DNA of 64,000 bases, from contig JAHILE010000029.1 in NCBI GenBank assembly GCA_018897155.1, forward strand, positions 1 to 64,000, written 5' to 3'. The stretch's first letter is position 1; each line of letters opens with the position of its first letter. The stretch comes from Nanoarchaeota archaeon (GTDB lineage: Archaea; EX4484-52; LFW-46). Under the pieces are notes generated by a model that saw only the letters and a list, made by a program, of their open reading frames with translations, did not search any database and was not told where the DNA came from. The translations under genes and the position numbers were made by a program. Below are positions 1-64,000 of this stretch, piece after piece.

Positions 1-129
1 CTGAATCCTATTGAACGGGATTTTGGATTGATACAACGATTTGTTTTGAACAACAGCGATTTTCAAACTGTAAGAGAAGGCATGAATGCTATCGGCGCAT
101 ACATAGAAAAAGAGCTATCATTTAGTTGA
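1..129 (+). CDS. Transposase C-terminal fragment (cut by window edge)
   Basis: An open frame enters from the left edge and stops with TGA at 127-129, giving 42 residues. It begins with the tetrapeptide NPIE, followed by a basic/hydrophobic helix. This pattern is typical of the third acidic residue region of IS630/DDE_3-type transposases (for example 'LNPIERFW'). The N-terminus lies outside the window, so completeness cannot be judged. The family assignment rests on this short motif only. An unrelated protein tail cannot be excluded. Confidence 0.5.
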   Translation: MNPIERDFGLIQRFVLNNSDFQTVREGMNAIGAYIEKELSFS

Positions 130-172
130 AAGTGTACTTAAGGTGGTGGAGATTTTTGATATGTGTGAGCAG

Positions 173-1513
173 TTATTGGGGGAGATACCTCATCGCTTTC
201 AGCATTTCAATAACAGAGTAAGAGGCGCGTGTCACACCCATGCTCCTCATATCTGTGTCAGTTCCAACCACATACATATTTTTTATCGGCGTTCTTACTT
301 CAGGGAATTTTATATTCGTGGATATCGCCGCTTTTTCAGGGATTAGTATTTGAGTATGCCTCATTTCTACATGATCTTCTATTCCTGGAATTGCAGAATA
401 TATTGTTTCAAGAAGGTGTTTCTCATGTTTTATCGGATCCTCATCAGGGTGTAGAAATGCGCTGAATCCTATCAGCTGTTTTCCGGCCGGTGCAAGATGC
501 GGGTCATATCCTGTTGTTGGCATTGCCCAATAGGGCGCTCCGCTGGAAAACCACAATTCTGAGCCGCGATAATTCATCGTATTAATCGGATTTTTGAGGC
601 CCAGCCATATTGTCATTGCTTTTGATTGCTTCAGTTTTTTTGCAGATGCCGCCCATTCGTTTGGCATGTCTGTAAGCTTCGGCAGGTTTTTTACCTCTCC
701 GGAATAGATTATTGTATCGCATGAATATTCTTCTTTTTTTGTTTCAACTCTAAAACCGTTATTTTTCTCAGTTAGTTTTACAACTTCTTCATTTGTTTTC
801 ACACCAACATTTTTCGTAAATGATTGAAGCACACAATTAGTTATTGTCTGTATTCCACCAAGGGGATAGCCTTGTTCATGGTAGCTTTTGTTTACCGCAA
901 GCTTGAAAAAATCAGATATTTTTTCAGTTATCTTTCTGTCGCCGTCATTAACAAGCCCGCCGGCGCTTAATATGCGCCATGCTGGAGTTTCTTTCATTGA
1001 AATGCCGCTTGAGAAATACGAAAGTGCATCAATGAGCCGCAGGCTTGCATCGCTTAATCCTTCGTCTTTGACGAAATCGTAAGCAGATATGTCGCTTTTT
1101 TCAACTACGCTTAGGTGTGTTATTGCCTTAAGAACTGTTTTTGTAAGCTTTGCTCGATCTGATTTTGAAATGGCTTTGAAGTTCATGAATCCTTTTATGG
1201 TGTTTGGGAAACGCACGAAACCTTCAGGATAACGCACATAATAATCACCATGAGGCACAAATTTTGGGGCGGAATTAAAGTATGCATCCATTAGTTTTAC
1301 GAGCGGGCCGCCATCCAGCCCGGTTATCGCATGCACGCCGGTGTCGACAAAAAAACCCGTGTCCTGGACTTCATAAGTCCTGCAGTTTCCGCCAACAACA
1401 CCGGATTTTTCAAGCAGAAGAACTTTTTTTCCTTCTTTTCCGAGAGCAAGCGCTGACAGAAGGCCGGAAATTCCCGCGCCGACAACAATTATATCATATG
1501 ATTTTTCTGACAT
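173..1513 (-). CDS. FAD-dependent oxidoreductase, phytoene desaturase/CrtISO-like
   Basis: A 446-residue flavoprotein. It opens with a dinucleotide-binding motif, VVGAGISGLLSALALG, near residues 10-25, followed by the acidic end of the second strand (LLLEKS) and a VGGNCRTY stretch. This is the layout of the phytoene desaturase/amine oxidase superfamily. A C-terminal FAD motif is visible around VVGTDTDMRSMGVTRAS. It probably acts on an isoprenoid or another hydrophobic substrate, but the substrate cannot be read from sequence. The ATG at 1513 is the only sensible start. The gene is convergent with the transposase tail and stands alone. Confidence 0.75.
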   Translation of the reverse strand: MSEKSYDIIVVGAGISGLLSALALGKEGKKVLLLEKSGVVGGNCRTYEVQDTGFFVDTGVHAITGLDGGPLVKLMDAYFNSAPKFVPHGDYYVRYPEGFVRFPNTIKGFMNFKAISKSDRAKLTKTVLKAITHLSVVEKSDISAYDFVKDEGLSDASLRLIDALSYFSSGISMKETPAWRILSAGGLVNDGDRKITEKISDFFKLAVNKSYHEQGYPLGGIQTITNCVLQSFTKNVGVKTNEEVVKLTEKNNGFRVETKKEEYSCDTIIYSGEVKNLPKLTDMPNEWAASAKKLKQSKAMTIWLGLKNPINTMNYRGSELWFSSGAPYWAMPTTGYDPHLAPAGKQLIGFSAFLHPDEDPIKHEKHLLETIYSAIPGIEDHVEMRHTQILIPEKAAISTNIKFPEVRTPIKNMYVVGTDTDMRSMGVTRASYSVIEMLKAMRYLPQ

Positions 1514-1647
1514 GTGTTTGCACCATTAATCACTGATTTTATTTAAAGATTTTGCGAGTGAAAAAAAATACTGGGCGAGGTCCGTTTCCGAGCACAATCG
1601 TTCTGATTCCTCAGTTAGTATGGTCTCTATTTTCTGTTCTTCGGGCG

Positions 1648-1926
1648 TTATTTGCTGCGTAGGCGTTTGATTGATGTATATTTTTGAATGAATGTGCATA
1701 GTTCATGTAATGCAATGATCTGTTTCATTTCCGGGCATTTTGAGTTTATGTACATACTAAATAGTTCTGTATGTCCATTTATGGGAACCAAGCGCCCAAG
1801 AGCATTCATGTGGCACTGATAAATATTATTTATATTTTCCCGAAGTATGCGTTCTACGTCATTCTTTTCCATCGGATTATTTCGTAAATACTCATTCAGA
1901 GTCTCCGGCGTGTGCACCGTATTCAC
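1648..1926 (-). CDS. Small hypothetical protein translationally coupled to alaS
   Basis: A 92-residue protein with no recognised domain. It is predicted mostly helical, has two or three cysteines and a basic C-terminus. The GTG start overlaps the TGA stop of the upstream AlaRS gene in a GTGA quartet (1923-1926), the usual sign of translational coupling. Its frame reads through with a reasonable composition. The function is unknown. The coupling suggests co-expression with alaS but not necessarily a shared role. Confidence 0.5.
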   Translation of the reverse strand: MNTVHTPETLNEYLRNNPMEKNDVERILRENINNIYQCHMNALGRLVPINGHTELFSMYINSKCPEMKQIIALHELCTFIQKYTSIKRLRSK

Positions 1927-4853
1927 CTATGAAATAGTTCTTTTAAATTATCAAACAGTTTTACGTCAAACTTTCCTTGCTTCACTTCGGCGCCACCGCC
2001 TTTTGCGCCAAGGCTTTTCAGCTTTTCGAATTCTGCATCGTTTCCCTTAAAAACAAAAATTCCTGATTTGTTCACAAGCAGGACCTTGTCAAGCCGTTCT
2101 GCAATATTGCGCATTGTTTGGGCGTCAAAATCAACAAGCTTCACATCGCCTGATTTTATCAGCTTTGCTTTTACTTCCGCAATTTTTTGCGCCAGATATT
2201 CAATGTCTTTGCGTTCTTCTTTCCAGCGCGCAAATAACTCGCGCGAGAAGTCTTCAGGATTTTTGCGTTTGATGCCTTTTGCAAATTCCTGGAGATCCAC
2301 ATATTTTTTTCCCGCTTCATATTTTATGTTTTCTTTTGAAAGATTTTCGCGAAGCTCATTTATTTTTGATTTTTGGATTGCGTATTCTTCCGCAAAGCGC
2401 ATAAGCGTTTCAAGGACTTTCTCCCTTGGCACAGAAAATATTTGCGCGATTTTCTCAATATCTTTTTCATTCACTTTAATCTGCGGGGAGAGGCTTTCAA
2501 AGAATGCATTTAATTCCTGCAATTCTTTTTGCGCGCCTATTTCGTATTTTTTTGCGGCATTTCCTGCCGCGAATTCGATGCGCACAACGCCGTCCTGTAT
2601 CTTGCTTGAGCCGATTATTTTTATGATTTCGGCTTCTTTTGTGTTTTTCAGATGCGTTCCTCCGCAGGCTTCGACATCAACGCCTTCGATTATTATCGCG
2701 CGCAGGCGCTTTCCCGGAACTGCGCCGCCCTGATACAATCTAAAACCGTATTTCTTTTCCGCATCGGTTCTTGGAAGCAGCATGCTTTGGACCGGAATCG
2801 CGTCTTTTACAATCTTGTTTGCAATCGCCTCAATTTTTTTGATTTCATTGCTGTCAAGAGAATCATAATGAGTTATGTCCAGCCTTCCTTTATCAAGAGT
2901 TTTTTCCGCACCCGCCTGCCAGATGTGGCTGCCAAGTATAATTCTAGCCGCGCCGTTTATGATGTGTGCGGATGTGTGGTGCTGAGCAAGCTGCAGTCTT
3001 CTTGATTTTTCAATATCGCACTTTACTGTTTCGCCTTCTTTAAACGAACTTGCCGGAGCTTTTAGTTCATGGATTATGACATTTCCTTGCTTAAAAACAT
3101 CTGCGATTTCAATTCCATTTATTTTCCCCATGTCGTGCATCTGCCCGCCAGATGTCGGATAGAACGCGGTTTTGTCAAGGACAATATATTTGCCTTCAAT
3201 TATTTTCAGTACTTTTGCATCGAAATTCAGCAGCGCGTAATTGTCAAAGTACAGAATATTTGTTTCAGGAATGCTGCTTAGGTTAAATGTTTTTGCCTTT
3301 TTTGTTTCCGCCTTTGCTGCAACCTTCTCATGCCTTTCCGCGACTTTTTTGTAGAAATCGTCAGGAATAGTTATTTTCAGGCCTGCAGATTTCAGCATTT
3401 CCGGGCTGATGCCGTTTGAGTCGTAAAGCTCGATCAGCTTGCTTTCGGTTGCGTCTTTTTCAGAAAGCCCTGAAACTATTTTTCGCGATTTTTCCTTTGT
3501 CTCGGCGTATTTTCTTTTTTCGACTTCAATTATCTTTTTTACTTCTTCAAGGTTTTCCAGAAGCTCGGGATATTGCGCTTTCAGGTATTTTGCATGCCAT
3601 TCGCAGACATCGTTTAAGTCTACATTCCAGCCATACTTGTTTGAGATGTCAAGCGATCTTCTAAGAAGCACGCGCAGATTGTATCCGCCTCCGACATTAG
3701 ATGGCAGAACTCCATCAGAAAGCGCGACAAGCAGCGATCTTGTATGGTCGCCGATTGAATAAATTCCTGCAAGAGGCATGATGTGCTCTTTTAATTGCTT
3801 TGCGTCAATGCCGATTTTCTTTGCGATTTGCGCCCATGTTTTTTCAATGTCTGCGACCTCATCGATATTCAGAAGGCCTGATAGCGGAAGGAATTTTTTG
3901 AATATCTCTTTATTCGGCGCGATTCCTGTCAGTTTGTAAAGCTTTTCTGAAACTGTCGGAAAAACAGTTTCATAGCTTGTGCTTGCGCCGTTTGTGAACC
4001 ATGAGTATCTTTCCTGCCCGGTGCCCATGTCAAGTACTTTGATATTAAGGTCTTTCACAGCGCCGGATTTTACATCGTACTGCATATATACTTGATTTCC
4101 GAGTTCAAGCCCTCCTGAAAAAAATTCAATTGAAGGCCCCATATTCCCTCCGCCGGCCCAAGCATCCTCATGGAATTGCAAATGCTCTTTCGGAATTTTA
4201 ACGCCTTCAGTCAGCCACGTGTATATGTGGCGCAGATAATCATGCGGCGCGTAATCCTTTGGCTTCATGAACGCATGTTGCCCAATCATGACAAATCCGG
4301 AATAATGCCTTCCGGTAATGCCTACATTATCAATATCGTTAAATCGCAGGCAGAATTGCGGCACAACAAGCGGGTTTGCAGGAGGGTCTACTTCGCCTGA
4401 CACTACATACGGCTGAAAATCATAAATCGATGCCTGAACAAAATCCGTGTCGTCCCGCCATCTTGCGGCAACCGGATATCGCGCAATCGGGGTGTAGCCG
4501 AACTTTTTGAATGTTGATGCGAATTTCTGCCATGTTTCGACATAGTCCATTTTGGCTTTTGCAGGCGTGTTTCCGATAAATGTGTAGCCGCCGGAGCAAT
4601 CAGGCTCGCCGCACACTGTTCTTTCGGAGTCTGTCGACCAGAAGAATGTTCCGCATTTCGCGCATTTTTTTCTCCGGAAGCCTTCTGCTTTGAGCACAGC
4701 TACGGGATAGTATTTTTCAGGCTCTGCCTGGGCTTTTAGCTTGAAGGCGCGCTTCATTTCTAATTCCAGCGCTTTCTGCGGCGCGATTGGGACCGGCATG
4801 CGATATGATTGGCGGGAAATTTTAATAAGCGTTGGTTTAATCACTACCGCCAA
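1923..4853 (-). CDS. alaS: Alanyl-tRNA synthetase, archaeal type
   Basis: Charges tRNA-Ala. The protein is about 976 residues, the normal archaeal length. The N-terminus has the archaeal zinc-ribbon-like segment KKCAKCGTFFW with a second pair (CGEPDC), followed by the class II catalytic core. The editing domain carries HHTSAH and the distal CGGTH zinc ligands. The C-Ala tail ends with a glycine-rich GAKGGG segment. The start is uncertain. TTG at 4853, GTG at 4844 (touching the upstream stop), ATG at 4799 and ATG at 4757 are all in frame. The ATG at 4757 leaves about 15 residues before KYYPVAVL, as I recall for family members. Confidence 0.95.
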   Translation of the reverse strand: MAVVIKPTLIKISRQSYRMPVPIAPQKALELEMKRAFKLKAQAEPEKYYPVAVLKAEGFRRKKCAKCGTFFWSTDSERTVCGEPDCSGGYTFIGNTPAKAKMDYVETWQKFASTFKKFGYTPIARYPVAARWRDDTDFVQASIYDFQPYVVSGEVDPPANPLVVPQFCLRFNDIDNVGITGRHYSGFVMIGQHAFMKPKDYAPHDYLRHIYTWLTEGVKIPKEHLQFHEDAWAGGGNMGPSIEFFSGGLELGNQVYMQYDVKSGAVKDLNIKVLDMGTGQERYSWFTNGASTSYETVFPTVSEKLYKLTGIAPNKEIFKKFLPLSGLLNIDEVADIEKTWAQIAKKIGIDAKQLKEHIMPLAGIYSIGDHTRSLLVALSDGVLPSNVGGGYNLRVLLRRSLDISNKYGWNVDLNDVCEWHAKYLKAQYPELLENLEEVKKIIEVEKRKYAETKEKSRKIVSGLSEKDATESKLIELYDSNGISPEMLKSAGLKITIPDDFYKKVAERHEKVAAKAETKKAKTFNLSSIPETNILYFDNYALLNFDAKVLKIIEGKYIVLDKTAFYPTSGGQMHDMGKINGIEIADVFKQGNVIIHELKAPASSFKEGETVKCDIEKSRRLQLAQHHTSAHIINGAARIILGSHIWQAGAEKTLDKGRLDITHYDSLDSNEIKKIEAIANKIVKDAIPVQSMLLPRTDAEKKYGFRLYQGGAVPGKRLRAIIIEGVDVEACGGTHLKNTKEAEIIKIIGSSKIQDGVVRIEFAAGNAAKKYEIGAQKELQELNAFFESLSPQIKVNEKDIEKIAQIFSVPREKVLETLMRFAEEYAIQKSKINELRENLSKENIKYEAGKKYVDLQEFAKGIKRKNPEDFSRELFARWKEERKDIEYLAQKIAEVKAKLIKSGDVKLVDFDAQTMRNIAERLDKVLLVNKSGIFVFKGNDAEFEKLKSLGAKGGGAEVKQGKFDVKLFDNLKELFHR

Positions 4854-5215
4854 TCTTCAATCCAGAAATCAAGATATTCTTCACCTACGCCGTTTTTGGC
4901 ACCATATTCTTTAACTTCTTGAAATTCCTTTGATGACCATTTTTTCTCTTGCGGAATTTTGAATACTTTATTTACGAAAGAAACATAAACGAATTTACCA
5001 TTCCAAAAATGAGCATACCGCCCATATTTTAGTTCTTTAGAGATTTTTTTAGCTACTTCTTCAATGTTTTTATCATCTGTTTCGATTTTAAATAAGTGCC
5101 AAAAGCGAGCGTTTTTTGATTCCGGACGGTCTTCAACTTTAACGTAAATTTTTCTAAATTCATTAAGTAGGGTTGGAGTATTCAATGACTCTGATAAGAT
5201 AAATCCCTTAAACAT
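4844..5215 (-). CDS. Hypothetical protein upstream of alaS
   Basis: A 123-residue soluble protein of alternating strands and helices, rich in Lys, Glu, Trp and Phe. Its stop TAG at 4844-4846 touches possible alaS start codons, so the two genes are probably cotranscribed. I recognise no family. The composition (many aromatic residues near a KKWSSKEF motif) looks like a real globular protein and not a shadow frame. The upstream region 5216-5392 is AT-rich and probably holds divergent promoters for this gene and the RNase J gene. Confidence 0.55.
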   Translation of the reverse strand: MFKGFILSESLNTPTLLNEFRKIYVKVEDRPESKNARFWHLFKIETDDKNIEEVAKKISKELKYGRYAHFWNGKFVYVSFVNKVFKIPQEKKWSSKEFQEVKEYGAKNGVGEEYLDFWIEDWR

Positions 5216-5392
5216 ACTGAAGAATTGTGGCTTGGAACTTAAAAACGTTCATTAGTTACTGAGTTATCTTTTTCAAGTATTTAGCAATATATAAACTTTC
5301 CCGCGAAAATCAAGATATGCAGAAAAATCAATCTGTACGAAAGAATAAATATAGTTCTTGTTCGAATATTATTGATGCTCTTTGGTGAATTT

Positions 5393-5464
5393 ATGAAATC
5401 ATGGAAATTTTTTAACGGAAATGCAATTTCCAAGCTTTCATTTCCAAAGTAAAAGGTGAATGAA
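5393..5464 (+). promoter_or_regulatory. Conserved 5' leader, copy 1 (before aRNase J)
   Basis: The order is: ATGAAATCAT (5393-5402), a hairpin GGAAAT-GCA-ATTTCC (5417-5431), TTTCCAAAG (5441-5449), then the Shine-Dalgarno GGTGA (5455-5459) and GAAATG. The same order recurs before the zinc-ribbon gene (59531-59586) and the geranylgeranyl reductase gene (61362-61427). The SD spacing favours the ATG at 5465 over the GTG at 5456. Confidence 0.6.
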
Positions 5465-6778
5465 ATGAAATTTTACTCAGTAAGCGGCTATAATGAAGTC
5501 GGAAAAAACATGTCTGCTATTGAAGTGGGCGATGAAGTGATAATTCTTGACATGGGAATACACCTTGACAAGATTGTGACACTGACAGAGGAGGAGCGCA
5601 AAGTTCCGACAAAAGAGCTGATTGATATTGGCGCACTTCCAAATGATGAATGCCTCAAAGGAAAAAATGTCGTTGCGATAGTGCTTTCCCACGGGCATTT
5701 GGATCACTGCGCAGCTGTTCCGAGGATGGCTGAGCGCTACGGGTGCCCGATTGTTGGAACGCCGTTTACTCTTGCGATTATAAAAGGCCTTCTTGCAGAT
5801 GATGGAAAAAGCGGCCTTGTGAAGAATTTGTGCCAGATAAACCACGGCGAAACAATGCGGATTTCAAAGAATTTTGCTGTTGAGATGGTACACATAACGC
5901 ACAGCATCCCGCAGGCGTCAATGATAGCACTGCATACAAAAGAAGGAATAATAACATATGCCTGCGACTATAAGCTTGACAACAACCCCACATTTGGGCC
6001 CAAGCCGGATTATAAGCGCATAAAACAACTTGGCGCAGAAGGCGTGAAACTGCACATAAGCGAATGCCTGCGCGTGGCAGAAGAAGCTCGCACCCCTCCG
6101 GAATATGTTGCCAAAATAATGGTTAATGATGCAATAGATCGTGCTTATGAGGACAATACCGCGGTTATCATAACGAGTTTTGCATCACACATAACACGGC
6201 TGCGCAATATAATCGAAGCAAATAACGGGCGTAGGGAAGTAATTATGCTTGGACGTTCGCTCGATTCGTACGTCAATGCCGCGAAAGAATGCAAGCTTAT
6301 TGAGGCAGACGACATCAAGATTTATGGACGAAGAAAAACTATTGCAGCGGCGCTTGAAAAAGTGAAGAGTCATCCGGAAGACTTTCTACTTATTGCGACA
6401 GGAAATCAAGGAGAGCCGAATTCCGCGCTTTCAAGGCTTGCGAGAAAAGAGTTTCCATTTGCCTTGCGAAAGCAGGATCAGGTGATATTTTCTTCAGAAG
6501 CGATTCCGAATCCGATAAATGAGGCGAACCGTTATATTCTAAAGCGCAATTTGTATGAGCAGGGCGCGCGGATAATGGAGCACGTTCACGTTTCAGGGCA
6601 TGCGCGCAGGGAAGACCACCGCGATATGTTGAAGATGCTTCAACCTCAGTATGTCATTCCGAACCACGGAGAAACAGAGCGGCTTGCGTCATTCGCATCC
6701 CTTGCAATGGAGGAGGGCTGGAAACTCGGCGACACTGTAAAGATAATGTCGAACGGGCAGAGCGTCGGGATAAAGTAG
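5465..6778 (+). CDS. Archaeal RNase J (metallo-beta-lactamase/beta-CASP nuclease)
   Basis: A predicted exo/endoribonuclease of about 437 residues. The metal-binding motif SHGHLDH lies near residues 75-81. Further metal ligands are HSIPQ and CDYKLDN. The beta-CASP region is followed by VSGHARREDHRDML and a terminal IPNHGE motif, as in the RNase J branch and not the CPSF-like KH-domain branch. Only the catalytic module is present, the usual aRNase J size. In archaea this family performs 5'-3' RNA decay or maturation. It carries the shared leader described for 5393-5464, so expression may be coordinated with the other two genes. Confidence 0.88.
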   Translation: MKFYSVSGYNEVGKNMSAIEVGDEVIILDMGIHLDKIVTLTEEERKVPTKELIDIGALPNDECLKGKNVVAIVLSHGHLDHCAAVPRMAERYGCPIVGTPFTLAIIKGLLADDGKSGLVKNLCQINHGETMRISKNFAVEMVHITHSIPQASMIALHTKEGIITYACDYKLDNNPTFGPKPDYKRIKQLGAEGVKLHISECLRVAEEARTPPEYVAKIMVNDAIDRAYEDNTAVIITSFASHITRLRNIIEANNGRREVIMLGRSLDSYVNAAKECKLIEADDIKIYGRRKTIAAALEKVKSHPEDFLLIATGNQGEPNSALSRLARKEFPFALRKQDQVIFSSEAIPNPINEANRYILKRNLYEQGARIMEHVHVSGHARREDHRDMLKMLQPQYVIPNHGETERLASFASLAMEEGWKLGDTVKIMSNGQSVGIK

Positions 6779-6779
6779 C

Positions 6780-7199
6780 CTAGAGATTGCCAAATTTCCA
6801 ATTTTCAGGCAATTCGAAAGCCTCGTTTCCTGCGCCATAGAATTCAACAGCTTGTTTTATGTGGGGGACTAACGCATTTATAAAGCATTCTGACTTGATT
6901 GAAATGTATTTTTTATACAGCTCTTCCGGAATTTCTAGAAGTTTATAGGGAGTTTTTTGCGATGGGAATACGTTTAGCAAAACCGGTTTTTTCATATCAA
7001 CTTTTAGAAATAACTCACTTTGATTATTGACTGCTACAATGCCGTTTGGATTAATGCCGTTTTGATATGCATAATTTGGCATGAAATCAAGTATACTGAG
7101 GTATGCCTTTTTATCGCGTGTTATTGGCACTGCTAAAAGCTCAAAAGGACGGCTTTTTCCGATAGTGAAGCGGGAAGTTATGTTGGAATATCCTGTCAT
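6780..7199 (-). CDS. Hypothetical protein, convergent with RNase J
   Basis: A 139-residue protein whose stop lies one base after the RNase J stop on the other strand. It has a beta-rich N-terminal half (FELLAVPITRDKKAYLSILDF) and a helical C-terminal half. There are no transmembrane segments, cysteines or known motifs. It starts with ATG at 7199, and the upstream DNA is AT-rich, as expected for a promoter. The function is unknown. Confidence 0.55.
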   Translation of the reverse strand: MTGYSNITSRFTIGKSRPFELLAVPITRDKKAYLSILDFMPNYAYQNGINPNGIVAVNNQSELFLKVDMKKPVLLNVFPSQKTPYKLLEIPEELYKKYISIKSECFINALVPHIKQAVEFYGAGNEAFELPENWKFGNL

Positions 7200-7354
7200 A
7201 TATTCACAATTCCTACTAAGTGATGAAAGTTTATATATGGAGTTTATTGAATGATTGGAAGGTTAATTTTTCAAATCATTATTTGCGCAGTTGTGCAATA
7301 TTTTCAAATTTGGTTCTCATTAAATATATAATGTATGGACACTCATAGTATTTC

Positions 7355-8275
7355 ATGATTTCAGTTTTCAAAAAAACCATTCGTGATAAAGAGCTCCAGC
7401 AGATTGATGAGCCGAAAGTGGGCTCGTGGATTTCTCTTGTTGATCCTACTGAAGAAGAAATAAACAAGATTGTTGATGAGCTGGAGCTTGACCGCAAGAA
7501 TCTTACTGATGCGCTTGACGAATACGAGCTTCCAAGAATAGAAAAAGAAGAAGGCGTAATGTATGTTCTTATAAAAACACCGATTGAAGAGCAAGATGCA
7601 ATATACACAATTCCAATAGGCATTGTCGTGACCAAAGATTACATCATAACAATAACAAAGAAAACGAATAGCGTTATAGAAAGCGTATTGTCAAAAAATA
7701 AGAACATCTGCACAACACAAAAAATCAATTTTATGATACATTTATTTCTTCTTGTGAGTGATAAGTACGATCAATATCTGAAAAAAATATCCAAGGATAT
7801 CAAGCGCAGAAAAACAAAGATGGCGGATCTTTCAAATGAAGACATAATTAATATTATTAAGCAAGAGGAAGTGCTTAACGATTTCATTTCATCTTTTTTG
7901 CCAACTGTAAATATTTTCGAAAAGCTTTTGGGCGGAAAATATATTCCGCTTTATCAGAATGACAAAGACATTATAGAAGACGTCCTCATAAATTCCAGGC
8001 AGACGCTTGACCTTTGCAGGAGCAACATAAAGACAGCAACAAACATACGTGAGGCGTATTCTACAGTGCTTTCAAACAACCTGAACAAGACAATAAAGCT
8101 CCTCACTGTTTTTACAATAATCCTTGCCATTCCGACAACAATCGCGAGCCTGTTCGGCATGAATGTATTGCTGCCGATGAAGGATAATCCGCACATGTTT
8201 TTGTACATCCTGTCTTTTGTGTTTGGAATAACGTTGCTATTGGTATATATTTTTTTCAGGAAAAAGTGGATATGA
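7355..8275 (+). CDS. corA: CorA-family divalent cation transporter 1
   Basis: A magnesium/cobalt/nickel channel of 306 residues. It has the soluble N-terminal funnel domain, a long stalk helix and two C-terminal transmembrane helices. The signature GMN appears as LFGMN at the end of TM1 (about residue 266), followed by an acidic/Asn-rich periplasmic loop (KDNPHMF). TM2 ends with the basic FFRKKW tail. The family forms pentamers in the membrane. A second, divergent CorA is encoded at 8949-10013, so this region carries two cation-channel paralogues around an HD hydrolase. Confidence 0.9.
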   Translation: MISVFKKTIRDKELQQIDEPKVGSWISLVDPTEEEINKIVDELELDRKNLTDALDEYELPRIEKEEGVMYVLIKTPIEEQDAIYTIPIGIVVTKDYIITITKKTNSVIESVLSKNKNICTTQKINFMIHLFLLVSDKYDQYLKKISKDIKRRKTKMADLSNEDIINIIKQEEVLNDFISSFLPTVNIFEKLLGGKYIPLYQNDKDIIEDVLINSRQTLDLCRSNIKTATNIREAYSTVLSNNLNKTIKLLTVFTIILAIPTTIASLFGMNVLLPMKDNPHMFLYILSFVFGITLLLVYIFFRKKWI

Positions 8276-8297
8276 TTGGCGGATATGTTTTTCGGAT

Positions 8298-8939
8298 TCA
8301 GAAAGCATTTTCAAGATGCTTCATCGCGCTTTCAAGAAACTTATTTGCGATTTTTATTCCTTCATCGGTCTTGATTTTACCCATCATCGCGCGCGTCTTT
8401 TCAATGCTTCTTGCCTTTGCTTCTGTTGGCGCAAGATTCTTTTTCTGCTCGTCAAAATATGATTTGTAGGTATCCTCAATGAAAATTATCCCGTCGGCAT
8501 CCTGCAATATTCTCTGCTCCATTCCTTCAACAGGAGTGCCAAGAGGATGCGCTTTTATGGCTCCGAATATTTTGTCGCGCGTCCTTTTATCAAGCTTGAA
8601 CTCTTCAAGAAATTGCTTAGCTATTTTCACGCTTTCTTTTGCGTGTTTTTCATCGCCTGCATCGGCGCCGATATCGTGCAGAAGCGCAGCCATGATAACC
8701 GTGAAAATATCCGCATGATATATTTCCGCAAGGTGGCGCGCGTAATTCCTTGCGCCGAATACGTGCCTGAGGTATGCTTCTTCGGGCTGCCTTGTTTTCG
8801 GCACGCTGCACCTAACAAAAGCTTCAGTTTCTCTGACTATTTTCTCCCTGTTTTCCATAGACATTAATGCGCGCGAAGTATGATAAAGGTATCTGCGTGT
8901 GTGTTGCATATGTGATTTTTTGTACTCAATCCGAAACAA
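8298..8939 (-). CDS. HD-domain phosphohydrolase
   Basis: A protein of about 200 residues with the full HD superfamily signature: a His in YLRHVFGARNYA, the HD doublet in ALLHDIGADAG, a His in IKAHPLG, and the distal Asp in LQDADGI. Proteins of this type hydrolyse phosphoester or nucleotide substrates with a metal pair. The substrate is unknown. The longest frame begins with TTG at 8939. ATG codons at 8909 and 8864 are more likely starts. It lies 9 bases after the second corA start-to-stop unit on the same strand, so the two may be cotranscribed. Confidence 0.75.
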   Translation of the reverse strand: MFRIEYKKSHMQHTRRYLYHTSRALMSMENREKIVRETEAFVRCSVPKTRQPEEAYLRHVFGARNYARHLAEIYHADIFTVIMAALLHDIGADAGDEKHAKESVKIAKQFLEEFKLDKRTRDKIFGAIKAHPLGTPVEGMEQRILQDADGIIFIEDTYKSYFDEQKKNLAPTEAKARSIEKTRAMMGKIKTDEGIKIANKFLESAMKHLENAF

Positions 8940-8948
8940 AACCAGAGC

Positions 8949-10013
8949 TTATAGCCATTTTCTCTTTCGAAAGTATGCCAGCATGGAAATTGTTATTGCA
9001 ATCATTACAACCCAAACCGCAGCATAGCCCCAATACCAGTTGAGTTCAGGCATATTGAATGGCGATGCGCCTGTGTTGAAATTCATCCCATAAACGCCTA
9101 CAATGAATGTCAGCGGGATGAATATCGTCGCAATTATTGTGAGGATTTTCATAACTTCGTTCATCTTGTTGCTCATGGTTGAAAGGTATAGATCTATCAT
9201 GCCGGAAAGCATGTCGCGGTAAGTTTCCACAGTATCGATTATGCGCACAGTATGATCGTAAAGGTCTCTCAAATAAATTCTTGTGGACGCGCTTATCAAG
9301 CGCGATTCACCTCTCAGAAGAATGCCGACCATATCCCTCAGCGGCCAGACTGACTTGCGCATAAAAAGCATTTCCCTTTTCAGCCGATGAATGTTATATA
9401 ATGTTTCATGCTTTGGCTCTTTCATGAGCCGTTCTTCAAACACCTCGGTTTCATCACCCATCTTTTCCAATACTATAAAATAGTTATCAATAACGGCATC
9501 CATAAGGCTGTATGCCAGATAATCCGCCCCTGCTTTTCTTATATGCCCCGTTCCCGCACGAATCCGTTCGCGAAGCGAATCAAAAACATCCCCTTCCAGA
9601 CCTTCCTGAAATGATATGACAAAATTCTTTCCCAATATGATGCTGACCTGCTCAGAAGTTATCTTTTTTTCAGAATCGGTATACGACAGCATATTAAGCA
9701 CAATGAAAATATGGCTGTCAAAGATCTCTGCTTTTGGCCGCTGCATTGCGCTCATTATATCTTCAAGAATTGTTGGGTGTATCTTGTAATGCTTGCCTAT
9801 GGACTCGACGATATCCGGCCGGTGAATGCCGTCTATATTTATCCAGGTGATTGTGGTCTTCTCTTTGTACTTGAAGCAATCTTCTACATTTCTTACTTCC
9901 CTTTCCTGGAACTTTTTTTCATTGTAATAGAATACGGTGATTTTTACAGGAGCGTTGCTTTTGTCTCCAAGATATATGAGACTTCCCGGCATAAGGCCTG
10001 CTTTTTTTGACAT
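8949..10013 (-). CDS. corA: CorA-family divalent cation transporter 2
   Basis: A second CorA of about 354 residues, closer to the classical long form. The signature is YGMNFN at the end of TM1, followed by SPFNMPELNW in the external loop. The second helix ends in FRKRKWL. The best start is the ATG at 10013. The reading frame also allows a TTG at 10034. It differs from CorA 1 throughout the cytoplasmic domain, so it is an old paralogue and not a recent duplicate. Confidence 0.9.
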   Translation of the reverse strand: MSKKAGLMPGSLIYLGDKSNAPVKITVFYYNEKKFQEREVRNVEDCFKYKEKTTITWINIDGIHRPDIVESIGKHYKIHPTILEDIMSAMQRPKAEIFDSHIFIVLNMLSYTDSEKKITSEQVSIILGKNFVISFQEGLEGDVFDSLRERIRAGTGHIRKAGADYLAYSLMDAVIDNYFIVLEKMGDETEVFEERLMKEPKHETLYNIHRLKREMLFMRKSVWPLRDMVGILLRGESRLISASTRIYLRDLYDHTVRIIDTVETYRDMLSGMIDLYLSTMSNKMNEVMKILTIIATIFIPLTFIVGVYGMNFNTGASPFNMPELNWYWGYAAVWVVMIAITISMLAYFRKRKWL

Positions 10014-10109
10014 TTTTTTTAGGATGCGCGACAAACAAACACCATAAATACTTGCTGATAGTTATTTTGTGTTCTGAGTATATATAATTCGAACGTTCCG
10101 CGGATGATT

Positions 10110-11312
10110 TTATTTCGATGCGTGTATAATTTCAACAACATCTCGGTGCTTAAGTTCTGCATCCCCTGCTATGCGCTTTTTTGTCCTGACATCGATTGCG
10201 TAAAGAAAGTGCTTTCCAAAATCAGTATGAAGCGCGTATGCGAAGTCGCGCGCATTCGCTCCCGGCGGAAGAAGAAAGCAGTCCGGCAAAACATTGCCTT
10301 TACTATCTGTTAGCTTGTTTACACCCCCCGGAAAAATCGCGATGTATTTCAGGAAATCAAACACTGCGGCGTCAAGAACATTCTGCACACCGGTCGTTCC
10401 CCATTTTTTTAGGAACTTCGACATCATCTCAAGCCCTACTTTCTGCTTGTCGTTCAGCGCATCCGGCGTAAGAATCTTAAAGTCATCATTTCCGGGCACA
10501 TAATCTATCATGCCTTTGCGCGCAGCTTCCCTTAGCGCAAGCTCCATCTCTGACGAGCACGGAACAAAAAGAATGTCCGGGAACTCTTTTTTAAGCGACT
10601 CAATGTTTTTTTCTGCTGTTGAAATATCCATTTTGTTTGCGGCAACAAGTATTTTTTTTGTGTCGCGCCGAATATGTCTTGCAAGAGCCTTTCGATGTTC
10701 CGGAGTCCAAGCCTCCGGGTTTGCCGGAAGAGCGAGAGCTACAATGCCTTCGGTTATTGTTTTGTCAGTTACTTTGAAGCTTGAAAGCAATTCTGATAAC
10801 TGCCCCTCAATATTTTTTTTCTGCATGTTTGCCGCGCGCGATATCTTAAACCAGTGGCGTTCAATGATTGAGGCATACCACAAGTCTATTTCATCCTCAA
10901 GGAATTTTACATCTATTGCAGGATTGTGTGTTCCAGCAACTACATTTTCGCCTTTTTCATTTGTCGAGCCGGAGGCATCGATTACATGTATCAGGACATC
11001 AGCATTTGAGAGGTCGCTCAAGAACTGGTTGCCGAGGCCTTTTCCCTCATGCGCGCCAGGAACAAGCCCTGCCACATCAATCATTTCAACAGGCACAAAT
11101 CGCATGTGGTCTTTGCACATACCGAATCGCGGGTTGCATTGCACGCCAAAATCTTTGTCCGCGCATGCGACTCTCACATAGCCGGTGCCAAAATTCGGCT
11201 TTATTGTTGTAAATGGATATGCCGCTATTGCAATATCCGCAAGCGTTGCCGCTTTAAAGAATGTCGATTTTCCTGCCGATGGTTTTCCTACAAGGCCTAT
11301 GGTAAAACTCAT
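10110..11312 (-). CDS. Obg/YchF-type translation-associated GTPase
   Basis: A 400-residue GTPase. G1 is GLVGKPSAGKSTFFKAAT at the very N-terminus. G3 is DVAGLVPGAHEGKGLGNQFL, G4 is NKMD, and the remaining region fits the archaeal/eukaryotic DRG/YchF-like branch. The C-terminus (residues about 320-400) is a TGS domain with a conserved HTDFGKHFLYAI segment. These proteins associate with ribosomes. The gene stands alone with an ATG start at 11312. Confidence 0.9.
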   Translation of the reverse strand: MSFTIGLVGKPSAGKSTFFKAATLADIAIAAYPFTTIKPNFGTGYVRVACADKDFGVQCNPRFGMCKDHMRFVPVEMIDVAGLVPGAHEGKGLGNQFLSDLSNADVLIHVIDASGSTNEKGENVVAGTHNPAIDVKFLEDEIDLWYASIIERHWFKISRAANMQKKNIEGQLSELLSSFKVTDKTITEGIVALALPANPEAWTPEHRKALARHIRRDTKKILVAANKMDISTAEKNIESLKKEFPDILFVPCSSEMELALREAARKGMIDYVPGNDDFKILTPDALNDKQKVGLEMMSKFLKKWGTTGVQNVLDAAVFDFLKYIAIFPGGVNKLTDSKGNVLPDCFLLPPGANARDFAYALHTDFGKHFLYAIDVRTKKRIAGDAELKHRDVVEIIHASK

Positions 11313-11407
11313 GATTATCTGTAATTAAGTGTCTGGGAAATTATAAAAAGCAATATAGGAAAATTTGCATCCGTCAAATTAATTAATCTGCGTTGTTAAT
11401 TGCTTTT

Positions 11408-12220
11408 ATGGCTGACGAAAATTCCAAAGCTGCTGCAGAAGATGCTGCTAATGCGGTCGGCAGAAAACCGGAAAGTCCGCGAGTCAGGCCGGTTTATTTT
11501 GTAATTGCTGTCGTTGTTTTTGGATTAGTAATTGGTATGATTTCTATCGGGGAAAAATCCGATATGCCCACAGGTAAAGTTCTTGAGCCTGTTGCGCCGA
11601 GCATTTTCCCTGAACAGATTGCTGAATTTAATACTGTCGTCGCAGAATGCAACCAATATATTGCAGAAAGGGACAACAATAATACAATAGATTGTTTGAG
11701 GAAGGCAGATGCGATTAAAACCGACCTGAAAGTTGTTTCTGCGCTTGCAGATCTTTATTATTTTACAGGGAATGATGGCGAGGCAATAGCATATTATTCG
11801 CGCGCAATAGAAATTGAGCCCAGTGATACGCGACTGAGGTATAATTACGCGCTTTCTCTTGAGCGAATGAACCGGACTGAAGATGCTCTTGCGCAATACG
11901 CAAAAGCCGCTGGCTTGGAGTCTAATTACACTGCTGCGATTAACAACCGGGGCATTCTTTTGCAGAAGCTCAAAAGATTCAATGAATCAAAGCAGGAATT
12001 TGAGAACGCGCTTGCGATTGAGCCTAACAACACCATAATTCTTGTTAACTATGCGAACGTGCTTGCTGAAATGAATTTTAAAACAGAGGCTGAGCAGAAG
12101 TACCGAAAGGCCATTCAGCTAAGCCCTAATAATACGGGAATTTATAAAAATTTCGGGCAGTTTCTTTTCATGAACGGCAGATATGCCGAGGCAAAGGATA
12201 TGTTTGATAAATCGGTTTGA
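11408..12220 (+). CDS. Membrane-anchored TPR protein
   Basis: About 270 residues. A short acidic/alanine-rich cytoplasmic N-terminus precedes one transmembrane helix (VYFVIAVVVFGLVIGMI). After it come at least four tetratricopeptide repeats with the typical A-x-x-x-Y / A-L-x-x-x-P spacing (for example AIAYYSRAIEIEPSD, ALAQYAKAAGLE, KQEFENALAIEPNN, EQKYRKAIQLSPNN). TPR arrays mediate protein-protein contacts, here probably on the outer face. The ATG at 11408 is preferred to the TTG at 11393. Confidence 0.75.
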   Translation: MADENSKAAAEDAANAVGRKPESPRVRPVYFVIAVVVFGLVIGMISIGEKSDMPTGKVLEPVAPSIFPEQIAEFNTVVAECNQYIAERDNNNTIDCLRKADAIKTDLKVVSALADLYYFTGNDGEAIAYYSRAIEIEPSDTRLRYNYALSLERMNRTEDALAQYAKAAGLESNYTAAINNRGILLQKLKRFNESKQEFENALAIEPNNTIILVNYANVLAEMNFKTEAEQKYRKAIQLSPNNTGIYKNFGQFLFMNGRYAEAKDMFDKSV

Positions 12221-12292
12221 TGAATCATTTGTTGGTTAAAAAGCATTTAGTCGGGTGTAAACGTATTATAACTTGCACTGCAAATTCAATGC

Positions 12293-14653
12293 ATGAATGT
12301 TTCTGAACTTACACAACTTCCGGAAAATGCGCGCAACACTCTAATCTCCGAAGGCATCACAATACTCAATCCGCCGCAGGAGCTTGCGGTGAATGCAGGC
12401 CTGCTAGATGGCAAAAACATGATTGTTTTCGCGCCCACGGCATCAGGAAAAACATTTGTGGCAGAGCTTGCAATGCTTAACATAATTCTTAATCTGCGCA
12501 AAAAAGCAGTTTACATAGTTCCATTAAAGGCACTTGGCTCCGAGAAATACGAGGAGTTTAAGGCGCGATACGCTCCTCTTGGCATAAAAGTCGGGGTCTC
12601 AATGGGCGACTATGATTCAGAGGATTTGTGGCTTTCGTCGCAGGATCTTATAATTGTCACAAGCGAAAAATTGGATTCTCTTATGCGCCACTACATTCCA
12701 TGGATTCATGACGTGGGGCTTGTTGTTGTTGACGAAATACATCTGCTGAATGACATTTCGCGCGGCCCGACTCTTGAAATTACAATCACCCGCATGCGCG
12801 ATACAATCAGTCGGAAAGCAAATGCGCGTGAAAACGCGGCAATCGGCCAAAAAACAAATGCGCTTCAAACGGCAATAAGCGGCCAAAAAACATTATTTCA
12901 GATGCTCGGATTATCTGCAACAATTTCGAATGCAGAAGAGCTTGCAGGATGGCTTGGCGCTGAACTAGTTCAATCAGATTATCGTCCGATACCGCTTAAG
13001 AAAGGCGTTTATTTCGGCGGATGCATAAGTTATGGCAGCGAAAACGAACAAGTAAACCAAAAGCATGACGACGACGTTTCTGATATGATTGAACACGCGC
13101 TTGCTAAAGACAGACAGGTGCTTGTTTTTGTGAACTCCAGAAAATCAGCAGAGGCGCAGGCTGAAAAACTGGGTGATGTTGCAAAAAAATATGCTGATAT
13201 CAGCATTTCAAAAACAATGGCGCGTGACGCAATTGGTGCGCTTTCAACGCCAACAAAGCAATGCAAGCGACTCGGTTTATGCCTTGCTCAAGGAACTGCG
13301 TTTCATCATGCGGGCCTTGTGCCTAAGCAGAGAAAGCTGATTGAGGATTCGTTTAAATCAAAAAGCCTCAAGGTCATTTGCGCAACACCCACGCTTGCAA
13401 TGGGCGTGAATCTTCCGTCATCGGTTGTCATAATAAAAGACATGCTGCGCTATGCCGAAGGCTACGGCATGCGGCCGATTCCGGTTCTTGAATACCAGCA
13501 GATGGCGGGCCGCGCAGGAAGGCCGAAATACGACAAAGAAGGCTTTGCAATTGCAGTCGCGCGAACAGAAAACGACATAGAGCATATTTTTGACAATTAC
13601 ATAAACGCCGACACTGAAAAGATTTTTTCAAAACTCGCGCTTGAGCCGGTTCTGCGCATGCATCTGCTTTCCCTCATTGCAACAGGCCATATCCATACAG
13701 AGGGCCAGCTTACAAGGTTTATGGAAAAAACATTTTACGCGCATCAGTACAGCGATTTGACAGAGCTTAAGGCAAAAATGAAGCGCATGCTCCAGCTGCT
13801 TTCTGATTACGGGCTGATTGAAATTGATGGTGCTGGCGGGCTGAATAATGGCGCTAATGGGTCGCAAAATCAGAAGCCTAATCAAAAAAATACTCTAAAT
13901 GCTCTTTTTATGACTGCCGATAATTTTGTAAAGAGTTCAACTTTAAATTCAATTTCAAGTTCAAATTCGGGTGATAAGCCAAAAGAGCTAAAAGCAACGC
14001 CTCTTGGAATACGGGTTGCAGAGATGTATATTGACCCGGAAACCGCAAACCTGATAGTTGAGTCGCTGAAAAACGCGCACTCAAAAAAACTTAACGAGCT
14101 TTCGTTTCTGCATTTGATTTCAAACGCGCTTGAGCTTTATCCGCAGCTGCGCGTCCTTAAAAAAGACGAAGATTTAATAGACGGCGCGCTTACCGATTTT
14201 CAAGATTGCTTTATTGTTCCTGAAAAGCTTTTTGATTATGAATCGCAGGCATCAACAGTCAAAACCGCGCTTATGTTTAATGCATGGATGAACGAGAAAG
14301 GGGAAGATGCTTTGCTTGAAGAGTACAATATTGCGCCGGGAGAACTGCACGTAAAGCGCGACACAGCCGACTGGCTTTTGTACGCGGTTGACGAAATCGC
14401 GCGAATCGTCGGCATAGCAGGCATGCACAAAGAGATATCTGATTTGCGCATCCGCCTGAAGCACGGAGTAAAGCGCGAGCTTCTGCCGCTGGTTGCGCTG
14501 AAAGGGATTGGAAGGATGCGCGCGAGAAAATTATTCAACGCAGGGCTCAAAAGCGCAAAGGATGTCAGGGAATGTGAAGCAGGCGCGCTTGAAAAAATTG
14601 TGGGAAAGAAAACTGCGGAATCGTTGAAAGCAAATTTGTGTGAAAGTCTGTAA
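12293..14653 (+). CDS. hel308: Hel308-type DNA helicase
   Basis: A superfamily 2, 3'-5' DNA helicase used at stalled forks, 786 residues. Motif I is APTASGKTFVAELA, motif II is VVDEIHLL, motif III is GLSATISN, and motif VI is QMAGRAGRP. The C-terminus has the winged-helix/ratchet region and a final helix-hairpin-helix (VALKGIGRMRARKLF). Two low-complexity insertions are unusual. One of about 25 residues, with the peptide GQKT repeated, lies between motifs II and III. Another of about 55 Asn/Ser-rich residues lies near residues 515-570, before the ratchet domain. Confidence 0.92.
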   Translation: MNVSELTQLPENARNTLISEGITILNPPQELAVNAGLLDGKNMIVFAPTASGKTFVAELAMLNIILNLRKKAVYIVPLKALGSEKYEEFKARYAPLGIKVGVSMGDYDSEDLWLSSQDLIIVTSEKLDSLMRHYIPWIHDVGLVVVDEIHLLNDISRGPTLEITITRMRDTISRKANARENAAIGQKTNALQTAISGQKTLFQMLGLSATISNAEELAGWLGAELVQSDYRPIPLKKGVYFGGCISYGSENEQVNQKHDDDVSDMIEHALAKDRQVLVFVNSRKSAEAQAEKLGDVAKKYADISISKTMARDAIGALSTPTKQCKRLGLCLAQGTAFHHAGLVPKQRKLIEDSFKSKSLKVICATPTLAMGVNLPSSVVIIKDMLRYAEGYGMRPIPVLEYQQMAGRAGRPKYDKEGFAIAVARTENDIEHIFDNYINADTEKIFSKLALEPVLRMHLLSLIATGHIHTEGQLTRFMEKTFYAHQYSDLTELKAKMKRMLQLLSDYGLIEIDGAGGLNNGANGSQNQKPNQKNTLNALFMTADNFVKSSTLNSISSSNSGDKPKELKATPLGIRVAEMYIDPETANLIVESLKNAHSKKLNELSFLHLISNALELYPQLRVLKKDEDLIDGALTDFQDCFIVPEKLFDYESQASTVKTALMFNAWMNEKGEDALLEEYNIAPGELHVKRDTADWLLYAVDEIARIVGIAGMHKEISDLRIRLKHGVKRELLPLVALKGIGRMRARKLFNAGLKSAKDVRECEAGALEKIVGKKTAESLKANLCESL

Positions 14654-14785
14654 TTGCATCCTTATTTTATCCGCTGTTATGCGTTCCTGATAGGGAAAAA
14701 AACAAAGTCGCGAAGGCGCCCGAAAATTCGTTGCCACCGCAGTTCTTAAGGGGTTGCCGTCTATTTTTGAATTTTGACCGAAAGC

Positions 14786-14815
14786 TTTATATAGTATTAT
14801 GAATATATATTCATA
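14786..14815 (+). promoter_or_regulatory. TATA box and palindromic operator of the DUF5320 gene
   Basis: A TATA-like TTTATATA (14786-14793) is followed by a perfect 18-bp palindrome at 14798-14815 with core ATGAATA-TA-TATTCAT. The palindrome covers the expected transcription start about 26 bases after the TATA centre, the position of a repressor site. A near-identical half-site pair lies before the DUF134 gene (15121-15136). Confidence 0.65.
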
Positions 14816-14838
14816 ATTAAACTATGGAGGTAGAAAAA

Positions 14839-15075
14839 ATGTCAGGACAAGATGGAACAGGGCCTTTAGGGTTAGGACCTCTTACAGGAAGAGGGCTTGG
14901 ACCTTGTGGTTGCGGAATGCGAAGAGGATTTGGCGGATGTTACGGAAGAGGTTTTTGGTCTAGAAGACAGGTAACTCTAACAAAAGAAGAAGAAAAGAAA
15001 ATCCTTGAAGCAGAACTTAAAGAAATTGATTTGGAAAAGCAAGAGATAGAGAAAAGACTAAAAGAAATGAAGTAA
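14839..15075 (+). CDS. DUF5320 small glycine-rich protein
   Basis: 78 residues. The N-terminal half is GPLTGRGLGPCGCGM followed by RRGFGGCYGRGFW, the hallmark of the DUF5320 family. The C-terminal half is a charged coiled coil (KEEEKKILEAELKEIDLEKQ). Such proteins are often found next to NifB/NifX-like or DUF134 genes in archaea and anaerobes, but their function is not established. A strong GGAGGT at 14826-14831 selects the ATG at 14839. The frame also opens at ATG 14824, but that codon overlaps the SD. The next gene is the predicted regulator of the same unit. Confidence 0.8.
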   Translation: MSGQDGTGPLGLGPLTGRGLGPCGCGMRRGFGGCYGRGFWSRRQVTLTKEEEKKILEAELKEIDLEKQEIEKRLKEMK

Positions 15076-15106
15076 ATCCTTTCTCTTGCTTTTTTCTTTT
15101 CGTAAA

Positions 15107-15136
15107 ATTTAAATAAGAATCTGAATAAGTATTCAG
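15107..15136 (+). promoter_or_regulatory. Promoter and palindromic operator of the DUF134 gene
   Basis: An AT-rich TTTAAATA (about 15108-15115) precedes the inverted repeat CTGAATA-AG-TATTCAG at 15121-15136, one base before the ATG at 15138. It matches the operator at 14799-14814 in 6 of 7 half-site positions and in spacing. This supports autoregulation by the DUF134 protein. Confidence 0.6.
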
Positions 15137-15137
15137 T

Positions 15138-15599
15138 ATGGCACGCCCAAGATTGTGCAGAAGAGTCGAATTTAACCCAGATGTTACTTATTTCAAACCG
15201 CAAGGAATTCCTTTAAGAGAATTAGAAGAAGTTATTTTGCATGTTGACGAATACGAAGCAGTCAGGCTTAAAGAATTAGAAGGATTAGAGCAGGAAGAAT
15301 GCGCTAAAAAAATGAATATCTCACAGCCGACTTTTCATAGATTAATTTTATCTGCAAGAAAGAAAATAGCCGATGCTATTGTTAATGGTAAAGCAATCAA
15401 AATAGAAGGAGGTGTTTATAAAATGGCCGGAATGCCAAAAAGAAAATTCAGGTGCTATGATTGTGGGTTTGAGTGGGAACTTGATTACGGAACTGGAAGA
15501 CCGGCAGAATGCCCAAAATGTAAATCAAAAAATATTCATAGGCATCCTGAAGACAGGGGACCTCAACGAGGAAGGGGTTTAAGAGTAGGAAGAATATAG
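15138..15599 (+). CDS. DUF134 (UPF0251) DNA-binding protein with C-terminal zinc ribbon
   Basis: 153 residues. The N-terminus (MARPRLCRRV) is the conserved start of the UPF0251/DUF134 family. A sigma-70-region-4-like helix-turn-helix follows at about residues 35-80 (EYEAVRLKELEGL, QEECAKKMNISQPTFHRLI). The C-terminal part adds a zinc ribbon with FRCYDCGFEWE and AECPKCKSK. It is very probably a transcription regulator. The matching palindromes before this gene and before the DUF5320 gene are its likely targets. Codon and base use in this pair look more AT-rich than in the flanking genes, which may indicate transfer. Confidence 0.85.
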   Translation: MARPRLCRRVEFNPDVTYFKPQGIPLRELEEVILHVDEYEAVRLKELEGLEQEECAKKMNISQPTFHRLILSARKKIADAIVNGKAIKIEGGVYKMAGMPKRKFRCYDCGFEWELDYGTGRPAECPKCKSKNIHRHPEDRGPQRGRGLRVGRI

Positions 15600-15849
15600 T
15601 GACGGCAACCTTCTTAAAAAGAAAGTCACGTTTGGTGACTCTTACTATGAGCTGCTTACATCAAACAGATTTATGCGTGACTATCCCAGTTCGCAAATAT
15701 CCGGGTTTTATAGTTTATGTGCCCCGAAAAATCCGAGGAAATCAAGCGCCTTATTGCGATATTTCTTAAAACTAAAAGTATGTTTTGATGATTGGTGCGG
15801 AGAGAAATTTCGAAAATGCATCCAAAACATTAAAAAGCTTGTGAATTAA
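15589..15849 (+). other. Open segment without start codon, possible gene relic
   Basis: Between the DUF134 gene and aIF5A the +1 frame stays open for 86 codons and ends with TAA at 15847-15849. The composition is protein-like (TFGDSYYELL, then a Cys/Lys-rich end), but there is no start codon except an internal ATG at 15673. I do not recognise the sequence. It may be the eroded end of a gene displaced when the DUF5320-DUF134 pair arrived. The 10-base inverted repeat GGTTGCCGTC/GACGGCAACC (14752-14761 and 15601-15610) flanks that pair. Confidence 0.25.
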
Positions 15850-15879
15850 CTTATGCGTATAAGTTTATGAGATGATCTT

Positions 15880-16284
15880 ATGGGTGACGAACCAATAGAA
15901 GGACAGCAAATTGAAGCAAAAGACTGCAAAAAAGGCGTTTTCATAATGGTTGAAGGCATACCGTGCAGAGTTACGAATCTGCAGATTGCAAAAACCGGAA
16001 AGCACGGTCACTCAAAGGCGCGTGTCGATTGCGAGGGCCTTTTTGACGGCAAAAAGCGCGTGTTTATTCAGCCAGGCGGCGCAAAGGTCCTTTCTCCAAA
16101 TGTCGACAAGCGCGTAGGACAGATTCTTTCTATAGAAGGTGAAAACGCGCAGATAATGGATTCCAAGACATACGAAACATTTTACGCAAAAATTCTGGAC
16201 GAAATAAAAAGCACAGTAAAAGACGGCCAGGAATGCGACTACTGGGTTGTTGCCGGTCAGAATGTTGTAATGGCTGTGCGTTAG
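15880..16284 (+). CDS. Translation initiation factor aIF5A
   Basis: 134 residues, the usual size. The lysine that becomes hypusine/deoxyhypusine sits in the loop TGKHGHSKA (about residue 46), in the N-terminal SH3-like domain. The C-terminal OB fold follows (SIEGENAQIMDSKTYETF). The factor promotes peptide-bond formation and termination at difficult sequences. An SD-like GAGATGAT lies 7 bases before the ATG at 15880. Modification enzymes are not encoded in this window. Confidence 0.95.
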   Translation: MGDEPIEGQQIEAKDCKKGVFIMVEGIPCRVTNLQIAKTGKHGHSKARVDCEGLFDGKKRVFIQPGGAKVLSPNVDKRVGQILSIEGENAQIMDSKTYETFYAKILDEIKSTVKDGQECDYWVVAGQNVVMAVR

Positions 16285-16391
16285 ATGATTTTGGTATTTG
16301 GGTGTTTTGTGCGCTTAGAGATTCTATCGTAGCCGATGCGTTTTAAAAACTACTTATTCAATAGGGTGCAATAGTAGTATGCGGTGTTTTA

Positions 16392-16943
16392 TTGATAATA
16401 AAGCAGTTTACAGCAAAAAACGGAACTATATTTGTTTTGCGCACATTTGAACGAAAGGATTTATCACGCGTAAACGAATTTATGAATTTTGTAAATGATA
16501 TTGTCGAAGAAGACGATTATATACACACCAATAAAAAACAAACGTTGAAAGAAACCAAAAAAGATCTTACCGATATGTTAAAAGCGAGTTTGAAAAAAGA
16601 ATCATTTGCGGTTGTTGCTGAAATTGACCAAAAAATAGCCGGATTTGCAGACATTACATCAAAAAAATTTAGAGAGAATCATGTTGCAGTTATTGGAATA
16701 ATTATTGGGCGAACATATCGCGGAATTGGTTTGGGCTCTCAAATTTTGTCAGCTTTGATGGCTGAAGGCAATTTAAAACTTAAGGAAAAACCAAAAATTA
16801 TCGAATTAGAAGTCTTTGAAACAAATAAAAATGCTCGAATAGTTTATCAAAAACTGGGTTTTAAGAAAATTGCGGAATTGCCAAATAGAGTGCAAAGACG
16901 CGGAAACTTAGTATTTAAAATAATGATGGAAAAATATGTTTGA
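16392..16943 (+). CDS. GNAT-family N-acetyltransferase
   Basis: 183 residues with a GNAT fold. The acetyl-CoA pyrophosphate loop is RTYRGIGLGSQIL (about residues 110-122), followed by the ELEVFETNKNARIVYQKLGFKK segment that places the C-terminal strand and helix. It is similar in layout to RimJ/RimL or general amine acetyltransferases. The substrate is unknown. The start is TTG at 16392 with no in-frame ATG nearby. The stop overlaps the LeuRS start (TGATG), so the two genes are probably cotranslated. Confidence 0.75.
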   Translation: MIIKQFTAKNGTIFVLRTFERKDLSRVNEFMNFVNDIVEEDDYIHTNKKQTLKETKKDLTDMLKASLKKESFAVVAEIDQKIAGFADITSKKFRENHVAVIGIIIGRTYRGIGLGSQILSALMAEGNLKLKEKPKIIELEVFETNKNARIVYQKLGFKKIAELPNRVQRRGNLVFKIMMEKYV

Positions 16944-19837
16944 TGGTTCTTATGTTTGAAAAAAAAGAAAGTTTGGTTAGTGAATCCAAACCGCGCGACG
17001 ATATCGTTTATTTTCATTCTATCGAAAAGAAGTGGCAGAAGAAATGGGCTGAGGCAAAAATCTTTGAATCAGAAGCCGCGCCGGGAAAGCCGAAATTTTT
17101 TGCTAATTTTCCTTATCCGTATATGAATGGCAAGCTTCACATAGGGCATCTTTATACTTTTTTGCGCGCGGAAATTTTCTCCCGCTACAAGCGCATGCGC
17201 GGATATAATGTTCTTTTTCCTTTCGCATTCCACTGCACAGGCACGCCTATTGTGGCTGCTGCAAGGCGAATAAAAGACAAGGAAGAAAAGCAGGTTAAGA
17301 TTCTAAAGGACATGAATATTCCTGATTCTGAACTCAAAAAGTTTGAGAATCCGCTTTATTGGATTGAATATTTTCCAAAAGCCGCCAAATCAGATCTTCA
17401 ATCTCTTGGCGCAGCAATAGATTGGCGCAGGTCTTTTCGAACCACTGAAGTAAATCCGCCGTATTCGAAGTTTATCGAATGGCAATTCAACAAACTTAAG
17501 GAAAAAAATTATGTTGTACGCGGCGAGCATCCGGTTGCATGGTGCCCAAAGGATAAAATGGCAACAGGCGACCATGATCGGATTCAGGGTGAAGGCGTTG
17601 TTCCGGAAGAAATGACGCTTGTGAAATTTGAAATCGACGGGAAAATACTTCCTGCTGCAACATACCGGCCTGAGACAACTTTTGGCGTAACCAATATGTG
17701 GCTGAATCCGGATGCAGTTTATGTCGAGGTAAGGGTGGATAAAGAGACATGGATTGTCACAAAAGAGACTTTGGAAAAACTCAAAGACCAGAATCACGCG
17801 GTTTCAGTAATCAAAGAAATAAAAGGAAAGGAATTTGTCGGAAAATTTTGTATAAATATCGCAACCTGCGTCAGCGTGCCGATTCTTCCTGCTGTTTTTG
17901 TCGATCCGAAAATTGGTACGGGTGTTGTGATGTCAGTGCCAGGGCATGCGCCTTATGATTATATTGCGCTTCGCGATATTCAACGCGCGCCTGAAAAATA
18001 CGGAATGAAAGTGGAGCAGGTTTCACAGATAAAGCCGATATCACTCATAAAGGTTGAAGGATTTGGGGATTTTCCAGCTGTTGAAATTGCGGGAAGCATG
18101 AAAATCGAGGGCCAAAGCGATGAAAAGCTTGAAGAGGCGACAAAAACAATTTACAAGAAAGAGTTTCATGGCGGTATACTTAAGGATATCACCGGCAAGT
18201 ACAAGGGAATGACTGTTGCAAAAGCAAAGGATATTATCATATCTGATTTCAAAAAAGTTGGTGCAGCCGTCTCATTTTATGAGCTCCCGGAAGCCGTGGT
18301 CTGCAGGTGCCTCTCGCCATGCCATGTGAAAATAATTGATGATCAGTGGTTCATGAAATATTCTGATGCCGGATGGAAGGCAAAAACGCACAAGGCACTC
18401 GACAACATGAATCTTTGTCCGGATGAATCACGCGCCCAGTTCAACTATGTCATTGATTGGCTTAATGATTGGGCTTGCTCGCGAGAATTCGGGCTTGGCA
18501 CGCGCATTCCTTGGGACAAAAAATGGCTGATAGAATCGCTGTCGGATTCAACAATTTATATGGCGTATTATACAATCGCGCATATAATACAAAGCGAGAA
18601 AATCGACGCTTCAAAAAGCTACGATATTTTATTTGATTATGTTTTCCTTGGAAAAGGAACCGCAGCATCGGCTGAAAAAGATTCCGGCATAAATGTGGAA
18701 AAAATCGAGAAGATGCGATGTGAATTCCTTTACTGGTATCCATTTGATTTCAGGAATTCCGCAAAAGACCTTGTTGGAAATCATCTTACATTTTCACTTT
18801 TCAACCATACCGCAATATTTGATGAAAAATTCTGGCCAAAAGGCTTCGGCGTCAACGGCTATGTGACTGTTGAAGGAGAAAAAATGAGCAAGAGCAAAGG
18901 CAATTTTTACACTATGGAAGAAATACTTGTAAAATACGGCGCAGATGTTTCAAGAATCACAGATATGATGGGTGGCGAGGGGCTGGATGACGCAAACTGG
19001 GATTCCCGCCTTGCAGATACTTTTTCAAAAAAGCTTTTTTCAATCAAGGAAATGGCTTTGAGCATTGCAGATAGAAAGAAAAAGAAAGGCAAAGGGGCGG
19101 AAAACTCCGGCCATATCGACAGATGGCTTGTTTCACAAGTTCATCGCCAGATAAAGCTTGCAACAGTTGTAATGGATGAAACAAAATTCAGAAGCGCGCT
19201 TATGGCGTCATATTATGACATGCAGGCGGCGCTTAAGTGGTATGAACGAAGGGCAGAGAATACAAATACTGATGCGGCTGCATTTTTTATCGATGCGCAA
19301 TTGAAGATGCTTGCGCCGTTCACTCCGCACATATGCGAGGAGCTGTGGAGCGAACTCGGAAAAAAAGGCTTTATTTCGGCTGCCGAGTGGCCTGAATTTG
19401 ATGCAAAGAAAATTGATGAGAACGCCGAGAAAATGGAGGCCTTGATAAAACAGACACTTGAAGATGTGAACGCGATAAAGAAAATCGTCAAAAAAGATGC
19501 GAAGCAAATAAATATATATGTTCCAGAGATATGGAAATACGATATGTACGCGCTTGCACTGACAAAGCCGAAAAATCTGATTGCAGAGGCAATGAAAAAC
19601 ACAGAGATAAAAAAACAGAGCGAGGCTGCGGTAAAATTCGCGCAGCAGCTCGCGAAAAATATGAATGTTCTTGAAAAAACGCTGTCTAAAGAAGATGAGA
19701 TTATCGCGCTAAAGAGCGCGGAAAAGTTCTTTGCAAAAGAATTTGGATGCGCGGTTTCTGTAATTGATGCAGACGGCGCAAAGTCAGACAAGGCGCAAAA
19801 AGCCGTGCCCGGAAAGCCGGGAATTGAGATTGTTTGA
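16943..19837 (+). CDS. leuS: Leucyl-tRNA synthetase, archaeal/eukaryotic type
   Basis: About 964 residues. The class I motifs are KLHIGHLY (HIGH, near residue 66) and GEKMSKSKGN (KMSKS, near residue 645). The connective peptide editing domain carries TYRPETTFGVTNMW. The anticodon-binding helices and the archaeal C-terminal extension are present. The N-terminal order (editing domain inserted before the zinc region) is that of archaeal enzymes. Starts at ATG 16943 and ATG 16952 are both possible. The first overlaps the stop of the acetyltransferase gene. Confidence 0.95.
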   Translation: MVLMFEKKESLVSESKPRDDIVYFHSIEKKWQKKWAEAKIFESEAAPGKPKFFANFPYPYMNGKLHIGHLYTFLRAEIFSRYKRMRGYNVLFPFAFHCTGTPIVAAARRIKDKEEKQVKILKDMNIPDSELKKFENPLYWIEYFPKAAKSDLQSLGAAIDWRRSFRTTEVNPPYSKFIEWQFNKLKEKNYVVRGEHPVAWCPKDKMATGDHDRIQGEGVVPEEMTLVKFEIDGKILPAATYRPETTFGVTNMWLNPDAVYVEVRVDKETWIVTKETLEKLKDQNHAVSVIKEIKGKEFVGKFCINIATCVSVPILPAVFVDPKIGTGVVMSVPGHAPYDYIALRDIQRAPEKYGMKVEQVSQIKPISLIKVEGFGDFPAVEIAGSMKIEGQSDEKLEEATKTIYKKEFHGGILKDITGKYKGMTVAKAKDIIISDFKKVGAAVSFYELPEAVVCRCLSPCHVKIIDDQWFMKYSDAGWKAKTHKALDNMNLCPDESRAQFNYVIDWLNDWACSREFGLGTRIPWDKKWLIESLSDSTIYMAYYTIAHIIQSEKIDASKSYDILFDYVFLGKGTAASAEKDSGINVEKIEKMRCEFLYWYPFDFRNSAKDLVGNHLTFSLFNHTAIFDEKFWPKGFGVNGYVTVEGEKMSKSKGNFYTMEEILVKYGADVSRITDMMGGEGLDDANWDSRLADTFSKKLFSIKEMALSIADRKKKKGKGAENSGHIDRWLVSQVHRQIKLATVVMDETKFRSALMASYYDMQAALKWYERRAENTNTDAAAFFIDAQLKMLAPFTPHICEELWSELGKKGFISAAEWPEFDAKKIDENAEKMEALIKQTLEDVNAIKKIVKKDAKQINIYVPEIWKYDMYALALTKPKNLIAEAMKNTEIKKQSEAAVKFAQQLAKNMNVLEKTLSKEDEIIALKSAEKFFAKEFGCAVSVIDADGAKSDKAQKAVPGKPGIEIV

Positions 19838-19917
19838 CGTAGAACTTCTCGTACCTACTTATGAAAAGTGAATATTTACGTATTTTTAAATATTCGCGAT
19901 AAAATAATTTTGATAGT

Positions 19918-22425
19918 ATGACCGTTTCTAATGGTTTGGACAAAAATGCAGAGCCTCCATCGCCTCAAAAATATCGGCTCGGCATATTGCTGTGCGTAAA
20001 AAACGGCATTTTTGAACCAGGGGTTATAGCAAACGTTTTACAGCTGGGGCCGCATTATACGGCAAATCTGATGCTTAGATATCAGGGATTACTTTCTAAA
20101 GACGGGGGATTAAAAACAGACGGCATAAGTGTGCTTGAAACTCTAGAAAAAGAGTATGCTGAGCAAACTCATTTTTACAGAAAAAGAATGGCGGGGTTGT
20201 CTGAAAATGGCGAAATAAGCAAGAATGTGCTTGCGACAAAAGAACCATATAATTCAACAGGGCGCGATACGTTTACACCATCAAATCCTAAAGCTAATGA
20301 TCCGAATATGGCTGCAACTATTGACAAACAGGCAATTCAAGAAGAATTATTCGGAAGCCAATACATGAAAGATGAAAAAGAAAAAACGATGAGATGTTTT
20401 GATCGTAAGGATTACCATAAAGCCCGTTTATTATATCAGGTGAACCAAGGAAATAATAACAATGCCGAGATAGCAAAAATTTTGGGAATTTCTACACCTT
20501 ATGTTTATCTTCTTTTGGCAGAACTTGAAAGAGATTCATTGTTTGTTGGCACTCGAAAATCGAAAAAGCTTAATGAAAAAGGCGCTGCAACACTTTCGCG
20601 CCTGACAGAAAAATATGGCGCCTTAGACGATTCTCAAAAAGACGCACCACATACGGAATATAAACAAATAAAAGAATTGATAAAAAAACCATCAGAACCC
20701 GATACACGTCTTTCTCAAAACCTCGTGCAGAATCAAGTAAAAGAAGAAATTAAGCCGGCGAAAGTTGATACTAAAATCAGCGATATTATCGGCGTTAATG
20801 ATGGGCTGCCTGCAAATGAACTTTCCGATGAGCCCGAATATGTTAGAAATGATCTGCTTGTTCTTAAGCTTTTGATGGGGGTCGAAAGCGGGCTTAAAGC
20901 AGATGAATTATTGGATTTATTATCCGATGATGGCGGTTTGTATACTCTTGAGTCGCGGCTTAGGAAAGAGAAGCTATTTTCAAAAAAACTTGATGTTTAT
21001 AGGCTAGAGGGTTCCGGCCGCAAAAAGTTGGATTCTTTGAAACAGGAATGCAGCACAGTAGTTCCTGAATATGCGGATATTATCGATTATCTGCGCGTAA
21101 ACAAAATGATGCCGCCACAAAAAAAGAATGCATATATCACTGCTCCGGCCGGAAACGCCCCAATAGCAAAAGACGAAAAATTACAGGAGATTTCTAAATC
21201 AGAGCATGAAAAGCCGAAGTATGAAAAGGAAGAAACGCCTTATGTTTCAAAGGAAACTGTTGTTGAAGCTTCAATCGAAAAAAATCCTATTGAAGTAATA
21301 CTTGCTGAAAGCACGCCGCCGGAAAAAGCCCCACAAAAAGAACAAAGACCTCATTTACTTTATCCGGATAAAGAACTATTCGATAAATTACATACTGAAG
21401 AAACTGCGCAATTAAACGTTGATAGCGTTCCTTCAGATAAAAAGATTGCAGAAATAATTGAATCTCATAAATTTATTGATGTTGAAGAATCTTCGGCTGA
21501 AATAACATATAGTTTAAACCAGGGTTATGTAAGGATTACTGACGGTATGGCTGGCTTTAATCTGCTGAAAATCAATAATTCATATAATTCAAACCCAAAT
21601 CCCTCTGATTACGGAATGAGGGTCAAACTTAGCCCGGAACTCGTGCTTCTTGAACTTGTGAAGCGCACTAAATCGACAAAAAAAGATTTGATGCATTATG
21701 CCGACACATACAATAAAAGAGATTGGGTAAATAGTACCCGTGTTTTGAAGAATGGGGTATTAATAAAAGAATCCGAAGGTATGTTAACGCTTACCGAAAA
21801 TGCTATGAAATTGCTTGATGATGCAGAATACTGGCTATCGATATACTTACGCGGAGAAGACGAGCATTGCACACGCCGTTTTGATGAAGACGAGTCGTGT
21901 CTTCCAGCATTTATTAGAGGTGTGGGGAAGGTGTCATTGCATTCGCCATCTTCGACAGTTCTTAACAAGATTAAAGAGTATTGTGCAATTCCAAAAATAG
22001 GAGAGAAAGAAGAGCAGCCTGAACGAACGGCTTTTGTTAAGCCTGAGCCAGTTGTTGTTTACGAGGAGCTGCCAAAAATAAAACCTGTAGTTGCCGAATC
22101 AACAATTTCAACAATTAAAAAGAACGGAGATTCTTTAAAAGATACCGGAATATATGTAAAAGGTCATAGGTATGTCGTTTTTCTTGGCGGCAGAGGGCAA
22201 AGAACAATTGTTGCGCGTAATCGTTTTCAAGATATCGGAAAAAAGTATCTAAACGCACTTAAGACAGAGGGATTAATTGACAATAATCTTGATGAAACAT
22301 ATTTGGATTTAAAAGATTTGGGCTGGATTACAGATAATAACGTAGACAAAGTAAAAACGGATAAGGGACAGGCAGCAGAAAGAATATTGGAACAGCTTAT
22401 GAGTTCATCCAATGTTGTGGCATAA
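19918..22425 (+). CDS. Large protein with repeated winged-helix-like segments
   Basis: 835 residues that I do not recognise as a known family. At least four segments look like winged helix-turn-helix units: residues about 20-80 (GVIANVLQLGPHYTANLML), 161-234 (NAEIAKILGISTPYVYLLLAELERD), 309-378 and 567-640 (VLLELVKRTKSTKKDLMHY). A fifth possible unit is at about 741-817 (RFQDIGKKYLNALKTEGL). They are joined by long charged, proline-containing linkers. No membrane segment or enzyme motif is visible. It could be a chromosomal organiser or a transcription regulator with several DNA contacts. It begins with ATG at 19918, behind an AT-rich promoter. Confidence 0.55.
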   Translation: MTVSNGLDKNAEPPSPQKYRLGILLCVKNGIFEPGVIANVLQLGPHYTANLMLRYQGLLSKDGGLKTDGISVLETLEKEYAEQTHFYRKRMAGLSENGEISKNVLATKEPYNSTGRDTFTPSNPKANDPNMAATIDKQAIQEELFGSQYMKDEKEKTMRCFDRKDYHKARLLYQVNQGNNNNAEIAKILGISTPYVYLLLAELERDSLFVGTRKSKKLNEKGAATLSRLTEKYGALDDSQKDAPHTEYKQIKELIKKPSEPDTRLSQNLVQNQVKEEIKPAKVDTKISDIIGVNDGLPANELSDEPEYVRNDLLVLKLLMGVESGLKADELLDLLSDDGGLYTLESRLRKEKLFSKKLDVYRLEGSGRKKLDSLKQECSTVVPEYADIIDYLRVNKMMPPQKKNAYITAPAGNAPIAKDEKLQEISKSEHEKPKYEKEETPYVSKETVVEASIEKNPIEVILAESTPPEKAPQKEQRPHLLYPDKELFDKLHTEETAQLNVDSVPSDKKIAEIIESHKFIDVEESSAEITYSLNQGYVRITDGMAGFNLLKINNSYNSNPNPSDYGMRVKLSPELVLLELVKRTKSTKKDLMHYADTYNKRDWVNSTRVLKNGVLIKESEGMLTLTENAMKLLDDAEYWLSIYLRGEDEHCTRRFDEDESCLPAFIRGVGKVSLHSPSSTVLNKIKEYCAIPKIGEKEEQPERTAFVKPEPVVVYEELPKIKPVVAESTISTIKKNGDSLKDTGIYVKGHRYVVFLGGRGQRTIVARNRFQDIGKKYLNALKTEGLIDNNLDETYLDLKDLGWITDNNVDKVKTDKGQAAERILEQLMSSSNVVA

Positions 22426-22444
22426 TCTGTATTGTGGATATTCT

Positions 22445-22714
22445 TTATTTTACAGCCTTTTCAAACTCATCCATGAAGTCTTTTGTCTCGGATTCACAGC
22501 GCTTTATTGCAGAAACAAGGGCATTTCTTGGGTCCTTTGCCTTGACAATGATTTTCGGGCTTCCAAGCGAAGGGTGCTTCTTTTCATAGGCTGCAAGCGT
22601 TACGCTGTTGTCTTCCCATAGCGATTCTCTGATAAGATTAGGGATTGTATGCCTTTCGCCCTCGATTTCCACCACAAGGGAGTCTTTTTTCTCTTCAAGA
22701 ACATTGATTTTCAT
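22445..22714 (-). CDS. rpoL: DNA-directed RNA polymerase subunit L (Rpo11)
   Basis: 89 residues. Subunit L pairs with subunit D to form the assembly platform of archaeal RNA polymerase, like Rpb3/Rpb11. The signature runs from EIEGERHTIPNLIRESLW through AAYEKKHPSLGSPKIIVKAK to a C-terminal amphipathic helix. The length is typical. ATG start at 22714. The gene is convergent with the winged-helix protein, with only 19 bases between the stops. Confidence 0.93.
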   Translation of the reverse strand: MKINVLEEKKDSLVVEIEGERHTIPNLIRESLWEDNSVTLAAYEKKHPSLGSPKIIVKAKDPRNALVSAIKRCESETKDFMDEFEKAVK

Positions 22715-22742
22715 TTTTAATCACTTTCTTCACCGAAAAATG

Positions 22743-22880
22743 AAATCCTTTCACAAGCTTCGCTTGTTTTGGGATTTAATGTTCCCAAAAGCTTGAAAAG
22801 CCATAGGCTTTTCAGGACTCTAGGCTTTTCGGCATTCCCGAAAAAGCTTCAAGTTCGCAGCAGCGAACGAGATGATTTTC
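22743..22880. repeat. Dispersed palindromic element, expanded copy
   Basis: This is the longest member of the family. The left arm is AAATCCTTTC plus a small hairpin (ACAAGCTTCGCTTGT), then TAGGCTTTTCGG. The turn is CATT. The right arm is CCGAAAAAGCTTC, a TTCGC-AGCA-GCGAA hairpin and CGAGATGATTTT. The remaining bases to 23042 are AT-rich promoter DNA for the nuclease gene, and nothing else is seen there. Confidence 0.7.
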
Positions 22881-23042
22881 ATAATTATCAGTTTTCTATC
22901 ATTGTGAGTATAGATTTAAATAGATTAAAAACCGCACAATTCTGTATTTTCGGCATGCGTCGAAAAATACATGCCCTAATCACAAAGATTCATAAATGCA
23001 TTGCAGCACTTTTTATATATCTTCGCGCAACTAAGTTAACAT

Positions 23043-23867
23043 ATGGTCTTTATCACAAAGCATGATGGAAGGCGCGAGGAATTCAATCCCGATAAGGTGC
23101 GCCAGAGCTGCATCCGTTCGGGCGCGTCGGAGGCGCTTACTAAAGAAGTCCTCGAATATATCACAAAACGAATCTACAACGGCATGTCGACAAAAATCCT
23201 TATGAAGCTGGTCTATGACCGGCTGAACCGCGAGGAAGTGCATATCGCGCGCAGATACCGCTTAAAAGAAGCCATAGCAGATCTTGGTCCGGAAGGATAT
23301 GAGTTTGAGTGGTATATCACACATTTGCTTAAGTGTTCCGGATACAAGACAATTCACAGCCCGGAGCCGAAGATTCAGGGCAAGCTTGTCGATCATGAGA
23401 TTGATGTTTTTGCAGAAAAGGAAGGCGAACGGGCGATAATTGAATGTAAGCACCACTTCCAGTCGCACACCTATACAGGCCTTGAAGTGCCGTTGATTCA
23501 GTGGGCGCGCTTTGATGATATAAATAATAACGGCCTGAAAATGACATCTGCATGGATTATAACAAACACGAAATTTTCGGAGTATGCTATAAGATATTCA
23601 AAAGGAAAGGGCATAAAGCTCATCGGATGGAATTATCCTTTTGGGAGTGGCCTTGAGCGGCTTATTGAAGATTATCGGGCATATCCTTTGACACTGCTAA
23701 AGCTTCCGAGATTTTTGCGCATCAATCTTACAGAAAGAGGCATAACAAATATACCTGACTTTTTGAAGGCCGACACAAGGGCGCTCGGGGATGCAGGGCT
23801 AACAAACGAAAAAATCGCAGAATTAAAAGAGCTTTCAAACAAACTGGTAAATCATGGAAATCAATGA
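23043..23867 (+). CDS. ATP-cone / Mrr-type restriction endonuclease-like protein
   Basis: 274 residues. Residues 1-90 are an ATP-cone (ITKHDGRREEFNPDKVRQSCIRSGAS), the nucleotide-sensing domain known from ribonucleotide reductase and NrdR. The central part has a PD-(D/E)xK nuclease core with HEIDVFAE and AIIECKHH. The C-terminus carries a short helix-hairpin-helix-like end (TNIPDFLKADTRALGDAGL). Mrr-like nucleases cut DNA, some of them modified DNA. An attached ATP-cone suggests nucleotide-controlled activity. No methyltransferase is adjacent, so it is not a classical restriction-modification pair. Confidence 0.75.
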   Translation: MVFITKHDGRREEFNPDKVRQSCIRSGASEALTKEVLEYITKRIYNGMSTKILMKLVYDRLNREEVHIARRYRLKEAIADLGPEGYEFEWYITHLLKCSGYKTIHSPEPKIQGKLVDHEIDVFAEKEGERAIIECKHHFQSHTYTGLEVPLIQWARFDDINNNGLKMTSAWIITNTKFSEYAIRYSKGKGIKLIGWNYPFGSGLERLIEDYRAYPLTLLKLPRFLRINLTERGITNIPDFLKADTRALGDAGLTNEKIAELKELSNKLVNHGNQ

Positions 23868-23886
23868 ATCGAACGATTAAAAACAG

Positions 23887-24579
23887 ATGGGGATTGAAAT
23901 GAACAATACTTCACAGAAGAACCGCAATAAAAATAAAATTTTTGTAATTTTTGTAGCGCTCATCTTTTTGGGCTCAATGGCTGGAGCAATGCTGTATTCA
24001 ACAGGAGATACAAAAAAGGCCGCTGATCTTCCTGCTTCAAAGATAGTTTCGGGATTGTCTGATGATCAAAAGCAGAGGATATTATTCGGTTCGCAAGAGA
24101 ATCCTGCAGACCGTTATGTGTTAATTACGCTTAATGTTCCAAAGATATGCGATCCAGAATGCAATGGCATAAAACAACTGATGGGACAGGTGCTTTCCGC
24201 ATATGATCCTGCGATTTATCTTTCAGAAGTTCAATCAGAATCTGCTTCTAATTTAGGTGTTAGCGTACGGATGGAATCGTATCTGGATAAAAAAGAGCTT
24301 TCGGAATTTAATCTGACTGGTGTGGAAGACTTTATTTGCAGCAATACAATATATCGGATAGATGAGTGTGTGTTAAGAAAAATGGATTTTGGTGCTTCTA
24401 ATGAAAACAAAACAGAAATCAAGGAAATCAAAGGAACTGCAGGAGGAGAAAATTCAAGCGCAATCAATATCACAGCCTCAAATGCATCAAACAGTACCGG
24501 ACAAGGAAATGTTTCGGACAGCGCAGTTTCAAACATCACCGAGCAGCGAAATATATCAAACAGCACAGGAACTCAATAA
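23887..24579 (+). CDS. Membrane-anchored hypothetical with sequon-rich tail
   Basis: 230 residues with an N-terminal transmembrane helix (IFVIFVALIFLGSMAGAML) and an extracellular domain with a CDPEC pair. The final 60 residues are rich in Ser, Asn and Thr and contain nine N-glycosylation sequons (NKT, NSS, NIT, NAS, NST, NVS, NIT, NIS, NST). This supports translation of the tail and an outside location. No family is recognised. The ATG at 23887 or at 23899 may be used. The tail overlaps an upstream extension of the next frame. Confidence 0.6.
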   Translation: MGIEMNNTSQKNRNKNKIFVIFVALIFLGSMAGAMLYSTGDTKKAADLPASKIVSGLSDDQKQRILFGSQENPADRYVLITLNVPKICDPECNGIKQLMGQVLSAYDPAIYLSEVQSESASNLGVSVRMESYLDKKELSEFNLTGVEDFICSNTIYRIDECVLRKMDFGASNENKTEIKEIKGTAGGENSSAINITASNASNSTGQGNVSDSAVSNITEQRNISNSTGTQ

Positions 24580-25165
24580 GCCTGTTGAATCAAGCGAACG
24601 CGCGAAATCAGTAAAACCCGAAGCATTACCGCTAGTTATGAGCTCATATGGCCTTATTAGTACAGGCGATTTCAAAAAGGCTTTACTTGTTCTCGAACAG
24701 GCGCTTGAAATTGCACCGAATGACTTGAGGGCGCTTTTGCTTAAAGTCCAAATTCTTCTGTTATTAAGAAAACTGCGCGATGCAGACAAAACCACGAGCC
24801 TCATAATGGAATTATATCCTGGCGATCACCACGTATATCTTGCAAAGGCAATATCAACGCTTTTTTATACGACTAATATGGCTGAATCCCTAAAATACAT
24901 CAACAAAGGGCTTGAGATAAGATCAGATTGCATTGAGCTCGTTTTGGCAAAGGCACAAATACTTTACCTGATGAAGGACCCCACATACAATGCATGGGTG
25001 CTGCAGGCTTCAGAGATAGACGCATCAAGGACAGATACATTTCTTAAAAAATACTGGATTGAGCACTTTCCGGAACCGCCATCGCATACCGGAGCAGAGA
25101 TTCATGGCCTCTTGCAGACGTTGATGTTTCTTGCAAGCCAGCAGAGTTTTGGCGGATGGAAATGA
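24401..25165 (+). CDS. TPR-repeat protein overlapping the preceding gene
   Basis: Up to 254 residues. The core from about residue 80 has TPR-like helices (DFKKALLVLEQALEIAPNDLRALLLK, ADKTTSLIMELYPGDHHVYLAKA). No membrane segment is visible. If translation starts at ATG 24401, the first 60 codons lie inside the sequon-rich tail of the upstream gene in another frame. The ATG at 24638 avoids the overlap and still keeps all the TPRs. The Gln/Ser-rich N-terminal segment looks less like a folded domain, so the later start is attractive. Confidence 0.6.
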   Translation: MKTKQKSRKSKELQEEKIQAQSISQPQMHQTVPDKEMFRTAQFQTSPSSEIYQTAQELNKPVESSERAKSVKPEALPLVMSSYGLISTGDFKKALLVLEQALEIAPNDLRALLLKVQILLLLRKLRDADKTTSLIMELYPGDHHVYLAKAISTLFYTTNMAESLKYINKGLEIRSDCIELVLAKAQILYLMKDPTYNAWVLQASEIDASRTDTFLKKYWIEHFPEPPSHTGAEIHGLLQTLMFLASQQSFGGWK

Positions 25166-25204
25166 TGCATGTGAGTTATATATTTTTATTCACAATTAAT
25201 TAAT

Positions 25205-26206
25205 ATGACACTTATTAACGATCGCTTTCTTAAAATTGAGAATCCGCCATTTCAGGATATTAAAATCAAATACTCCGAGGTTATAGGTACTGCAAAAGGA
25301 CCGTCGCTTTTTGTGATTTCAGGAATTCACGGCAACGAACTGACAGGAGTTGAGCTTATACGCCGCCTGCGCCAGTACCTTGAGAAAAAATCAATATACG
25401 GAAAGATAGTGCTTCTTCCTGTTGCAAATCCCCTTGCTTTTTACTCGCGCCAGAGAAAGACGCTTTATGACGGAAAGGACCTGAATCGATGTTTTCCAGG
25501 AGACAGAAGCGGCTCGATTACCGAGAAAATAGCATTTGCGATAACTGAGGAAATCATAAAAACCTGCGACTACGGGATTGACATACACACAGGTCCCGAG
25601 GGACGAATCCTCATGTCGCATTCAAAGATTATGTTTGATGAGGAAAAGGAAATACTTGAGCTTGCGCGCGCTTTTGGAACCCTTGTTGCAATACCTAGGA
25701 AAGGAACTCCGACAATGCTTTCAGTTTATGCAACATCGCAGAAAATACCCTCCCTTGGCGTTGAGCTCGGCGAGGCGAACAAGCTTGACGAGGCATATAT
25801 TAAAACCGGATTTTTCGGAGTGATAAATGTCGCAAGATATCTTGGCATATTGAAAGGCACAGTAAATGTCTTGAATAAGCAGTTCATAATCACAAATCGG
25901 CTGAATATAAAGCCGCGAATTTCTGGAATATTCTTTCCTAAAGTGGCACTTGGATCAGTTGTGGGAAAGGGAACGCTTCTTGCAGAAATACACAACCTTG
26001 AGACTGACGAAAAAGAGGAAATACGGGCAGAAAAGCGCGGTATTATTATGTCGGTTCAGACTTATAGTGTCGCGCTTGCAGGAACAACTGTTGTGAGCAT
26101 TCTTGCGCTTGACAGCGTTGCGACAAATGATGTCGCATTAAAGAAGAAAGTGACGTATTATCACTCAAATGACCCGGAGATTCTTTGGAAGGAGATGGTG
26201 TTTTGA
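25205..26206 (+). CDS. Succinylglutamate desuccinylase/aspartoacylase-family hydrolase
   Basis: 333 residues. A zinc-dependent amidohydrolase of the M14-related AstE/AspA family. The zinc motif is SGIHGNELTG (about residues 39-48). The substrate-binding DLNRCFPG and the zinc His in DIHTGPEG follow. The C-terminal domain is beta-rich. Archaeal members are of unknown substrate, often annotated as deacylases. It starts with ATG at 25205, directly behind an AT-rich promoter. Confidence 0.85.
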   Translation: MTLINDRFLKIENPPFQDIKIKYSEVIGTAKGPSLFVISGIHGNELTGVELIRRLRQYLEKKSIYGKIVLLPVANPLAFYSRQRKTLYDGKDLNRCFPGDRSGSITEKIAFAITEEIIKTCDYGIDIHTGPEGRILMSHSKIMFDEEKEILELARAFGTLVAIPRKGTPTMLSVYATSQKIPSLGVELGEANKLDEAYIKTGFFGVINVARYLGILKGTVNVLNKQFIITNRLNIKPRISGIFFPKVALGSVVGKGTLLAEIHNLETDEKEEIRAEKRGIIMSVQTYSVALAGTTVVSILALDSVATNDVALKKKVTYYHSNDPEILWKEMVF

Positions 26207-26237
26207 AAATAAGCTCGGATTTGAAAGATTGTAATTT

Positions 26238-26858
26238 TCAAGGAATCGGAACCCAAACAGGTTGTATTGAAGGATTTTCTTCAAGATGCGTTTCTTGTGC
26301 AAATTTGTAAATATCTTTTATTGGAAAGTTGGTATATTCTTCAATTAATAAATCCATTTCCTCAAGACCTATTTTTCCTAAGTATTTTTCTTTTAATTCT
26401 TTTTCTGCGCGAGCATATTCTTCAGGCAGATTCTTTCTTCCATTAATTTTGTTTGATAAGAATTTTCTAGTTTGCCATAATGCATTAGCAGGTATATAAA
26501 AAAGGTCAATAACGGGTATTGAAGGCCCTACCGGCATTATTCTATAATGCTCTTCGCGGGCGTAAATCACTCTTTTAATTCCAAGTTTATCGTTCGTCCT
26601 ATCCATTGCAATAGGACTATAACAACCCATTATTGAAAGTTCTTCAATCGTTTCTTCAAGTTCTTTTGATTTTGGACCCCAAATACACGGTTGATTAAAC
26701 GGTATGTACACATTTTCTTTTTTAGGTATTTCTTTATCAATTAAAAATGCTATTTGTTGGTAATCCGGAGGATAAAACTCGATAGGTTTTTTTGATTTTC
26801 CAACAAGATGCAATACGAAGTCTCTTAAATATTTCTCATTATCGGTTGTACGTCTCAT
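26238..26858 (-). CDS. Hypothetical protein
   Basis: About 206 residues. It is rich in aromatic and charged residues, with no membrane segment, and I recognise no family. The segment MPVGPSIPVIDLFYIPANALWQTRKF is a likely core. The frame stays open to 26978, but those extra 40 residues translate a copy of the dispersed palindromic element (26922-26955). The ATG at 26858 is therefore the probable start. Confidence 0.5.
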   Translation of the reverse strand: MRRTTDNEKYLRDFVLHLVGKSKKPIEFYPPDYQQIAFLIDKEIPKKENVYIPFNQPCIWGPKSKELEETIEELSIMGCYSPIAMDRTNDKLGIKRVIYAREEHYRIMPVGPSIPVIDLFYIPANALWQTRKFLSNKINGRKNLPEEYARAEKELKEKYLGKIGLEEMDLLIEEYTNFPIKDIYKFAQETHLEENPSIQPVWVPIP

Positions 26859-26921
26859 AATAATCCTCAAAAATAAATTGTTTTTTGGAATTATTAAATA
26901 TCCAACGCACTTACTTGCGCC

Positions 26922-27020
26922 AAAAATCCTTTCGCTTCGCTCTAGGCTTTTTAGCACAAATTTATTCCGGCGCGGCAATTTGTGATAAAAATCCTTTCGC
27001 TTCGCTCTAGGCTTTTTAGC
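26922..27020. repeat. Two identical 34-bp copies of the dispersed element arm
   Basis: 26922-26955 and 26987-27020 are identical over 34 bases, each containing AATCCTTTCGCTTCGCTC and TAGGCTTTTTAGC. Between them lies an inverted repeat ACAAATT...AATTTGT. The second copy ends next to the rfcS stop. Confidence 0.85.
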
Positions 27021-27968
27021 TCAATTGTCCAAAGCTGAGACTTGAGCTAAAAATGCTTCAATCTGCAAATCTTCAGTCCCGCCCTCAACAATTCGGAATT
27101 CATATTCTCCAAGCTTGTCAATCAGGGCTGCTTTTGATTTATCCGGAATGTCGATATGCAGAATTTCGCGATGAAACGCCTTTATTACATCGAGCCCTGA
27201 AAGCCCGCGCATAATCATTAAATCCGCCAGTTTCTTTCGCGCGTCCAAAAACTTCTTGTCAAGAGCCATTTTAAGAATTTCTTTTACTTCTTCGGGGCGC
27301 AAGGATGCTGCAACGGAATAAACGTCGTCTGCATCCACAGTTTTCTTGATTATAGACACTGACTGGAGAAGGTTTATTGCGCGCCTCATGTCGCCTTCAG
27401 CGACTCTCAGAAGCGAGTCCATTCCCGCCTTTGTGATTTCGAGCCCTTCAGTTTTCTCAATGCGGCGTATCTCGTTTTCAACATCTGCATCAGTCAATGG
27501 CTTGAAGCGGAAAATCGCGCATCTGGACTGTATCGGAGGAATCAGCTTTGATGAGTAATTGCACGAAAGAATAAATCTGGTGGTGTTTGTGTATTTTTCC
27601 ATTGTCCTGCGCATTGCCTGCTGTGCTTCCTGGGTAAGCGCATCAGATTCGTCAAGAAATATTATTTTGAAATCCGAATTGAACGGCTTTATTCTTGCAA
27701 AATCCTTTATTTTGCTTCTGACAACATTTATTCCTCTTTCGTCAGATGCATTCGTTTCCATGAAATTGCGCTTCCAATCCTCGCCGTAAATCTCCTTTGC
27801 AAGCGCTATTGCTGCAGTTGTTTTTCCGACTCCTGCAGGTCCTGTGAATAGCATGTTCGGAAGCGACTTTTCTTTTACAAAGGCCTTCAGCCTCCCGATT
27901 ATTTCCGAGTGCCCTACTATGTCGTTAAGGCGTTCCGGCCTGTATTTTTCTGTCCAGATTTCAAACAT
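27021..27968 (-). CDS. rfcS: Replication factor C small subunit (clamp loader)
   Basis: About 315 residues. AAA+ ATPase that loads PCNA. RFC box II is WTEKYRPERL. Walker A is GPAGVGKTTAAIALA, and Walker B is IIFLDESDAL. The arginine-finger SRC motif is IQSRCAIFRF. The C-terminal collar domain follows. The ATG at 27968 (MFEIWTEKYRP) fits the family. The large subunit is not in this window. Confidence 0.95.
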   Translation of the reverse strand: MFEIWTEKYRPERLNDIVGHSEIIGRLKAFVKEKSLPNMLFTGPAGVGKTTAAIALAKEIYGEDWKRNFMETNASDERGINVVRSKIKDFARIKPFNSDFKIIFLDESDALTQEAQQAMRRTMEKYTNTTRFILSCNYSSKLIPPIQSRCAIFRFKPLTDADVENEIRRIEKTEGLEITKAGMDSLLRVAEGDMRRAINLLQSVSIIKKTVDADDVYSVAASLRPEEVKEILKMALDKKFLDARKKLADLMIMRGLSGLDVIKAFHREILHIDIPDKSKAALIDKLGEYEFRIVEGGTEDLQIEAFLAQVSALDN

Positions 27969-27988
27969 GATCTTTTTCACCTACGCAC

Positions 27989-28402
27989 TTAATTCGCCAG
28001 CCGTATGTCAATGATTGTGCTTGTTCCGTTTCCTGTATCCACTTTGCACCTGCACATAGGGTCTGATTTTTGATCAACATAGTCTCCGCGGTTTGAATCG
28101 GCATCCAGAGGAACGCATACAGTGGGATATTTAAGGTCTGGTGATTTTGATAGCTCGCTGCATCCCCGTTCAAGCATTTTTTTGCTTAATACGTTATTAT
28201 ATCCGTATGAAAGCGCAAGAATCACCATCACTCCGAAAACAATTGCCATTAGCCATACTTTGCGGCTGCTTTTGGATGTGTCTGGCTCTACCTTTTCGGA
28301 GCAATACTCTTTCTTAGAATCTTTGGAAACGGCAGTTTCTTCAGGCTTTGTGTTTTTTACAGTGTTTTCAAGTTTATTTTTTTCATCTTTTGTTTTTGCC
28401 AT
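27989..28402 (-). CDS. Single-pass membrane hypothetical protein
   Basis: About 137 residues: a charged Lys/Glu-rich cytoplasmic N-terminus of about 48 residues, one transmembrane helix (VWLMAIVFGVMVILALSYGY), and an external domain with four cysteines that could form disulphides (RGCSELS, TVCVPL, PMCRCKV). It lies 20 bases before the rfcS start on the same strand, so the two may share a promoter. The function is unknown. Confidence 0.55.
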   Translation of the reverse strand: MAKTKDEKNKLENTVKNTKPEETAVSKDSKKEYCSEKVEPDTSKSSRKVWLMAIVFGVMVILALSYGYNNVLSKKMLERGCSELSKSPDLKYPTVCVPLDADSNRGDYVDQKSDPMCRCKVDTGNGTSTIIDIRLAN

Positions 28403-28548
28403 AATTATCACACAAGATGATACTTTTGCAGAAATAAAAAGATATTGTGGATTTAAATCCCGGCTATAACTCAGAATGTTTTATCATGCGACTTATCTGA
28501 CAAACATATTTATGATGCAAACACCATATATATACACATAACCTAATA

Positions 28549-30342
28549 ATGGTGTGTCTATTAATTTATGTGGTGTCTATGGTTCTTCGCGGATGGCTGA
28601 GAAGGAATTTTGAAAAAGTAAAAGAAGAAGAGCGGCTTTTCGAGGAAGAGGTAAATCGTTTTTCTATAGGTGCGCCCAGTAAGATTTTGGTTCTGCCGGA
28701 ACTGGACCAGATACTTCCAAAAAAAGGGGAAGAAAAAAATGTAAAGCAGTCTACGGATGTGCGATATGAATTGATACCTCCGTTTGCTTATGCGCGCATT
28801 TATTGGAGTGAGATTCAGGAAGGTCTAGTGTATGAGGTGTTGCAGCCTTCATTGAATTCCAAGGAAGAGGAGATTTTTGAAAAAATACGTTCGGGCCTTG
28901 CGAAAAGTATCGGGGTTGATATAGAGCAGTTTTCAAACAGCAAAAAAATGCTCGAGTATATTCAGGGCGAGGTACGTTCGGTAATTGATGAGCTAGGCAT
29001 CATTCTTGAACCTGGGCAGTATACACGCCTACTTTACTATATTTATATAAATTTTGTCGGCCTTAATGAAATAGAGCCTTTAATGCATGATTCATACATA
29101 GAAGACATTGGCTGCGACGGTGTTGGAGTGCCCATATATATCACCCATAAAAAGTATGGGAATCTGCGAACGAATATTAGCTATAATGATGTAAAACGAC
29201 TTCAAGAGTTCGTTGTAAAGCTTGCAGAACGTACTGGGAGATATATTTCATATGCGGAGCCCCTTCTTGACGGTTCACTTCCTGACGGCTCCCGTATACA
29301 GGCTACGCTTACATCTGATGTAACTACAAAAGGACCTACGTTTTCTATCAGAAAGTTCAAGGAAATCCCATATAGCGCACCTGATTTGATACGCATGAAA
29401 ACCGCATCTTCAGAGGTTATGGCATTCCTTTGGTTTGCAATAGAGCACAAACGAAACATACTTATTTGCGGAGGCACTGGTGCAGGAAAAACATCCTTCC
29501 TTAATTCACTTGTTTCATTTATTCCGCCTGATGATAAGATAGTCTCAATAGAAGATACGCGAGAATTGAATTTACCTCACGAAAACTGGATTCCGGCAGT
29601 ATCACGAGCAGGGTTTGGTACTGTTACAAAGGATGGCACCCGGTATGGCGAAATCTCGATGTTTGATCTTCTTAAGGAATCATTCAGGCAAAGACCTGAC
29701 TATGTGGTCGTAGGAGAAGTCCGAGGCACTGAAGCATCTGTTCTTTTTCAGGGAATGGCTTCCGGGCATCCTTCTTTAGGCACAATTCACGGAGGTTCTG
29801 TGGATGATATCATAAAGAGAATGGAAACACCTCCCATAAGCCTTCCGCCAAGCCTGCTCGAATCTCTTGATATTGTGGTGGTGATTACGCATTCGGACCA
29901 GTTCGGAAAATCCGCCCGCAGAATCAAGGAAATCGCCGAGATGGAAAATATAGATTCGGAAACAGGGCGCGTCAGGGTTATGAAAAGCTTTCAGTGGTCT
30001 CCTGTTCTTGATGTTTTTGAGAGGCACCATAGCACAATTCTTGACCGGATAGGAGCGGAATACGGGATTTCAATGAGTAAGATAGAGGAGGAGCTGAAAA
30101 ACCGCCAGAAAGTTTTGGAATGGCTCGTTAATAAGAAGACATTTGGCTTTATGGACGTATCAAATTATCTTGCTGAATACTATCGAAACAAGCAGAAAAT
30201 ATTGAAAGCTATTGAAGATGAAGAAGCTCCGGTTTTGGATAATCCGGCGTATAAGCCCAAGAAAAAAGGAATTAATATGGCGTTTTCTGCGCCGAAAATC
30301 ATTGCCTCTGGTGACCCAACTAGAGACGCGCTTGATATGTGA
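28549..30342 (+). CDS. Type II/IV secretion system ATPase (VirB11/TadA/FlaI-like)
   Basis: 597 residues. The N-terminal domain is variable. Walker A is CGGTGAGKTSFLNSL (about residues 305-319). The Asp box is SIEDTRELNLPH. Walker B is DYVVVGEVRG, followed by the His box region HPSLGTIHGGS. The family powers pilus, archaellum or secretion assembly at the membrane. No TadC/FlaJ-type platform protein, prepilin or prepilin peptidase lies next to it, which is unusual. The start may be ATG 28549 or ATG 28576. Confidence 0.88.
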   Translation: MVCLLIYVVSMVLRGWLRRNFEKVKEEERLFEEEVNRFSIGAPSKILVLPELDQILPKKGEEKNVKQSTDVRYELIPPFAYARIYWSEIQEGLVYEVLQPSLNSKEEEIFEKIRSGLAKSIGVDIEQFSNSKKMLEYIQGEVRSVIDELGIILEPGQYTRLLYYIYINFVGLNEIEPLMHDSYIEDIGCDGVGVPIYITHKKYGNLRTNISYNDVKRLQEFVVKLAERTGRYISYAEPLLDGSLPDGSRIQATLTSDVTTKGPTFSIRKFKEIPYSAPDLIRMKTASSEVMAFLWFAIEHKRNILICGGTGAGKTSFLNSLVSFIPPDDKIVSIEDTRELNLPHENWIPAVSRAGFGTVTKDGTRYGEISMFDLLKESFRQRPDYVVVGEVRGTEASVLFQGMASGHPSLGTIHGGSVDDIIKRMETPPISLPPSLLESLDIVVVITHSDQFGKSARRIKEIAEMENIDSETGRVRVMKSFQWSPVLDVFERHHSTILDRIGAEYGISMSKIEEELKNRQKVLEWLVNKKTFGFMDVSNYLAEYYRNKQKILKAIEDEEAPVLDNPAYKPKKKGINMAFSAPKIIASGDPTRDALDM

Positions 30343-30452
30343 TGCTTTTGAATAGGGTTCTAAGAAGTTGTCGCGTTTTATTAGCATGTATACTAAATTA
30401 CGGAGCATATTCTAATTTACAATTTTTATATAAAAAACAAAAAAAGAACAAT

Positions 30453-30537
30453 CGCGGGCAAGAATCATCTCGTTCGCTTGAGCGAATTCGAAGCCTTTTC
30501 GGCAAACCTATCGAGGAATGCCGAAAAGTCACCCGCG
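30453..30537. repeat. Dispersed palindromic element, bounded by CGCGGG/CCCGCG
   Basis: Read on the minus strand it has CTTTTCGG, CCGAAAAGGCTTCGAA, the hairpin TTCGCT-CA-AGCGAA and CGAGATGATT. The element is enclosed by a 6-bp inverted repeat. It fills the gap between the secretion ATPase and MC1 genes and is part of a spurious 75-codon frame. Confidence 0.7.
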
Positions 30538-30557
30538 AATTTAATATTTTTAGGAAT

Positions 30558-30830
30558 TTACTTTAGCTTTCCTAGCCTATCAATTCCTAGTTTTTTAACA
30601 TTTGGCTTCCATACTTTTGCGCCCATCCATTCGGGAGCATTTTCCGGAGCAGCAACCTGTTTTCTTGAGCCCTTGAAGATGTGTATCTTCTTGGTTCCGC
30701 GCTCTCTTAGCTTGATATCAGTATATCCGCGGTTTGCCGCTTTTAAAGCCGCCTGTCTTGGCTGCGATCCTGTAAATACGCCAACTTCCTTGTTTCCCTG
30801 TCTTAGGGAAAAGTACCTTTTTTCTGCCAT
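30558..30830 (-). CDS. MC1-family chromosomal protein
   Basis: About 90 residues, small and basic. The signature GVFTGSQPRQAALKAANRG, followed by LRERGTKKIHIFKG and PEWMGAKVWKPNVKKL, closely fits methanogen chromosomal protein 1. MC1 binds DNA as a monomer, bends it strongly and acts as the main architectural protein where histones or Alba are reduced. It begins at ATG 30830 behind a GAGTGATGA SD-like motif. Confidence 0.92.
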   Translation of the reverse strand: MAEKRYFSLRQGNKEVGVFTGSQPRQAALKAANRGYTDIKLRERGTKKIHIFKGSRKQVAAPENAPEWMGAKVWKPNVKKLGIDRLGKLK

Positions 30831-30924
30831 ATTCATCACTCATTTTTTCAAAATATTCTAACTATGTATTGGTTATACTATAACTATGCGCGTATGTAGT
30901 ATATATACTTTTTCAATAGAAGCC

Positions 30925-31030
30925 GACCATAGCCGAAAAATCGTTTTCAAGCTTAAAAAGATGAGCGTTAGGCAACCGACTAATCGGCTGGCGCTTGGGG
31001 CGCATTGCTTCGCAACGCACATGTTCTTGT
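30925..31030. other. Structured intergenic region of unknown type
   Basis: Downstream of tRNA-Ser lie two potential hairpins: one around CCGA-CTAA-TCGG (30976-30989), enclosed by AGCG/CGCT, and one with GCATTGC-TTC-GCAACGC (31002-31018). A TATA-like GTATATATAC lies at about 30899-30908. Sixteen bases here (30981-30996) also occur, inverted, in the tRNA-Val(TAC) intron. It could be a small RNA, but no class is assigned. Confidence 0.25.
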
Positions 31031-31041
31031 AAGATTATGAG

Positions 31042-31226
31042 CGTCGGGAGAGAGATTTGAACTCTCGAGTCCTTGCGGACACCAGCTCTCGGGAAACTTT
31101 CCAGGCTGGCGCCATCTACTCCGCTCATTCAGGGATTATTTCAATAATATTGCGCGAGTGGACGCGAGTCCACTTTAAATGCATTTTGACATTCCTGACG
31201 AGCGCACCGAGCTAGGCGACCCCGAC
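31042..31226 (-). tRNA. tRNA-Ser(GGA) with two introns
   Basis: The acceptor strands are GTCGGGG (31220-31226) and TCCCGAC (31043-31049), with discriminator G at 31042. The D-stem is GCC/GGC. The anticodon stem is CCAGC/GCTGG with loop CTGGAA...A, anticodon GGA at 31100-31102. The variable arm is long (GTCC-GCAA-GGAC), as expected for Ser. The T-arm is GAGAG-TTCAAAT-CTCTC. An 11-base intron occupies 31088-31098 at the canonical 37/38 site. A second intron of about 88-91 bases (about 31116-31206) interrupts the D-loop. It contains the perfect hairpin GTGGAC-GCGA-GTCCAC, and its ends pair as CGCTC/GAGCG. With both removed the RNA is about 83 nt. Confidence 0.85.
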
Positions 31227-31280
31227 ACAATGCCTTATTTTTGATTCAATCATTTAAAAGCTATTCGATTATTTATATGT

Positions 31281-32843
31281 ATGAAAGTTTCCGAAAAAAC
31301 TCTTGCACGCAGCCTTATAGAAAAAATACTATCCGGTGAGGTGAGTAAAGAAGGCCAGTTGAATGCGGAAAAGGCGCGCATTTCATCAAAACTGGGTGCA
31401 TCAAAAATCCTTCGCAATTCAGATATCCTTAAATATGCAACGCAGAAAGAGCGCGAAAAGCTTGCAATTCTTGTCAAAAAGCCGATAAGAACGCTTTCAG
31501 GCGTTGCAATTGTTGCGGTAATGGCAAGGCCCGGCGAATGCCCTGGAAAGTGCATCTACTGCCCGCAGGGCGAGAATGCGCCGAAAAGCTACACCGGAAA
31601 GGAGCCGGCAGCCCGCAGGGCGAAGATGTTTGATTACGACCCGTTTGTGCAGGTTACAAAGCGCGTGGAGCAATTAAAAGCAGTTGGCCATAGCATTGAT
31701 AAAATAGAGCTTATCGTGATGGGCGGAACCTTTTTGTCGTATCCTAAGCAAGAGCAGGCGCTTTTTGTCAAGCGGTGCTTTGACGCGCTTAACAGAATCG
31801 ATTCTAAGACCTTGATTGAAGCTCAAAAAATCAACGAAACCGCAAAATCAAGATGTGTGGGCTTGACTATCGAGACGCGCCCGGATTTCTGCAAAAAAGA
31901 GCACATAGATACCATGCTTCTGCTCGGGGCTACGCGCGTGGAACTCGGCGTTCAGACACTGTCAGACGCAATTTATAAAAAAATAAGGCGCGGGCATATG
32001 ATTAAAGACGTAGTCGAAGCAACGCGGCTTATGAAAGATTCCGGCTTGAAGGTTGTTTATCATATGATGCCCGGGCTTCTCCAGAGTAGAAAGCAGGATC
32101 TTGCAATGTTCAAAAAACTGTTTAATGATCCTGATTTTCGGCCGGACATGCTGAAAATTTATCCAACGCTTGTTGTTTGCGGCACAGGGCTTTATGATCT
32201 TTGGAAGAGCGGAAAATACAAGCCGCTTGAAAATGAAGAAGCTGCAGAGCTTGTTGCCGAAATAAAAAAGAACATTCCACATTACTGCAGGATAATGAGG
32301 GTGCAGCGTGACATTCCTCGAGACCAGATTGCGGCCGGCGTTACTGCGGGGAATCTTCGAGAATTAGCCCGGCAAAAACTGAAAGCAATAGGTGAAAAAT
32401 GCAAATGCATCAGGTGCAGGGAGGTTGGGCATACGGATTTTAAGCAAAATACATTTGATGGTGTTGTGCAGTTTTGCGAAAAATATCGGGCCTCAGAAGG
32501 AACGGAATATTTCATATCTTTAGAGGATAAAAATCGCGAAGTTCTCTACGGTTATTTGCGCCTGCGCATACTGGCAAGGCCATTTCGAAAAGAGCTTTCC
32601 GGAAAAACATCCGTTGTTCGCGAGCTGAAAATATTCGGCACATCAGTTCCTATTGGCGAAAAACAAACAGGCGCAATACAGCACAAAGGGCTTGGGAAGC
32701 GGCTGATGAAATTTGCCGAGGAGTTGTCAAAAAAAGAAGGCGCGCATAAAATTGTTGTGATTGCAGCGGTCGGGACGCGCGATTATTACCGCGCTCTAGA
32801 GTATTTTGATGATGGCGCGTATGTCTCGAAAAAACTGATATAA
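31281..32843 (+). CDS. elp3: Elp3-type radical SAM tRNA acetyltransferase
   Basis: 520 residues. Elongator subunit 3 modifies wobble uridine by carboxymethylation. The radical-SAM cluster motif is ECPGKCIYCPQG (about residues 87-98). MGGTFLSYP and the TIETRPDFC segment are typical of the family. The C-terminal GNAT domain (from about residue 390) ends with IQHKGLGKRLMKFAEELSKK, the acetyl-CoA loop. The only Elp subunit in archaea is Elp3, so it works alone. The start is ATG 31281. Confidence 0.93.
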   Translation: MKVSEKTLARSLIEKILSGEVSKEGQLNAEKARISSKLGASKILRNSDILKYATQKEREKLAILVKKPIRTLSGVAIVAVMARPGECPGKCIYCPQGENAPKSYTGKEPAARRAKMFDYDPFVQVTKRVEQLKAVGHSIDKIELIVMGGTFLSYPKQEQALFVKRCFDALNRIDSKTLIEAQKINETAKSRCVGLTIETRPDFCKKEHIDTMLLLGATRVELGVQTLSDAIYKKIRRGHMIKDVVEATRLMKDSGLKVVYHMMPGLLQSRKQDLAMFKKLFNDPDFRPDMLKIYPTLVVCGTGLYDLWKSGKYKPLENEEAAELVAEIKKNIPHYCRIMRVQRDIPRDQIAAGVTAGNLRELARQKLKAIGEKCKCIRCREVGHTDFKQNTFDGVVQFCEKYRASEGTEYFISLEDKNREVLYGYLRLRILARPFRKELSGKTSVVRELKIFGTSVPIGEKQTGAIQHKGLGKRLMKFAEELSKKEGAHKIVVIAAVGTRDYYRALEYFDDGAYVSKKLI

Positions 32844-32874
32844 AACTTTGTTGAGTAATTATATGTGGTGGATT

Positions 32875-33609
32875 ATGTTGTATGTTGTAAGTCTCGGGCT
32901 TCATGACGAGAATGATATTTCGCTGCGCGGAATCGATGCGTTGAAAAAATGCAAGAGCATTTTTATTGAAACATATACCTCTTCAATCAAGATAGATTTT
33001 GAATCCCTTGAGAAAATCGCAGGCAACAAAATAGAGCTTCTTGACAGACGCGGCGTTGAAGAATCCGGCGTGATTCTGGAATCTGCAAAATCGCGCGATA
33101 CCGCATTTATTGTACCTGGAGACGCGCTTTCTGCGACAACTCATCATCAGGTTGTTTTTGATGCTCGAAAGGCAGGCATAGATGTCGAAATAATTCATGG
33201 TTCATCAATATTCAGTGCAATTGCTGAGACAGGTCTTTCGCTTTATAAGTTCGGAATGACTGTATCACTTCCAAAGCCGCAAGAAAATTATTTTCCGGAA
33301 TCGCCGTATATGAACATACTTGCGAACAAAAAAAGAGGGCTGCATACGCTGATTCTTCTTGACATCGGAATGACTGCAAAAGAAGGCATTGAAATTCTTT
33401 TGGAACTTGAAAAGAAAGTCGGGAAAAAACTATTCACAGAAAAAACAAAGCTTGTTGCAGTCGCGCATCTTGGAGTTAAAAGCACAATAAAATACGGACC
33501 GATTTCCGAGCTGAAAAAAGCAGACTTTGGAGCAATGCCGCATACGCTGATCCTGCCTGGTGATATGCATTTCTTAGAAGAGGATTTTGTTTCGCAGTTT
33601 GCGATTTGA
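32875..33609 (+). CDS. dphB: Diphthine synthase
   Basis: About 244 residues. A SAM-dependent methyltransferase that methylates the modified histidine of aEF2 during diphthamide synthesis. The N-terminus MLYVVSLGLHDENDISLRG and the internal GDALSATTHHQVVFDARK are diagnostic. A GSSIFSAIAETGLSLYKFG segment follows. The ATG at 32875 matches the family start better than the in-frame upstream codons at 32848-32874. It follows elp3 closely, so translation-modification genes are clustered. Confidence 0.92.
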   Translation: MLYVVSLGLHDENDISLRGIDALKKCKSIFIETYTSSIKIDFESLEKIAGNKIELLDRRGVEESGVILESAKSRDTAFIVPGDALSATTHHQVVFDARKAGIDVEIIHGSSIFSAIAETGLSLYKFGMTVSLPKPQENYFPESPYMNILANKKRGLHTLILLDIGMTAKEGIEILLELEKKVGKKLFTEKTKLVAVAHLGVKSTIKYGPISELKKADFGAMPHTLILPGDMHFLEEDFVSQFAI

Positions 33610-33616
33610 TACAAAT

Positions 33617-34519
33617 TCATGCAAGCGTGCCTATTTTCTGCCCCATTTTTATTTCTGCCCCGCGCACCAAGTCGCCAAAAGTTATTACGCCGCTTTCAAA
33701 TAAAAGCACAACTGTCGAGCCTATTTCAAATCTGCCGATTTCTTCTCCTTTCTCTATCGGAATTTTTTTAGAATATGTTTTCTTTAACGCCATATTGCAC
33801 GAAGTATCAAATGCAGCATTTTCGTAAGTCGCGCATATCTTTCCGACAACACACGCGCCCACTTTTACAATTGCAATCGTGTTTTTCCGGCATTCCAAAT
33901 ACGTTATCAAGCGCTCGTTTTTTGAGAATAGGTTTTCTATTGTTTCTGAAGATATCTTATTCACACAAAAAAGGCTGCCTGGAATGTATTGATATCCCGC
34001 GATTTTTCCGGAAATCGGTGCGTGTATTCTGTGGTAGTTTTTCGGCGCAAGATATATTGTTAGGAAACTGCCGTTCTCGAATTTTGAGGCAAGCGCACCA
34101 TCTTCAAGAAGACTCTCAAGCATGTAAATTTTTCCCTTTGCCTGAATGAGCATATTTTTTTCTATTGCGCCGAATTCCATCATTTTACCATCTACAGGAG
34201 AAATTACCGAATTTTTTGAAACATCAATTTTCCGAATTCCGGATTTTAGTTCGCGTGTAAAGAATTCGTCGAATGTCTGAAAATCGTAAGCGTCTTTTTT
34301 GGATTCCGACATATTGACTCCAAACAGCACGCAGTAGCTGCTTATCCAGGGGATGAGAATTATTTTTGGAAGTTTTTTTTTCGCTAGTTTCCCAAGCGCG
34401 CGGCTAATGAATTCTTTTGGAAAAACTTTGAATGCAAAAACAATGATTTTACTAAATAGATTCATAAACATTATTGCCTGCGCGTTATTATATTCTTTGC
34501 ACATCTGGGCGCGAGTCAA
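33617..34519 (-). CDS. psd: Phosphatidylserine/archaetidylserine decarboxylase
   Basis: Up to 300 residues. A pyruvoyl enzyme that converts (archaetidyl)serine lipid to the ethanolamine form. FFTREL and SPVDGKMMEFG match the proenzyme family. NYHRIHAPISGKI carries the conserved His. The self-cleavage motif appears as IGST in FEIGSTVVLLFE, where most members have LGST or GGST. The long form is more like the bacterial proenzyme than the short archaeal type. The frame opens at TTG 34519. ATG codons at 34504 and 34465 are better start candidates. Confidence 0.88.
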   Translation of the reverse strand: MTRAQMCKEYNNAQAIMFMNLFSKIIVFAFKVFPKEFISRALGKLAKKKLPKIILIPWISSYCVLFGVNMSESKKDAYDFQTFDEFFTRELKSGIRKIDVSKNSVISPVDGKMMEFGAIEKNMLIQAKGKIYMLESLLEDGALASKFENGSFLTIYLAPKNYHRIHAPISGKIAGYQYIPGSLFCVNKISSETIENLFSKNERLITYLECRKNTIAIVKVGACVVGKICATYENAAFDTSCNMALKKTYSKKIPIEKGEEIGRFEIGSTVVLLFESGVITFGDLVRGAEIKMGQKIGTLA

Positions 34520-34553
34520 GTCTTTTAAAGATTATTCATTAAGGTTTTTGCAT

Positions 34554-34670
34554 AGGTCCGTGGTCTAGTCATGCGATTGCATAGCAATTTTCCTTATGCT
34601 CCGTATGAGAAATTGGTATGACGCCGCACTCACACTGCGGAGATCCTGAGTTCAATCCTCAGCGGACCTA
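34554..34670 (+). tRNA. tRNA-Val(CAC) with a 44-base D-loop intron
   Basis: Acceptor AGGTCCG/CGGACCT with discriminator A. D-stem GTC (34563-34565)/GAC (34620-34622). Anticodon arm CCGCA-CTCACAC-TGCGG, anticodon CAC. T-arm CTGAG-TTCAATC-CTCAG. The D-loop is interrupted by bases 34569-34612. The intron has stems CATGCG/CGTATG and GCATA/TATGC. The junctions fit a bulge-helix-bulge with bulges AGT and AAT, each cut after the second base. This gives D-loop TAGTTGGTAT and a 73-nt tRNA. The mature D-arm matches that of tRNA-Val(TAC). Confidence 0.9.
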
Positions 34671-34692
34671 TTTTCATTTTTGAATTACCCTA

Positions 34693-34753
34693 TGCATCGA
34701 AAAAATGAAAAGCCGCGAGTTGCGCGTTAACGCAACGAACGGATTTTTCGCCA
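34693..34753. repeat. Divergent copy of the dispersed palindromic element
   Basis: On the minus strand it reads AAAAATCCGTTCG, the palindrome GTTGCG-TTAA-CGC(G)CAAC and GCGGCTTTTC, matching the AAAATCC...GGCTTTT arm of the other copies. It lies between tRNA-Val and the cysteine-cluster gene. Confidence 0.5.
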
Positions 34754-34798
34754 TCACACTATGTTTTGGGCGAAAACCATTTCATGAGGTGAATTTAA

Positions 34799-35074
34799 TT
34801 GTTAAATGAGAATAATTGGGCCGCCAAATTAAAGCGGACTGCAACCGCATTTTTACCGATCGACAAAAGCCGCAAAGGCAATTGCATTCAATGCGGAAAA
34901 TGCTGCGAACTTCCTGTTAAGTGCCCTTTCCTTTACAAAAAAGACGGAAGGAATTATTGCCGGATTTATAATGTGCGCCCGCTAAATTGCAGGAAATATC
35001 CGCGAACTGAAAGCGAGTGGCTGACAAAAGAGACTTGCGGTTATTGTTTTGATGCTGTAAAAAAGCAAAATTAG
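34799..35074 (+). CDS. YkgJ-like cysteine cluster protein
   Basis: 91 residues. The core CIQCGKCCELPVKCPF, with later NYCRIYNVRPLNCRKYP and TCGYC, is the CxxCxxCC zinc/iron-chelating cluster of the YkgJ/UPF0153 family. The role of the family is not established. The start is TTG at 34799, chosen because GAGGTG lies 8 bases upstream and no ATG is in frame before the cluster. Confidence 0.8.
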   Translation: MLNENNWAAKLKRTATAFLPIDKSRKGNCIQCGKCCELPVKCPFLYKKDGRNYCRIYNVRPLNCRKYPRTESEWLTKETCGYCFDAVKKQN

Positions 35075-35162
35075 GCAAAACACGTCTTTATAAATTTTAG
35101 TGGATTAGTATATGATGCACAAATCGAACACTTAGACAACTATACGAAACTATTAATTGATT

Positions 35163-35205
35163 TTGAGGCAATGCCTCAAAAGCTTCGAATGAAGTGAGAT
35201 GAGTT
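35163..35205. repeat. Half copy of the dispersed element
   Basis: A stem TTGAGGCA-A-TGCCTCAA (35163-35179) is followed by AGCTTCGAATGAAG and TGAGATGAGTTTT. The closest relative is the copy inside the aminotransferase gene (38701-38762). The sequence from 35075 to 35797 otherwise holds only repeats and a doubtful frame. Confidence 0.6.
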
Positions 35206-35342
35206 TTATGCCTTTTGGCAATCAAAAATAAGCGTCACACAACCAATATCGAAAATAGCAAATTGCTTAACTTTTTAAGCGCATGAGAACTGGATTGTGG
35301 AATGTTTGTGCATTTTTAATCATTTCCAATATTCATTGGATT

Positions 35343-35412
35343 AAAATCCAATCGCTTCGCTCTTGGCTTTTCGGTTATGCCGAAAAAGCATCGAACGCGA
35401 GTGAGAGGAATA
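35343..35412. repeat. Complete copy of the dispersed palindromic element
   Basis: The left arm is AAATCCAATCGCTTCGCTC plus TTGGCTTTTCGG, the turn TTATG, and the right arm CCGAAAAAGCATCGAACG followed by CGAGTGAGAGG. The central stem CTTTTCGG/CCGAAAAG is intact. This copy shows the full two-arm plan in about 70 bases. Confidence 0.75.
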
Positions 35413-35463
35413 TTTTTTATTTAAATTTTTTTTATCGGTGATTGTGATGCCGGTGGACTTTAT

Positions 35464-35685
35464 TTGTTAATCGCGGAAAATGAATCAATTTCTTCAGTTG
35501 CGCCCACAAGTTCTTTGAACCTTTCTGATAATTATTCGGATTTAGTTCCAAATGCGCGCGTTTCATTCGCGCAGAAGTTTTTCGGTTTTAGTTTTGGCTT
35601 TAACTTCGATTTTGGAGTTTTGAGCTTTGCTCAAAAGCTTGGTGCTCTTAGCACCATGATTTTTGGATTTGGCTTTATTGTTTAG
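35464..35685 (+). CDS. Doubtful low-complexity frame
   Basis: A 73-codon frame with TTG start. It encodes a Phe/Gly/Ser-rich peptide (FGFSFGFNFDFGV) and contains DNA palindromes such as GGTGCT-CTT-AGCACC. The composition and its position in a repeat-rich gap make a genuine protein unlikely, although a small membrane peptide is possible. Confidence 0.15.
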   Translation: MLIAENESISSVAPTSSLNLSDNYSDLVPNARVSFAQKFFGFSFGFNFDFGVLSFAQKLGALSTMIFGFGFIV

Positions 35686-35806
35686 TTAAGAGCCATGCTT
35701 CAAGTTTTTTCTGAAGAAAGGCGTTTACTGTTACGGTTAATTATGATTATGATTTATATTGATGCTGACGAATGTCGGAAAATGAATTAGGGAAATAGTG
35801 ATTTTC

Positions 35807-36031
35807 ATGCATACAAGCGAAACTTTGTGTTACATAAAATTAAATGGGAAACGAGACGATTTAGAAATCTATTTAGAGCAAAGAAAGGGATGCGAAGACA
35901 GCTGCATTAGATGGTATGGTATCAACGATAACACGCACAAAGCGGAGATATGCATCGAAGGATATCGAAACGACCTTGTAAGGGAACTCGAAAAAATCGG
36001 AATTTCGCGTGAAGAGATAGAATTATGCTGA
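35807..36031 (+). CDS. Small hypothetical protein before prephenate dehydratase
   Basis: 74 residues from ATG 35807 (GTG 35798 is also in frame). It is a compact alpha/beta protein with four cysteines (ETLCYIK, KGCEDSC, EICIEG) and an acidic end. I recognise no family. It ends 35 bases before the pheA start on the same strand and is probably in its operon. The even amino-acid use argues for a real protein. Confidence 0.5.
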   Translation: MHTSETLCYIKLNGKRDDLEIYLEQRKGCEDSCIRWYGINDNTHKAEICIEGYRNDLVRELEKIGISREEIELC

Positions 36032-36066
36032 TTTTTGTCAAAAAAAAATGAATTGAGGAGAAAGAT

Positions 36067-37014
36067 ATGAAAAATAAGACAACTGGAAATGAAGACATTT
36101 ATATAGGGCATTTAGACCCGAAGTATTCTTGGAGCCATAGGGCGGCAGAATTATTGTCTGAAAAACTGGATTTTGAAGCCATGCTTAAAGGAAGGCCCAA
36201 AGTTGATGATGTGGTATCTAATGCAGGATATGCAGACACATTAGGTGTTGTGCCCATCTACAACAGCATGAACGGAGATATCGAAAAACACATGCGCTTA
36301 CTATTATCGCATTTGGGCGATGGTGTCTATGTTGGTGACGTTATTGATGTTCCAATCGAACAGTGTTTGGGTCTTAAGGGCGATGTGAGTGAAATCCTTC
36401 GCATATATTCGCATCCTGAAGCGATTAAACAAGTACGCCCATACATAGAAGAACTCAAAAAAGAATGTGGTCATGATATAACCGTTATTGATTGCGCATC
36501 CACTGCATTGGCTGCCGAAATAGTGAAAGATACGCCAGGAACGGATATTGCCGCGATATGTTCGCCAGCCGCAGCAAAAGCAAACGGATTAGAATACAAA
36601 AAACTAACTGATGGAGAACTTAATAAAACATCATTCGGCGTATTGGGTAAATCAACTTACTGGGCGGAATATTACGAAAAGCATCCGCATAAAAAGTCCG
36701 ATGAACGTGTAACTGCTGTTCTTGTTCAGCCAGCAATTAAAAATTATTCCGGGCTTCTTGAGGATATTATTCATCCGCTTAGGGAAGAATGCGACATGTC
36801 CGTATTGACTTCACTTAGTAATGAAGGAACCCCCATATTCTATATTGAAATTGATGGTGGGCACGCACCAAAGATTTACCAAGCATTAAGCAAGATAGCG
36901 GTTGATATCCCCGCACGTGTTAAGCCGATTGGCAGTTATCTAAAAATAGCGAGACCGAAAAATATGGATGATGCGGTTGAGCCGGGAATAAACATCCCTT
37001 CAAAATTGTGGTGA
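36067..37014 (+). CDS. pheA: Prephenate dehydratase
   Basis: 315 residues. It converts prephenate to phenylpyruvate in phenylalanine synthesis. The catalytic domain carries YIGHLDPKYSWSHRAAE at the N-terminus, GVVPIYNSMNGD, ILRIYSHPEAIKQVRPYI and a CASTALAAEIV stretch. The C-terminal part resembles the ACT regulatory domain (VLTSLSNEGTPIFYIEIDG), the position of Phe feedback control. The overlap TGGTGA couples it to alaX. A prephenate dehydrogenase and an aminotransferase in the window complete the last steps to Phe and Tyr. Confidence 0.85.
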   Translation: MKNKTTGNEDIYIGHLDPKYSWSHRAAELLSEKLDFEAMLKGRPKVDDVVSNAGYADTLGVVPIYNSMNGDIEKHMRLLLSHLGDGVYVGDVIDVPIEQCLGLKGDVSEILRIYSHPEAIKQVRPYIEELKKECGHDITVIDCASTALAAEIVKDTPGTDIAAICSPAAAKANGLEYKKLTDGELNKTSFGVLGKSTYWAEYYEKHPHKKSDERVTAVLVQPAIKNYSGLLEDIIHPLREECDMSVLTSLSNEGTPIFYIEIDGGHAPKIYQALSKIAVDIPARVKPIGSYLKIARPKNMDDAVEPGINIPSKLW

Positions 37015-37019
37015 GTTTA

Positions 37020-37658
37020 ATGACCGAATTGATTTACTATCAAGACCAATACAAAAAAGAGCTTGAGGCAAAGGTTGTATCTGTTGAAGGGAATTACGCG
37101 CTTTTAGACAAAACAATATTCATCCCGCAAACAAACACAGAGCCCGGCGATTTCGGAAAAATAAACGGAATGAAAATCGCAGGTTCCAAAAAAGACGGAA
37201 ATAATATTTGGCACATATTTTCAAAGCCGGTTTCGTTTAAAGCAGGCGGCACAGTAAAATTAGAGCTTGACTGGAGCAAGCGGCTTTTGGCCATACGCAT
37301 GCATTCCGCACTTCATCTGCTTGCCGGCGCAATTGAGAAAAATTTTGGAAAGCGCGCGGTTGCCGGGGCAGTAAAAGGAAATCAGGCAGAGCTGGTTTTA
37401 AAAGAGCAGCTGCCTGACGAAACAATAACGCGGGCAATTGAGGCGTCAAACAAAGATATCGAAAGCAGCCTTGAAATAAAAAGCTATTGGGACGAAAAAC
37501 GCGAGGGTTTTAGATGGACGCAAATCGGAGAGTATCCGCCAATTCCTGACGGAGGGATTCATGTTAAAAACACAAAAGAAATTGGAAACCTTATATTGGT
37601 TGGTAAAGAATTAAATGATGGGAAGCAAAAGATAATTATTGGCATAAATCAAGAATAA
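37020..37658 (+). CDS. alaX: AlaX-type alanyl-tRNA editing protein
   Basis: About 212 residues. A free-standing relative of the AlaRS editing domain that removes Ser or Gly from tRNA-Ala. The zinc motif HxxxH appears as MHSALHLLAGA. The second zinc region reads PDGGIHVKNT, where AlaRS has CGGTH, so the Cys is replaced by Asp. An SD GGTGA at 37010-37014 selects ATG 37020. A full AlaRS with its own editing domain is also in this window. Confidence 0.85.
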   Translation: MTELIYYQDQYKKELEAKVVSVEGNYALLDKTIFIPQTNTEPGDFGKINGMKIAGSKKDGNNIWHIFSKPVSFKAGGTVKLELDWSKRLLAIRMHSALHLLAGAIEKNFGKRAVAGAVKGNQAELVLKEQLPDETITRAIEASNKDIESSLEIKSYWDEKREGFRWTQIGEYPPIPDGGIHVKNTKEIGNLILVGKELNDGKQKIIIGINQE

Positions 37659-37665
37659 GTTATTT

Positions 37666-38285
37666 GTGGCGCTTTTTATGGCATTATCAAAATTGAGAGC
37701 GTATGATGTATTTTTGCTTTCAAATTCATTGCTAAATTTTTCAACAGGATTGTTTTATCCTTTCTGGATAGTATTTTTGCAGAATTTCGGCGGCAGTATT
37801 GAGCAGTTTGGTTTTTCTATAGGGTTGATGGCTTTTTCAGCAGCTATTGCATCTTATTATGCGGGAAAACAGTCAGATACGCTTGGAAGAAACCGCTATT
37901 GATAATCGGCGGAGTTATGTTGGGATGTATGATGATTGCATACACACTCATCACATCTTTAATACAGTTGTATGTCTTGCAGATTTTAACTGGAATCACA
38001 ACCGCTATGCAAATGACAATGGAAGCTGCATTTTTGGGTGACGTGACTAAAAAAGAATCGCGAGGCAGGGATATTGGAAAATATCACGCGCTCGTAGGCA
38101 TCATGGCAGCAGTCGCAATAATGGGCGGCGGATTTGTGGTCGGAAACTTGGGTTTTAAAGTAATTTTTTATATTACTGCGTCACTTGTTTTTATCTCAAC
38201 CGCAATGTTGTTTTATATTGAGGAAAAACGTATTATCTCAAAGAAAATTCAAGGAAATAAGCATAAAAGTCACAAGTTCCAATAA
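37666..38285 (+). pseudogene. Truncated, frameshifted MFS transporter
   Basis: Two frames together give about six transmembrane helices of a major facilitator transporter. The first (37666-37902) carries the TM1-TM2 unit and the loop-2/3 motif region SDTLGRNRY. It stops at TGA 37903-37905. The second frame resumes at about 37899 (LIIGGVMLGCMMI) and ends at 38285 after TM6. A normal MFS protein has 12 helices in about 400 residues. The frameshift plus missing second half point to a decayed gene. A sequencing error could explain the frameshift but not the truncation. Confidence 0.7.
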
Positions 38286-38290
38286 TACTT

Positions 38291-39496
38291 ATGCAACTCT
38301 CACCGCGCATTACTGCACTTGAAGAAAGCATCCGCAAAATCTCGGAAGCTGCGGCAAAAATTTCAGGATGCGTGCGCTTTGACATAGGCCAGCCGGATTT
38401 TAAGACCCCGCAGCACATTCAAGATGCTGCAATACGCGCGATTCGGGAAAAGCCGATGGGCTATGCGCCGATGGTAGGCATTCCGGAACTGAGGCGCGCA
38501 ATAGCGGATTATGAGAACAAAAAAGGCCTTAATCTCGCGCCGGAAAACATAATGGTTACAAACGGCGGCAACGGATCTTTGTTTTGCACGTTTTTGGCGA
38601 TCATCGAAAAAGACGATGAAGTGCTTATTGCAGATCCTGCGTGGCCGCCTTATGAGATGATAGTGCGTTCTGTCGGGGGGGTTCCCGTTTACACGAAATT
38701 CTTTGAGGGTGGGGAGTCCTCAAAGGCTTCGAGTGGAGCGACAGCGAAACGAGATGATTTTGACGGCAAAAAACTGCTCGCGGATTCAATCGAATCTGCG
38801 ATAACTTCAAAATCAAAAGCAATTATTGTTAACAGCCCTGAAAACCCTACAGGCCGCGTTGCAAGTGAAAGCGATTTGAAAACAATTGCTGAAATTGCGA
38901 TTGAACACGGCATAATGATTATTTCGGATGAAGTGTATGATAAACTGCTTTTTGGCGGCGCAAAGCATTATTCGATTGCTAAATTCGCGCCCGAAAACAC
39001 AATACTCATAAACTCCACTTCAAAAACATATTCAATGACGGGTTGGAGGCTTGGTTGGCTTGCAGCACCAAAGGATATTATAAAAGAGCTTGCTAAATGC
39101 AACCGCGTAACAACCGCATCGGTTAGCGCAGTAGTGCAATATGCCGCACTTGCGGCGCTTACTGAAAGCCAAGAGTGCGTCCAGGATATGTGCCACGAAT
39201 ACGAAAAGCGGTGCGACACGACAGTAAAGCGCATGAAGCAGCTTAACTGGGATTTTATAAATCCGGAAGGTGCGTTTTATGCATTTCCGAAAATTCCCGG
39301 TTGCATTGATTCGTGGAAACTTGCGATGGAGCTTCTGGAAAAAGCAAAAGTCGCACTTGTTCCTGGCGTATCGTTCGGCCCCTCAGGCGAAGGTCATGTG
39401 CGCATATGTTATGGCTCGGTGAATTCGGAATGCATAAACGAGGGCTTTGACAGGATTGAAAAGTATATGAATATAGTCAATAAATGCAAATATTAG
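38291..39496 (+). CDS. Class I/II pyridoxal-phosphate aminotransferase
   Basis: 401 residues. Fold type I aminotransferase close to aspartate/aromatic aminotransferases. It has MGYAPMVGIPELRRAIADY, NGGNGSLF, NSPENPTGRVAS, SDEVYDKLLFGG and the PLP lysine in NSTSKTYSMTGWRLGW. The C-terminal arginine is in GHVRICYGS. A dispersed palindromic element (38701-38762) is inserted in frame near residue 140, adding about 15-20 residues (EGGESSKASSGATAKRDDF) to a surface loop. A place beside prephenate dehydratase suggests the final Phe/Tyr transamination. Confidence 0.88.
   Translation: MQLSPRITALEESIRKISEAAAKISGCVRFDIGQPDFKTPQHIQDAAIRAIREKPMGYAPMVGIPELRRAIADYENKKGLNLAPENIMVTNGGNGSLFCTFLAIIEKDDEVLIADPAWPPYEMIVRSVGGVPVYTKFFEGGESSKASSGATAKRDDFDGKKLLADSIESAITSKSKAIIVNSPENPTGRVASESDLKTIAEIAIEHGIMIISDEVYDKLLFGGAKHYSIAKFAPENTILINSTSKTYSMTGWRLGWLAAPKDIIKELAKCNRVTTASVSAVVQYAALAALTESQECVQDMCHEYEKRCDTTVKRMKQLNWDFINPEGAFYAFPKIPGCIDSWKLAMELLEKAKVALVPGVSFGPSGEGHVRICYGSVNSECINEGFDRIEKYMNIVNKCKY
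38701..38762. repeat. Dispersed element inside the aminotransferase coding region
   Basis: The stem CTTTGAGG...CCTCAAAG is followed by GCTTCGAGTGGAGCG and GAAACGAGATGATTTT, as in intergenic copies. The reading frame is kept. This resembles the protein-inserted palindromic elements described in Rickettsia. Confidence 0.7.
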
Positions 39497-39624
39497 TCAG
39501 TATTTACAAAAGCAGTTATTGCCTAAATAGATAAATCACGCAATTTCCGAAATAGCCAATTTGGCGTGATTTACTATGGCTATAAATAATTTTTTTTCAA
39601 ATAATTAATTAATCGATGGTTCTG

Positions 39625-41100
39625 ATGTCGCAAAAATACAATCTCCAGCCGCACGAAATCAAAGTGCTCAAATTTCTTGAGGATGAGAAAAAGCGCTTTG
39701 CAACTGAGCTTGAAGCCGTGCTCGGGATGGATCAGGTTGCTGTTGCCCGCGCAATTTACGGCCTCCAGCAGTCAGGTCTTGTAAAATCAAAGGAAGAAGA
39801 AAAGCTTGTTTTGAGAATAACTTCCGAAGGCGAGTCGGTCCTTAAGCAGGGGCTTATAGAAAAACAGCTTGTTTCAGAAGTAGGGGAAAAAGGAAAATCG
39901 CTTTCTGAAATAAAGCTTTCTGAGAAAAATATTGCTCTTGGTTTTGCAAAAAAGAAAGGTTATGTTGAATTTGACAAAAGCAGCTTAAAGGCTACAAAAG
40001 CAGGCATTGACGCGCTTGGAAAACAGGATGCTGAAGAAGTTCTTCTTAAAAGAGCTGCGCATGGCGAGGCTTTAAAAAAAGATGAACTCGACACACTTAA
40101 GTCAAGAAAGCTTGCAGATTATTCTCTTAAGACAATCCGCGAAGTCAGCATAACTGCTGAAGGAAAAAAAGCGGCTCAAGGGCTTGAGGTAAGGGATGAA
40201 GTTTCGAGTCTGGCTCCGGAAATGATAAAATCCAGGGGTTGGAAAGAAGTTAGCTTGAGGAAATATAATGTGACTGCTCCGGTAACTGCAGTTTATGGCG
40301 GCAGAAGGCATTTCGTGAATCAGGCGATTGATTATGTCCGAAGTGTTTGGCTTGACATGGGTTTCAAAGAAATGACCGGCCCTCTTGTCAATACAGGATT
40401 CTGGAACTTTGATGCGCTTTTTGTTCCGCAGGATCATCCTGCGCGCGAGATGCAGGACACATTCTTTTTTAACGGAAAGGGAATGCTGCCTGATAAAAAA
40501 ACTATCTCTGCAGTAAAGAAGGCGCATGAATCCGGAGTCAACGGTTCAAGAGGGTGGCAGTACAAATGGAGTGAAGAGGAAGCGGCACGACTGCTTTTAC
40601 GCACGCACACCACAGTTCTTTCCGCAAAGACCCTCGCGCAAATTAAGAAGGATAGCCTTCCTGCGAAGTATTTTGCAATAGGCCGGGTGTTCAGAAATGA
40701 GGCTCTTGACTGGAAGCATCTTTTTGAGTTCAATCAGGTTGAAGGAATTGTTGTGGATCCTAACGCCAATTTCAAGAATCTGCTCGGCTACCTTAAAGAA
40801 TTCTTTGGAAAGCTGGGCTTTGAAAAAGCAAGATTCCGGCCGGGATATTTTCCATATACTGAGATGTCGATTGAAATCGATGTTTTCCACCCTGAAAGAA
40901 AGCAGTGGGTGGAGCTTGGCGGCGCCGGCATTTTCAGGCCGGAAGTTGTCGAGCCGCTATTGGGCGAGCCAATACCGGTTCTTGCATGGGGGCCGGGGTT
41001 TGACCGAATCATCATGGATTACTACAAGATAAAATACATCCGCGATTTGTACGGGAATGACATAAAGCAGTTGCGCGAGATGAAAGTTTGGATGAGATAA
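39625..41100 (+). CDS. pheS: Phenylalanyl-tRNA synthetase alpha subunit
   Basis: About 491 residues, archaeal length. The N-terminal winged-helix DNA/RNA-binding modules (residues about 5-170) precede the class II catalytic domain. Motif 2 lies in FAIGRVFRNEALDWKHLFEFNQVEG, and motif 3 in VLAWGPGFDRIIM. It forms the alpha2-beta2 enzyme with the PheT subunit. The frame opens at ATG 39616, and ATG 39625 is an equally good start. The partner gene is not adjacent but 3.8 kb downstream. Confidence 0.95.
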   Translation: MSQKYNLQPHEIKVLKFLEDEKKRFATELEAVLGMDQVAVARAIYGLQQSGLVKSKEEEKLVLRITSEGESVLKQGLIEKQLVSEVGEKGKSLSEIKLSEKNIALGFAKKKGYVEFDKSSLKATKAGIDALGKQDAEEVLLKRAAHGEALKKDELDTLKSRKLADYSLKTIREVSITAEGKKAAQGLEVRDEVSSLAPEMIKSRGWKEVSLRKYNVTAPVTAVYGGRRHFVNQAIDYVRSVWLDMGFKEMTGPLVNTGFWNFDALFVPQDHPAREMQDTFFFNGKGMLPDKKTISAVKKAHESGVNGSRGWQYKWSEEEAARLLLRTHTTVLSAKTLAQIKKDSLPAKYFAIGRVFRNEALDWKHLFEFNQVEGIVVDPNANFKNLLGYLKEFFGKLGFEKARFRPGYFPYTEMSIEIDVFHPERKQWVELGGAGIFRPEVVEPLLGEPIPVLAWGPGFDRIIMDYYKIKYIRDLYGNDIKQLREMKVWMR

Positions 41101-41161
41101 TTTTGAAACATTCAAAACATCTATTGGGTTCAAAAGTTTCGAACAAATTGAGATGATGCTT

Positions 41162-41917
41162 ATGAAAAAACTTGAAGGAAGAGTTGCAGTTATTACCGGT
41201 TCAAGCAGGGGCATCGGCAGGGCAATTGCTCTTGAGTTTGCGAAAGAAGGCGCGAAAATAATTATCAATTATATCCAATCAAAAAAAGAGGCAGAAGAAG
41301 TCGTTGCAGAGATAAAGAAACTCGGTTCAGATGCATTGGCTATGGAATGTGATGTATCCGACGAAAAACAAGTGAATGAACTAATAAGTACAGCAGTCAA
41401 AAAATTCGGTAAAATAGACATTCTTATAAACAATGCAGGAATTGTTGCGCCGAAACCATTTCAAGAATTGATGGCGCAAGATTGGGAAAATATACTGAGA
41501 GTTAACCTAATCGGAACATTTTTGTGTTCAAAGGCAGCCGCTCCGCACATGCTCCATCAGAAATACGGCAAAATTGTTAATGTTTCTTCAATACGCGGGC
41601 TCGAATGCTGCGGCAGAGCTGGAATACTTGATTACAGCGCTTCAAAGGCTGGTGTAATTAATTTCACAAAAACATTGGCGAAGGAATTAGCACCGCATGT
41701 TAATGTTAATAGCGTGGCTCCAGGCCTCACTGAAACGGACCAGTGGAAAAATAAAGACGCTTCATTTGTGAAAGCCGAAACAGAAAAAACGCTTTTTAAA
41801 AGATTCGCCAGACCCGAAGAAATCGCAAAAGCGGCTTTGTTCTTGGCATCTGACGATTCAAGTTACATAACCGGCGATGTATTAATAGTTGACGGAGGAT
41901 ATCATTTGCGCGAGTAG
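41162..41917 (+). CDS. Short-chain dehydrogenase/reductase, FabG-like
   Basis: 252 residues. The Rossmann motif is VITGSSRGIGRAIALEFAK, followed by the structural NNAG, the catalytic Ser in NVSSIRG, and YSASK. The closing VDGGY and the GLTETDQW region also fit FabG-type reductases. The substrate is unknown. An SD-like GAGATGAT (41150-41157) precedes the ATG at 41162. It is the first gene in the segment that separates pheS from pheT. Confidence 0.85.
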   Translation: MKKLEGRVAVITGSSRGIGRAIALEFAKEGAKIIINYIQSKKEAEEVVAEIKKLGSDALAMECDVSDEKQVNELISTAVKKFGKIDILINNAGIVAPKPFQELMAQDWENILRVNLIGTFLCSKAAAPHMLHQKYGKIVNVSSIRGLECCGRAGILDYSASKAGVINFTKTLAKELAPHVNVNSVAPGLTETDQWKNKDASFVKAETEKTLFKRFARPEEIAKAALFLASDDSSYITGDVLIVDGGYHLRE

Positions 41918-41933
41918 AAAAGCTTATAAACTC

Positions 41934-41953
41934 ATGTAACAAATATGTTACAT
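41934..41953 (+). promoter_or_regulatory. Inverted-repeat operator at the nucleotidyltransferase start
   Basis: ATGTAAC (41934-41940), a 6-base spacer and GTTACAT (41947-41953) form a perfect inverted repeat. It follows a TATA-like CTTATAAA and precedes ATG 41954. The position suits autorepression by the N-terminal helix-turn-helix of the encoded protein. Confidence 0.5.
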
Positions 41954-42499
41954 ATGGAACAAAAAATATCTTTTGAAATTATTGCCGCGATTATGCGGGA
42001 GCCAATGCATGCGCGGGCAATTGCCAAAAAGCTCGGCACAAACCATATGGCTGTAGTGCGCGGGCTAAAGGCTCTTGTAGTGGAAAATGCAGTGGATTTT
42101 CAGGCAGAAGGCAGGAATAAAGTGTATTTTCCCAAAAAAAGCCTTGAGGCAAGGAATTTTGCAGTTATGGCAGAGCTTTACCGGCTTAACAAAACAATTG
42201 AAAAATATCCTGAATTAAGGGCGATTATTGAATCCATTCAGAAAAATCCGAAAATAGGGCTTGCGATGCTTTTTGGAAGCTATGCAAAAGGGATTGCCAG
42301 AACCGACAGCGACATTGATATTTTCATAGAATCAGAAGACAGAAAAATAAAGCAAGAAATCGAGCTTCTGAATTCGAAACTAATCGTAAAAATCGGAAGC
42401 TACGACCGCGATAATTTATTGATAAAAGAAATAGAAAAAAATCATGTAATGATTAAAGGAGCTGAAACCTACTATGAAAGAAACCGATTTTTTTATTAA
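41945..42499 (+). CDS. Helix-turn-helix/minimal nucleotidyltransferase (MNT-type antitoxin)
   Basis: About 184 residues. The N-terminus has a winged helix (AIAKKLGTNHMAVVRGLKAL). The C-terminus has a minimal nucleotidyltransferase with MLFGSYAKGIARTDSDIDIFIE, that is GS plus the DxD pair. MNT proteins pair with HEPN toxins and inactivate them by AMP transfer. The start may be ATG 41945 or, more likely, ATG 41954 after the inverted repeat. The overlapping downstream partner is only a stub. Confidence 0.8.
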   Translation: MLHMEQKISFEIIAAIMREPMHARAIAKKLGTNHMAVVRGLKALVVENAVDFQAEGRNKVYFPKKSLEARNFAVMAELYRLNKTIEKYPELRAIIESIQKNPKIGLAMLFGSYAKGIARTDSDIDIFIESEDRKIKQEIELLNSKLIVKIGSYDRDNLLIKEIEKNHVMIKGAETYYERNRFFY

Positions 42500-42596
42500 G
42501 CTGCAAAAGGAAGGCAAGCGGATGATTTGTTCTATCGGCAACCTCAAGCCAACACAGATAAAAATGAGTAAAATAAAATATGCCTCAAGTCTGTAA
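42474..42596 (+). pseudogene. HEPN-type toxin, truncated remnant
   Basis: A 40-codon frame from ATG 42474, overlapping the MNT gene, ends at TAA 42594-42596. It starts MKETDFFIKLQKEGKRMI, like the N-terminus of HEPN partners of MNT proteins (usually about 140 residues), and then leaves the family pattern. The RNase motif RxxxxH is absent. The toxin is therefore lost while the antitoxin-like gene is intact. Confidence 0.45.
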
Positions 42597-42635
42597 GGTA
42601 TTCGTGGTAGATTGATTTAGTATTGAAGTGGTTTT

Positions 42636-43208
42636 ATGTTTAGTAAATCGTTTAATGATTTGGAAGATGAAGAAAAAATTATCTTGTATTCTTTAGGTGC
42701 TTTAAGTAACACCCCCCTTAGAAGTAAAATAAAACTGCAAAAGCTATTATTTTTGGTATCGAATGTTTTTAAAGAGTATAAAGATCTTTTGGAATTTGAA
42801 CCCCATCTTTTTGGACCTTATAGTGAAACTGTAAATTACGTATTAGAAGATTTGATGAAATTGGGATTGGTTTATCAGGAAGGAAGTAAATATACCCTAA
42901 CTGAAAATGGTTTCGAATTATTTAATCATCTTAAACCAAAAAAGGAACTTTTGAAAGTTATCGAAGATTTCAAAGAATTTTTAAATGATCTTTCAGATGA
43001 CGAGGTGCTAGCATTTATTTACGCATCTTATCCGAACTACATTTCAGAGTCAGCTAAATGGGATGAACTAAAGGTTAATAGAGCAAGATTTGCTGTTTCT
43101 CTCTTAAAGAAGCAGAAAATTAGTTTTGGGAAAGCTGCTGAACTCGCTGGATTAAAAACCGCGGAATTTGAAGATCTATTGATGAAAGCCAAGGTTCGAT
43201 GGAAATGA
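42636..43208 (+). CDS. Putative antitoxin: Panacea/SocA-like domain plus UPF0175-like tail
   Basis: 190 residues. The N-terminal 110 residues (KIKLQKLLFLVSNVFKEYKDLLEFEPHLFGPYSETV and a winged helix) resemble the Panacea/SocA/YwgA antitoxin type. The last 45 residues (KKQKISFGKAAELAGLKTAEFEDLLMKAKVRW) resemble UPF0175, the usual partner of PIN/DUF3368 toxins. The fusion of the two is unusual. It overlaps the next gene by 10 bases. Family calls rest on motif reading. Confidence 0.6.
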   Translation: MFSKSFNDLEDEEKIILYSLGALSNTPLRSKIKLQKLLFLVSNVFKEYKDLLEFEPHLFGPYSETVNYVLEDLMKLGLVYQEGSKYTLTENGFELFNHLKPKKELLKVIEDFKEFLNDLSDDEVLAFIYASYPNYISESAKWDELKVNRARFAVSLLKKQKISFGKAAELAGLKTAEFEDLLMKAKVRWK

Positions 43209-43774
43209 CGACGACGAAGGTAATGGATAATACGATAATTAGTACGAGTCTTAAAGAAATAAAATGCGTGAATCTCATTAAGAAATGTTCTGAACGATAT
43301 ACAATTGCGACATCATACGAAGTATATTTGGAATCGTGTAAAGGATTTAGTGAGACCGTTTTAAAAGAATTATATAAAACTGTTGTTGTTCGTAATTTGA
43401 CTGATGATAAAAAATATATTTTGCTTATTGATTATCTTCAAACAAGATACCCCTATCTACATAGCGGCGAATTATCATCATTCCTTCTTGCACTTTTAGA
43501 TTATGAACTAAACAGAAAAGAATATTATTACGTTACTGACGACAACAAAATGAAAAAAGTTATTTCAAAAATGGGTGGAGATGATTTATTTTCTGAAAAA
43601 ATAGGTAGCCCGATTAAAACATTTAATGTAACTGGTACTATCGGCTTGATAAGAAAACTGTATGAAAATGACAGTTTATCAACAGAAGATATCAAAAGGA
43701 TAATAGAAGACTTGAAAAATAGTACTTTTTATATTACCCCCGACCTAATAAGTTATCTGAAGGTGGCTAAATGA
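43199..43774 (+). CDS. PIN-domain (DUF3368-like) putative toxin RNase
   Basis: 191 residues. It begins with a first acidic motif in MDNTIIS, has an ELYKTVVVRNL loop, and a later HSGELSSFLLALLDYELNRKEYYYVTDDNKMKKV stretch, the two acidic clusters of PIN nucleases of the DUF3368 type. It is preceded by an UPF0175-like antitoxin tail and followed by a large unknown gene with an ATGA overlap. It would be expected to cleave RNA and to be held inactive by the upstream protein. Confidence 0.6.
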   Translation: MEMTTTKVMDNTIISTSLKEIKCVNLIKKCSERYTIATSYEVYLESCKGFSETVLKELYKTVVVRNLTDDKKYILLIDYLQTRYPYLHSGELSSFLLALLDYELNRKEYYYVTDDNKMKKVISKMGGDDLFSEKIGSPIKTFNVTGTIGLIRKLYENDSLSTEDIKRIIEDLKNSTFYITPDLISYLKVAK

Positions 43775-44856
43775 AGTTAAATGTTAAATTAGAAAAAGTT
43801 GATGATGAATTAATGTTTAAACGTACGAGCATTTGCTTAGGGAGTAAATCAATAATGACTCCCATAAAAGCAAGCTACTGTGAAAATCCCATAAGTGATA
43901 TAAATGAAATATATAAGAAATTTTCATTGGAAAAATTAAACAACTGCCTTTCCGATGAACAACATGAAAGAAGAACTAATTCGGAAATAAAACGTGAGAT
44001 GACAAACGGGCTCAACATGTGCATTGTTGATTATTCGAGTTCTACAATCCCTGAAAGAAAGCATATCGAAATGCTTGCAGATATACAGTACGAACATAGC
44101 GATATAGTTGTTACTCCAATTTTCTCAAACCTGTTGAGGAAAAAAGATTTGGTGGGTGAGTCATTGACAAAGACATTCATAGAATTAACGAATCAATATA
44201 TTGAAATTGTTGAAACTCTAAATCATAAAAGTATTGTTGGAGTCATACCGTCAAAAATGCCGCGAGAGCTTTTGAGACCGATAGTAGAAAACTATTGCGA
44301 TAAGAACATAACATCATTTGTTCTTGATTTTGACGGTAGATCTATTGATAATACAACTTGGATAAGACACTTAACAAGATTAATGAATGACTTTGATTTA
44401 ACGGAAAAATCATTTTTATATTCAGTTAACGCGAACGAAGGTAAATTTATGAAAAATGCCGTCGAAATACCCGCAAAAGATTTCATAAATAGTGGATTTG
44501 GAATTGATATTTTGGGTTTAAATCATTTGCAACCGCGAATGAATTCCGAAGCGTGGGCTAAAATAAAGGCAAAGAGAGAAGAAAACACCTACAGAATATT
44601 CAATAGAGGTACTTATGGATATGTGAAAAAGACAGAAGGTGAATTATTAAGACTTTTTGATATGTCCGATAAAAATAAATTAAGGGGGCAACGAAAAAAG
44701 TTTAATGTTTCTGAACAACATAATGAGACAATAACATTACAAACAAAATTAAAGGAAGAACGCACTATCGAGCCATATATTAAATCTAAGTCTCAAATTA
44801 ATGAGGATCTTATAAAGAAGATTAAGAAGTTAAGATCTGAAACATTTAGAAGATAA
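43771..44856 (+). CDS. Unknown protein, third gene of the PIN operon
   Basis: 361 residues that I do not recognise. The start overlaps the PIN gene stop (ATGA, 43771-43774). The middle shows regularly spaced strand-like stretches (SDIVVTPIFSN, SIVGVIPSKM, ITSFVLDFDGRS, KSFLYSVNANEG, GIDILGLNHLQ) separated by helices, as in a TIM barrel. The C-terminal 100 residues are basic and charged (EEERTIEPYIK-like, KKIKKLRSETFRR), suggesting nucleic-acid contact. No membrane segment or cysteine cluster is present. It may be an accessory enzyme of the toxin-antitoxin pair. Confidence 0.5.
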   Translation: MKLNVKLEKVDDELMFKRTSICLGSKSIMTPIKASYCENPISDINEIYKKFSLEKLNNCLSDEQHERRTNSEIKREMTNGLNMCIVDYSSSTIPERKHIEMLADIQYEHSDIVVTPIFSNLLRKKDLVGESLTKTFIELTNQYIEIVETLNHKSIVGVIPSKMPRELLRPIVENYCDKNITSFVLDFDGRSIDNTTWIRHLTRLMNDFDLTEKSFLYSVNANEGKFMKNAVEIPAKDFINSGFGIDILGLNHLQPRMNSEAWAKIKAKREENTYRIFNRGTYGYVKKTEGELLRLFDMSDKNKLRGQRKKFNVSEQHNETITLQTKLKEERTIEPYIKSKSQINEDLIKKIKKLRSETFRR

Positions 44857-44872
44857 TTTATTAGTGATTTTT

Positions 44873-46513
44873 ATGCCGACAGTTACGCTTAACAAAAAAA
44901 GAGTCCTTGAGCTTCTTGGAAAGAAGTACGATGATAAATTCCTCGCTGACAGAATTGCAATGCTTGGGACTGATTTAGAGTCCATTACAGATACAGAAAT
45001 TATTGTCGAGGTTTTTCCGAACAGGCCGGATATGCTTTCTGAAGAGGGACTTGCGCGCGGCCTTCGCAGCTTTCTTGGCATTGAGACAGGGTTCAAAAAA
45101 TACGAAGTGAAAAAATCCGGATTCTCTACAACAAATGCAAATCCGCTTCCATATTGGCCTTATGTGGTTACAGCAATTGTGAAAGGGCTCGAACTGGATG
45201 ATGCAAAAATAAGGCAGATTATCCAGATTCAGGAAAAGCTCGGAATCACGTTGCTGCGCAAAAGAAAAAAAGGCGGCATCGGATTATATCCGCTTGACAG
45301 GATAAAGATGCCGATAAAATTCGTATCTGATGCCCCGGAAAAAATACGCTATCGTCCTCTTGAATATCCTGAAGTAATTTCAGGAAAAGAAATACTTGAA
45401 AAGCACCCGACAGGAAAGACATATGCGCACATATGCAATGACTGGAAAAAAATCACTTATTTTGTCGATGCGTCGGGCACAATAATGTCCATGCCGCCTA
45501 TTGTGAACTCGTATGATGTCGGGAAAATCGACGAGAAAACAAAAGATGTCTTTATCGAGGCGACAGGCACGGATTTGAACACTTTGAAAATCGCGCTCAA
45601 TATTGTCGTAACTGCTCTTGCAGATATGGGCGGGAAAATATATTCAATGGAAATCATTCAGGGGAACGAGAAATTCACCACACCTGATTTAACTCCGTCA
45701 AAAAGGAAGATTGACAGAAAATACGTCAATAAGCTTCTTGGTCTTGAACTAACCGACGCTGAGATGAAGCAGCTTCTTGCAAAAATGGGCATTGGATTCG
45801 AGGCAGGCTCTGCATTGATTCCGGCGTATCGCGCGGACATTTTGCATCCGATGGACCTTGTCGAGGATATTGCAATCGCATACGGCTATGAAAATTTTGA
45901 TGCCCAGATTCCGAAAGTTGCGACAATCGGTGAAGAGTCTCGCGGAGCAATACTTAAGCGAAAAATTGCAGAAGTCCTTTCAGGGCTTGGATTTTTGGAA
46001 TGCAACACATATCATCTTTCGAATGGAAAAGACCTTATTGAAAAGATGAATGCAAAAAAGACAAGCCTGGTAAAGCTTTCAAATTCCGTGAATATCGATT
46101 ACGATGCGATGCGAAACGCAATACTTCCGATTTTGATGAAAGTGCTTTCAGAGAACAGGCATAACGAATATCCGCAGAGAATTTTCGAATCGGGAATTGT
46201 TTTTGCAGAGGATTCCAAAGAAGAGACCGGCGTTTCCGAGCGCGCATCTTTATCCGCAGTATCCGTGCATCCGAATGTCGATTTCTCCGAAATAAAGGCA
46301 ACACTAGATGCTCTAATGCGCGCCTTTGACATAAAATACGAAATGAAAGAAAAGGAATATTCTTCATATATTTCAGGAAGGTGCGCGGAAATAGTCGTTG
46401 CAGGAAAATCCGTCGGCATGATTGGAGAACTGCATCCGCAGGTCCTGAACAACTGGGAAATCGAGATGCCTGTTGCAGGATTTGAAATTGATGTCGAGAT
46501 GGTATTTGAGTGA
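44873..46513 (+). CDS. pheT: Phenylalanyl-tRNA synthetase beta subunit
   Basis: About 546 residues, the archaeal length. B3/B4-type domain, B5 domain (PSKRKIDRKYVNKLLGLELT, LIPAYRADILHPMDLVEDIAIAYGYENF) and catalytic-like C-terminal domain are present. ATG 44873 is preferred to GTG 44864. In most archaea it follows pheS directly. Here five other frames intervene, and it keeps only a short 16-base gap from the unknown PIN-operon gene. Confidence 0.94.
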   Translation: MPTVTLNKKRVLELLGKKYDDKFLADRIAMLGTDLESITDTEIIVEVFPNRPDMLSEEGLARGLRSFLGIETGFKKYEVKKSGFSTTNANPLPYWPYVVTAIVKGLELDDAKIRQIIQIQEKLGITLLRKRKKGGIGLYPLDRIKMPIKFVSDAPEKIRYRPLEYPEVISGKEILEKHPTGKTYAHICNDWKKITYFVDASGTIMSMPPIVNSYDVGKIDEKTKDVFIEATGTDLNTLKIALNIVVTALADMGGKIYSMEIIQGNEKFTTPDLTPSKRKIDRKYVNKLLGLELTDAEMKQLLAKMGIGFEAGSALIPAYRADILHPMDLVEDIAIAYGYENFDAQIPKVATIGEESRGAILKRKIAEVLSGLGFLECNTYHLSNGKDLIEKMNAKKTSLVKLSNSVNIDYDAMRNAILPILMKVLSENRHNEYPQRIFESGIVFAEDSKEETGVSERASLSAVSVHPNVDFSEIKATLDALMRAFDIKYEMKEKEYSSYISGRCAEIVVAGKSVGMIGELHPQVLNNWEIEMPVAGFEIDVEMVFE

Positions 46514-46524
46514 TTTTTATATAA

Positions 46525-46902
46525 TTAAAACTCAGGAATTTTTCTTACTGTTTGTAATGCGCTATTAAGGTTGTTTCGCTTTTCTTCATATGAATTAATG
46601 AATTCATCCAAATCAAATTGGCCTTCATCAGTACCTCTAAAACAAAGAGTTCCTGATTCATGAGTTCCTTTAACATTTTTTTCAATATTCCAGCTTTGCT
46701 CTGGAAATAGTTCGTTTAAATTAAGATACGCTCTTAATGTATAGAGATTATCAGGTTTGAATAGTATAAGTTCAATATTTACTCCCGAGAAAAAACGTTT
46801 ATAAAATTCTTGGCGATTGGTCTCCTCAAGCGGGAGTGCAAGTTCCTCGAAACCCATAGATTTCAGATGGTCTGTGAGTGCATCTCTTGTGACATATTTC
46901 AT
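46525..46902 (-). CDS. Hypothetical protein
   Basis: About 125 residues from ATG 46902 (frame open to 46926). Balanced alpha/beta composition with acidic end (ERTDEGQFDLDEFINSYEEK-like), one cysteine. No recognised family. It lies convergent to pheT with 11 bases between stops. Confidence 0.5.
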   Translation of the reverse strand: MKYVTRDALTDHLKSMGFEELALPLEETNRQEFYKRFFSGVNIELILFKPDNLYTLRAYLNLNELFPEQSWNIEKNVKGTHESGTLCFRGTDEGQFDLDEFINSYEEKRNNLNSALQTVRKIPEF

Positions 46903-47080
46903 AGTATACTCATTGAGTAATAACATTTATAAAAGACTGTAAAACGTGAGCTGTTAAGTCTTCTGGATATAATCCCGATTCTATTTCTAAAAAATCAATA
47001 CAAGGGAGTGGTATTCGATGAATAACACCTCTTAAAGCGCGCCTACAAACGATATAAAGGAGAATGAACAAAAATATATT

Positions 47081-47233
47081 ATGAGGATGAAAAACTTAGA
47101 ACGAGCTTTTTTTGGATTTATGGGTGGCGTGCTTACAATATCTGGCATAATCTTAGGGCTTTCTGGAAATATCCCTTTGAGCGTTTTTTCAATAGTTATC
47201 GGATTGTTTAGTTTTTATGTCGCTGCAAAATAA
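47081..47233 (+). CDS. Small two-helix membrane protein
   Basis: A 50-codon frame from ATG 47081 to TAA 47231-47233 with two hydrophobic helices (AFFGFMGGVLTISGIILGL and LSVFSIVIGLFSFYVAA) joined by a short polar turn (SGNIP). The SD AAGGAGAATG lies at about 47057-47066, slightly far. The composition is typical of a genuine small membrane protein. It lies 41 bases before another membrane protein. Confidence 0.5.
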   Translation: MRMKNLERAFFGFMGGVLTISGIILGLSGNIPLSVFSIVIGLFSFYVAAK

Positions 47234-47274
47234 AGATAAACGTAAAACAATAAAAACACACTGAGATTATTTTT

Positions 47275-47601
47275 ATGTCAGAACAACAACAGACTGATAA
47301 AAGTTCTTTAGGACAGAAAATTGAATGTTGTTTAAAGTATCCATTTACAAAACTAATTAATGCAATTACTCATTTGCTTAAAGAATTTAAAGATGCAGAG
47401 AAGCTACCTGCTTTATTTGTAATAAGTATTGTCATACTTAGTCTTGCAGTTATGACCTACTTTAAAAACAGTTCGGAATTAGTAACAATAGTTGTATATA
47501 GCATTGCTATTGGTTGTATTGCATTAGTTTGCATCCTTTATTTTTTTACTCGGATTGCTGAATCTAAAAATAAAGCTAACTTGAATAACATATTTTATTA
47601 A
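47275..47601 (+). CDS. Two-helix membrane hypothetical protein
   Basis: 108 residues: a polar N-terminus of about 45 residues with two adjacent cysteines (IECCLK), a first transmembrane helix (ALFVISIVILSLAVMTYF) and a second (IVVYSIAIGCIALVCILYFF), then a short basic/Asn-rich tail. No family is recognised. It may form a unit with the preceding small membrane protein. Confidence 0.55.
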   Translation: MSEQQQTDKSSLGQKIECCLKYPFTKLINAITHLLKEFKDAEKLPALFVISIVILSLAVMTYFKNSSELVTIVVYSIAIGCIALVCILYFFTRIAESKNKANLNNIFY

Positions 47602-47927
47602 AAAAGTGAAGCAAGCCTAATTATCCCCCGCCACCTATTAATCCCAGCTTCTAGTTTCAGCCCTGCAAGCTCGCAGGGTATCTTACCGGTCGTTGTATGC
47701 GCTTCTATGAAGTTGTGCTGTAATATGATGCCTGCCATGAGTATTGGCGCAGACCATAAGGCTTTGAAACCTCTAAAATCATATACCCTATCCTTTATTT
47801 TGCTAAAGACAGTTTCTATTCTTACGTTGTGTTTTCCAGTCTTGCTGACGTTATTTATTCGGTGTTCTACCCGAAGCCTGTATTTTGAATAAAATACTGG
47901 GCTGTTAAGTCTGATGGTGAGGAACGG
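47598..47927 (-). pseudogene. Transposase C-terminal remnant
   Basis: The minus strand holds an open run of about 100 codons ending at TAA 47598-47600, without an initiator. It includes VFSKIKDRVYDFRGFKAL, MAGIILQHNFIEAHTTTGK and IPCELAGL. The pattern HNFIEAHTTTGKIP is that of the C-terminal catalytic region of IS6/IS240-like or related DDE transposases. The N-terminal two thirds are missing and a stop lies just upstream. An insertion sequence therefore once lay next to the Fic gene. Confidence 0.7.
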
Positions 47928-47991
47928 TGAAATTCCTTACCCCTACATTTACTAAAAATAGCAAACATTTATATATTTGTGGGGATAATAT

Positions 47992-48900
47992 ATGCGCATG
48001 GCAGCAATAAGGAAAAAGAAAGTTGGCGCAGAGGAATATTATTATCTAGCGCATAGCTTTCGGGAAGGCGGCAAAATCGTGAAAAAGGAGAAGTATTTAG
48101 GAAAAGTCTTGCCAAAAAACATTGATGAAATCAAGCGCATATTTCTATCAGAAATTTACAAAGAAAAATGGTTCTCACAATTTGATAAAATAAAGCAGAG
48201 CTTCTCGAAAGACAGAAAAGCAACTCCGCCGTCGGCTCTTGAAAAGGAAATAAAGACCTTCGCAATCAGGTTTACCTATGACACAAACAAGATCGAAGGT
48301 TCGACTTTGACACTGCGGGAAACCGCGGACTTGCTTGGCAGAGGCATAACTCCATCTGAAAAACCTCTTCGCGACGTAAAGGAAGCAGAAGCCCATATGA
48401 AAGCATTCTACGAAATGCGGGAATATAAAAAAGATATTTCTTTGCAGATGGTGCTTTATTTTCACAAAAAGCTATTCGAAGGAACAAAGCCCGACATCGC
48501 AGGAAAAATCAGACAGCATCAAGTGGCTATAGCCGGAAGCAAATTCATGCCGCCGTTTCCTGCGGAAGTGTATCCATTGCTTTCCGATTTTTTCAGGGGG
48601 TATAACAAGAATAAATCGTCTTTGCATCCTGTAGAACTTGCCGCAGGGGTTCATATAAAGCTTGTGACAATCCATCCCTTTGCCGACGGAAACGGAAGAA
48701 TAAGCCGTTTGATGATGAATTTCGTATTGAACAAAAATGGATTTCCCATGCTGAACATACCATACGAAAAAAGAGGTGGGTATTATACTGCTTTAGAGCG
48801 CGCGCAGGTAAAAAAAGACGAGAGCATTTTTTTGCATTGGTTCTTCAAAAAATATCTTAATGAGTGCAAAAGATATGTGCGAAATAAAGAAATTGCTTAA
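47992..48900 (+). CDS. Fic-family protein
   Basis: 302 residues. The catalytic motif HPFADGNGRISR (about residues 226-237) is complete, so the protein should transfer AMP or another nucleotide to a target. TYDTNKIEGSTLTL, about 140 residues earlier, matches the inhibitory [S/T]xxxE[G/N] helix of class II Fic proteins, so activity would be self-inhibited. The N-terminus has an extra basic domain (AEEYYYLAHSFREGGK). No separate antitoxin gene is present. It is adjacent to a transposase relic, suggesting acquired DNA. Confidence 0.88.
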   Translation: MRMAAIRKKKVGAEEYYYLAHSFREGGKIVKKEKYLGKVLPKNIDEIKRIFLSEIYKEKWFSQFDKIKQSFSKDRKATPPSALEKEIKTFAIRFTYDTNKIEGSTLTLRETADLLGRGITPSEKPLRDVKEAEAHMKAFYEMREYKKDISLQMVLYFHKKLFEGTKPDIAGKIRQHQVAIAGSKFMPPFPAEVYPLLSDFFRGYNKNKSSLHPVELAAGVHIKLVTIHPFADGNGRISRLMMNFVLNKNGFPMLNIPYEKRGGYYTALERAQVKKDESIFLHWFFKKYLNECKRYVRNKEIA

Positions 48901-48902
48901 AA

Positions 48903-50744
48903 CTAACTTATTTTTACAATCTCTTTCGCCAATTCCGTAACTTTCCTAAAATCGCGCGCATTGGGCTCGTATTTTGCGAAGTTCACAAGGTCACAGGTTG
49001 AGAAGCACTCGCGCACGTTCTTTATATAGTCTGCGTCTTCGGAACTGATTGCGCGTAGAATATCAGAACTCGTCATTTCAGTTTTGTCGAATCGGTGCTT
49101 GAAGTAGAAGCGAACCGCGCGCGACACAGTGACATACGCCTCTTTCTGCAAACTATTCGCAAAAAGCTTCTCAGCTTCTTCAATCATCTGGCGCGCCTTT
49201 TTTCTGTAGTCCAGCGGCCTTTTCTTATGCGCTTTGGCAATTACGGGTACGACGGGCGCCATTCGAGTTTTCTTATAATATAAATAAGCGACTGCGGCAG
49301 CAATTAAAAGCGCAATAAGCCAATACCAAAAATTGTTTTTATTCTCGCCATTTTTTTCAATATTTATTTTAGTCACATTTATAGTGTTTCCAATAATCGT
49401 TGCGTTTCCATTTATTGATGCAGTTGCGTTTGTCGCAGGATTTGCGTAGTTGTATTGGAATGATGCCGCGGTTTTTTGTGTTGCATTTTCGGTTTGATTT
49501 GCACTCTGATTTTGCGTTTGAGCATTTTGATTGTTTGATTGCTGCGCATTGGTGCCTTGGTTTGCGCTTTGCTGCGCGTTTGCACCATGATTCTGGTTTT
49601 GTCCGGCGCTTTTTGCATCAGGCGTTATTGATTTATTCTGCAACTCGAATCCCTGTTTTTTTAATTCTTCTTCAAGCTTCTGGAACTGCGAGCTGTTTTT
49701 AATTCCTTTTGCAGCATTTTTTTCATCCTCGCTTGACCATTTCTGCATATTCTGAATTGTGCCGTTTTGCATATTCCCTTTTATCGAAGCGGTTTCTCCG
49801 CTCTCTTTTTTATACTGATAATTAAACGAGCCTTCATTCGGGTTGCTTTCTCCGCTTTGATTCTGCTCAGGAGATGCAATTTTCTCGCTTTGCCGATACC
49901 CCTGCTTTTGCAGTTCTTGATCCTGCTTTTGGAAATCAGGATTTGACTCAATATTTTTCATCATTTCCTGCTTTACAGCTTCTTCTTCTTGCGCCTGCTT
50001 CTGCAGTTCCTGCTTTATTTGCTCCATGTTCTGGTTTTGCTGTTGCATGCTGTTGACTTTATCCTGCATCTGGTTTTGAGCCTGCTGATTCTGCTGCTGA
50101 TTTTGATTGTTCTGATTTTGGTTCTGTTGATTTTGCGAGCTGCTTGAGCTTGAGTATGACGTTGATTGCATTGAAACGCCGTTGCACTGGTAAACTGTTG
50201 TTATTCCTTGTTGTTGGACGTTTTGTGCAGACGCGGATTTTTTTATTAAAACTTCAATTTCGCCCGAAGTGACATTTTCCTCTTTTCCAGTTTCTGGATT
50301 TGTGTAGGTTATTAATGCTTGCTCAAGCGTAAAATCGCCACTATCAAATGCCTGTATTGCAGGGTATGAAACATCAACAGTTTTCTGTTCGGGGATTATG
50401 TATTCCATGCACTGTATGTCAACACCGTTTCCGCCAAGAATATTTTTGTCTTGTATTTTTAGGGGGATTGCCTTTCCGAAAGGATTTTCAAACTTCAGAA
50501 TTATTTCGACATTGTCGCCTACGGAAATGTCACTTGTCTTCAGCGCCTTTTGAACTGAAAGCTGCTCTATTGAAAACGCGAAAGGCGCGGCTATAACAAA
50601 CGCGCAAAAAAATACGAAGAGACATATTGTTTTTTTTATTTCGAATATTGAAGCTTCACAATGTATTGCAGAGCGGAAATTTCGAAAGCTTGAAAATCTG
50701 GACAAGCTCTGACATTTATGTCGGAGTACGCACAAGATTTTCAT
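48903..50744 (-). CDS. BatD/BatE-like membrane protein with Gln/Asn-rich linker
   Basis: About 613 residues from ATG 50744, the start selected by a GAGATGATTG motif. A signal-like helix (ICLFVFFCAFVIAAPFAFS) precedes an extracellular immunoglobulin-like BatD domain. A Gln/Asn-rich linker, more than 200 residues long, follows (NQNQNNQNQQQNQQ-like), then a transmembrane helix (NFWYWLIALLIAAAVAYLYY) and a cytoplasmic domain with KARQMIEEAEKLFANSLQKEAYVTVSRAVRFYF. It is the last gene of the MoxR-DUF58-VWA operon. The frame is open to 50831, which would overlap the VWA gene. Confidence 0.65.
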   Translation of the reverse strand: MKILCVLRHKCQSLSRFSSFRNFRSAIHCEASIFEIKKTICLFVFFCAFVIAAPFAFSIEQLSVQKALKTSDISVGDNVEIILKFENPFGKAIPLKIQDKNILGGNGVDIQCMEYIIPEQKTVDVSYPAIQAFDSGDFTLEQALITYTNPETGKEENVTSGEIEVLIKKSASAQNVQQQGITTVYQCNGVSMQSTSYSSSSSSQNQQNQNQNNQNQQQNQQAQNQMQDKVNSMQQQNQNMEQIKQELQKQAQEEEAVKQEMMKNIESNPDFQKQDQELQKQGYRQSEKIASPEQNQSGESNPNEGSFNYQYKKESGETASIKGNMQNGTIQNMQKWSSEDEKNAAKGIKNSSQFQKLEEELKKQGFELQNKSITPDAKSAGQNQNHGANAQQSANQGTNAQQSNNQNAQTQNQSANQTENATQKTAASFQYNYANPATNATASINGNATIIGNTINVTKINIEKNGENKNNFWYWLIALLIAAAVAYLYYKKTRMAPVVPVIAKAHKKRPLDYRKKARQMIEEAEKLFANSLQKEAYVTVSRAVRFYFKHRFDKTEMTSSDILRAISSEDADYIKNVRECFSTCDLVNFAKYEPNARDFRKVTELAKEIVKIS

Positions 50745-50764
50745 GACAATCATCTCAAACACCT

Positions 50765-51721
50765 CTAATGGATTACTGAGTATTTTCCATAATTCAGGTA
50801 AATTCCTCCTATTGCAAGAATAATGGCACATGCTATAAACCAGTCCTTTATGGACGTATCCTTTTTTTCGCGGTCTATTTTTTCAGATAGTTGCGAGTAA
50901 ATGTTTTCAAGAGTTTTTGCGTCAACTGATTTGTGGTATTCGCCGCCAGTGTCACGCGCGATTCCTTTGAGAGCTTCTTCGTCAAGCTGTGCATATTGCG
51001 GATTTCCGAACGGGTCATATCCCATTATTGCGGGCTGGTTTGAGCCGACGCCTATTGTGTAGACTTGTATCTTGTTGTCTTTTGCGAATTTTGCTGCTTC
51101 CTCTGGCGATATAACCCCTGCATTATTTACTCCGTCGCTAAGAAGTATGACTACTTTTTTCTTGTTAGGTATGCTTGTTGCCATATCCACTGCAAGCGCA
51201 AGGCCATCACCGATCGCAGTCTGGCTCTGAGGAGAAATTGCTGCGAGCTTTTCTTTCGCGCGATCTTTCATAGGTGAGAGGTATGCTGTTGTTGTTGCTC
51301 CGGAAGAGAATGTGACAATGCCGACATAATCGTTTGTGTTGAGGCTGTCTATCAATATCTGCGCAGATTTTTTTGCGGCTTCAAGGCGTGTCGGTTGGTA
51401 ATCGTTTGCCTGCATGCTGCCTGAAACATCGATTGCAAGAACCACATTTACTCCCTTTTTCTCCTGCTTAAGCGGAATATGAGGGTCTGCAAGGGCTAAT
51501 ATAAGCAAAAGTATCACCATACTATTTATAATAAATAATATTTTTTCGATATTTTTCGGCTTGTGATTGCTTAATTTCATTGCCTGCCTGACAAGATGCA
51601 GGTTGTTGAATTGCATTGCGCGCTTTTTCTTTTTCTTAAGCGAGCGGCTGTAGAAGTAATAGATTATCGGAATCGCGGCTAGTAAAATCAAGTATTCCGG
51701 ATTGAAAAAATTAAACGGCAT
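50765..51721 (-). CDS. VWA-domain membrane protein (BatA-like)
   Basis: 318 residues. Two N-terminal transmembrane helices (YLILLAAIPIIYYFY and ILFIINSMVILLLILALA), a von Willebrand A domain with the MIDAS motif AIDVSGSMQ, a later TFSSG and LLSDGVNNAG, and a C-terminal helix (IACAIILAIGGIYLNY). It binds divalent cation through MIDAS and is the typical partner of MoxR ATPases. Start ATG 51721. Upstream DUF58 stops 31 bases before. Confidence 0.9.
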   Translation of the reverse strand: MPFNFFNPEYLILLAAIPIIYYFYSRSLKKKKKRAMQFNNLHLVRQAMKLSNHKPKNIEKILFIINSMVILLLILALADPHIPLKQEKKGVNVVLAIDVSGSMQANDYQPTRLEAAKKSAQILIDSLNTNDYVGIVTFSSGATTTAYLSPMKDRAKEKLAAISPQSQTAIGDGLALAVDMATSIPNKKKVVILLSDGVNNAGVISPEEAAKFAKDNKIQVYTIGVGSNQPAIMGYDPFGNPQYAQLDEEALKGIARDTGGEYHKSVDAKTLENIYSQLSEKIDREKKDTSIKDWFIACAIILAIGGIYLNYGKYSVIH

Positions 51722-51752
51722 AGTATACCCACTTGAAAATGTTTTTATCTTT

Positions 51753-52826
51753 TTATCTTATCCGTCTTCTTTTCTGGCGCATCTTAAAAAAAGACGCAAC
51801 AGAAAAAAACCATTCTTTTGATGTCGAAGTTTCGATGAAATCGACTTTGCTTTCAGTCATTATTTTCTTTATTTCGTTTTTTCTTTTTTTTGAAATCTCG
51901 CTGAAATTCTTTCTGAACAGTTCGTTTGATGTGTCAACAAGTACTTGTTCCCCGGTCTCGCCATCCTCAAGCTCTATAAAACCGACATTAGGAATAAGAT
52001 ATTCTCGTTCATCGGCCAGATTTATTGCAATGACGTCGTGTTTTTTCCCAAGTATACTCAATTCTTTTCGGAAGTTTGCGGGACTATCGAAAAAGTCAGA
52101 GACTATAAAAATTATGCTTTTCTGCTTCAAAACTTTTGACAAAAAATGCAGCGGCTTTTTTAGGTTTGTTGCCTTGCTTTTCGGCTCAAAAAAAAGTATG
52201 TCTGAAAGCAGGCGCATTGCGTGTTTTTTTCCTTTTTTTGGCGGCACATATTTTTCAATGAAATCTGTCGCAAGCAACAATCCTGCGCGGTCATTATTCC
52301 TTGTTGCTGAAAATATGATGCTTGAAGCAATTTCTGCGCCGATTTCTTTTTTCAGCGCGTTTTCAGTTCCGAAATTTCCGCTTCCCGAGATATCAAGTAG
52401 GACAATTGCCGCGAGGTCGCGCTCCTCGATAAATTCCTTGACAAACGGCTTGTTCATCTTTGCCGAGACATTCCAGTTTATTGTCCGTATGTCGTCGCCT
52501 GCTTCGTATTCGCGCATGTCTGAAAATTCTATTCCACGGCCTTTGAAAACCGAATGATACGCGCCCTGCATAAGGCCGTTCACAAGCCTGCGCGTCTTTA
52601 TTTCCAAGAGCTTTATGCGCTTTATAGCTTTCTGCTTTTCGGCAACGTTTTTTATTTTTTTTGGGATTTCCTGTTTTTTGATGGTTTTATCAGCATCATT
52701 GGCTTCTGTTTTTTTGAACTTTTGAAATATTTTCGAGCCTATTGGATGCGCCATTTTAAAAACGCGCGAAGCATAATGGTGCAGTTTTTTTCCTTTTTGT
52801 CCGAGTGTATTCAAATAATTTTTCAT
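51753..52826 (-). CDS. DUF58-domain protein
   Basis: 357 residues. The DUF58 signature GIEFSDMREYEAGDDIRTINW is near residues 98-118, followed by the VWA-like LLDISGSGNFG. The fold resembles a VWA domain, but the N-terminal half is charged and soluble. There are no obvious transmembrane helices, unlike many relatives. It lies between MoxR and the VWA gene on the same strand, as in most MoxR operons. The role is probably protein-complex maturation or envelope stress. Confidence 0.87.
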   Translation of the reverse strand: MKNYLNTLGQKGKKLHHYASRVFKMAHPIGSKIFQKFKKTEANDADKTIKKQEIPKKIKNVAEKQKAIKRIKLLEIKTRRLVNGLMQGAYHSVFKGRGIEFSDMREYEAGDDIRTINWNVSAKMNKPFVKEFIEERDLAAIVLLDISGSGNFGTENALKKEIGAEIASSIIFSATRNNDRAGLLLATDFIEKYVPPKKGKKHAMRLLSDILFFEPKSKATNLKKPLHFLSKVLKQKSIIFIVSDFFDSPANFRKELSILGKKHDVIAINLADEREYLIPNVGFIELEDGETGEQVLVDTSNELFRKNFSEISKKRKNEIKKIMTESKVDFIETSTSKEWFFSVASFFKMRQKRRRIR

Positions 52827-52865
52827 GAGTATTATGAAGAATTGCCAATTATTCGCGGCACTTAT

Positions 52866-53855
52866 CTATGGAACTCTGACTTCTTTTAATATTCCGTCAA
52901 TAACGCTGTCTGTTGTTACATTTTCAGCTTCAGCTTCGTATGTCAATATCAGCCTGTGGCGCAGAACGTCATGAGCAACAGCCTTTATGTCCTCTGGAAT
53001 CACATAGCCGCGGCCTGCAAGAAGGGCGTGCGCTTTGCCGCCAAGAACCATCCAGATTGACGCGCGCGGGGATGCGCCGTACTCTACAATTCCGTCATTC
53101 CTGTTTCTTGTAGCGTGCACTATGTCAGTTGCGTAGCACATGATTTTTTCATCGGCGTAGATTTTGCGCACAAAAGACTGTATTTCAAGTATTTTATCGG
53201 GCGAGATTATTTTTTTGACATTCGGGATTTCAGAACCCGTCATTCTTTGCACAATTTGCAGTTCCTCTTCTTTCGAGGGGTATCCGACAAACACTTTGAA
53301 CATGAACCGGTCTACCTGCGCTTCAGGAAGGCTGTACGTACCTTCTGTTTCAATAGGATTTTGCGTCGCAAGGACGAGAAATGGCTTCTGAAGCATGAAA
53401 GTTTCATCGGATATTGTAACCTGCTTTTCCTGCATTGCTTCAAGAAGTGCGGATTGGACTTTTGGAGGCGCGCGGTTTATTTCGTCCGCCAGAATGAAAT
53501 TTGCAAATATCGGGCCTTTTTTTGTCGAGAAAGAACTGCTTTTATGGTTGTATATTTTTGTACCGAGAATATCTGCCGGAAGAAGGTCGGGCGTGAACTG
53601 GATTCTTTTAAATGTCGTATTGATGGAATCGGAAAGCGTTTTTATCATTATTGTCTTTGCAAGCCCGGGCATGCCTTCAAGAAGTATGTGGCCGTCAGAA
53701 ACAAGGGAAATAATCAGGCGCTGAATGACTTTTTCCTGGCCGACAATGACTTTTTTCATTTCATTTGATATCTTGTCAAGTTCTGCGGCATACGCCACCG
53801 CCTTTTTGTTCAGCTCAAGAATTTCTTTGTTCTCTTTAATTTCTTTATCCGGCAT
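52866..53855 (-). CDS. MoxR-family AAA+ ATPase
   Basis: About 329 residues. Walker A is LEGMPGLAKT, Walker B is ILADEINRAPPKVQSALLEAMQE, and the sensor region is ATQNPIETEGTYSLPEAQVDRF. The C-terminal lid follows. A strong GGGGAGG before ATG 53855 selects this start over TTG 53876. MoxR proteins are chaperone-like ATPases that load cofactors or mature VWA partners, here the DUF58 and VWA proteins encoded next. Confidence 0.93.
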   Translation of the reverse strand: MPDKEIKENKEILELNKKAVAYAAELDKISNEMKKVIVGQEKVIQRLIISLVSDGHILLEGMPGLAKTIMIKTLSDSINTTFKRIQFTPDLLPADILGTKIYNHKSSSFSTKKGPIFANFILADEINRAPPKVQSALLEAMQEKQVTISDETFMLQKPFLVLATQNPIETEGTYSLPEAQVDRFMFKVFVGYPSKEEELQIVQRMTGSEIPNVKKIISPDKILEIQSFVRKIYADEKIMCYATDIVHATRNRNDGIVEYGASPRASIWMVLGGKAHALLAGRGYVIPEDIKAVAHDVLRHRLILTYEAEAENVTTDSVIDGILKEVRVP

Positions 53856-53950
53856 ATTTCCCTCCCCATTGCGCAAGGCGCGATAGCTAATAATGGGAGA
53901 TTAAAAATATAAGCATTACACTAATTGAAACAGAGCGAATGCTTTTAGAA

Positions 53951-54145
53951 TTATTTTTTCACAGCGGATTTTTCCTTAATCTTTTCATTTCTATATGTGT
54001 CAGTCCACTTTACATGCCTCGGGTTCCTGATTTCTTTGTTGCTCTGGCACTTAGAATTACAGAAAAAATATGCTGTTCCGTCAATTTTTACGAACATCTT
54101 TCCAGTGCCTACAAGTATTTCTTTTCCGCAAAATGTGCATTTCAT
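53951..54145 (-). CDS. rpl24e: Ribosomal protein eL24
   Basis: About 64 residues. The zinc-binding start MKCTFCGKEI, followed by GTGKMFVKIDGTAYFFCNSKCQSN, gives the two Cys pairs of eL24. The KNPRHVKWT-like part (EIRNPRHVKWTDTYR) completes the family pattern. ATG 54145 is the correct start, three codons inside the longest frame. It is the last gene of the L7Ae cluster. Confidence 0.93.
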   Translation of the reverse strand: MKCTFCGKEILVGTGKMFVKIDGTAYFFCNSKCQSNKEIRNPRHVKWTDTYRNEKIKEKSAVKK

Positions 54146-54176
54146 ACTATTCACCTATTTTATCGCATCGTGTGAA

Positions 54177-54383
54177 TTATGCGTTTTTATTCAAACCTAT
54201 TATATAATTACGATCTATTTCTCTTTTAGGACAAATTGTATCATTACAGATGGGTTTATCATCTGTAGTATTATTCCTTTTTCTTTCAAGACAAAAAATA
54301 TCGTTACAGGTACTTGTATCGATATCATTTATTGTTTTCTCCCCATATTGTTGTTCTAAATGTCTATATTGGGATATGTCCAT
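54177..54383 (-). CDS. Small protein with two CNDxxC motifs between eS28 and eL24
   Basis: About 68 residues in the gap of the L7Ae-S28e-L24e set. It contains TCNDIFC and ICNDTIC, separated by 18 residues, each followed by basic residues, as in a small zinc site. Start near ATG 54383 (frame to 54398, overlapping eS28 by 8 bases). I know no such protein at this position. A non-coding spacer is possible, but 68 codons without stop in the operon strand support a gene. Confidence 0.4.
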   Translation of the reverse strand: MDISQYRHLEQQYGEKTINDIDTSTCNDIFCLERKRNNTTDDKPICNDTICPKREIDRNYIIGLNKNA

Positions 54384-54390
54384 TATGATA

Positions 54391-54585
54391 TTACTCAATC
54401 AACGTTGCAGTCTCCATTTCTGCTTCAGGCACCATTAATATGTCGCCTATGCGGACCGGACCAAGAACATTTCTAACAAGGACTTTGTCGCGCCCTGAAT
54501 CCGAGGTGACTTTGCACCTGACGCGCGATATTCCTTTTACGCCTGCTCGACCCATAATTAAAATAACTTTTGTTGGTACTGCCAT
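54391..54585 (-). CDS. rps28e: Ribosomal protein eS28
   Basis: 64 residues. The OB-fold protein has KVILIMGRAGVKGISRVRCKV and the highly conserved LVRNVLGPVRIGDILMVPEAE. Start ATG 54585. It is 21 bases after the L7Ae stop, in the order L7Ae-S28e-L24e common in archaea. Confidence 0.94.
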   Translation of the reverse strand: MAVPTKVILIMGRAGVKGISRVRCKVTSDSGRDKVLVRNVLGPVRIGDILMVPEAEMETATLIE

Positions 54586-54606
54586 AAAAAATCACGGATA
54601 TTGGTT

Positions 54607-54981
54607 CTACTTTCTTTGAAGTTCCTTTATTCTCTCGATAACTTCATCAACATTCTTTTTTCCTCTGCCTTCTTCGACAACTGCAACAGAAGCTGTTGAA
54701 ACTTCGAGGCCCACCGCTTTTCCAAGCTCTTCTTTGCTTTCAACAAAGATATATGGAGCTTTTTTCTCTTTGCAGAGTGCTGGAATATGCATTACTATTT
54801 CTTCCGGCTGGACATCCATAGCAACAACAACAAGCTTTGCGATTCCTCGCTCTATTGCTTTTGTTGTTTCATTCACGCCTTTGCGTATGTTGCCTGATTC
54901 CTTAACTGCTTCAAGAGCGTCAAGAACTTTTTCAGAATCTTCCTTTGAAACTTCGTATTCTACAAAAATTTTTCCTGCCAT
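54607..54981 (-). CDS. rpl7ae: Ribosomal protein eL8 (L7Ae)
   Basis: About 124 residues. It binds kink-turns in 23S rRNA, in C/D and H/ACA guide RNAs and in RNase P. The RNA-binding loop is IRKGVNETTKAIERG. AMDVQPEEIVMHIPALCKEKKAPYIFV completes the family. It starts with ATG 54981. The first gene of the eL8-eS28-eL24 set. Confidence 0.95.
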   Translation of the reverse strand: MAGKIFVEYEVSKEDSEKVLDALEAVKESGNIRKGVNETTKAIERGIAKLVVVAMDVQPEEIVMHIPALCKEKKAPYIFVESKEELGKAVGLEVSTASVAVVEEGRGKKNVDEVIERIKELQRK

Positions 54982-55057
54982 AAAAAACACCTTTTAGCCC
55001 AAGAGGGCATCATCAAGTTCTATTATCCTTTTTTTCAAAGATTTAAATAACTTCGAT

Positions 55058-55360
55058 TTATCCATTCTTTTTGACAAATCTCTTCTTTGTCACTTTGAAT
55101 CCGGTTTCATCGCGCTTCTGTACAATTCCTCGGTGCCTTGCGCATGAAGGGCATACATAAATTTTATGTGATCCTAAGCTGACGTTTCTCGGGTCTATTT
55201 CACGCCGAAGCAACGGGTCGTTTAGCCGAAATCCGCGGTATGTGGTGAATGTCTTGTGGCGCGGAACAATTCTTCCGCAAAATCCACAGAGCGTTGTTCC
55301 CTGATGGCCTCTGCCGCCCGTGTGTTTGTATCCGCGTTTGTATGTAACGATTTCTGGCAT
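55058..55360 (-). CDS. rps26e: Ribosomal protein eS26
   Basis: About 100 residues. GRGHQGTTLCGFCGRIVPRHKTF, then KIYVCPSCARHRGIVQKR, give the two CxxC zinc pairs and flanking pattern of eS26. In archaea this protein is reported mainly from the TACK and Asgard groups, so its presence in a DPANN-like genome is notable. A GAGATGAT SD-like motif precedes ATG 55360. Confidence 0.8.
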   Translation of the reverse strand: MPEIVTYKRGYKHTGGRGHQGTTLCGFCGRIVPRHKTFTTYRGFRLNDPLLRREIDPRNVSLGSHKIYVCPSCARHRGIVQKRDETGFKVTKKRFVKKNG

Positions 55361-55390
55361 TTTCAATCATCTCAACATGCATTGGATTGA

Positions 55391-55480
55391 AATCCTTTCG
55401 CAAGCTTTGCTTGCTCTAGGCTTTTTCAATATCCTCGAAAAAAGCTTGAAAGCGCTATCAAGCTTTCAAGATTTTTAGCC
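55391..55480. repeat. Complete copy of the dispersed palindromic element
   Basis: AATCCTTTCGCAAGC, TTGCTCTAGGCTTTTTC, then CGAAAAAAGCTTG and the inverted repeat CTTGAAAGC...GCTTTCAAG, ending GATTTTTAGCC. It lies between eL42 and eS26 genes. Its left arm abuts the region in front of eS26. Confidence 0.65.
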
Positions 55481-55591
55481 ATTTTGAACTATTCACAAAG
55501 TTCATTGGGTTCGAAAGCATGAAAATTCACAAGAATCTTCAAGATTTATCAATTTATTTGGGCTAAAATCAACTTCCTGATAATGAATAAT

Positions 55592-55906
55592 TTACTGGCC
55601 GGTTGCCTGCGCAATCTCGAATTTTTTCATTCGTATTGCATTCATTGACTGAGTCTTTTTTCCGCAGGTTTTACATCCGTATCGTATCATGACTTTTTGC
55701 GATGTTTTTGCTCCTGCACGCCTGTTGTTTTCAAGTTTCGGATAAGGCGAGCCTCCGTAGCCATAGTCCAGCTTGACTGTTTTTCTTCGGCCTTTTTTCA
55801 ATGAAGAGCCTGAGCGCCTTCCTGATGTTTTCACGCGCTCAAGCTTCTGATCAGTATGCTTATTACACTTTGGACAATAACGTTTTGCTTCTCTTGGGTA
55901 CTTCAT
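55592..55906 (-). CDS. rpl44e: Ribosomal protein eL42 (L44e)
   Basis: About 104 residues. KRYCPKCNKHTDQKLERVKTSGRR and YGCKTCGKKTQSM give the two zinc CxxC pairs. The YGYGGSPYPKLE part is the conserved tRNA E-site region. An SD GGTG precedes ATG 55906. It lies upstream of eS26 with the dispersed element between them. Confidence 0.92.
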   Translation of the reverse strand: MKYPREAKRYCPKCNKHTDQKLERVKTSGRRSGSSLKKGRRKTVKLDYGYGGSPYPKLENNRRAGAKTSQKVMIRYGCKTCGKKTQSMNAIRMKKFEIAQATGQ

Positions 55907-55983
55907 AAGGGGCACCTTTTTTCTTCAAATGCACTAATAATCTGCAACTTAACTTTATAAACCTTCAGCCTTACGCACACCAT

Positions 55984-56577
55984 TCATTCGGTTTTTTCAG
56001 CCATTTTTGCAGTTATCAGCAATTCTGCGGCTTTTTTTGGAAATTCTGCTGTTTGTCCTGCGTTCAAAGGACCATAAGAATTCATATCTTGCGCAACAAA
56101 CGTAGGTATGTCACAAAGCGCCTTTATTTTCAGGATTTCTTTTATTGCTTTTACACCAATTGGTGCGTTTTTTTCAGCGGCTTTTTCCATTATTGCGACA
56201 GTCTCTGATTTATTGGGCGCAGAAATATTTTGCGCTGCAACAAAATCAATGTATTTTCCGGAAAGCACATCATTTATTATCACGCGGTTTATTTTCAATA
56301 GTTCTACTATCTTTGAAAAAAGCGTTTCTTCCTCTGAAAGCAAATTTTCCGGCTTTATATCGGCGCGCGCGGATTGCAGCGCAGCGGTCACTATTTTTCG
56401 CTCACGCGTGTCAAGTATGCTTTTGACAAGTGGCCGTATGCTTTCGGCCTCTGTTGAATCGCTGTCAAGGCATTTTGAGCATGCGGCATAGAAACTGGAT
56501 TCGATTTTCTGGAGCGTCGAGGCATCTCTTTCGCTTTTCTGAAGCTCTCTGAGATATTTGAATGTAAGGACAGTCAT
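55984..56577 (-). CDS. GINS complex subunit (Gins51-like)
   Basis: 197 residues. GINS joins MCM and Cdc45/RecJ-like protein in the replisome. The helical A domain is followed by a small beta B domain at the C-terminus: CDIPTFVAQDMNSYGPLNAGQTAEFPKKAAELLI. That order (A then B) is the Gins51 type. Start ATG 56577. It is placed next to eL42, a link seen in several archaea. Confidence 0.82.
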   Translation of the reverse strand: MTVLTFKYLRELQKSERDASTLQKIESSFYAACSKCLDSDSTEAESIRPLVKSILDTRERKIVTAALQSARADIKPENLLSEEETLFSKIVELLKINRVIINDVLSGKYIDFVAAQNISAPNKSETVAIMEKAAEKNAPIGVKAIKEILKIKALCDIPTFVAQDMNSYGPLNAGQTAEFPKKAAELLITAKMAEKTE

Positions 56578-56653
56578 ATGTTTTTCTTTGCATTCAAATC
56601 TTAAAAATCAATCGGGAGCTTTTTAGTTTTTCTTGATATGTGTATTTAAATTA

Positions 56654-56737
56654 TGCAGGGGAAGGGATTTGAACCCTCGAACTCACTAAGAGACTGGGTC
56701 CTAAGCCCAGCACCGTTGGCCGCTTGGTTACCCCTGC
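56654..56737 (-). tRNA. tRNA-Leu(TAG), no intron
   Basis: 84 bases. Acceptor GCAGGGG/CCCCTGC, discriminator A. D-stem ACC/GGT. Anticodon arm CTGGG-CTTAGGA-CCCAG, anticodon TAG. Long variable arm of the Leu type. T-arm GAGGG-TTCAAAT-CCCTT. This is the only one of five tRNA genes in the window without an intron. No CCA is encoded. Confidence 0.92.
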
Positions 56738-56793
56738 ATAGAAAGAATATTGTGGTGGAAGAAGTTTAAAAACATGTATTAAGAACAATGTGT

Positions 56794-58053
56794 TCAGCTT
56801 TTCTTATTTAGCTTTTTTATTAAATCTCCGCTTTTTTTCATGCCTTCTTCGAGCCGATTTTTGAAAAATGCTTTTGTCGTATCAAATTGATTTTGATAAC
56901 CTTTTGTATCGCCGTTTCCAATGATTGTCGCCCATTCTCTGACAGCAGTGTGGAATTCCAAATCATCGCCCCTGATTTCTTTATTATACAAAGCAGCATC
57001 CAATGACTCTTTAAGCAAATCTGGATTTTTAAACAAGTGTTCGACAATGCCGAGTCTTAATCTGAACGGTGGTGTTTGGCAAATCATATTTTCGTAAGGA
57101 TTTGTTTTTAGTTGATACCATGCATCGACCATAGATAAAAGGCTTAAGTGAGAGTTTGGCATTTTGTTTTCGGAAGATAATCCCAAACCAAACTCGCGCA
57201 TAATAGCCTCATCCAAAAGAATAGGTGTATTATCGTGCCCGAACACATATTCACCGGCTTTTTTGATTCTATCAGTAAACTCTTGCGCATTTTCTTTTAT
57301 CATAAGCTTGAATAATTCTGATTCAGATACTGCATATTGCTTAACCTGTTCCCGCGCATATGGGTTAAGGATAGCTAATCCTGAATATACGTGTGGCTTT
57401 CCTGAGTATATCCGTAGGCACATTAGAACTTTGACATTGTCAATCCCTCCAACATAAGAAGGATTTTCCCAAGGATAGACGCCAACATTTTTCCATGCAG
57501 TTCCCATGGCTTCAAAACCTACATGTGTAACAACTTGTGTGTCAGCTGTTATCTTATCATGCTCTTGACACGATAACTCTATAAGATTGGTCCCTATCGA
57601 TTCAAAAGCTTTTTTTGCTTCTTCGTATGCCTCATCTGAACTCCGATAATTTACTAAAACCGTGGGCTGTCCCTTTGGATTTATTGAAGGACCAAAGAGC
57701 CAATGCCAATTAATTATATTTACATCTTCCGGCATGTATTTTTCAAATGCGTTTATGGATGGCGTCATGACCGATGTTCCGGATGATACAATCGCATTTT
57801 TCTTTGTTGATGGACCGTATTTTGCTACGGTTTCTTCTATGCTTTCAGTTGGCACTAAATAGAAAATTAAATCGCTTCTGCTTGAAACTGCTACTCCATC
57901 AGACAGTATATTAATTCCGGTGCCATTGAAATCCTCTTCCAACTTTTTTGTGTTTTGGGGCAAATCGCAGCAGTTCACTCTATAACCTGCTTTATCAAAT
58001 ACCTTTGCATATCGTTTGCCCATATCGCCGGTTCCTATAACTCCTATTTCCAT
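56794..58053 (-). CDS. tyrA: Prephenate dehydrogenase-like protein
   Basis: 419 residues. The Rossmann start MEIGVIGTGDMGKRYAKVF is followed by LVPTESIEETV, HWLFGPSINPKGQ (the catalytic His region) and HDKITADTQVVTHVGFEAMG. The long helical C-terminus (to SGDLIKKLNKK) resembles fungal-type Tyr1 more than the short bacterial enzyme. It would convert prephenate to 4-hydroxyphenylpyruvate for tyrosine. With pheA and the aminotransferase it suggests the branch point to Phe and Tyr is retained. Confidence 0.8.
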   Translation of the reverse strand: MEIGVIGTGDMGKRYAKVFDKAGYRVNCCDLPQNTKKLEEDFNGTGINILSDGVAVSSRSDLIFYLVPTESIEETVAKYGPSTKKNAIVSSGTSVMTPSINAFEKYMPEDVNIINWHWLFGPSINPKGQPTVLVNYRSSDEAYEEAKKAFESIGTNLIELSCQEHDKITADTQVVTHVGFEAMGTAWKNVGVYPWENPSYVGGIDNVKVLMCLRIYSGKPHVYSGLAILNPYAREQVKQYAVSESELFKLMIKENAQEFTDRIKKAGEYVFGHDNTPILLDEAIMREFGLGLSSENKMPNSHLSLLSMVDAWYQLKTNPYENMICQTPPFRLRLGIVEHLFKNPDLLKESLDAALYNKEIRGDDLEFHTAVREWATIIGNGDTKGYQNQFDTTKAFFKNRLEEGMKKSGDLIKKLNKKS

Positions 58054-58108
58054 ATTTAACTACTGTACAGTAAATTTATATGCTTTCAAGCATACTGAAG
58101 AATTAATA

Positions 58109-58331
58109 TGGGGCCCCCGGGAATTCCACGACGTTCAGGTTTTTGACCTCTGCAACAGCAGAGGTCTGTTGTTCTTTCTTTTCTACCCGGACTTGTCTTT
58201 TCTTTCTTACAAGAAAGAAAAGAAACCGAATTGAACCCGGATCGCCAGCAATTTCGAACCGCAAAATTTAATTAATCATAAATTATGCGGCTGCCCCAAG
58301 CTGGAAGGCTACCAAGTTACCCCAAGACCCC
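58109..58331 (-). tRNA. tRNA-Pro(GGG) with anticodon-loop and T-loop introns
   Basis: Acceptor GGGGTCT (58325-58331)/GGGCCCC (58110-58116), discriminator A at 58109. D-stem GGG/CCT with loop TAACTTGGTAG. Anticodon stem CCAGC/GCTGG, anticodon GGG at 58295-58297. A 43-base intron (58251-58293) lies at 37/38. T-stem CCGGG (58236-58240)/CCCGG (58117-58121) is split by a 107-base intron (58123-58229) inside the T-loop, with bulges ATT and ATT. It contains two strong hairpins, TCTTTTCTTTCTT paired with its complement and GACCTCTGC-TGTT-GCAGAGGTC. Mature length is 73 nt with T-loop TTCAATT. Confidence 0.9.
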
Positions 58332-58392
58332 AACGTCATAAGAATTGATGCGCATATTTAATAAGGTTTGAAATGCGTGGGGTTTTCTTCAA

Positions 58393-59178
58393 TTACAGCC
58401 TAAAATACGCCAATGCATCATCCATTGTCGCAATCTCTATAATTGGAATTCCCGCTTCCTTCGAAGCGTTTATAATTTGCGGCTTGAATTCCGGATAGCA
58501 GTATTCATAATCACCCCACATTTTGCAGTATTCACTTTCTGTGTAATTCGCCGCAAGATTTGCAAGCGAGCCTACAGGAACCAAGAATATCTTTGCGCCG
58601 GCTTCTTTTGCTGCAATTGCTTTTTCAAGAATCTTTCCGGACGGCCCGATTGAGCCGTCGTGATTCAAAGTTCCTGTTAGCATAACATCTTCAGCAGGGC
58701 TTTCATTTCTGAGTGTGGCTATTGTTGCCACTGCAAATGCAGCGCCCGCGGACGGGCCTTCAAGAACCGGTGCGAGCGCTTTGATGCCGTAAAATAAGTC
58801 AACGCTTCCGGAGCTTATGTTTTCATGCTCTTTTGCAAATTCGGCGGCAAGGCGCACCGAATGCTGGGTGTCTTCCTTGGAAAGTACGCTATTGACATCA
58901 AGAAATACGTTTCCTGTACCTTTGCGTGCAGCTACGATTAAGTATGCCGACACTCCGGTGTTATTTGTGTTTACTGCAGGGAGCTTGAGCGTTGTGGATT
59001 GATAATCTCCTTTGAATATGCGCTGAGGTGGATATAGTGTAATGCCGCCATCATCGTGAATATTATCGATTTTTGAAATTGTTTTGTAGCTGTATATAAT
59101 TATGGCGGACGCCGCAAGTACGGCAAGCATAAGCAGAACAATTAGTTTCCTGTTTTTGATATTTTTCTTTTCAATCAT
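58393..59178 (-). CDS. Membrane-anchored Lon-like (S16) protease domain
   Basis: 261 residues. A short cytoplasmic start and one transmembrane helix (IVLLMLAVLAASAIIIYSY) precede a Lon C-terminal protease domain. The Ser-Lys dyad is visible: the Ser in GPSAGAAFA and the Lys in ILEKAIAAKEAG. No AAA+ domain is encoded, so this is a stand-alone protease outside the membrane. Target unknown. ATG 59178 is 3 bases from the discriminator of tRNA-Val(TAC). Confidence 0.85.
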   Translation of the reverse strand: MIEKKNIKNRKLIVLLMLAVLAASAIIIYSYKTISKIDNIHDDGGITLYPPQRIFKGDYQSTTLKLPAVNTNNTGVSAYLIVAARKGTGNVFLDVNSVLSKEDTQHSVRLAAEFAKEHENISSGSVDLFYGIKALAPVLEGPSAGAAFAVATIATLRNESPAEDVMLTGTLNHDGSIGPSGKILEKAIAAKEAGAKIFLVPVGSLANLAANYTESEYCKMWGDYEYCYPEFKPQIINASKEAGIPIIEIATMDDALAYFRL

Positions 59179-59180
59179 AA

Positions 59181-59338
59181 TGGGTCAAGCCAGATTTGAA
59201 CTGGCGACCTCCGCCTTTCATAAACTGCAAAGTGCTGGACTGCTGATAAATGACCATGCCGAAGGCATGGTCGCTCTAAGCGCCAGCCGATTATGCGGCT
59301 GTGTAAGGGCGGCGTCATAACCACTAGACTATTGACCC
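59181..59338 (-). tRNA. tRNA-Val(TAC) with an 85-base intron
   Basis: Acceptor GGGTCAA/TTGACCC, discriminator A. D-arm GTC-TAGTGGTTAT-GAC. Anticodon stem CCGCC/GGCGG, loop CTTACA...A with anticodon TAC at 59303-59305. T-arm GCCAG-TTCAAAT-CTGGC. The intron 59217-59301 sits at the canonical 37/38 site and folds into hairpins CAGCCG-CATAAT-CGGCTG and GACCATGCC-TTC-GGCATGGTC. Mature length is 73 nt. The intron shares 16 identical bases with the region downstream of tRNA-Ser. Confidence 0.92.
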
Positions 59339-59420
59339 GTTTGAGATATTTTCGTGCTGATATTGTGGATTTAATAAATTCAAGTAATATTCTTTTAAAA
59401 TGCTTAAATTCACAATCTAC

Positions 59421-59460
59421 TTAATCGCAGATATCAGAGATATCTGAAGAGCGCGATTAA
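59421..59460 (+). promoter_or_regulatory. Nested inverted repeats before the zinc-ribbon/aEF1-beta unit
   Basis: TTAATCGC (59421-59428) and GCGATTAA (59453-59460) enclose CAGATATC-AGA-GATATCTG (59428-59446). A TATA-like TTATATAAA follows at about 59467-59475. It may be an operator. The rest of the gap 59339-59586 is AT-rich, plus the shared leader. Confidence 0.45.
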
Positions 59461-59530
59461 CTATAGTTATATAAATCTTAAAAGTATTAAGAACGTATGC
59501 TTTTTTAAAAGCACTCGAATAGTGAAACTG

Positions 59531-59586
59531 ATGAAATCCTGATACTTCGTGTCAGGCTTTCGTTTCCAAAGAATGTGGTGAATGAA
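59531..59586 (+). promoter_or_regulatory. Conserved 5' leader, copy 2 (before zinc-ribbon gene)
   Basis: ATGAAATC (59531-59538), the hairpin CCTGATAC-TTC-GTGTCAGG (59538-59556), TTTCCAAAG (59563-59571), SD GGTGA (59577-59581), then ATG 59587. The same order as at 5393 and 61362, with a different stem sequence. Confidence 0.6.
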
Positions 59587-59745
59587 ATGAAATGCACAGT
59601 ATGTAGCGCGAATATAATTCCGGGTGAAAATTACGTTGAATTCGCATGCCCTAAATGCGGCGAAGAGAAGGTTATCCGATGCAAAAAATGCAAGATGACT
59701 GCAAACGAATACGCATGCAAGAAATGTGGATTCGTTGGTCCGTAA
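59587..59745 (+). CDS. Small zinc-ribbon protein upstream of aEF1-beta
   Basis: 52 residues with four CxxC pairs: KCTVC, CPKCGEEK, CKKCK and CKKCG. It matches the HVO_2753-type zinc-finger family, often encoded directly before aEF1-beta in archaea. The leader and SD GGTGA select ATG 59587. The GTG nine bases earlier is not needed. The function is not established. Confidence 0.8.
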   Translation: MKCTVCSANIIPGENYVEFACPKCGEEKVIRCKKCKMTANEYACKKCGFVGP

Positions 59746-59765
59746 TTTAAGGAGGATATTTTTAT

Positions 59766-59797
59766 CTTGAAAATTCTTGCGAATTTTCAAGCTTTTT
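59766..59797 (+). terminator. Hairpin followed by T-run
   Basis: An 11-bp stem CTTGAAAATTC-TTGC-GAATTTTCAAG (59766-59791) runs into CTTTTT. It lies between the zinc-ribbon and aEF1-beta genes. It could end transcription or be an RNA processing site. Archaeal termination relies mainly on the T-run. Confidence 0.4.
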
Positions 59798-59806
59798 AAT
59801 ACAAAG

Positions 59807-59839
59807 AAAATCCTTTCGCTTTGCTCAAGGCTTTTTAGC
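59807..59839. repeat. Single-arm copy of the dispersed element
   Basis: AAAATCCTTTCGCTTTGCTC and AAGGCTTTTTAGCC differ from the rfcS-linked 34-mers at only a few positions. It lies about 45 bases before the aEF1-beta start. Confidence 0.75.
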
Positions 59840-59882
59840 CCAAAGTGAATGGCGAATAGTTAAAAATGGGGAGTGATTAAAA

Positions 59883-60149
59883 ATGGTACGAAACGTAATT
59901 CTAACATTGCAAGTGATGCCGGAATCGGTTGAAGTAAGCCTTGAGAGCATAAAGGCTGAGATCAAAAAAATGCCGATTATGGGCCAGATAAAAGACATGA
60001 AAGAAGAGCCTGTAGCATTCGGTCTTAAGTCGCTTAAAGTCCTCACAATTCTTCCTGATGAAGGTGGCATTACAGACAAAATCGAGGAAGCTGTGCGCAA
60101 AATAAAAGGAGTGCAAAGCGCGGAAACTGTCGGAGTAACTTTAATTTAA
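59883..60149 (+). CDS. Translation elongation factor aEF1-beta
   Basis: 88 residues. The guanine nucleotide exchange factor of aEF1-alpha. The ferredoxin-like fold has VRNVILTLQVMPESVEVSLESIK, EEPVAFGLKSLKVLTILPDE and the end IKGVQSAETVGVTLI. The length is typical. SD-like GGGGAGTGA lies before ATG 59883. Confidence 0.94.
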   Translation: MVRNVILTLQVMPESVEVSLESIKAEIKKMPIMGQIKDMKEEPVAFGLKSLKVLTILPDEGGITDKIEEAVRKIKGVQSAETVGVTLI

Positions 60150-60170
60150 TTAGCGTTCGAGGCAACTTAT

Positions 60171-60362
60171 ATGGCGTGGAAAGATCACCAATATATTTCA
60201 AAAGCTAAAAATGATATTGAAATAAATGCTCTTTCACAAATGCATTCTCAGGGAATGAATCCAGTTTCCATTGAAGTTATGGAAAAAGACAGCACTTATA
60301 AGGCGATTTCATTGATAGATGATCCCTTAAGGCTTCTCAGAGCGTATGGCGTTCTGGAATAA
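60171..60362 (+). CDS. Small hypothetical protein
   Basis: 63 residues from ATG 60171, 21 bases after aEF1-beta and so possibly in its operon. It has no cysteines or membrane segment, and an even, slightly acidic composition (SIEVMEKDSTYKAISLIDDPLR). I recognise no family. Confidence 0.45.
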   Translation: MAWKDHQYISKAKNDIEINALSQMHSQGMNPVSIEVMEKDSTYKAISLIDDPLRLLRAYGVLE

Positions 60363-60396
60363 AACTATATTAAACTCGCGCACCACATAACATAGA

Positions 60397-61161
60397 ATGA
60401 CAAAGCTCGCAGATATCGTTCAATTTCTTAACGAAACGCTGAATGTTTCAAAAATAAGTGACGATAGCGTGAACGGCCTGCAGGTTGAAGGCGCGCCAGA
60501 AGTCAAAAAAATTGTTCTTGGCGTTGACGCTTCTATAGACTTGTTCGGAAAAGCAAAAGCATCCGGCGCGAATCTTATAATTGTCCATCACGGCATTTTC
60601 TGGGATGGCAAAGATTGCCGAGCAGTCGGGATAATGGCAAACCGGCTGAAATATCTTTTAGAGCACGGAATTTCTCTTTATGCGGTACATCATCCGCTCG
60701 ATGTCCATACACAAACAGGAAACAGTGCAGTTATAGCTTTAAAAATAGGATTGAAAAAAACCATGCCTTTCGGAAAACTCGCGGACGGCAGCTGCGTAGG
60801 TATTTTAGGCGAACTTGAGATGGAAATGCCTGTTGATTCTATACTATCCAAAATTGAGGAGGTTATCGGAAAAGCAGTGCGCAAAGACCTTTTCGGAAAG
60901 AAAACTGTCAGAAAAATCGCGATTGTTTCAGGAGGGGGGGTAAGCTATGCAGAAGAAGCTGCAAAAGAAGGCGCAGACCTCTTTCTTACAGGAGAGCCGA
61001 AGCATGTGGCATACCACAATATAAAGGAGCTTGAAATCAACGCGGTTTATGCAGGCCACTATGAAACCGAAAAATTCGGAGTGATTGCGCTTGGCAAAAC
61101 CCTTGAAAACAGATTTAAAGGTTTAAAGACAGAATTTATTAATTGTCCGACAGGACTTTGA
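60397..61161 (+). CDS. NIF3-like dinuclear metal-centre protein
   Basis: 254 residues. Metal ligands: LIIVHHGIFW and YAVHHPLDVH near the N-terminus, and the distal YAGHYETEKFG. The DADLFLTGEPKH-like stretch (GADLFLTGEPKHVAYHN) is also typical. The family forms hexameric rings. GTP cyclohydrolase activity has been reported for some members, but the cellular role is unclear. ATG 60397. Confidence 0.9.
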   Translation: MTKLADIVQFLNETLNVSKISDDSVNGLQVEGAPEVKKIVLGVDASIDLFGKAKASGANLIIVHHGIFWDGKDCRAVGIMANRLKYLLEHGISLYAVHHPLDVHTQTGNSAVIALKIGLKKTMPFGKLADGSCVGILGELEMEMPVDSILSKIEEVIGKAVRKDLFGKKTVRKIAIVSGGGVSYAEEAAKEGADLFLTGEPKHVAYHNIKELEINAVYAGHYETEKFGVIALGKTLENRFKGLKTEFINCPTGL

Positions 61162-61177
61162 TATTTGGTGATACAAT

Positions 61178-61357
61178 ATTACAATAAAATATGACCGTTC
61201 AAAATGCCTTTGTTGTGCAGGATGTGTTTCTATCTGCCAGAAGAACGCGATAACTTTTACAAAGATGCGGCCTGAAGTGGATGCAAAACTCTGCATTGAC
61301 TGTGCCACCTGTGTTAAGTTCTGTCCAGTGGGCGCGATATCGATTTCTAAAAAATGA
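61178..61357 (+). CDS. 2[4Fe-4S] ferredoxin with ATT start codon
   Basis: The frame KYDRSKCLCCAGCVSIC ... CIDCATCVKFCPVGAISI gives two complete CxxCxxCxxxC clusters in 59 residues, ending TGA 61355-61357. No ATG, GTG or TTG lies between the upstream in-frame TGA (61163-61171 region) and the first cluster. ATT 61178-61180 follows the SD GGTGAT (61168-61173) at normal distance and restores the usual start xTIKYDRSKC. The gene precedes geranylgeranyl reductase, the enzyme such a ferredoxin is known to serve in methanogens. An indel error is the main alternative. Confidence 0.75.
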   Translation: MTIKYDRSKCLCCAGCVSICQKNAITFTKMRPEVDAKLCIDCATCVKFCPVGAISISKK

Positions 61358-61361
61358 TTTT

Positions 61362-61427
61362 ATGAAGTCATAAGGTTATGAAGGAAATGCATTCCAAGAG
61401 TTCCTTTCCAAAGAATAGGTGAATGAA
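61362..61427 (+). promoter_or_regulatory. Conserved 5' leader, copy 3 (before geranylgeranyl reductase)
   Basis: ATGAAGTCAT (61362-61371), hairpin GGAA-ATGCA-TTCC (61383-61395), TTTCCAAAG (61405-61413), SD GGTGA (61418-61422), then ATG 61428. GGAAATGCA is shared with the copy at 5393. It begins five bases after the ferredoxin stop. Confidence 0.6.
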
Positions 61428-62615
61428 ATGAAACTTGAAAATTCATACGATGTCGTTATTGTCGGAGCAGGTCCCGGAGGCTCGATTACTGCAAGAGACT
61501 GTGCAAAGGCCGGATTAAAAGTGCTTTTACTTGAAAAACGGCCGGAAATTGGAGCCCCTAAACGATGTGGCGAGGGTATGAGTCTTGAAGCGCTTCAAAA
61601 AATAGGGTATTTCGGAAACGAGCGATTTGTCACTCAAAGAATCGAGACTGGTTTTTTTATTGCACCGAACGGTAAATCAATTGAAATTCCAAGCGGCACT
61701 GGCGGTTATGTACTTGAAAGAAAAGTTTTTGACAAATTTCTTGCATATGATGCCGCGAAAGCCGGCGCAAAAATAGTGTCAAATGCGGAAGCAATAGAGT
61801 TGATCAAAACAGACGGCAAAATCTCAGGTGTTGTCGTTAATTATAATGAATCAAAACATAGAATTGGCGCAAAAGTGGTTGTGGCCGCTGATGGAATTGA
61901 ATCAAAAATCGCAAAGATGGCTGGGCTCAATACTTCCAGTAGCCTAATGAATATGGCTTCAGGCTATCAATATGAAATGGCTGGTATTGATATAGAAAAT
62001 CCGAAAGCTCTTTATTTTTATTTTGGAAAAAGCATTGCTCCAAGCGGCTACGTCTGGATATTCCCAAAAGGCGAACACATCGCAAACGTAGGCATCGGCA
62101 TCATTGCGCAAAAAGACGGAAGAACCGCAAAACATTATCTTGATAAATGGATTGATTCGATGCCTTTTGTTAAAAAGGGCTCGATTATAGAGGAGAATGC
62201 CGGCGGGATACCTATAGGGAATTTCCTTAAAAAAATGACTGCTGATAATTTCCTTGCAGTAGGGGATGCTGCGCATCAGGTTAATCCAATACATGGCGGA
62301 GGGCTTGCCGAAGCGACAAGCGCCGGGATGTTTGCCGCTAAATTAATCGTTAAGTCAATAAAAGAAGGAAACACTTCTGATAAAAAGCTTGACGAATACA
62401 ATGGGCTTTGGTGGAATGAACGCGGGAATCATCTTCTGAAGCTTGAAAAGCTGATGAATGCTTTCTCAAAGATATCCGATGATGATGTAAATAATATAAC
62501 AAATTCTATTGACAGCGATGGCATTTCAAAAATAATTAACGGTGATTTGGCATTCTCGGCAAAGCTGCTGATGAAAAATCCGAAGCTTATAAAATTGGCT
62601 GCCACTCTTATTTAG
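61428..62615 (+). CDS. Geranylgeranyl reductase family flavoprotein
   Basis: About 395 residues. FAD motif VVIVGAGPGGSITARDCAKAG, then LLEKRPEIGAPKRCGEGM (the family Cys-containing loop), YEMAGI, FPKGEHIANVGIGI and the second FAD motif VGDAAHQVNPIHGGGLAEAT. It saturates the double bonds of digeranylgeranyl-glycerophospholipids in archaeal lipid synthesis. The ferredoxin gene directly upstream is a likely electron donor. The SD of the shared leader selects ATG 61428, not GTG 61419. Confidence 0.9.
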   Translation: MKLENSYDVVIVGAGPGGSITARDCAKAGLKVLLLEKRPEIGAPKRCGEGMSLEALQKIGYFGNERFVTQRIETGFFIAPNGKSIEIPSGTGGYVLERKVFDKFLAYDAAKAGAKIVSNAEAIELIKTDGKISGVVVNYNESKHRIGAKVVVAADGIESKIAKMAGLNTSSSLMNMASGYQYEMAGIDIENPKALYFYFGKSIAPSGYVWIFPKGEHIANVGIGIIAQKDGRTAKHYLDKWIDSMPFVKKGSIIEENAGGIPIGNFLKKMTADNFLAVGDAAHQVNPIHGGGLAEATSAGMFAAKLIVKSIKEGNTSDKKLDEYNGLWWNERGNHLLKLEKLMNAFSKISDDDVNNITNSIDSDGISKIINGDLAFSAKLLMKNPKLIKLAATLI

Positions 62616-62629
62616 CAGAGGCGAATATT

Positions 62630-63688
62630 TTGATAAAAATTCTTGGTGCGGGTTTAAGCGGTCTTTCAGCGGCGATAAATCTTGCAAAGGCGGGAAAAGA
62701 AGTTGAAGTGCACGAACTAAAAAGTGATGTCGGAATGCACATAAAAACCAATTTTCAGGCGCTTCTTAGCGATTCTGCACCGGAAGACTACTTGAGAAAT
62801 CTAAATCTCAATCCCGAATTTTTTTATCATTCTTTAAGCAATGTTTTGTTTTGCACACGCAAAAAGGAATTCGACTTGAAAATACAAAAGAGCATTCCGT
62901 TTGTCTGCCGCGGCGGAAAACAATCTCTTGAATACGGGCTGTTTAAGGAAGCTGAAAAGGTTGGAGTACGTTTCGTGTTTAAGACTACGAAGAGAGAGAG
63001 AGACGTTGATATAATAGCTACTGGGCATAAAAACGCAGACATCGCAGCATTTGGCGCGGTTTACAAGGATAATGGTTTTCTAGGCGAAAGATTTCTAATG
63101 ATGTATGATGATAAGTATTCTCCAAAAGGCTGGTACTTATATGCAACGCCGCACCTCAAAGGCTATGTCAAGATAATGAATTGCGTTCTTAAGCCGCACA
63201 CGCCAAAGGTTAAGGATTTGTTCTTTAAGGCAATCAACGAGCGGGAAATACTGAAGAAAATAGTCGGCGGCCAAAAGCCCGTAGACTATCTTGGAGGTAT
63301 CGGCGGGCTTGATTTTCCGATAAATGGCGTTATTGGCGGAAAATACTATCTTGGCGAGGCAGCAGGCTTTCAGGATCCTTTTCGAGGGTTTGGTATGAAT
63401 TACGCTCTTGAATCAGGCAAGCTTGTAGCAGACGCCATACTTCAGAACAAGGACTACAACAAACTATGGAAGGAAGCATTTATGCCGCACATAAAAAAAG
63501 ACTTCAGCAGACGCTTTATAATGTCTGTTTTTGGCGATATGTTTGTCGAAAATGTTTTTTCTAAAAGGATAAGAAATGGAGTGGTCGATTTTGAAAGCTT
63601 TGCTCCAGCAGGATTTTTTGGCAGGATCGCAATCGACTTTTTCTTTCGCATGGAATTGCTAAGACATAAAATCACAGGCTATTGGTAA
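62630..63688 (+). CDS. NAD(P)/FAD-dependent oxidoreductase, geranylgeranyl reductase-like
   Basis: 352 residues. A glycine-rich FAD motif ILGAGLSGLSAAINLAKAG at the start and a second motif YYLGEAAGFQDPFRGFGMNYALESG. It is shorter than the preceding reductase and lacks its GAPKRCGEG loop, so the substrate may differ. The TTG start at 62630 is 14 bases after the first reductase and has no ATG alternative at the FAD motif. Probably an accessory lipid oxidoreductase. Confidence 0.8.
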   Translation: MIKILGAGLSGLSAAINLAKAGKEVEVHELKSDVGMHIKTNFQALLSDSAPEDYLRNLNLNPEFFYHSLSNVLFCTRKKEFDLKIQKSIPFVCRGGKQSLEYGLFKEAEKVGVRFVFKTTKRERDVDIIATGHKNADIAAFGAVYKDNGFLGERFLMMYDDKYSPKGWYLYATPHLKGYVKIMNCVLKPHTPKVKDLFFKAINEREILKKIVGGQKPVDYLGGIGGLDFPINGVIGGKYYLGEAAGFQDPFRGFGMNYALESGKLVADAILQNKDYNKLWKEAFMPHIKKDFSRRFIMSVFGDMFVENVFSKRIRNGVVDFESFAPAGFFGRIAIDFFFRMELLRHKITGYW

Positions 63689-63723
63689 ATTGCGGTATTC
63701 TTCGGGGTTCTTTAATAGGGATC

Positions 63724-63885
63724 ATGCATTTCATGGATTCGTATAACCATGATATTGACAGGGTGCAAAGGTGCGTCATACATTACGCAGTTCCCGACGG
63801 AAGAATTATTCCGTTCTGCGCGTTTAATGTCCTTCCGGAAAGTTACCGTGAGCAGATAAACAAAAAATTCGGAATTTCTACCTAA
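63724..63885 (+). pseudogene. C-terminal fragment of a radical-SAM protein
   Basis: 53 residues from ATG 63724 (frame open back to TTG 63682). The sequence HFMDSYNHDIDRVQRCVIHYAVPDGRIIPFCAFN resembles, as I recall, the C-terminal end of archaeal radical-SAM proteins of the tetraether-synthase (Tes/MJ0619) type. The SAM cluster and barrel are absent. It may be the remnant of a gene once next to the reductases or a real small protein. The position beside lipid reductases makes the lipid link attractive. Confidence 0.45.
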
Positions 63886-63913
63886 CTTCGCCACATGAAC
63901 ATTAAAGTTATTC

Positions 63914-64000
63914 AAGTTTTGCGTTTTTTAAAATTCACACTCAAATTTCAGTTTTTGTGAATTGATATTTGAGCTCAACTGCCCAAAAAACGCAAAACTT
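63914..64000. repeat. Long inverted repeat at right window edge
   Basis: AAGTTTTGCGTTTTTT (63914-63929) and its exact complement AAAAAACGCAAAACTT (63985-64000) enclose 55 bases with inner pairs TTCACA/TGTGAA and CTCAAAT/ATTTGAG. The arm may continue beyond the window. It looks like a MITE or a large hairpin behind the radical-SAM fragment. Confidence 0.7.

Follow-up and report, generated by a model that had tools for sequence, protein, structure and literature searches.

The only tRNA-Pro(GGG) gene of this archaeon carries in its T-loop an intron that is very probably a copy of a mobile DNA repeat, which inserts in tRNA T-loops and at TAA stop codons, completes a bulge-helix-bulge (BHB) motif, and is most likely removed from the transcript by the splicing endonuclease EndA together with RtcB. 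Sequence comparisons point to a small, genus-restricted element, probably moving as DNA.

Within the window (the whole 64,000-nt stretch of DNA analysed), sequence reading, homology search, a BHB script and ARAGORN placed this single-copy precursor on the minus strand at positions 58331 to 58109. ARAGORN on the spliced sequence delimits exon 1 (5′ end to position 37; 58294–58331), exon 2 (positions 38–59; 58230–58250) and exon 3 (position 60 to the discriminator A; 58109–58122). These are separated by a 43-nt intron 1 at position 37/38 (58251–58293; ARAGORN and sequence inspection) and a 107-nt intron 2 at position 59/60, in the T-loop (58123–58229; genome searches and BHB script), the latter representing subtype A of the repeat family. 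With both introns removed, a 73-nt tRNA with T-loop TTCAATT is obtained, which ARAGORN calls tRNA-Pro(ggg). A first-pass annotation, made from the sequence alone, had proposed this identity, both introns with these lengths and positions, and cuts in the ATT bulges that restore the T-loop, all of which agree with the BHB layout and ARAGORN; one amendment concerns intron 1, where a helix (AGCCGCA/TGCGGTT) adjoins the BHB and the BHB central helix contains a G-G mismatch. At 59/60, the T-stem halves CCGGG and CCCGG flank a central helix TTCA:TGGA, bulges ATT|ATT and an outer helix of 4 bp, i.e., the archaeal arrangement of a 4-bp helix between two 3-nt bulges at the exon–intron junctions, and removal of the introns restores a canonical tRNA. 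An AATT repeat at both T-loop junctions makes the cut point ambiguous in the sequence, and the product is unambiguous. The precursor folds far better than its shuffles (z −5.8), in line with the “structured insertion” of the first-pass annotation. Unspliced, the gene was missed by ARAGORN and, in a scan of the window, by the Rfam tRNA model.

In this archaeon, tRNA-Pro(GGG) is the only reader of CCC proline codons. Searches with the spliced tRNA found no intact Pro(GGG) copy, such as would speak against the interrupted gene, either here or in the sister genome, the only other one available for the genus (both are fragmented MAGs, 96% and about 89% complete). The Pro(GGG) gene of the sister genome has introns at the identical two positions. 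A contig search with the gene downstream of tRNA-Pro(GGG) returned a single archaeal relative, in MAG FW215_bin.29.

A TATA-box-like TTATTAAATA (58355–58364, minus strand) is located 24–33 nt upstream of the gene, and the sister genome shows its counterpart. In archaea, transcription of tRNA genes is driven by a TATA box ahead of the gene, without an internal promoter, so the T-loop intron disturbs no promoter, contrary to the first-pass view that it would disrupt an internal promoter-like region. In the proposed mechanism, transcription would start from this upstream box and both BHBs would then fold; the inverted ends of the T-loop copy (CGGTTTC...GAAACCG and variants) would pair into the outer helix, and T54–A57 would pair with the final bases of the intron (TGAA/TGGA), which would complete the bulge-helix-bulge. 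The splicing endonuclease would cut both 3-nt bulges and RtcB would join the exons, restoring T-loop TTCAATT, while the excised intron is expected to circularise. Selection for spliceability would then allow the element to be tolerated in single-copy tRNA genes. The splicing steps are modelled on known archaeal splicing, and the tRNA splicing endonuclease with RtcB is the most likely route of intron 2 removal. One endonuclease gene (EndA; this genome, contig C48, 52919–53611) and one RtcB gene were found. The endonuclease has an extra loop, NPYKxGxKxxKEH, inserted at the place of the specificity loop of the ARMAN-type enzyme, and carries IRA or IRS in place of the VRK of solved relatives, i.e., without the usual active-site lysine. 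This lysine is absent from every compared member of the order covering the site, and the tyrosine, the histidine and the ARMAN-like extra loop are kept. The missing lysine counts against the proposed mechanism.

The 59/60 layout recurs across both genomes. A script requiring T-stem, acceptor stem and BHB, complemented by a second pass with looser limits, found 23 T-loop introns at 59/60 (18 of them from this repeat family), in a tRNA census that is incomplete because multi-intron genes escape the models. All 23 genes have a 7-bp acceptor stem, a 5-bp T-stem, a BHB (some with three of four central pairs) and a restored T-loop. None was recognised by ARAGORN as it stands, compared with 20 of 23 after removal of the T-loop intron alone, three of these 20 with the wrong isotype owing to further introns. 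Given this common layout, the ARAGORN recovery and the sister Pro(GGG) gene, the T-loop BHB of tRNA-Pro(GGG) is not a chance feature. The first-pass description of the T-loop position as “very unusual” was too strong, 59/60 being already listed for archaeal tRNA introns (PMC4090602). Other 59/60 introns, in Arg-CCT, Gln-CTG and Glu-CTC (L156, L157, L154, L146), are unrelated in sequence to the family, and the orthologous Arg-CCT T-loop introns differ in length between the two species (29 nt against 89 nt).

Further introns were observed in the window. A tRNA at 34556–34671 has a D-loop intron (CATGCGATTGCAT...GTATGAGAAA), and similar sequence interrupts a D-loop in the sister genome (L152) and the Glu-CTC T-loop in this one (L199), making a second repeated intron family. 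The best reading of the tRNA at 59181–59338, which ARAGORN calls Ser(tga), is Val(TAC) interrupted by a large intron in the anticodon loop; GCCGCATAATCGGC and a GCGAC...GTCAC hairpin of this intron recur in introns of other anticodon loops (L199, L204), and the same hairpin is similar to P4 of the T-loop element (see below).

Intron 2 belongs to a dispersed repeat family, with matches to the T-loop intron alone across this genome and its sister. The first-pass suggestion that its long hairpins may have a function of their own was incomplete: the intron is part of a mobile repeat family, and this could not be seen from one window. When an element model was run against 34 genomes of the order (all of the phylum examined), only the two genomes of the genus matched at E 0.001. 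A weak match in one other genome (E 0.0016) was rejected as a copy, being A/T-rich and without element structure on reading. Among viral contigs, the exact core pattern gave five matches, in two unrelated contexts and with the tracts absent, which were judged to be chance. T-loop copies occupy eight tRNAs here (for Pro, Thr, Asp, Leu, Ser, Ala and Ile) and 10 in the sister genome (Pro with three anticodons, Asp, Ser, Ala, Leu and Arg), where one further copy occupies position 37/38 of Ser(CGA), its splice site having been judged by eye. The two tRNA-Ser(GCT) genes, one in each species, contain the element in reversed orientation and still form a BHB; such a copy could alternatively have arisen by in-place inversion between the inverted ends of the element.

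At least seven copies lie outside tRNA genes, so that the family is not confined to tRNA genes at spliceable sites in the manner of Thermoproteales introns. The TAA stop (TAATNCGG and near variants) is the exact starting point of each of the seven; the open frame that it closes has at least 100 codons, and all seven copies run in the direction of their gene. Pfam names were assigned to five of these genes (transcription factor B, ATP synthase subunit F, ribosomal protein S15, deoxyhypusine synthase and M48 peptidase); an eighth probable stop copy (L067) runs off its contig end. The right end of stop copies did not show the short terminal inverted repeats of tRNA copies (CGGTTTC/GAAACCG) and reads AGTCACATG and similar, against CCGGTGAA and similar in tRNA copies. 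Because these right ends differ, the two classes may not have been moved by one mechanism. No clear target-site duplication was found at the element copies; the recurrent targets are the T-loop and the TAA stop.

Comparison between the two species for gain or loss, already suggested in the first-pass annotation, identified seven orthologous sites at which only one of the two species has the element. Four are T-loops (Leu-GAG, Ile-GAT, Pro-TGG and Ser-GGA), and the others lie outside tRNAs, at the 3′ ends of atpF (where both flanking genes are conserved) and S15 and at a gene beside tRNA-Ala. The Ser(GGA) gene of the window (31041–31226, minus strand) contains a D-loop intron of roughly 100 nt and an empty T-loop, and its sister ortholog carries the element at 59/60. 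Five tRNAs (Pro-GGG, Pro-CGG, Asp, Ser-GCT and Ala-CGC) are filled in both species with different subtypes. Closely similar introns are thus shared by tRNAs of different identity and have been gained or lost between the two relatives. The filled and empty sites, together with the subtype differences at the five shared tRNAs, argue for a mobile element, and the reversed copies and the stop-codon copies outside tRNA genes for its movement at the DNA level.

The element itself has a conserved architecture. In intron 2 (minus strand), a left terminal CGG (58226–58228) forms P1, the outer helix of the BHB, together with the right end, an alternative pairing with a middle CCG being possible. It is followed by a pyrimidine tract Y (TTTCTTTTCTTTCTT, 58211–58225) and a purine tract R1 (AAGAAAGAAAAGA, 58195–58207), the 5′ and 3′ strands of hairpin P2, and then by a conserved linker (CAAGTCCGGGTAG, 58182–58194) that includes the 5′ strand of helix P3, a second purine tract R2 (AGAAAAGAAAGAA, approximately 58171–58183), and hairpin P4 (GACCTCTGC-TGTT-GCAGAGGTC, approximately 58145–58166). 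Across 13 copies, 88.5% of cells in P1–P4 are paired, dropping to about 44–53% in a slid-partner control. Double-change cells numbered 43, against 14.0 in shuffles, a contrast inflated by the kinship of the copies, which the slid control retains. The compensatory secondary structure of the element is conserved. In some copies (L067, L090, L095, L144, L148), extra hairpin inserts were seen at recurrent points, and similar palindromic repeats are dispersed elsewhere between the genes in both genomes.

Downstream of P2, R2 is the mirror image of R1, i.e., a parallel complement of Y, and is a candidate third strand. This mirror rule holds in four subtypes with different tracts, with T-A-A or C-G-G triads at 261 of 276 positions, and triads switch in concert at several positions, notably 11, 12, 13, 15 and 16. 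Shuffled third strands of fixed composition matched equally well in 0.4–1.9% of cases, depending on the subtype. A role of R2 as a mere alternative hairpin arm was rejected, the antiparallel Y/R2 match scoring below the parallel mirror match in most copies. Perfect Y/R1 pairing is not required, as most subtype A copies share a T-T mismatch. Mirror tracts do not form Watson-Crick pairs, and the known structure that needs them is the purine-motif triplex. The concerted change of Y, R1 and R2 is thus the sequence signature of a candidate intrastrand purine-motif triplex (Y-R-R); the reverse strand would form a pyrimidine-motif triplex instead. The sequence supplies the Y tract, complementary R1 and mirror second R tract expected of such a triplex, but its second loop, of about 10–15 nt and longer with inserts, exceeds the 1–6 nt of a published triplex database. 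We tentatively entertain the fuller reading, in which this three-way covariation would mark a triplex core of a mobile element that targets T-loops and stop codons, completes the BHB, and is rendered harmless in either orientation by host splicing.

Other explanations fit parts of these data. Classical tRNA intron transposition, through reverse splicing and recombination or through gene conversion via a shared GGTTCAAAT box, has been inferred for Thermoproteales (PMC4033280, PMC4090602); on this view the stop copies here would be secondary debris. Most copies do sit at 59/60 with identical BHB geometry, and the subtype switching at five shared tRNAs resembles conversion, but reverse splicing would predict neither the reversed copies in both Ser-GCT genes nor seven of seven copies placed exactly at stop codons without T-arm homology, and we regard this route as rather unlikely. 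The TAA start of all seven stop copies and their orientation along the upstream gene would also suit a 3′-end module of protein genes (a terminator-like or RNA-stabilising hairpin with a U-rich tract after the stop) that tRNA genes have captured; this origin is improbable, however, with R2 lost from some stop copies (L148, L149), so that the structure is not uniformly kept, and with the element missing at the same genes in the sister species. It is hardly credible that tRNA-Pro is a dead gene or an assembly chimera: annotation tools do miss it, but its exons are complete, no other Pro(GGG) gene was found in either genome, and an independent sister genome has the same architecture. A spliceable copy of a mobile DNA repeat thus remains the explanation that we favor.

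Transposition has been inferred in Thermoproteales as a way in which archaeal tRNA genes gain introns. Here, filled and empty sites, reversed copies and copies outside tRNAs speak for the movement of a defined element as DNA, and they provide sites at which this is testable. The three-way covariation, in which a pyrimidine tract changes together with two purine tracts, is an unusual kind of sequence evidence for selection on a natural intrastrand triplex. This combination was not found described in the literature searched, which lies largely outside subscription journals.

Archaeal MITEs and palindrome-associated elements, for example the PATEs of Haloquadratum, are likewise short, palindromic, apparently non-autonomous and dispersed; the element differs in being spliceable within tRNAs. 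Intrastrand Y-R-R triplex repeats have been catalogued in bacteria, e.g., TMECO of E. coli (PMC4666352), which shares the Y-R-R layout, the purine-motif third strand, dispersed copies and sites variable between relatives, whereas the tracts here are A/T-rich, with 12–13 triads and a second loop of about 10–15 nt or longer rather than 1–6, and are part of a larger structured element as well as of tRNA introns. Archaeal BHB tRNA introns are known at non-canonical positions including 59/60, with multi-intron tRNA-Pro in Pyrobaculum (PMC4090602), so that the BHB, the 59/60 position and a second intron at 37/38 have parallels, while the 59/60 introns here come mostly from one repeat family with a conserved fold. 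Thermoproteales intron transposition, inferred in 2010 work and considered here as summarised in PMC4033280 and PMC4090602, likewise involves similar sequences in unrelated tRNAs and recent gain; relative to those summaries, ours is a different lineage, with reversed copies and with stop-codon copies outside tRNA genes. Position 59/60 and multi-intron tRNA-Pro (PMC4090602) and intron transposition in Thermoproteales (PMC4033280) are therefore already known, and what is new is the lineage, the non-tRNA and reversed copies, the filled and empty sites, and the triplex signature.
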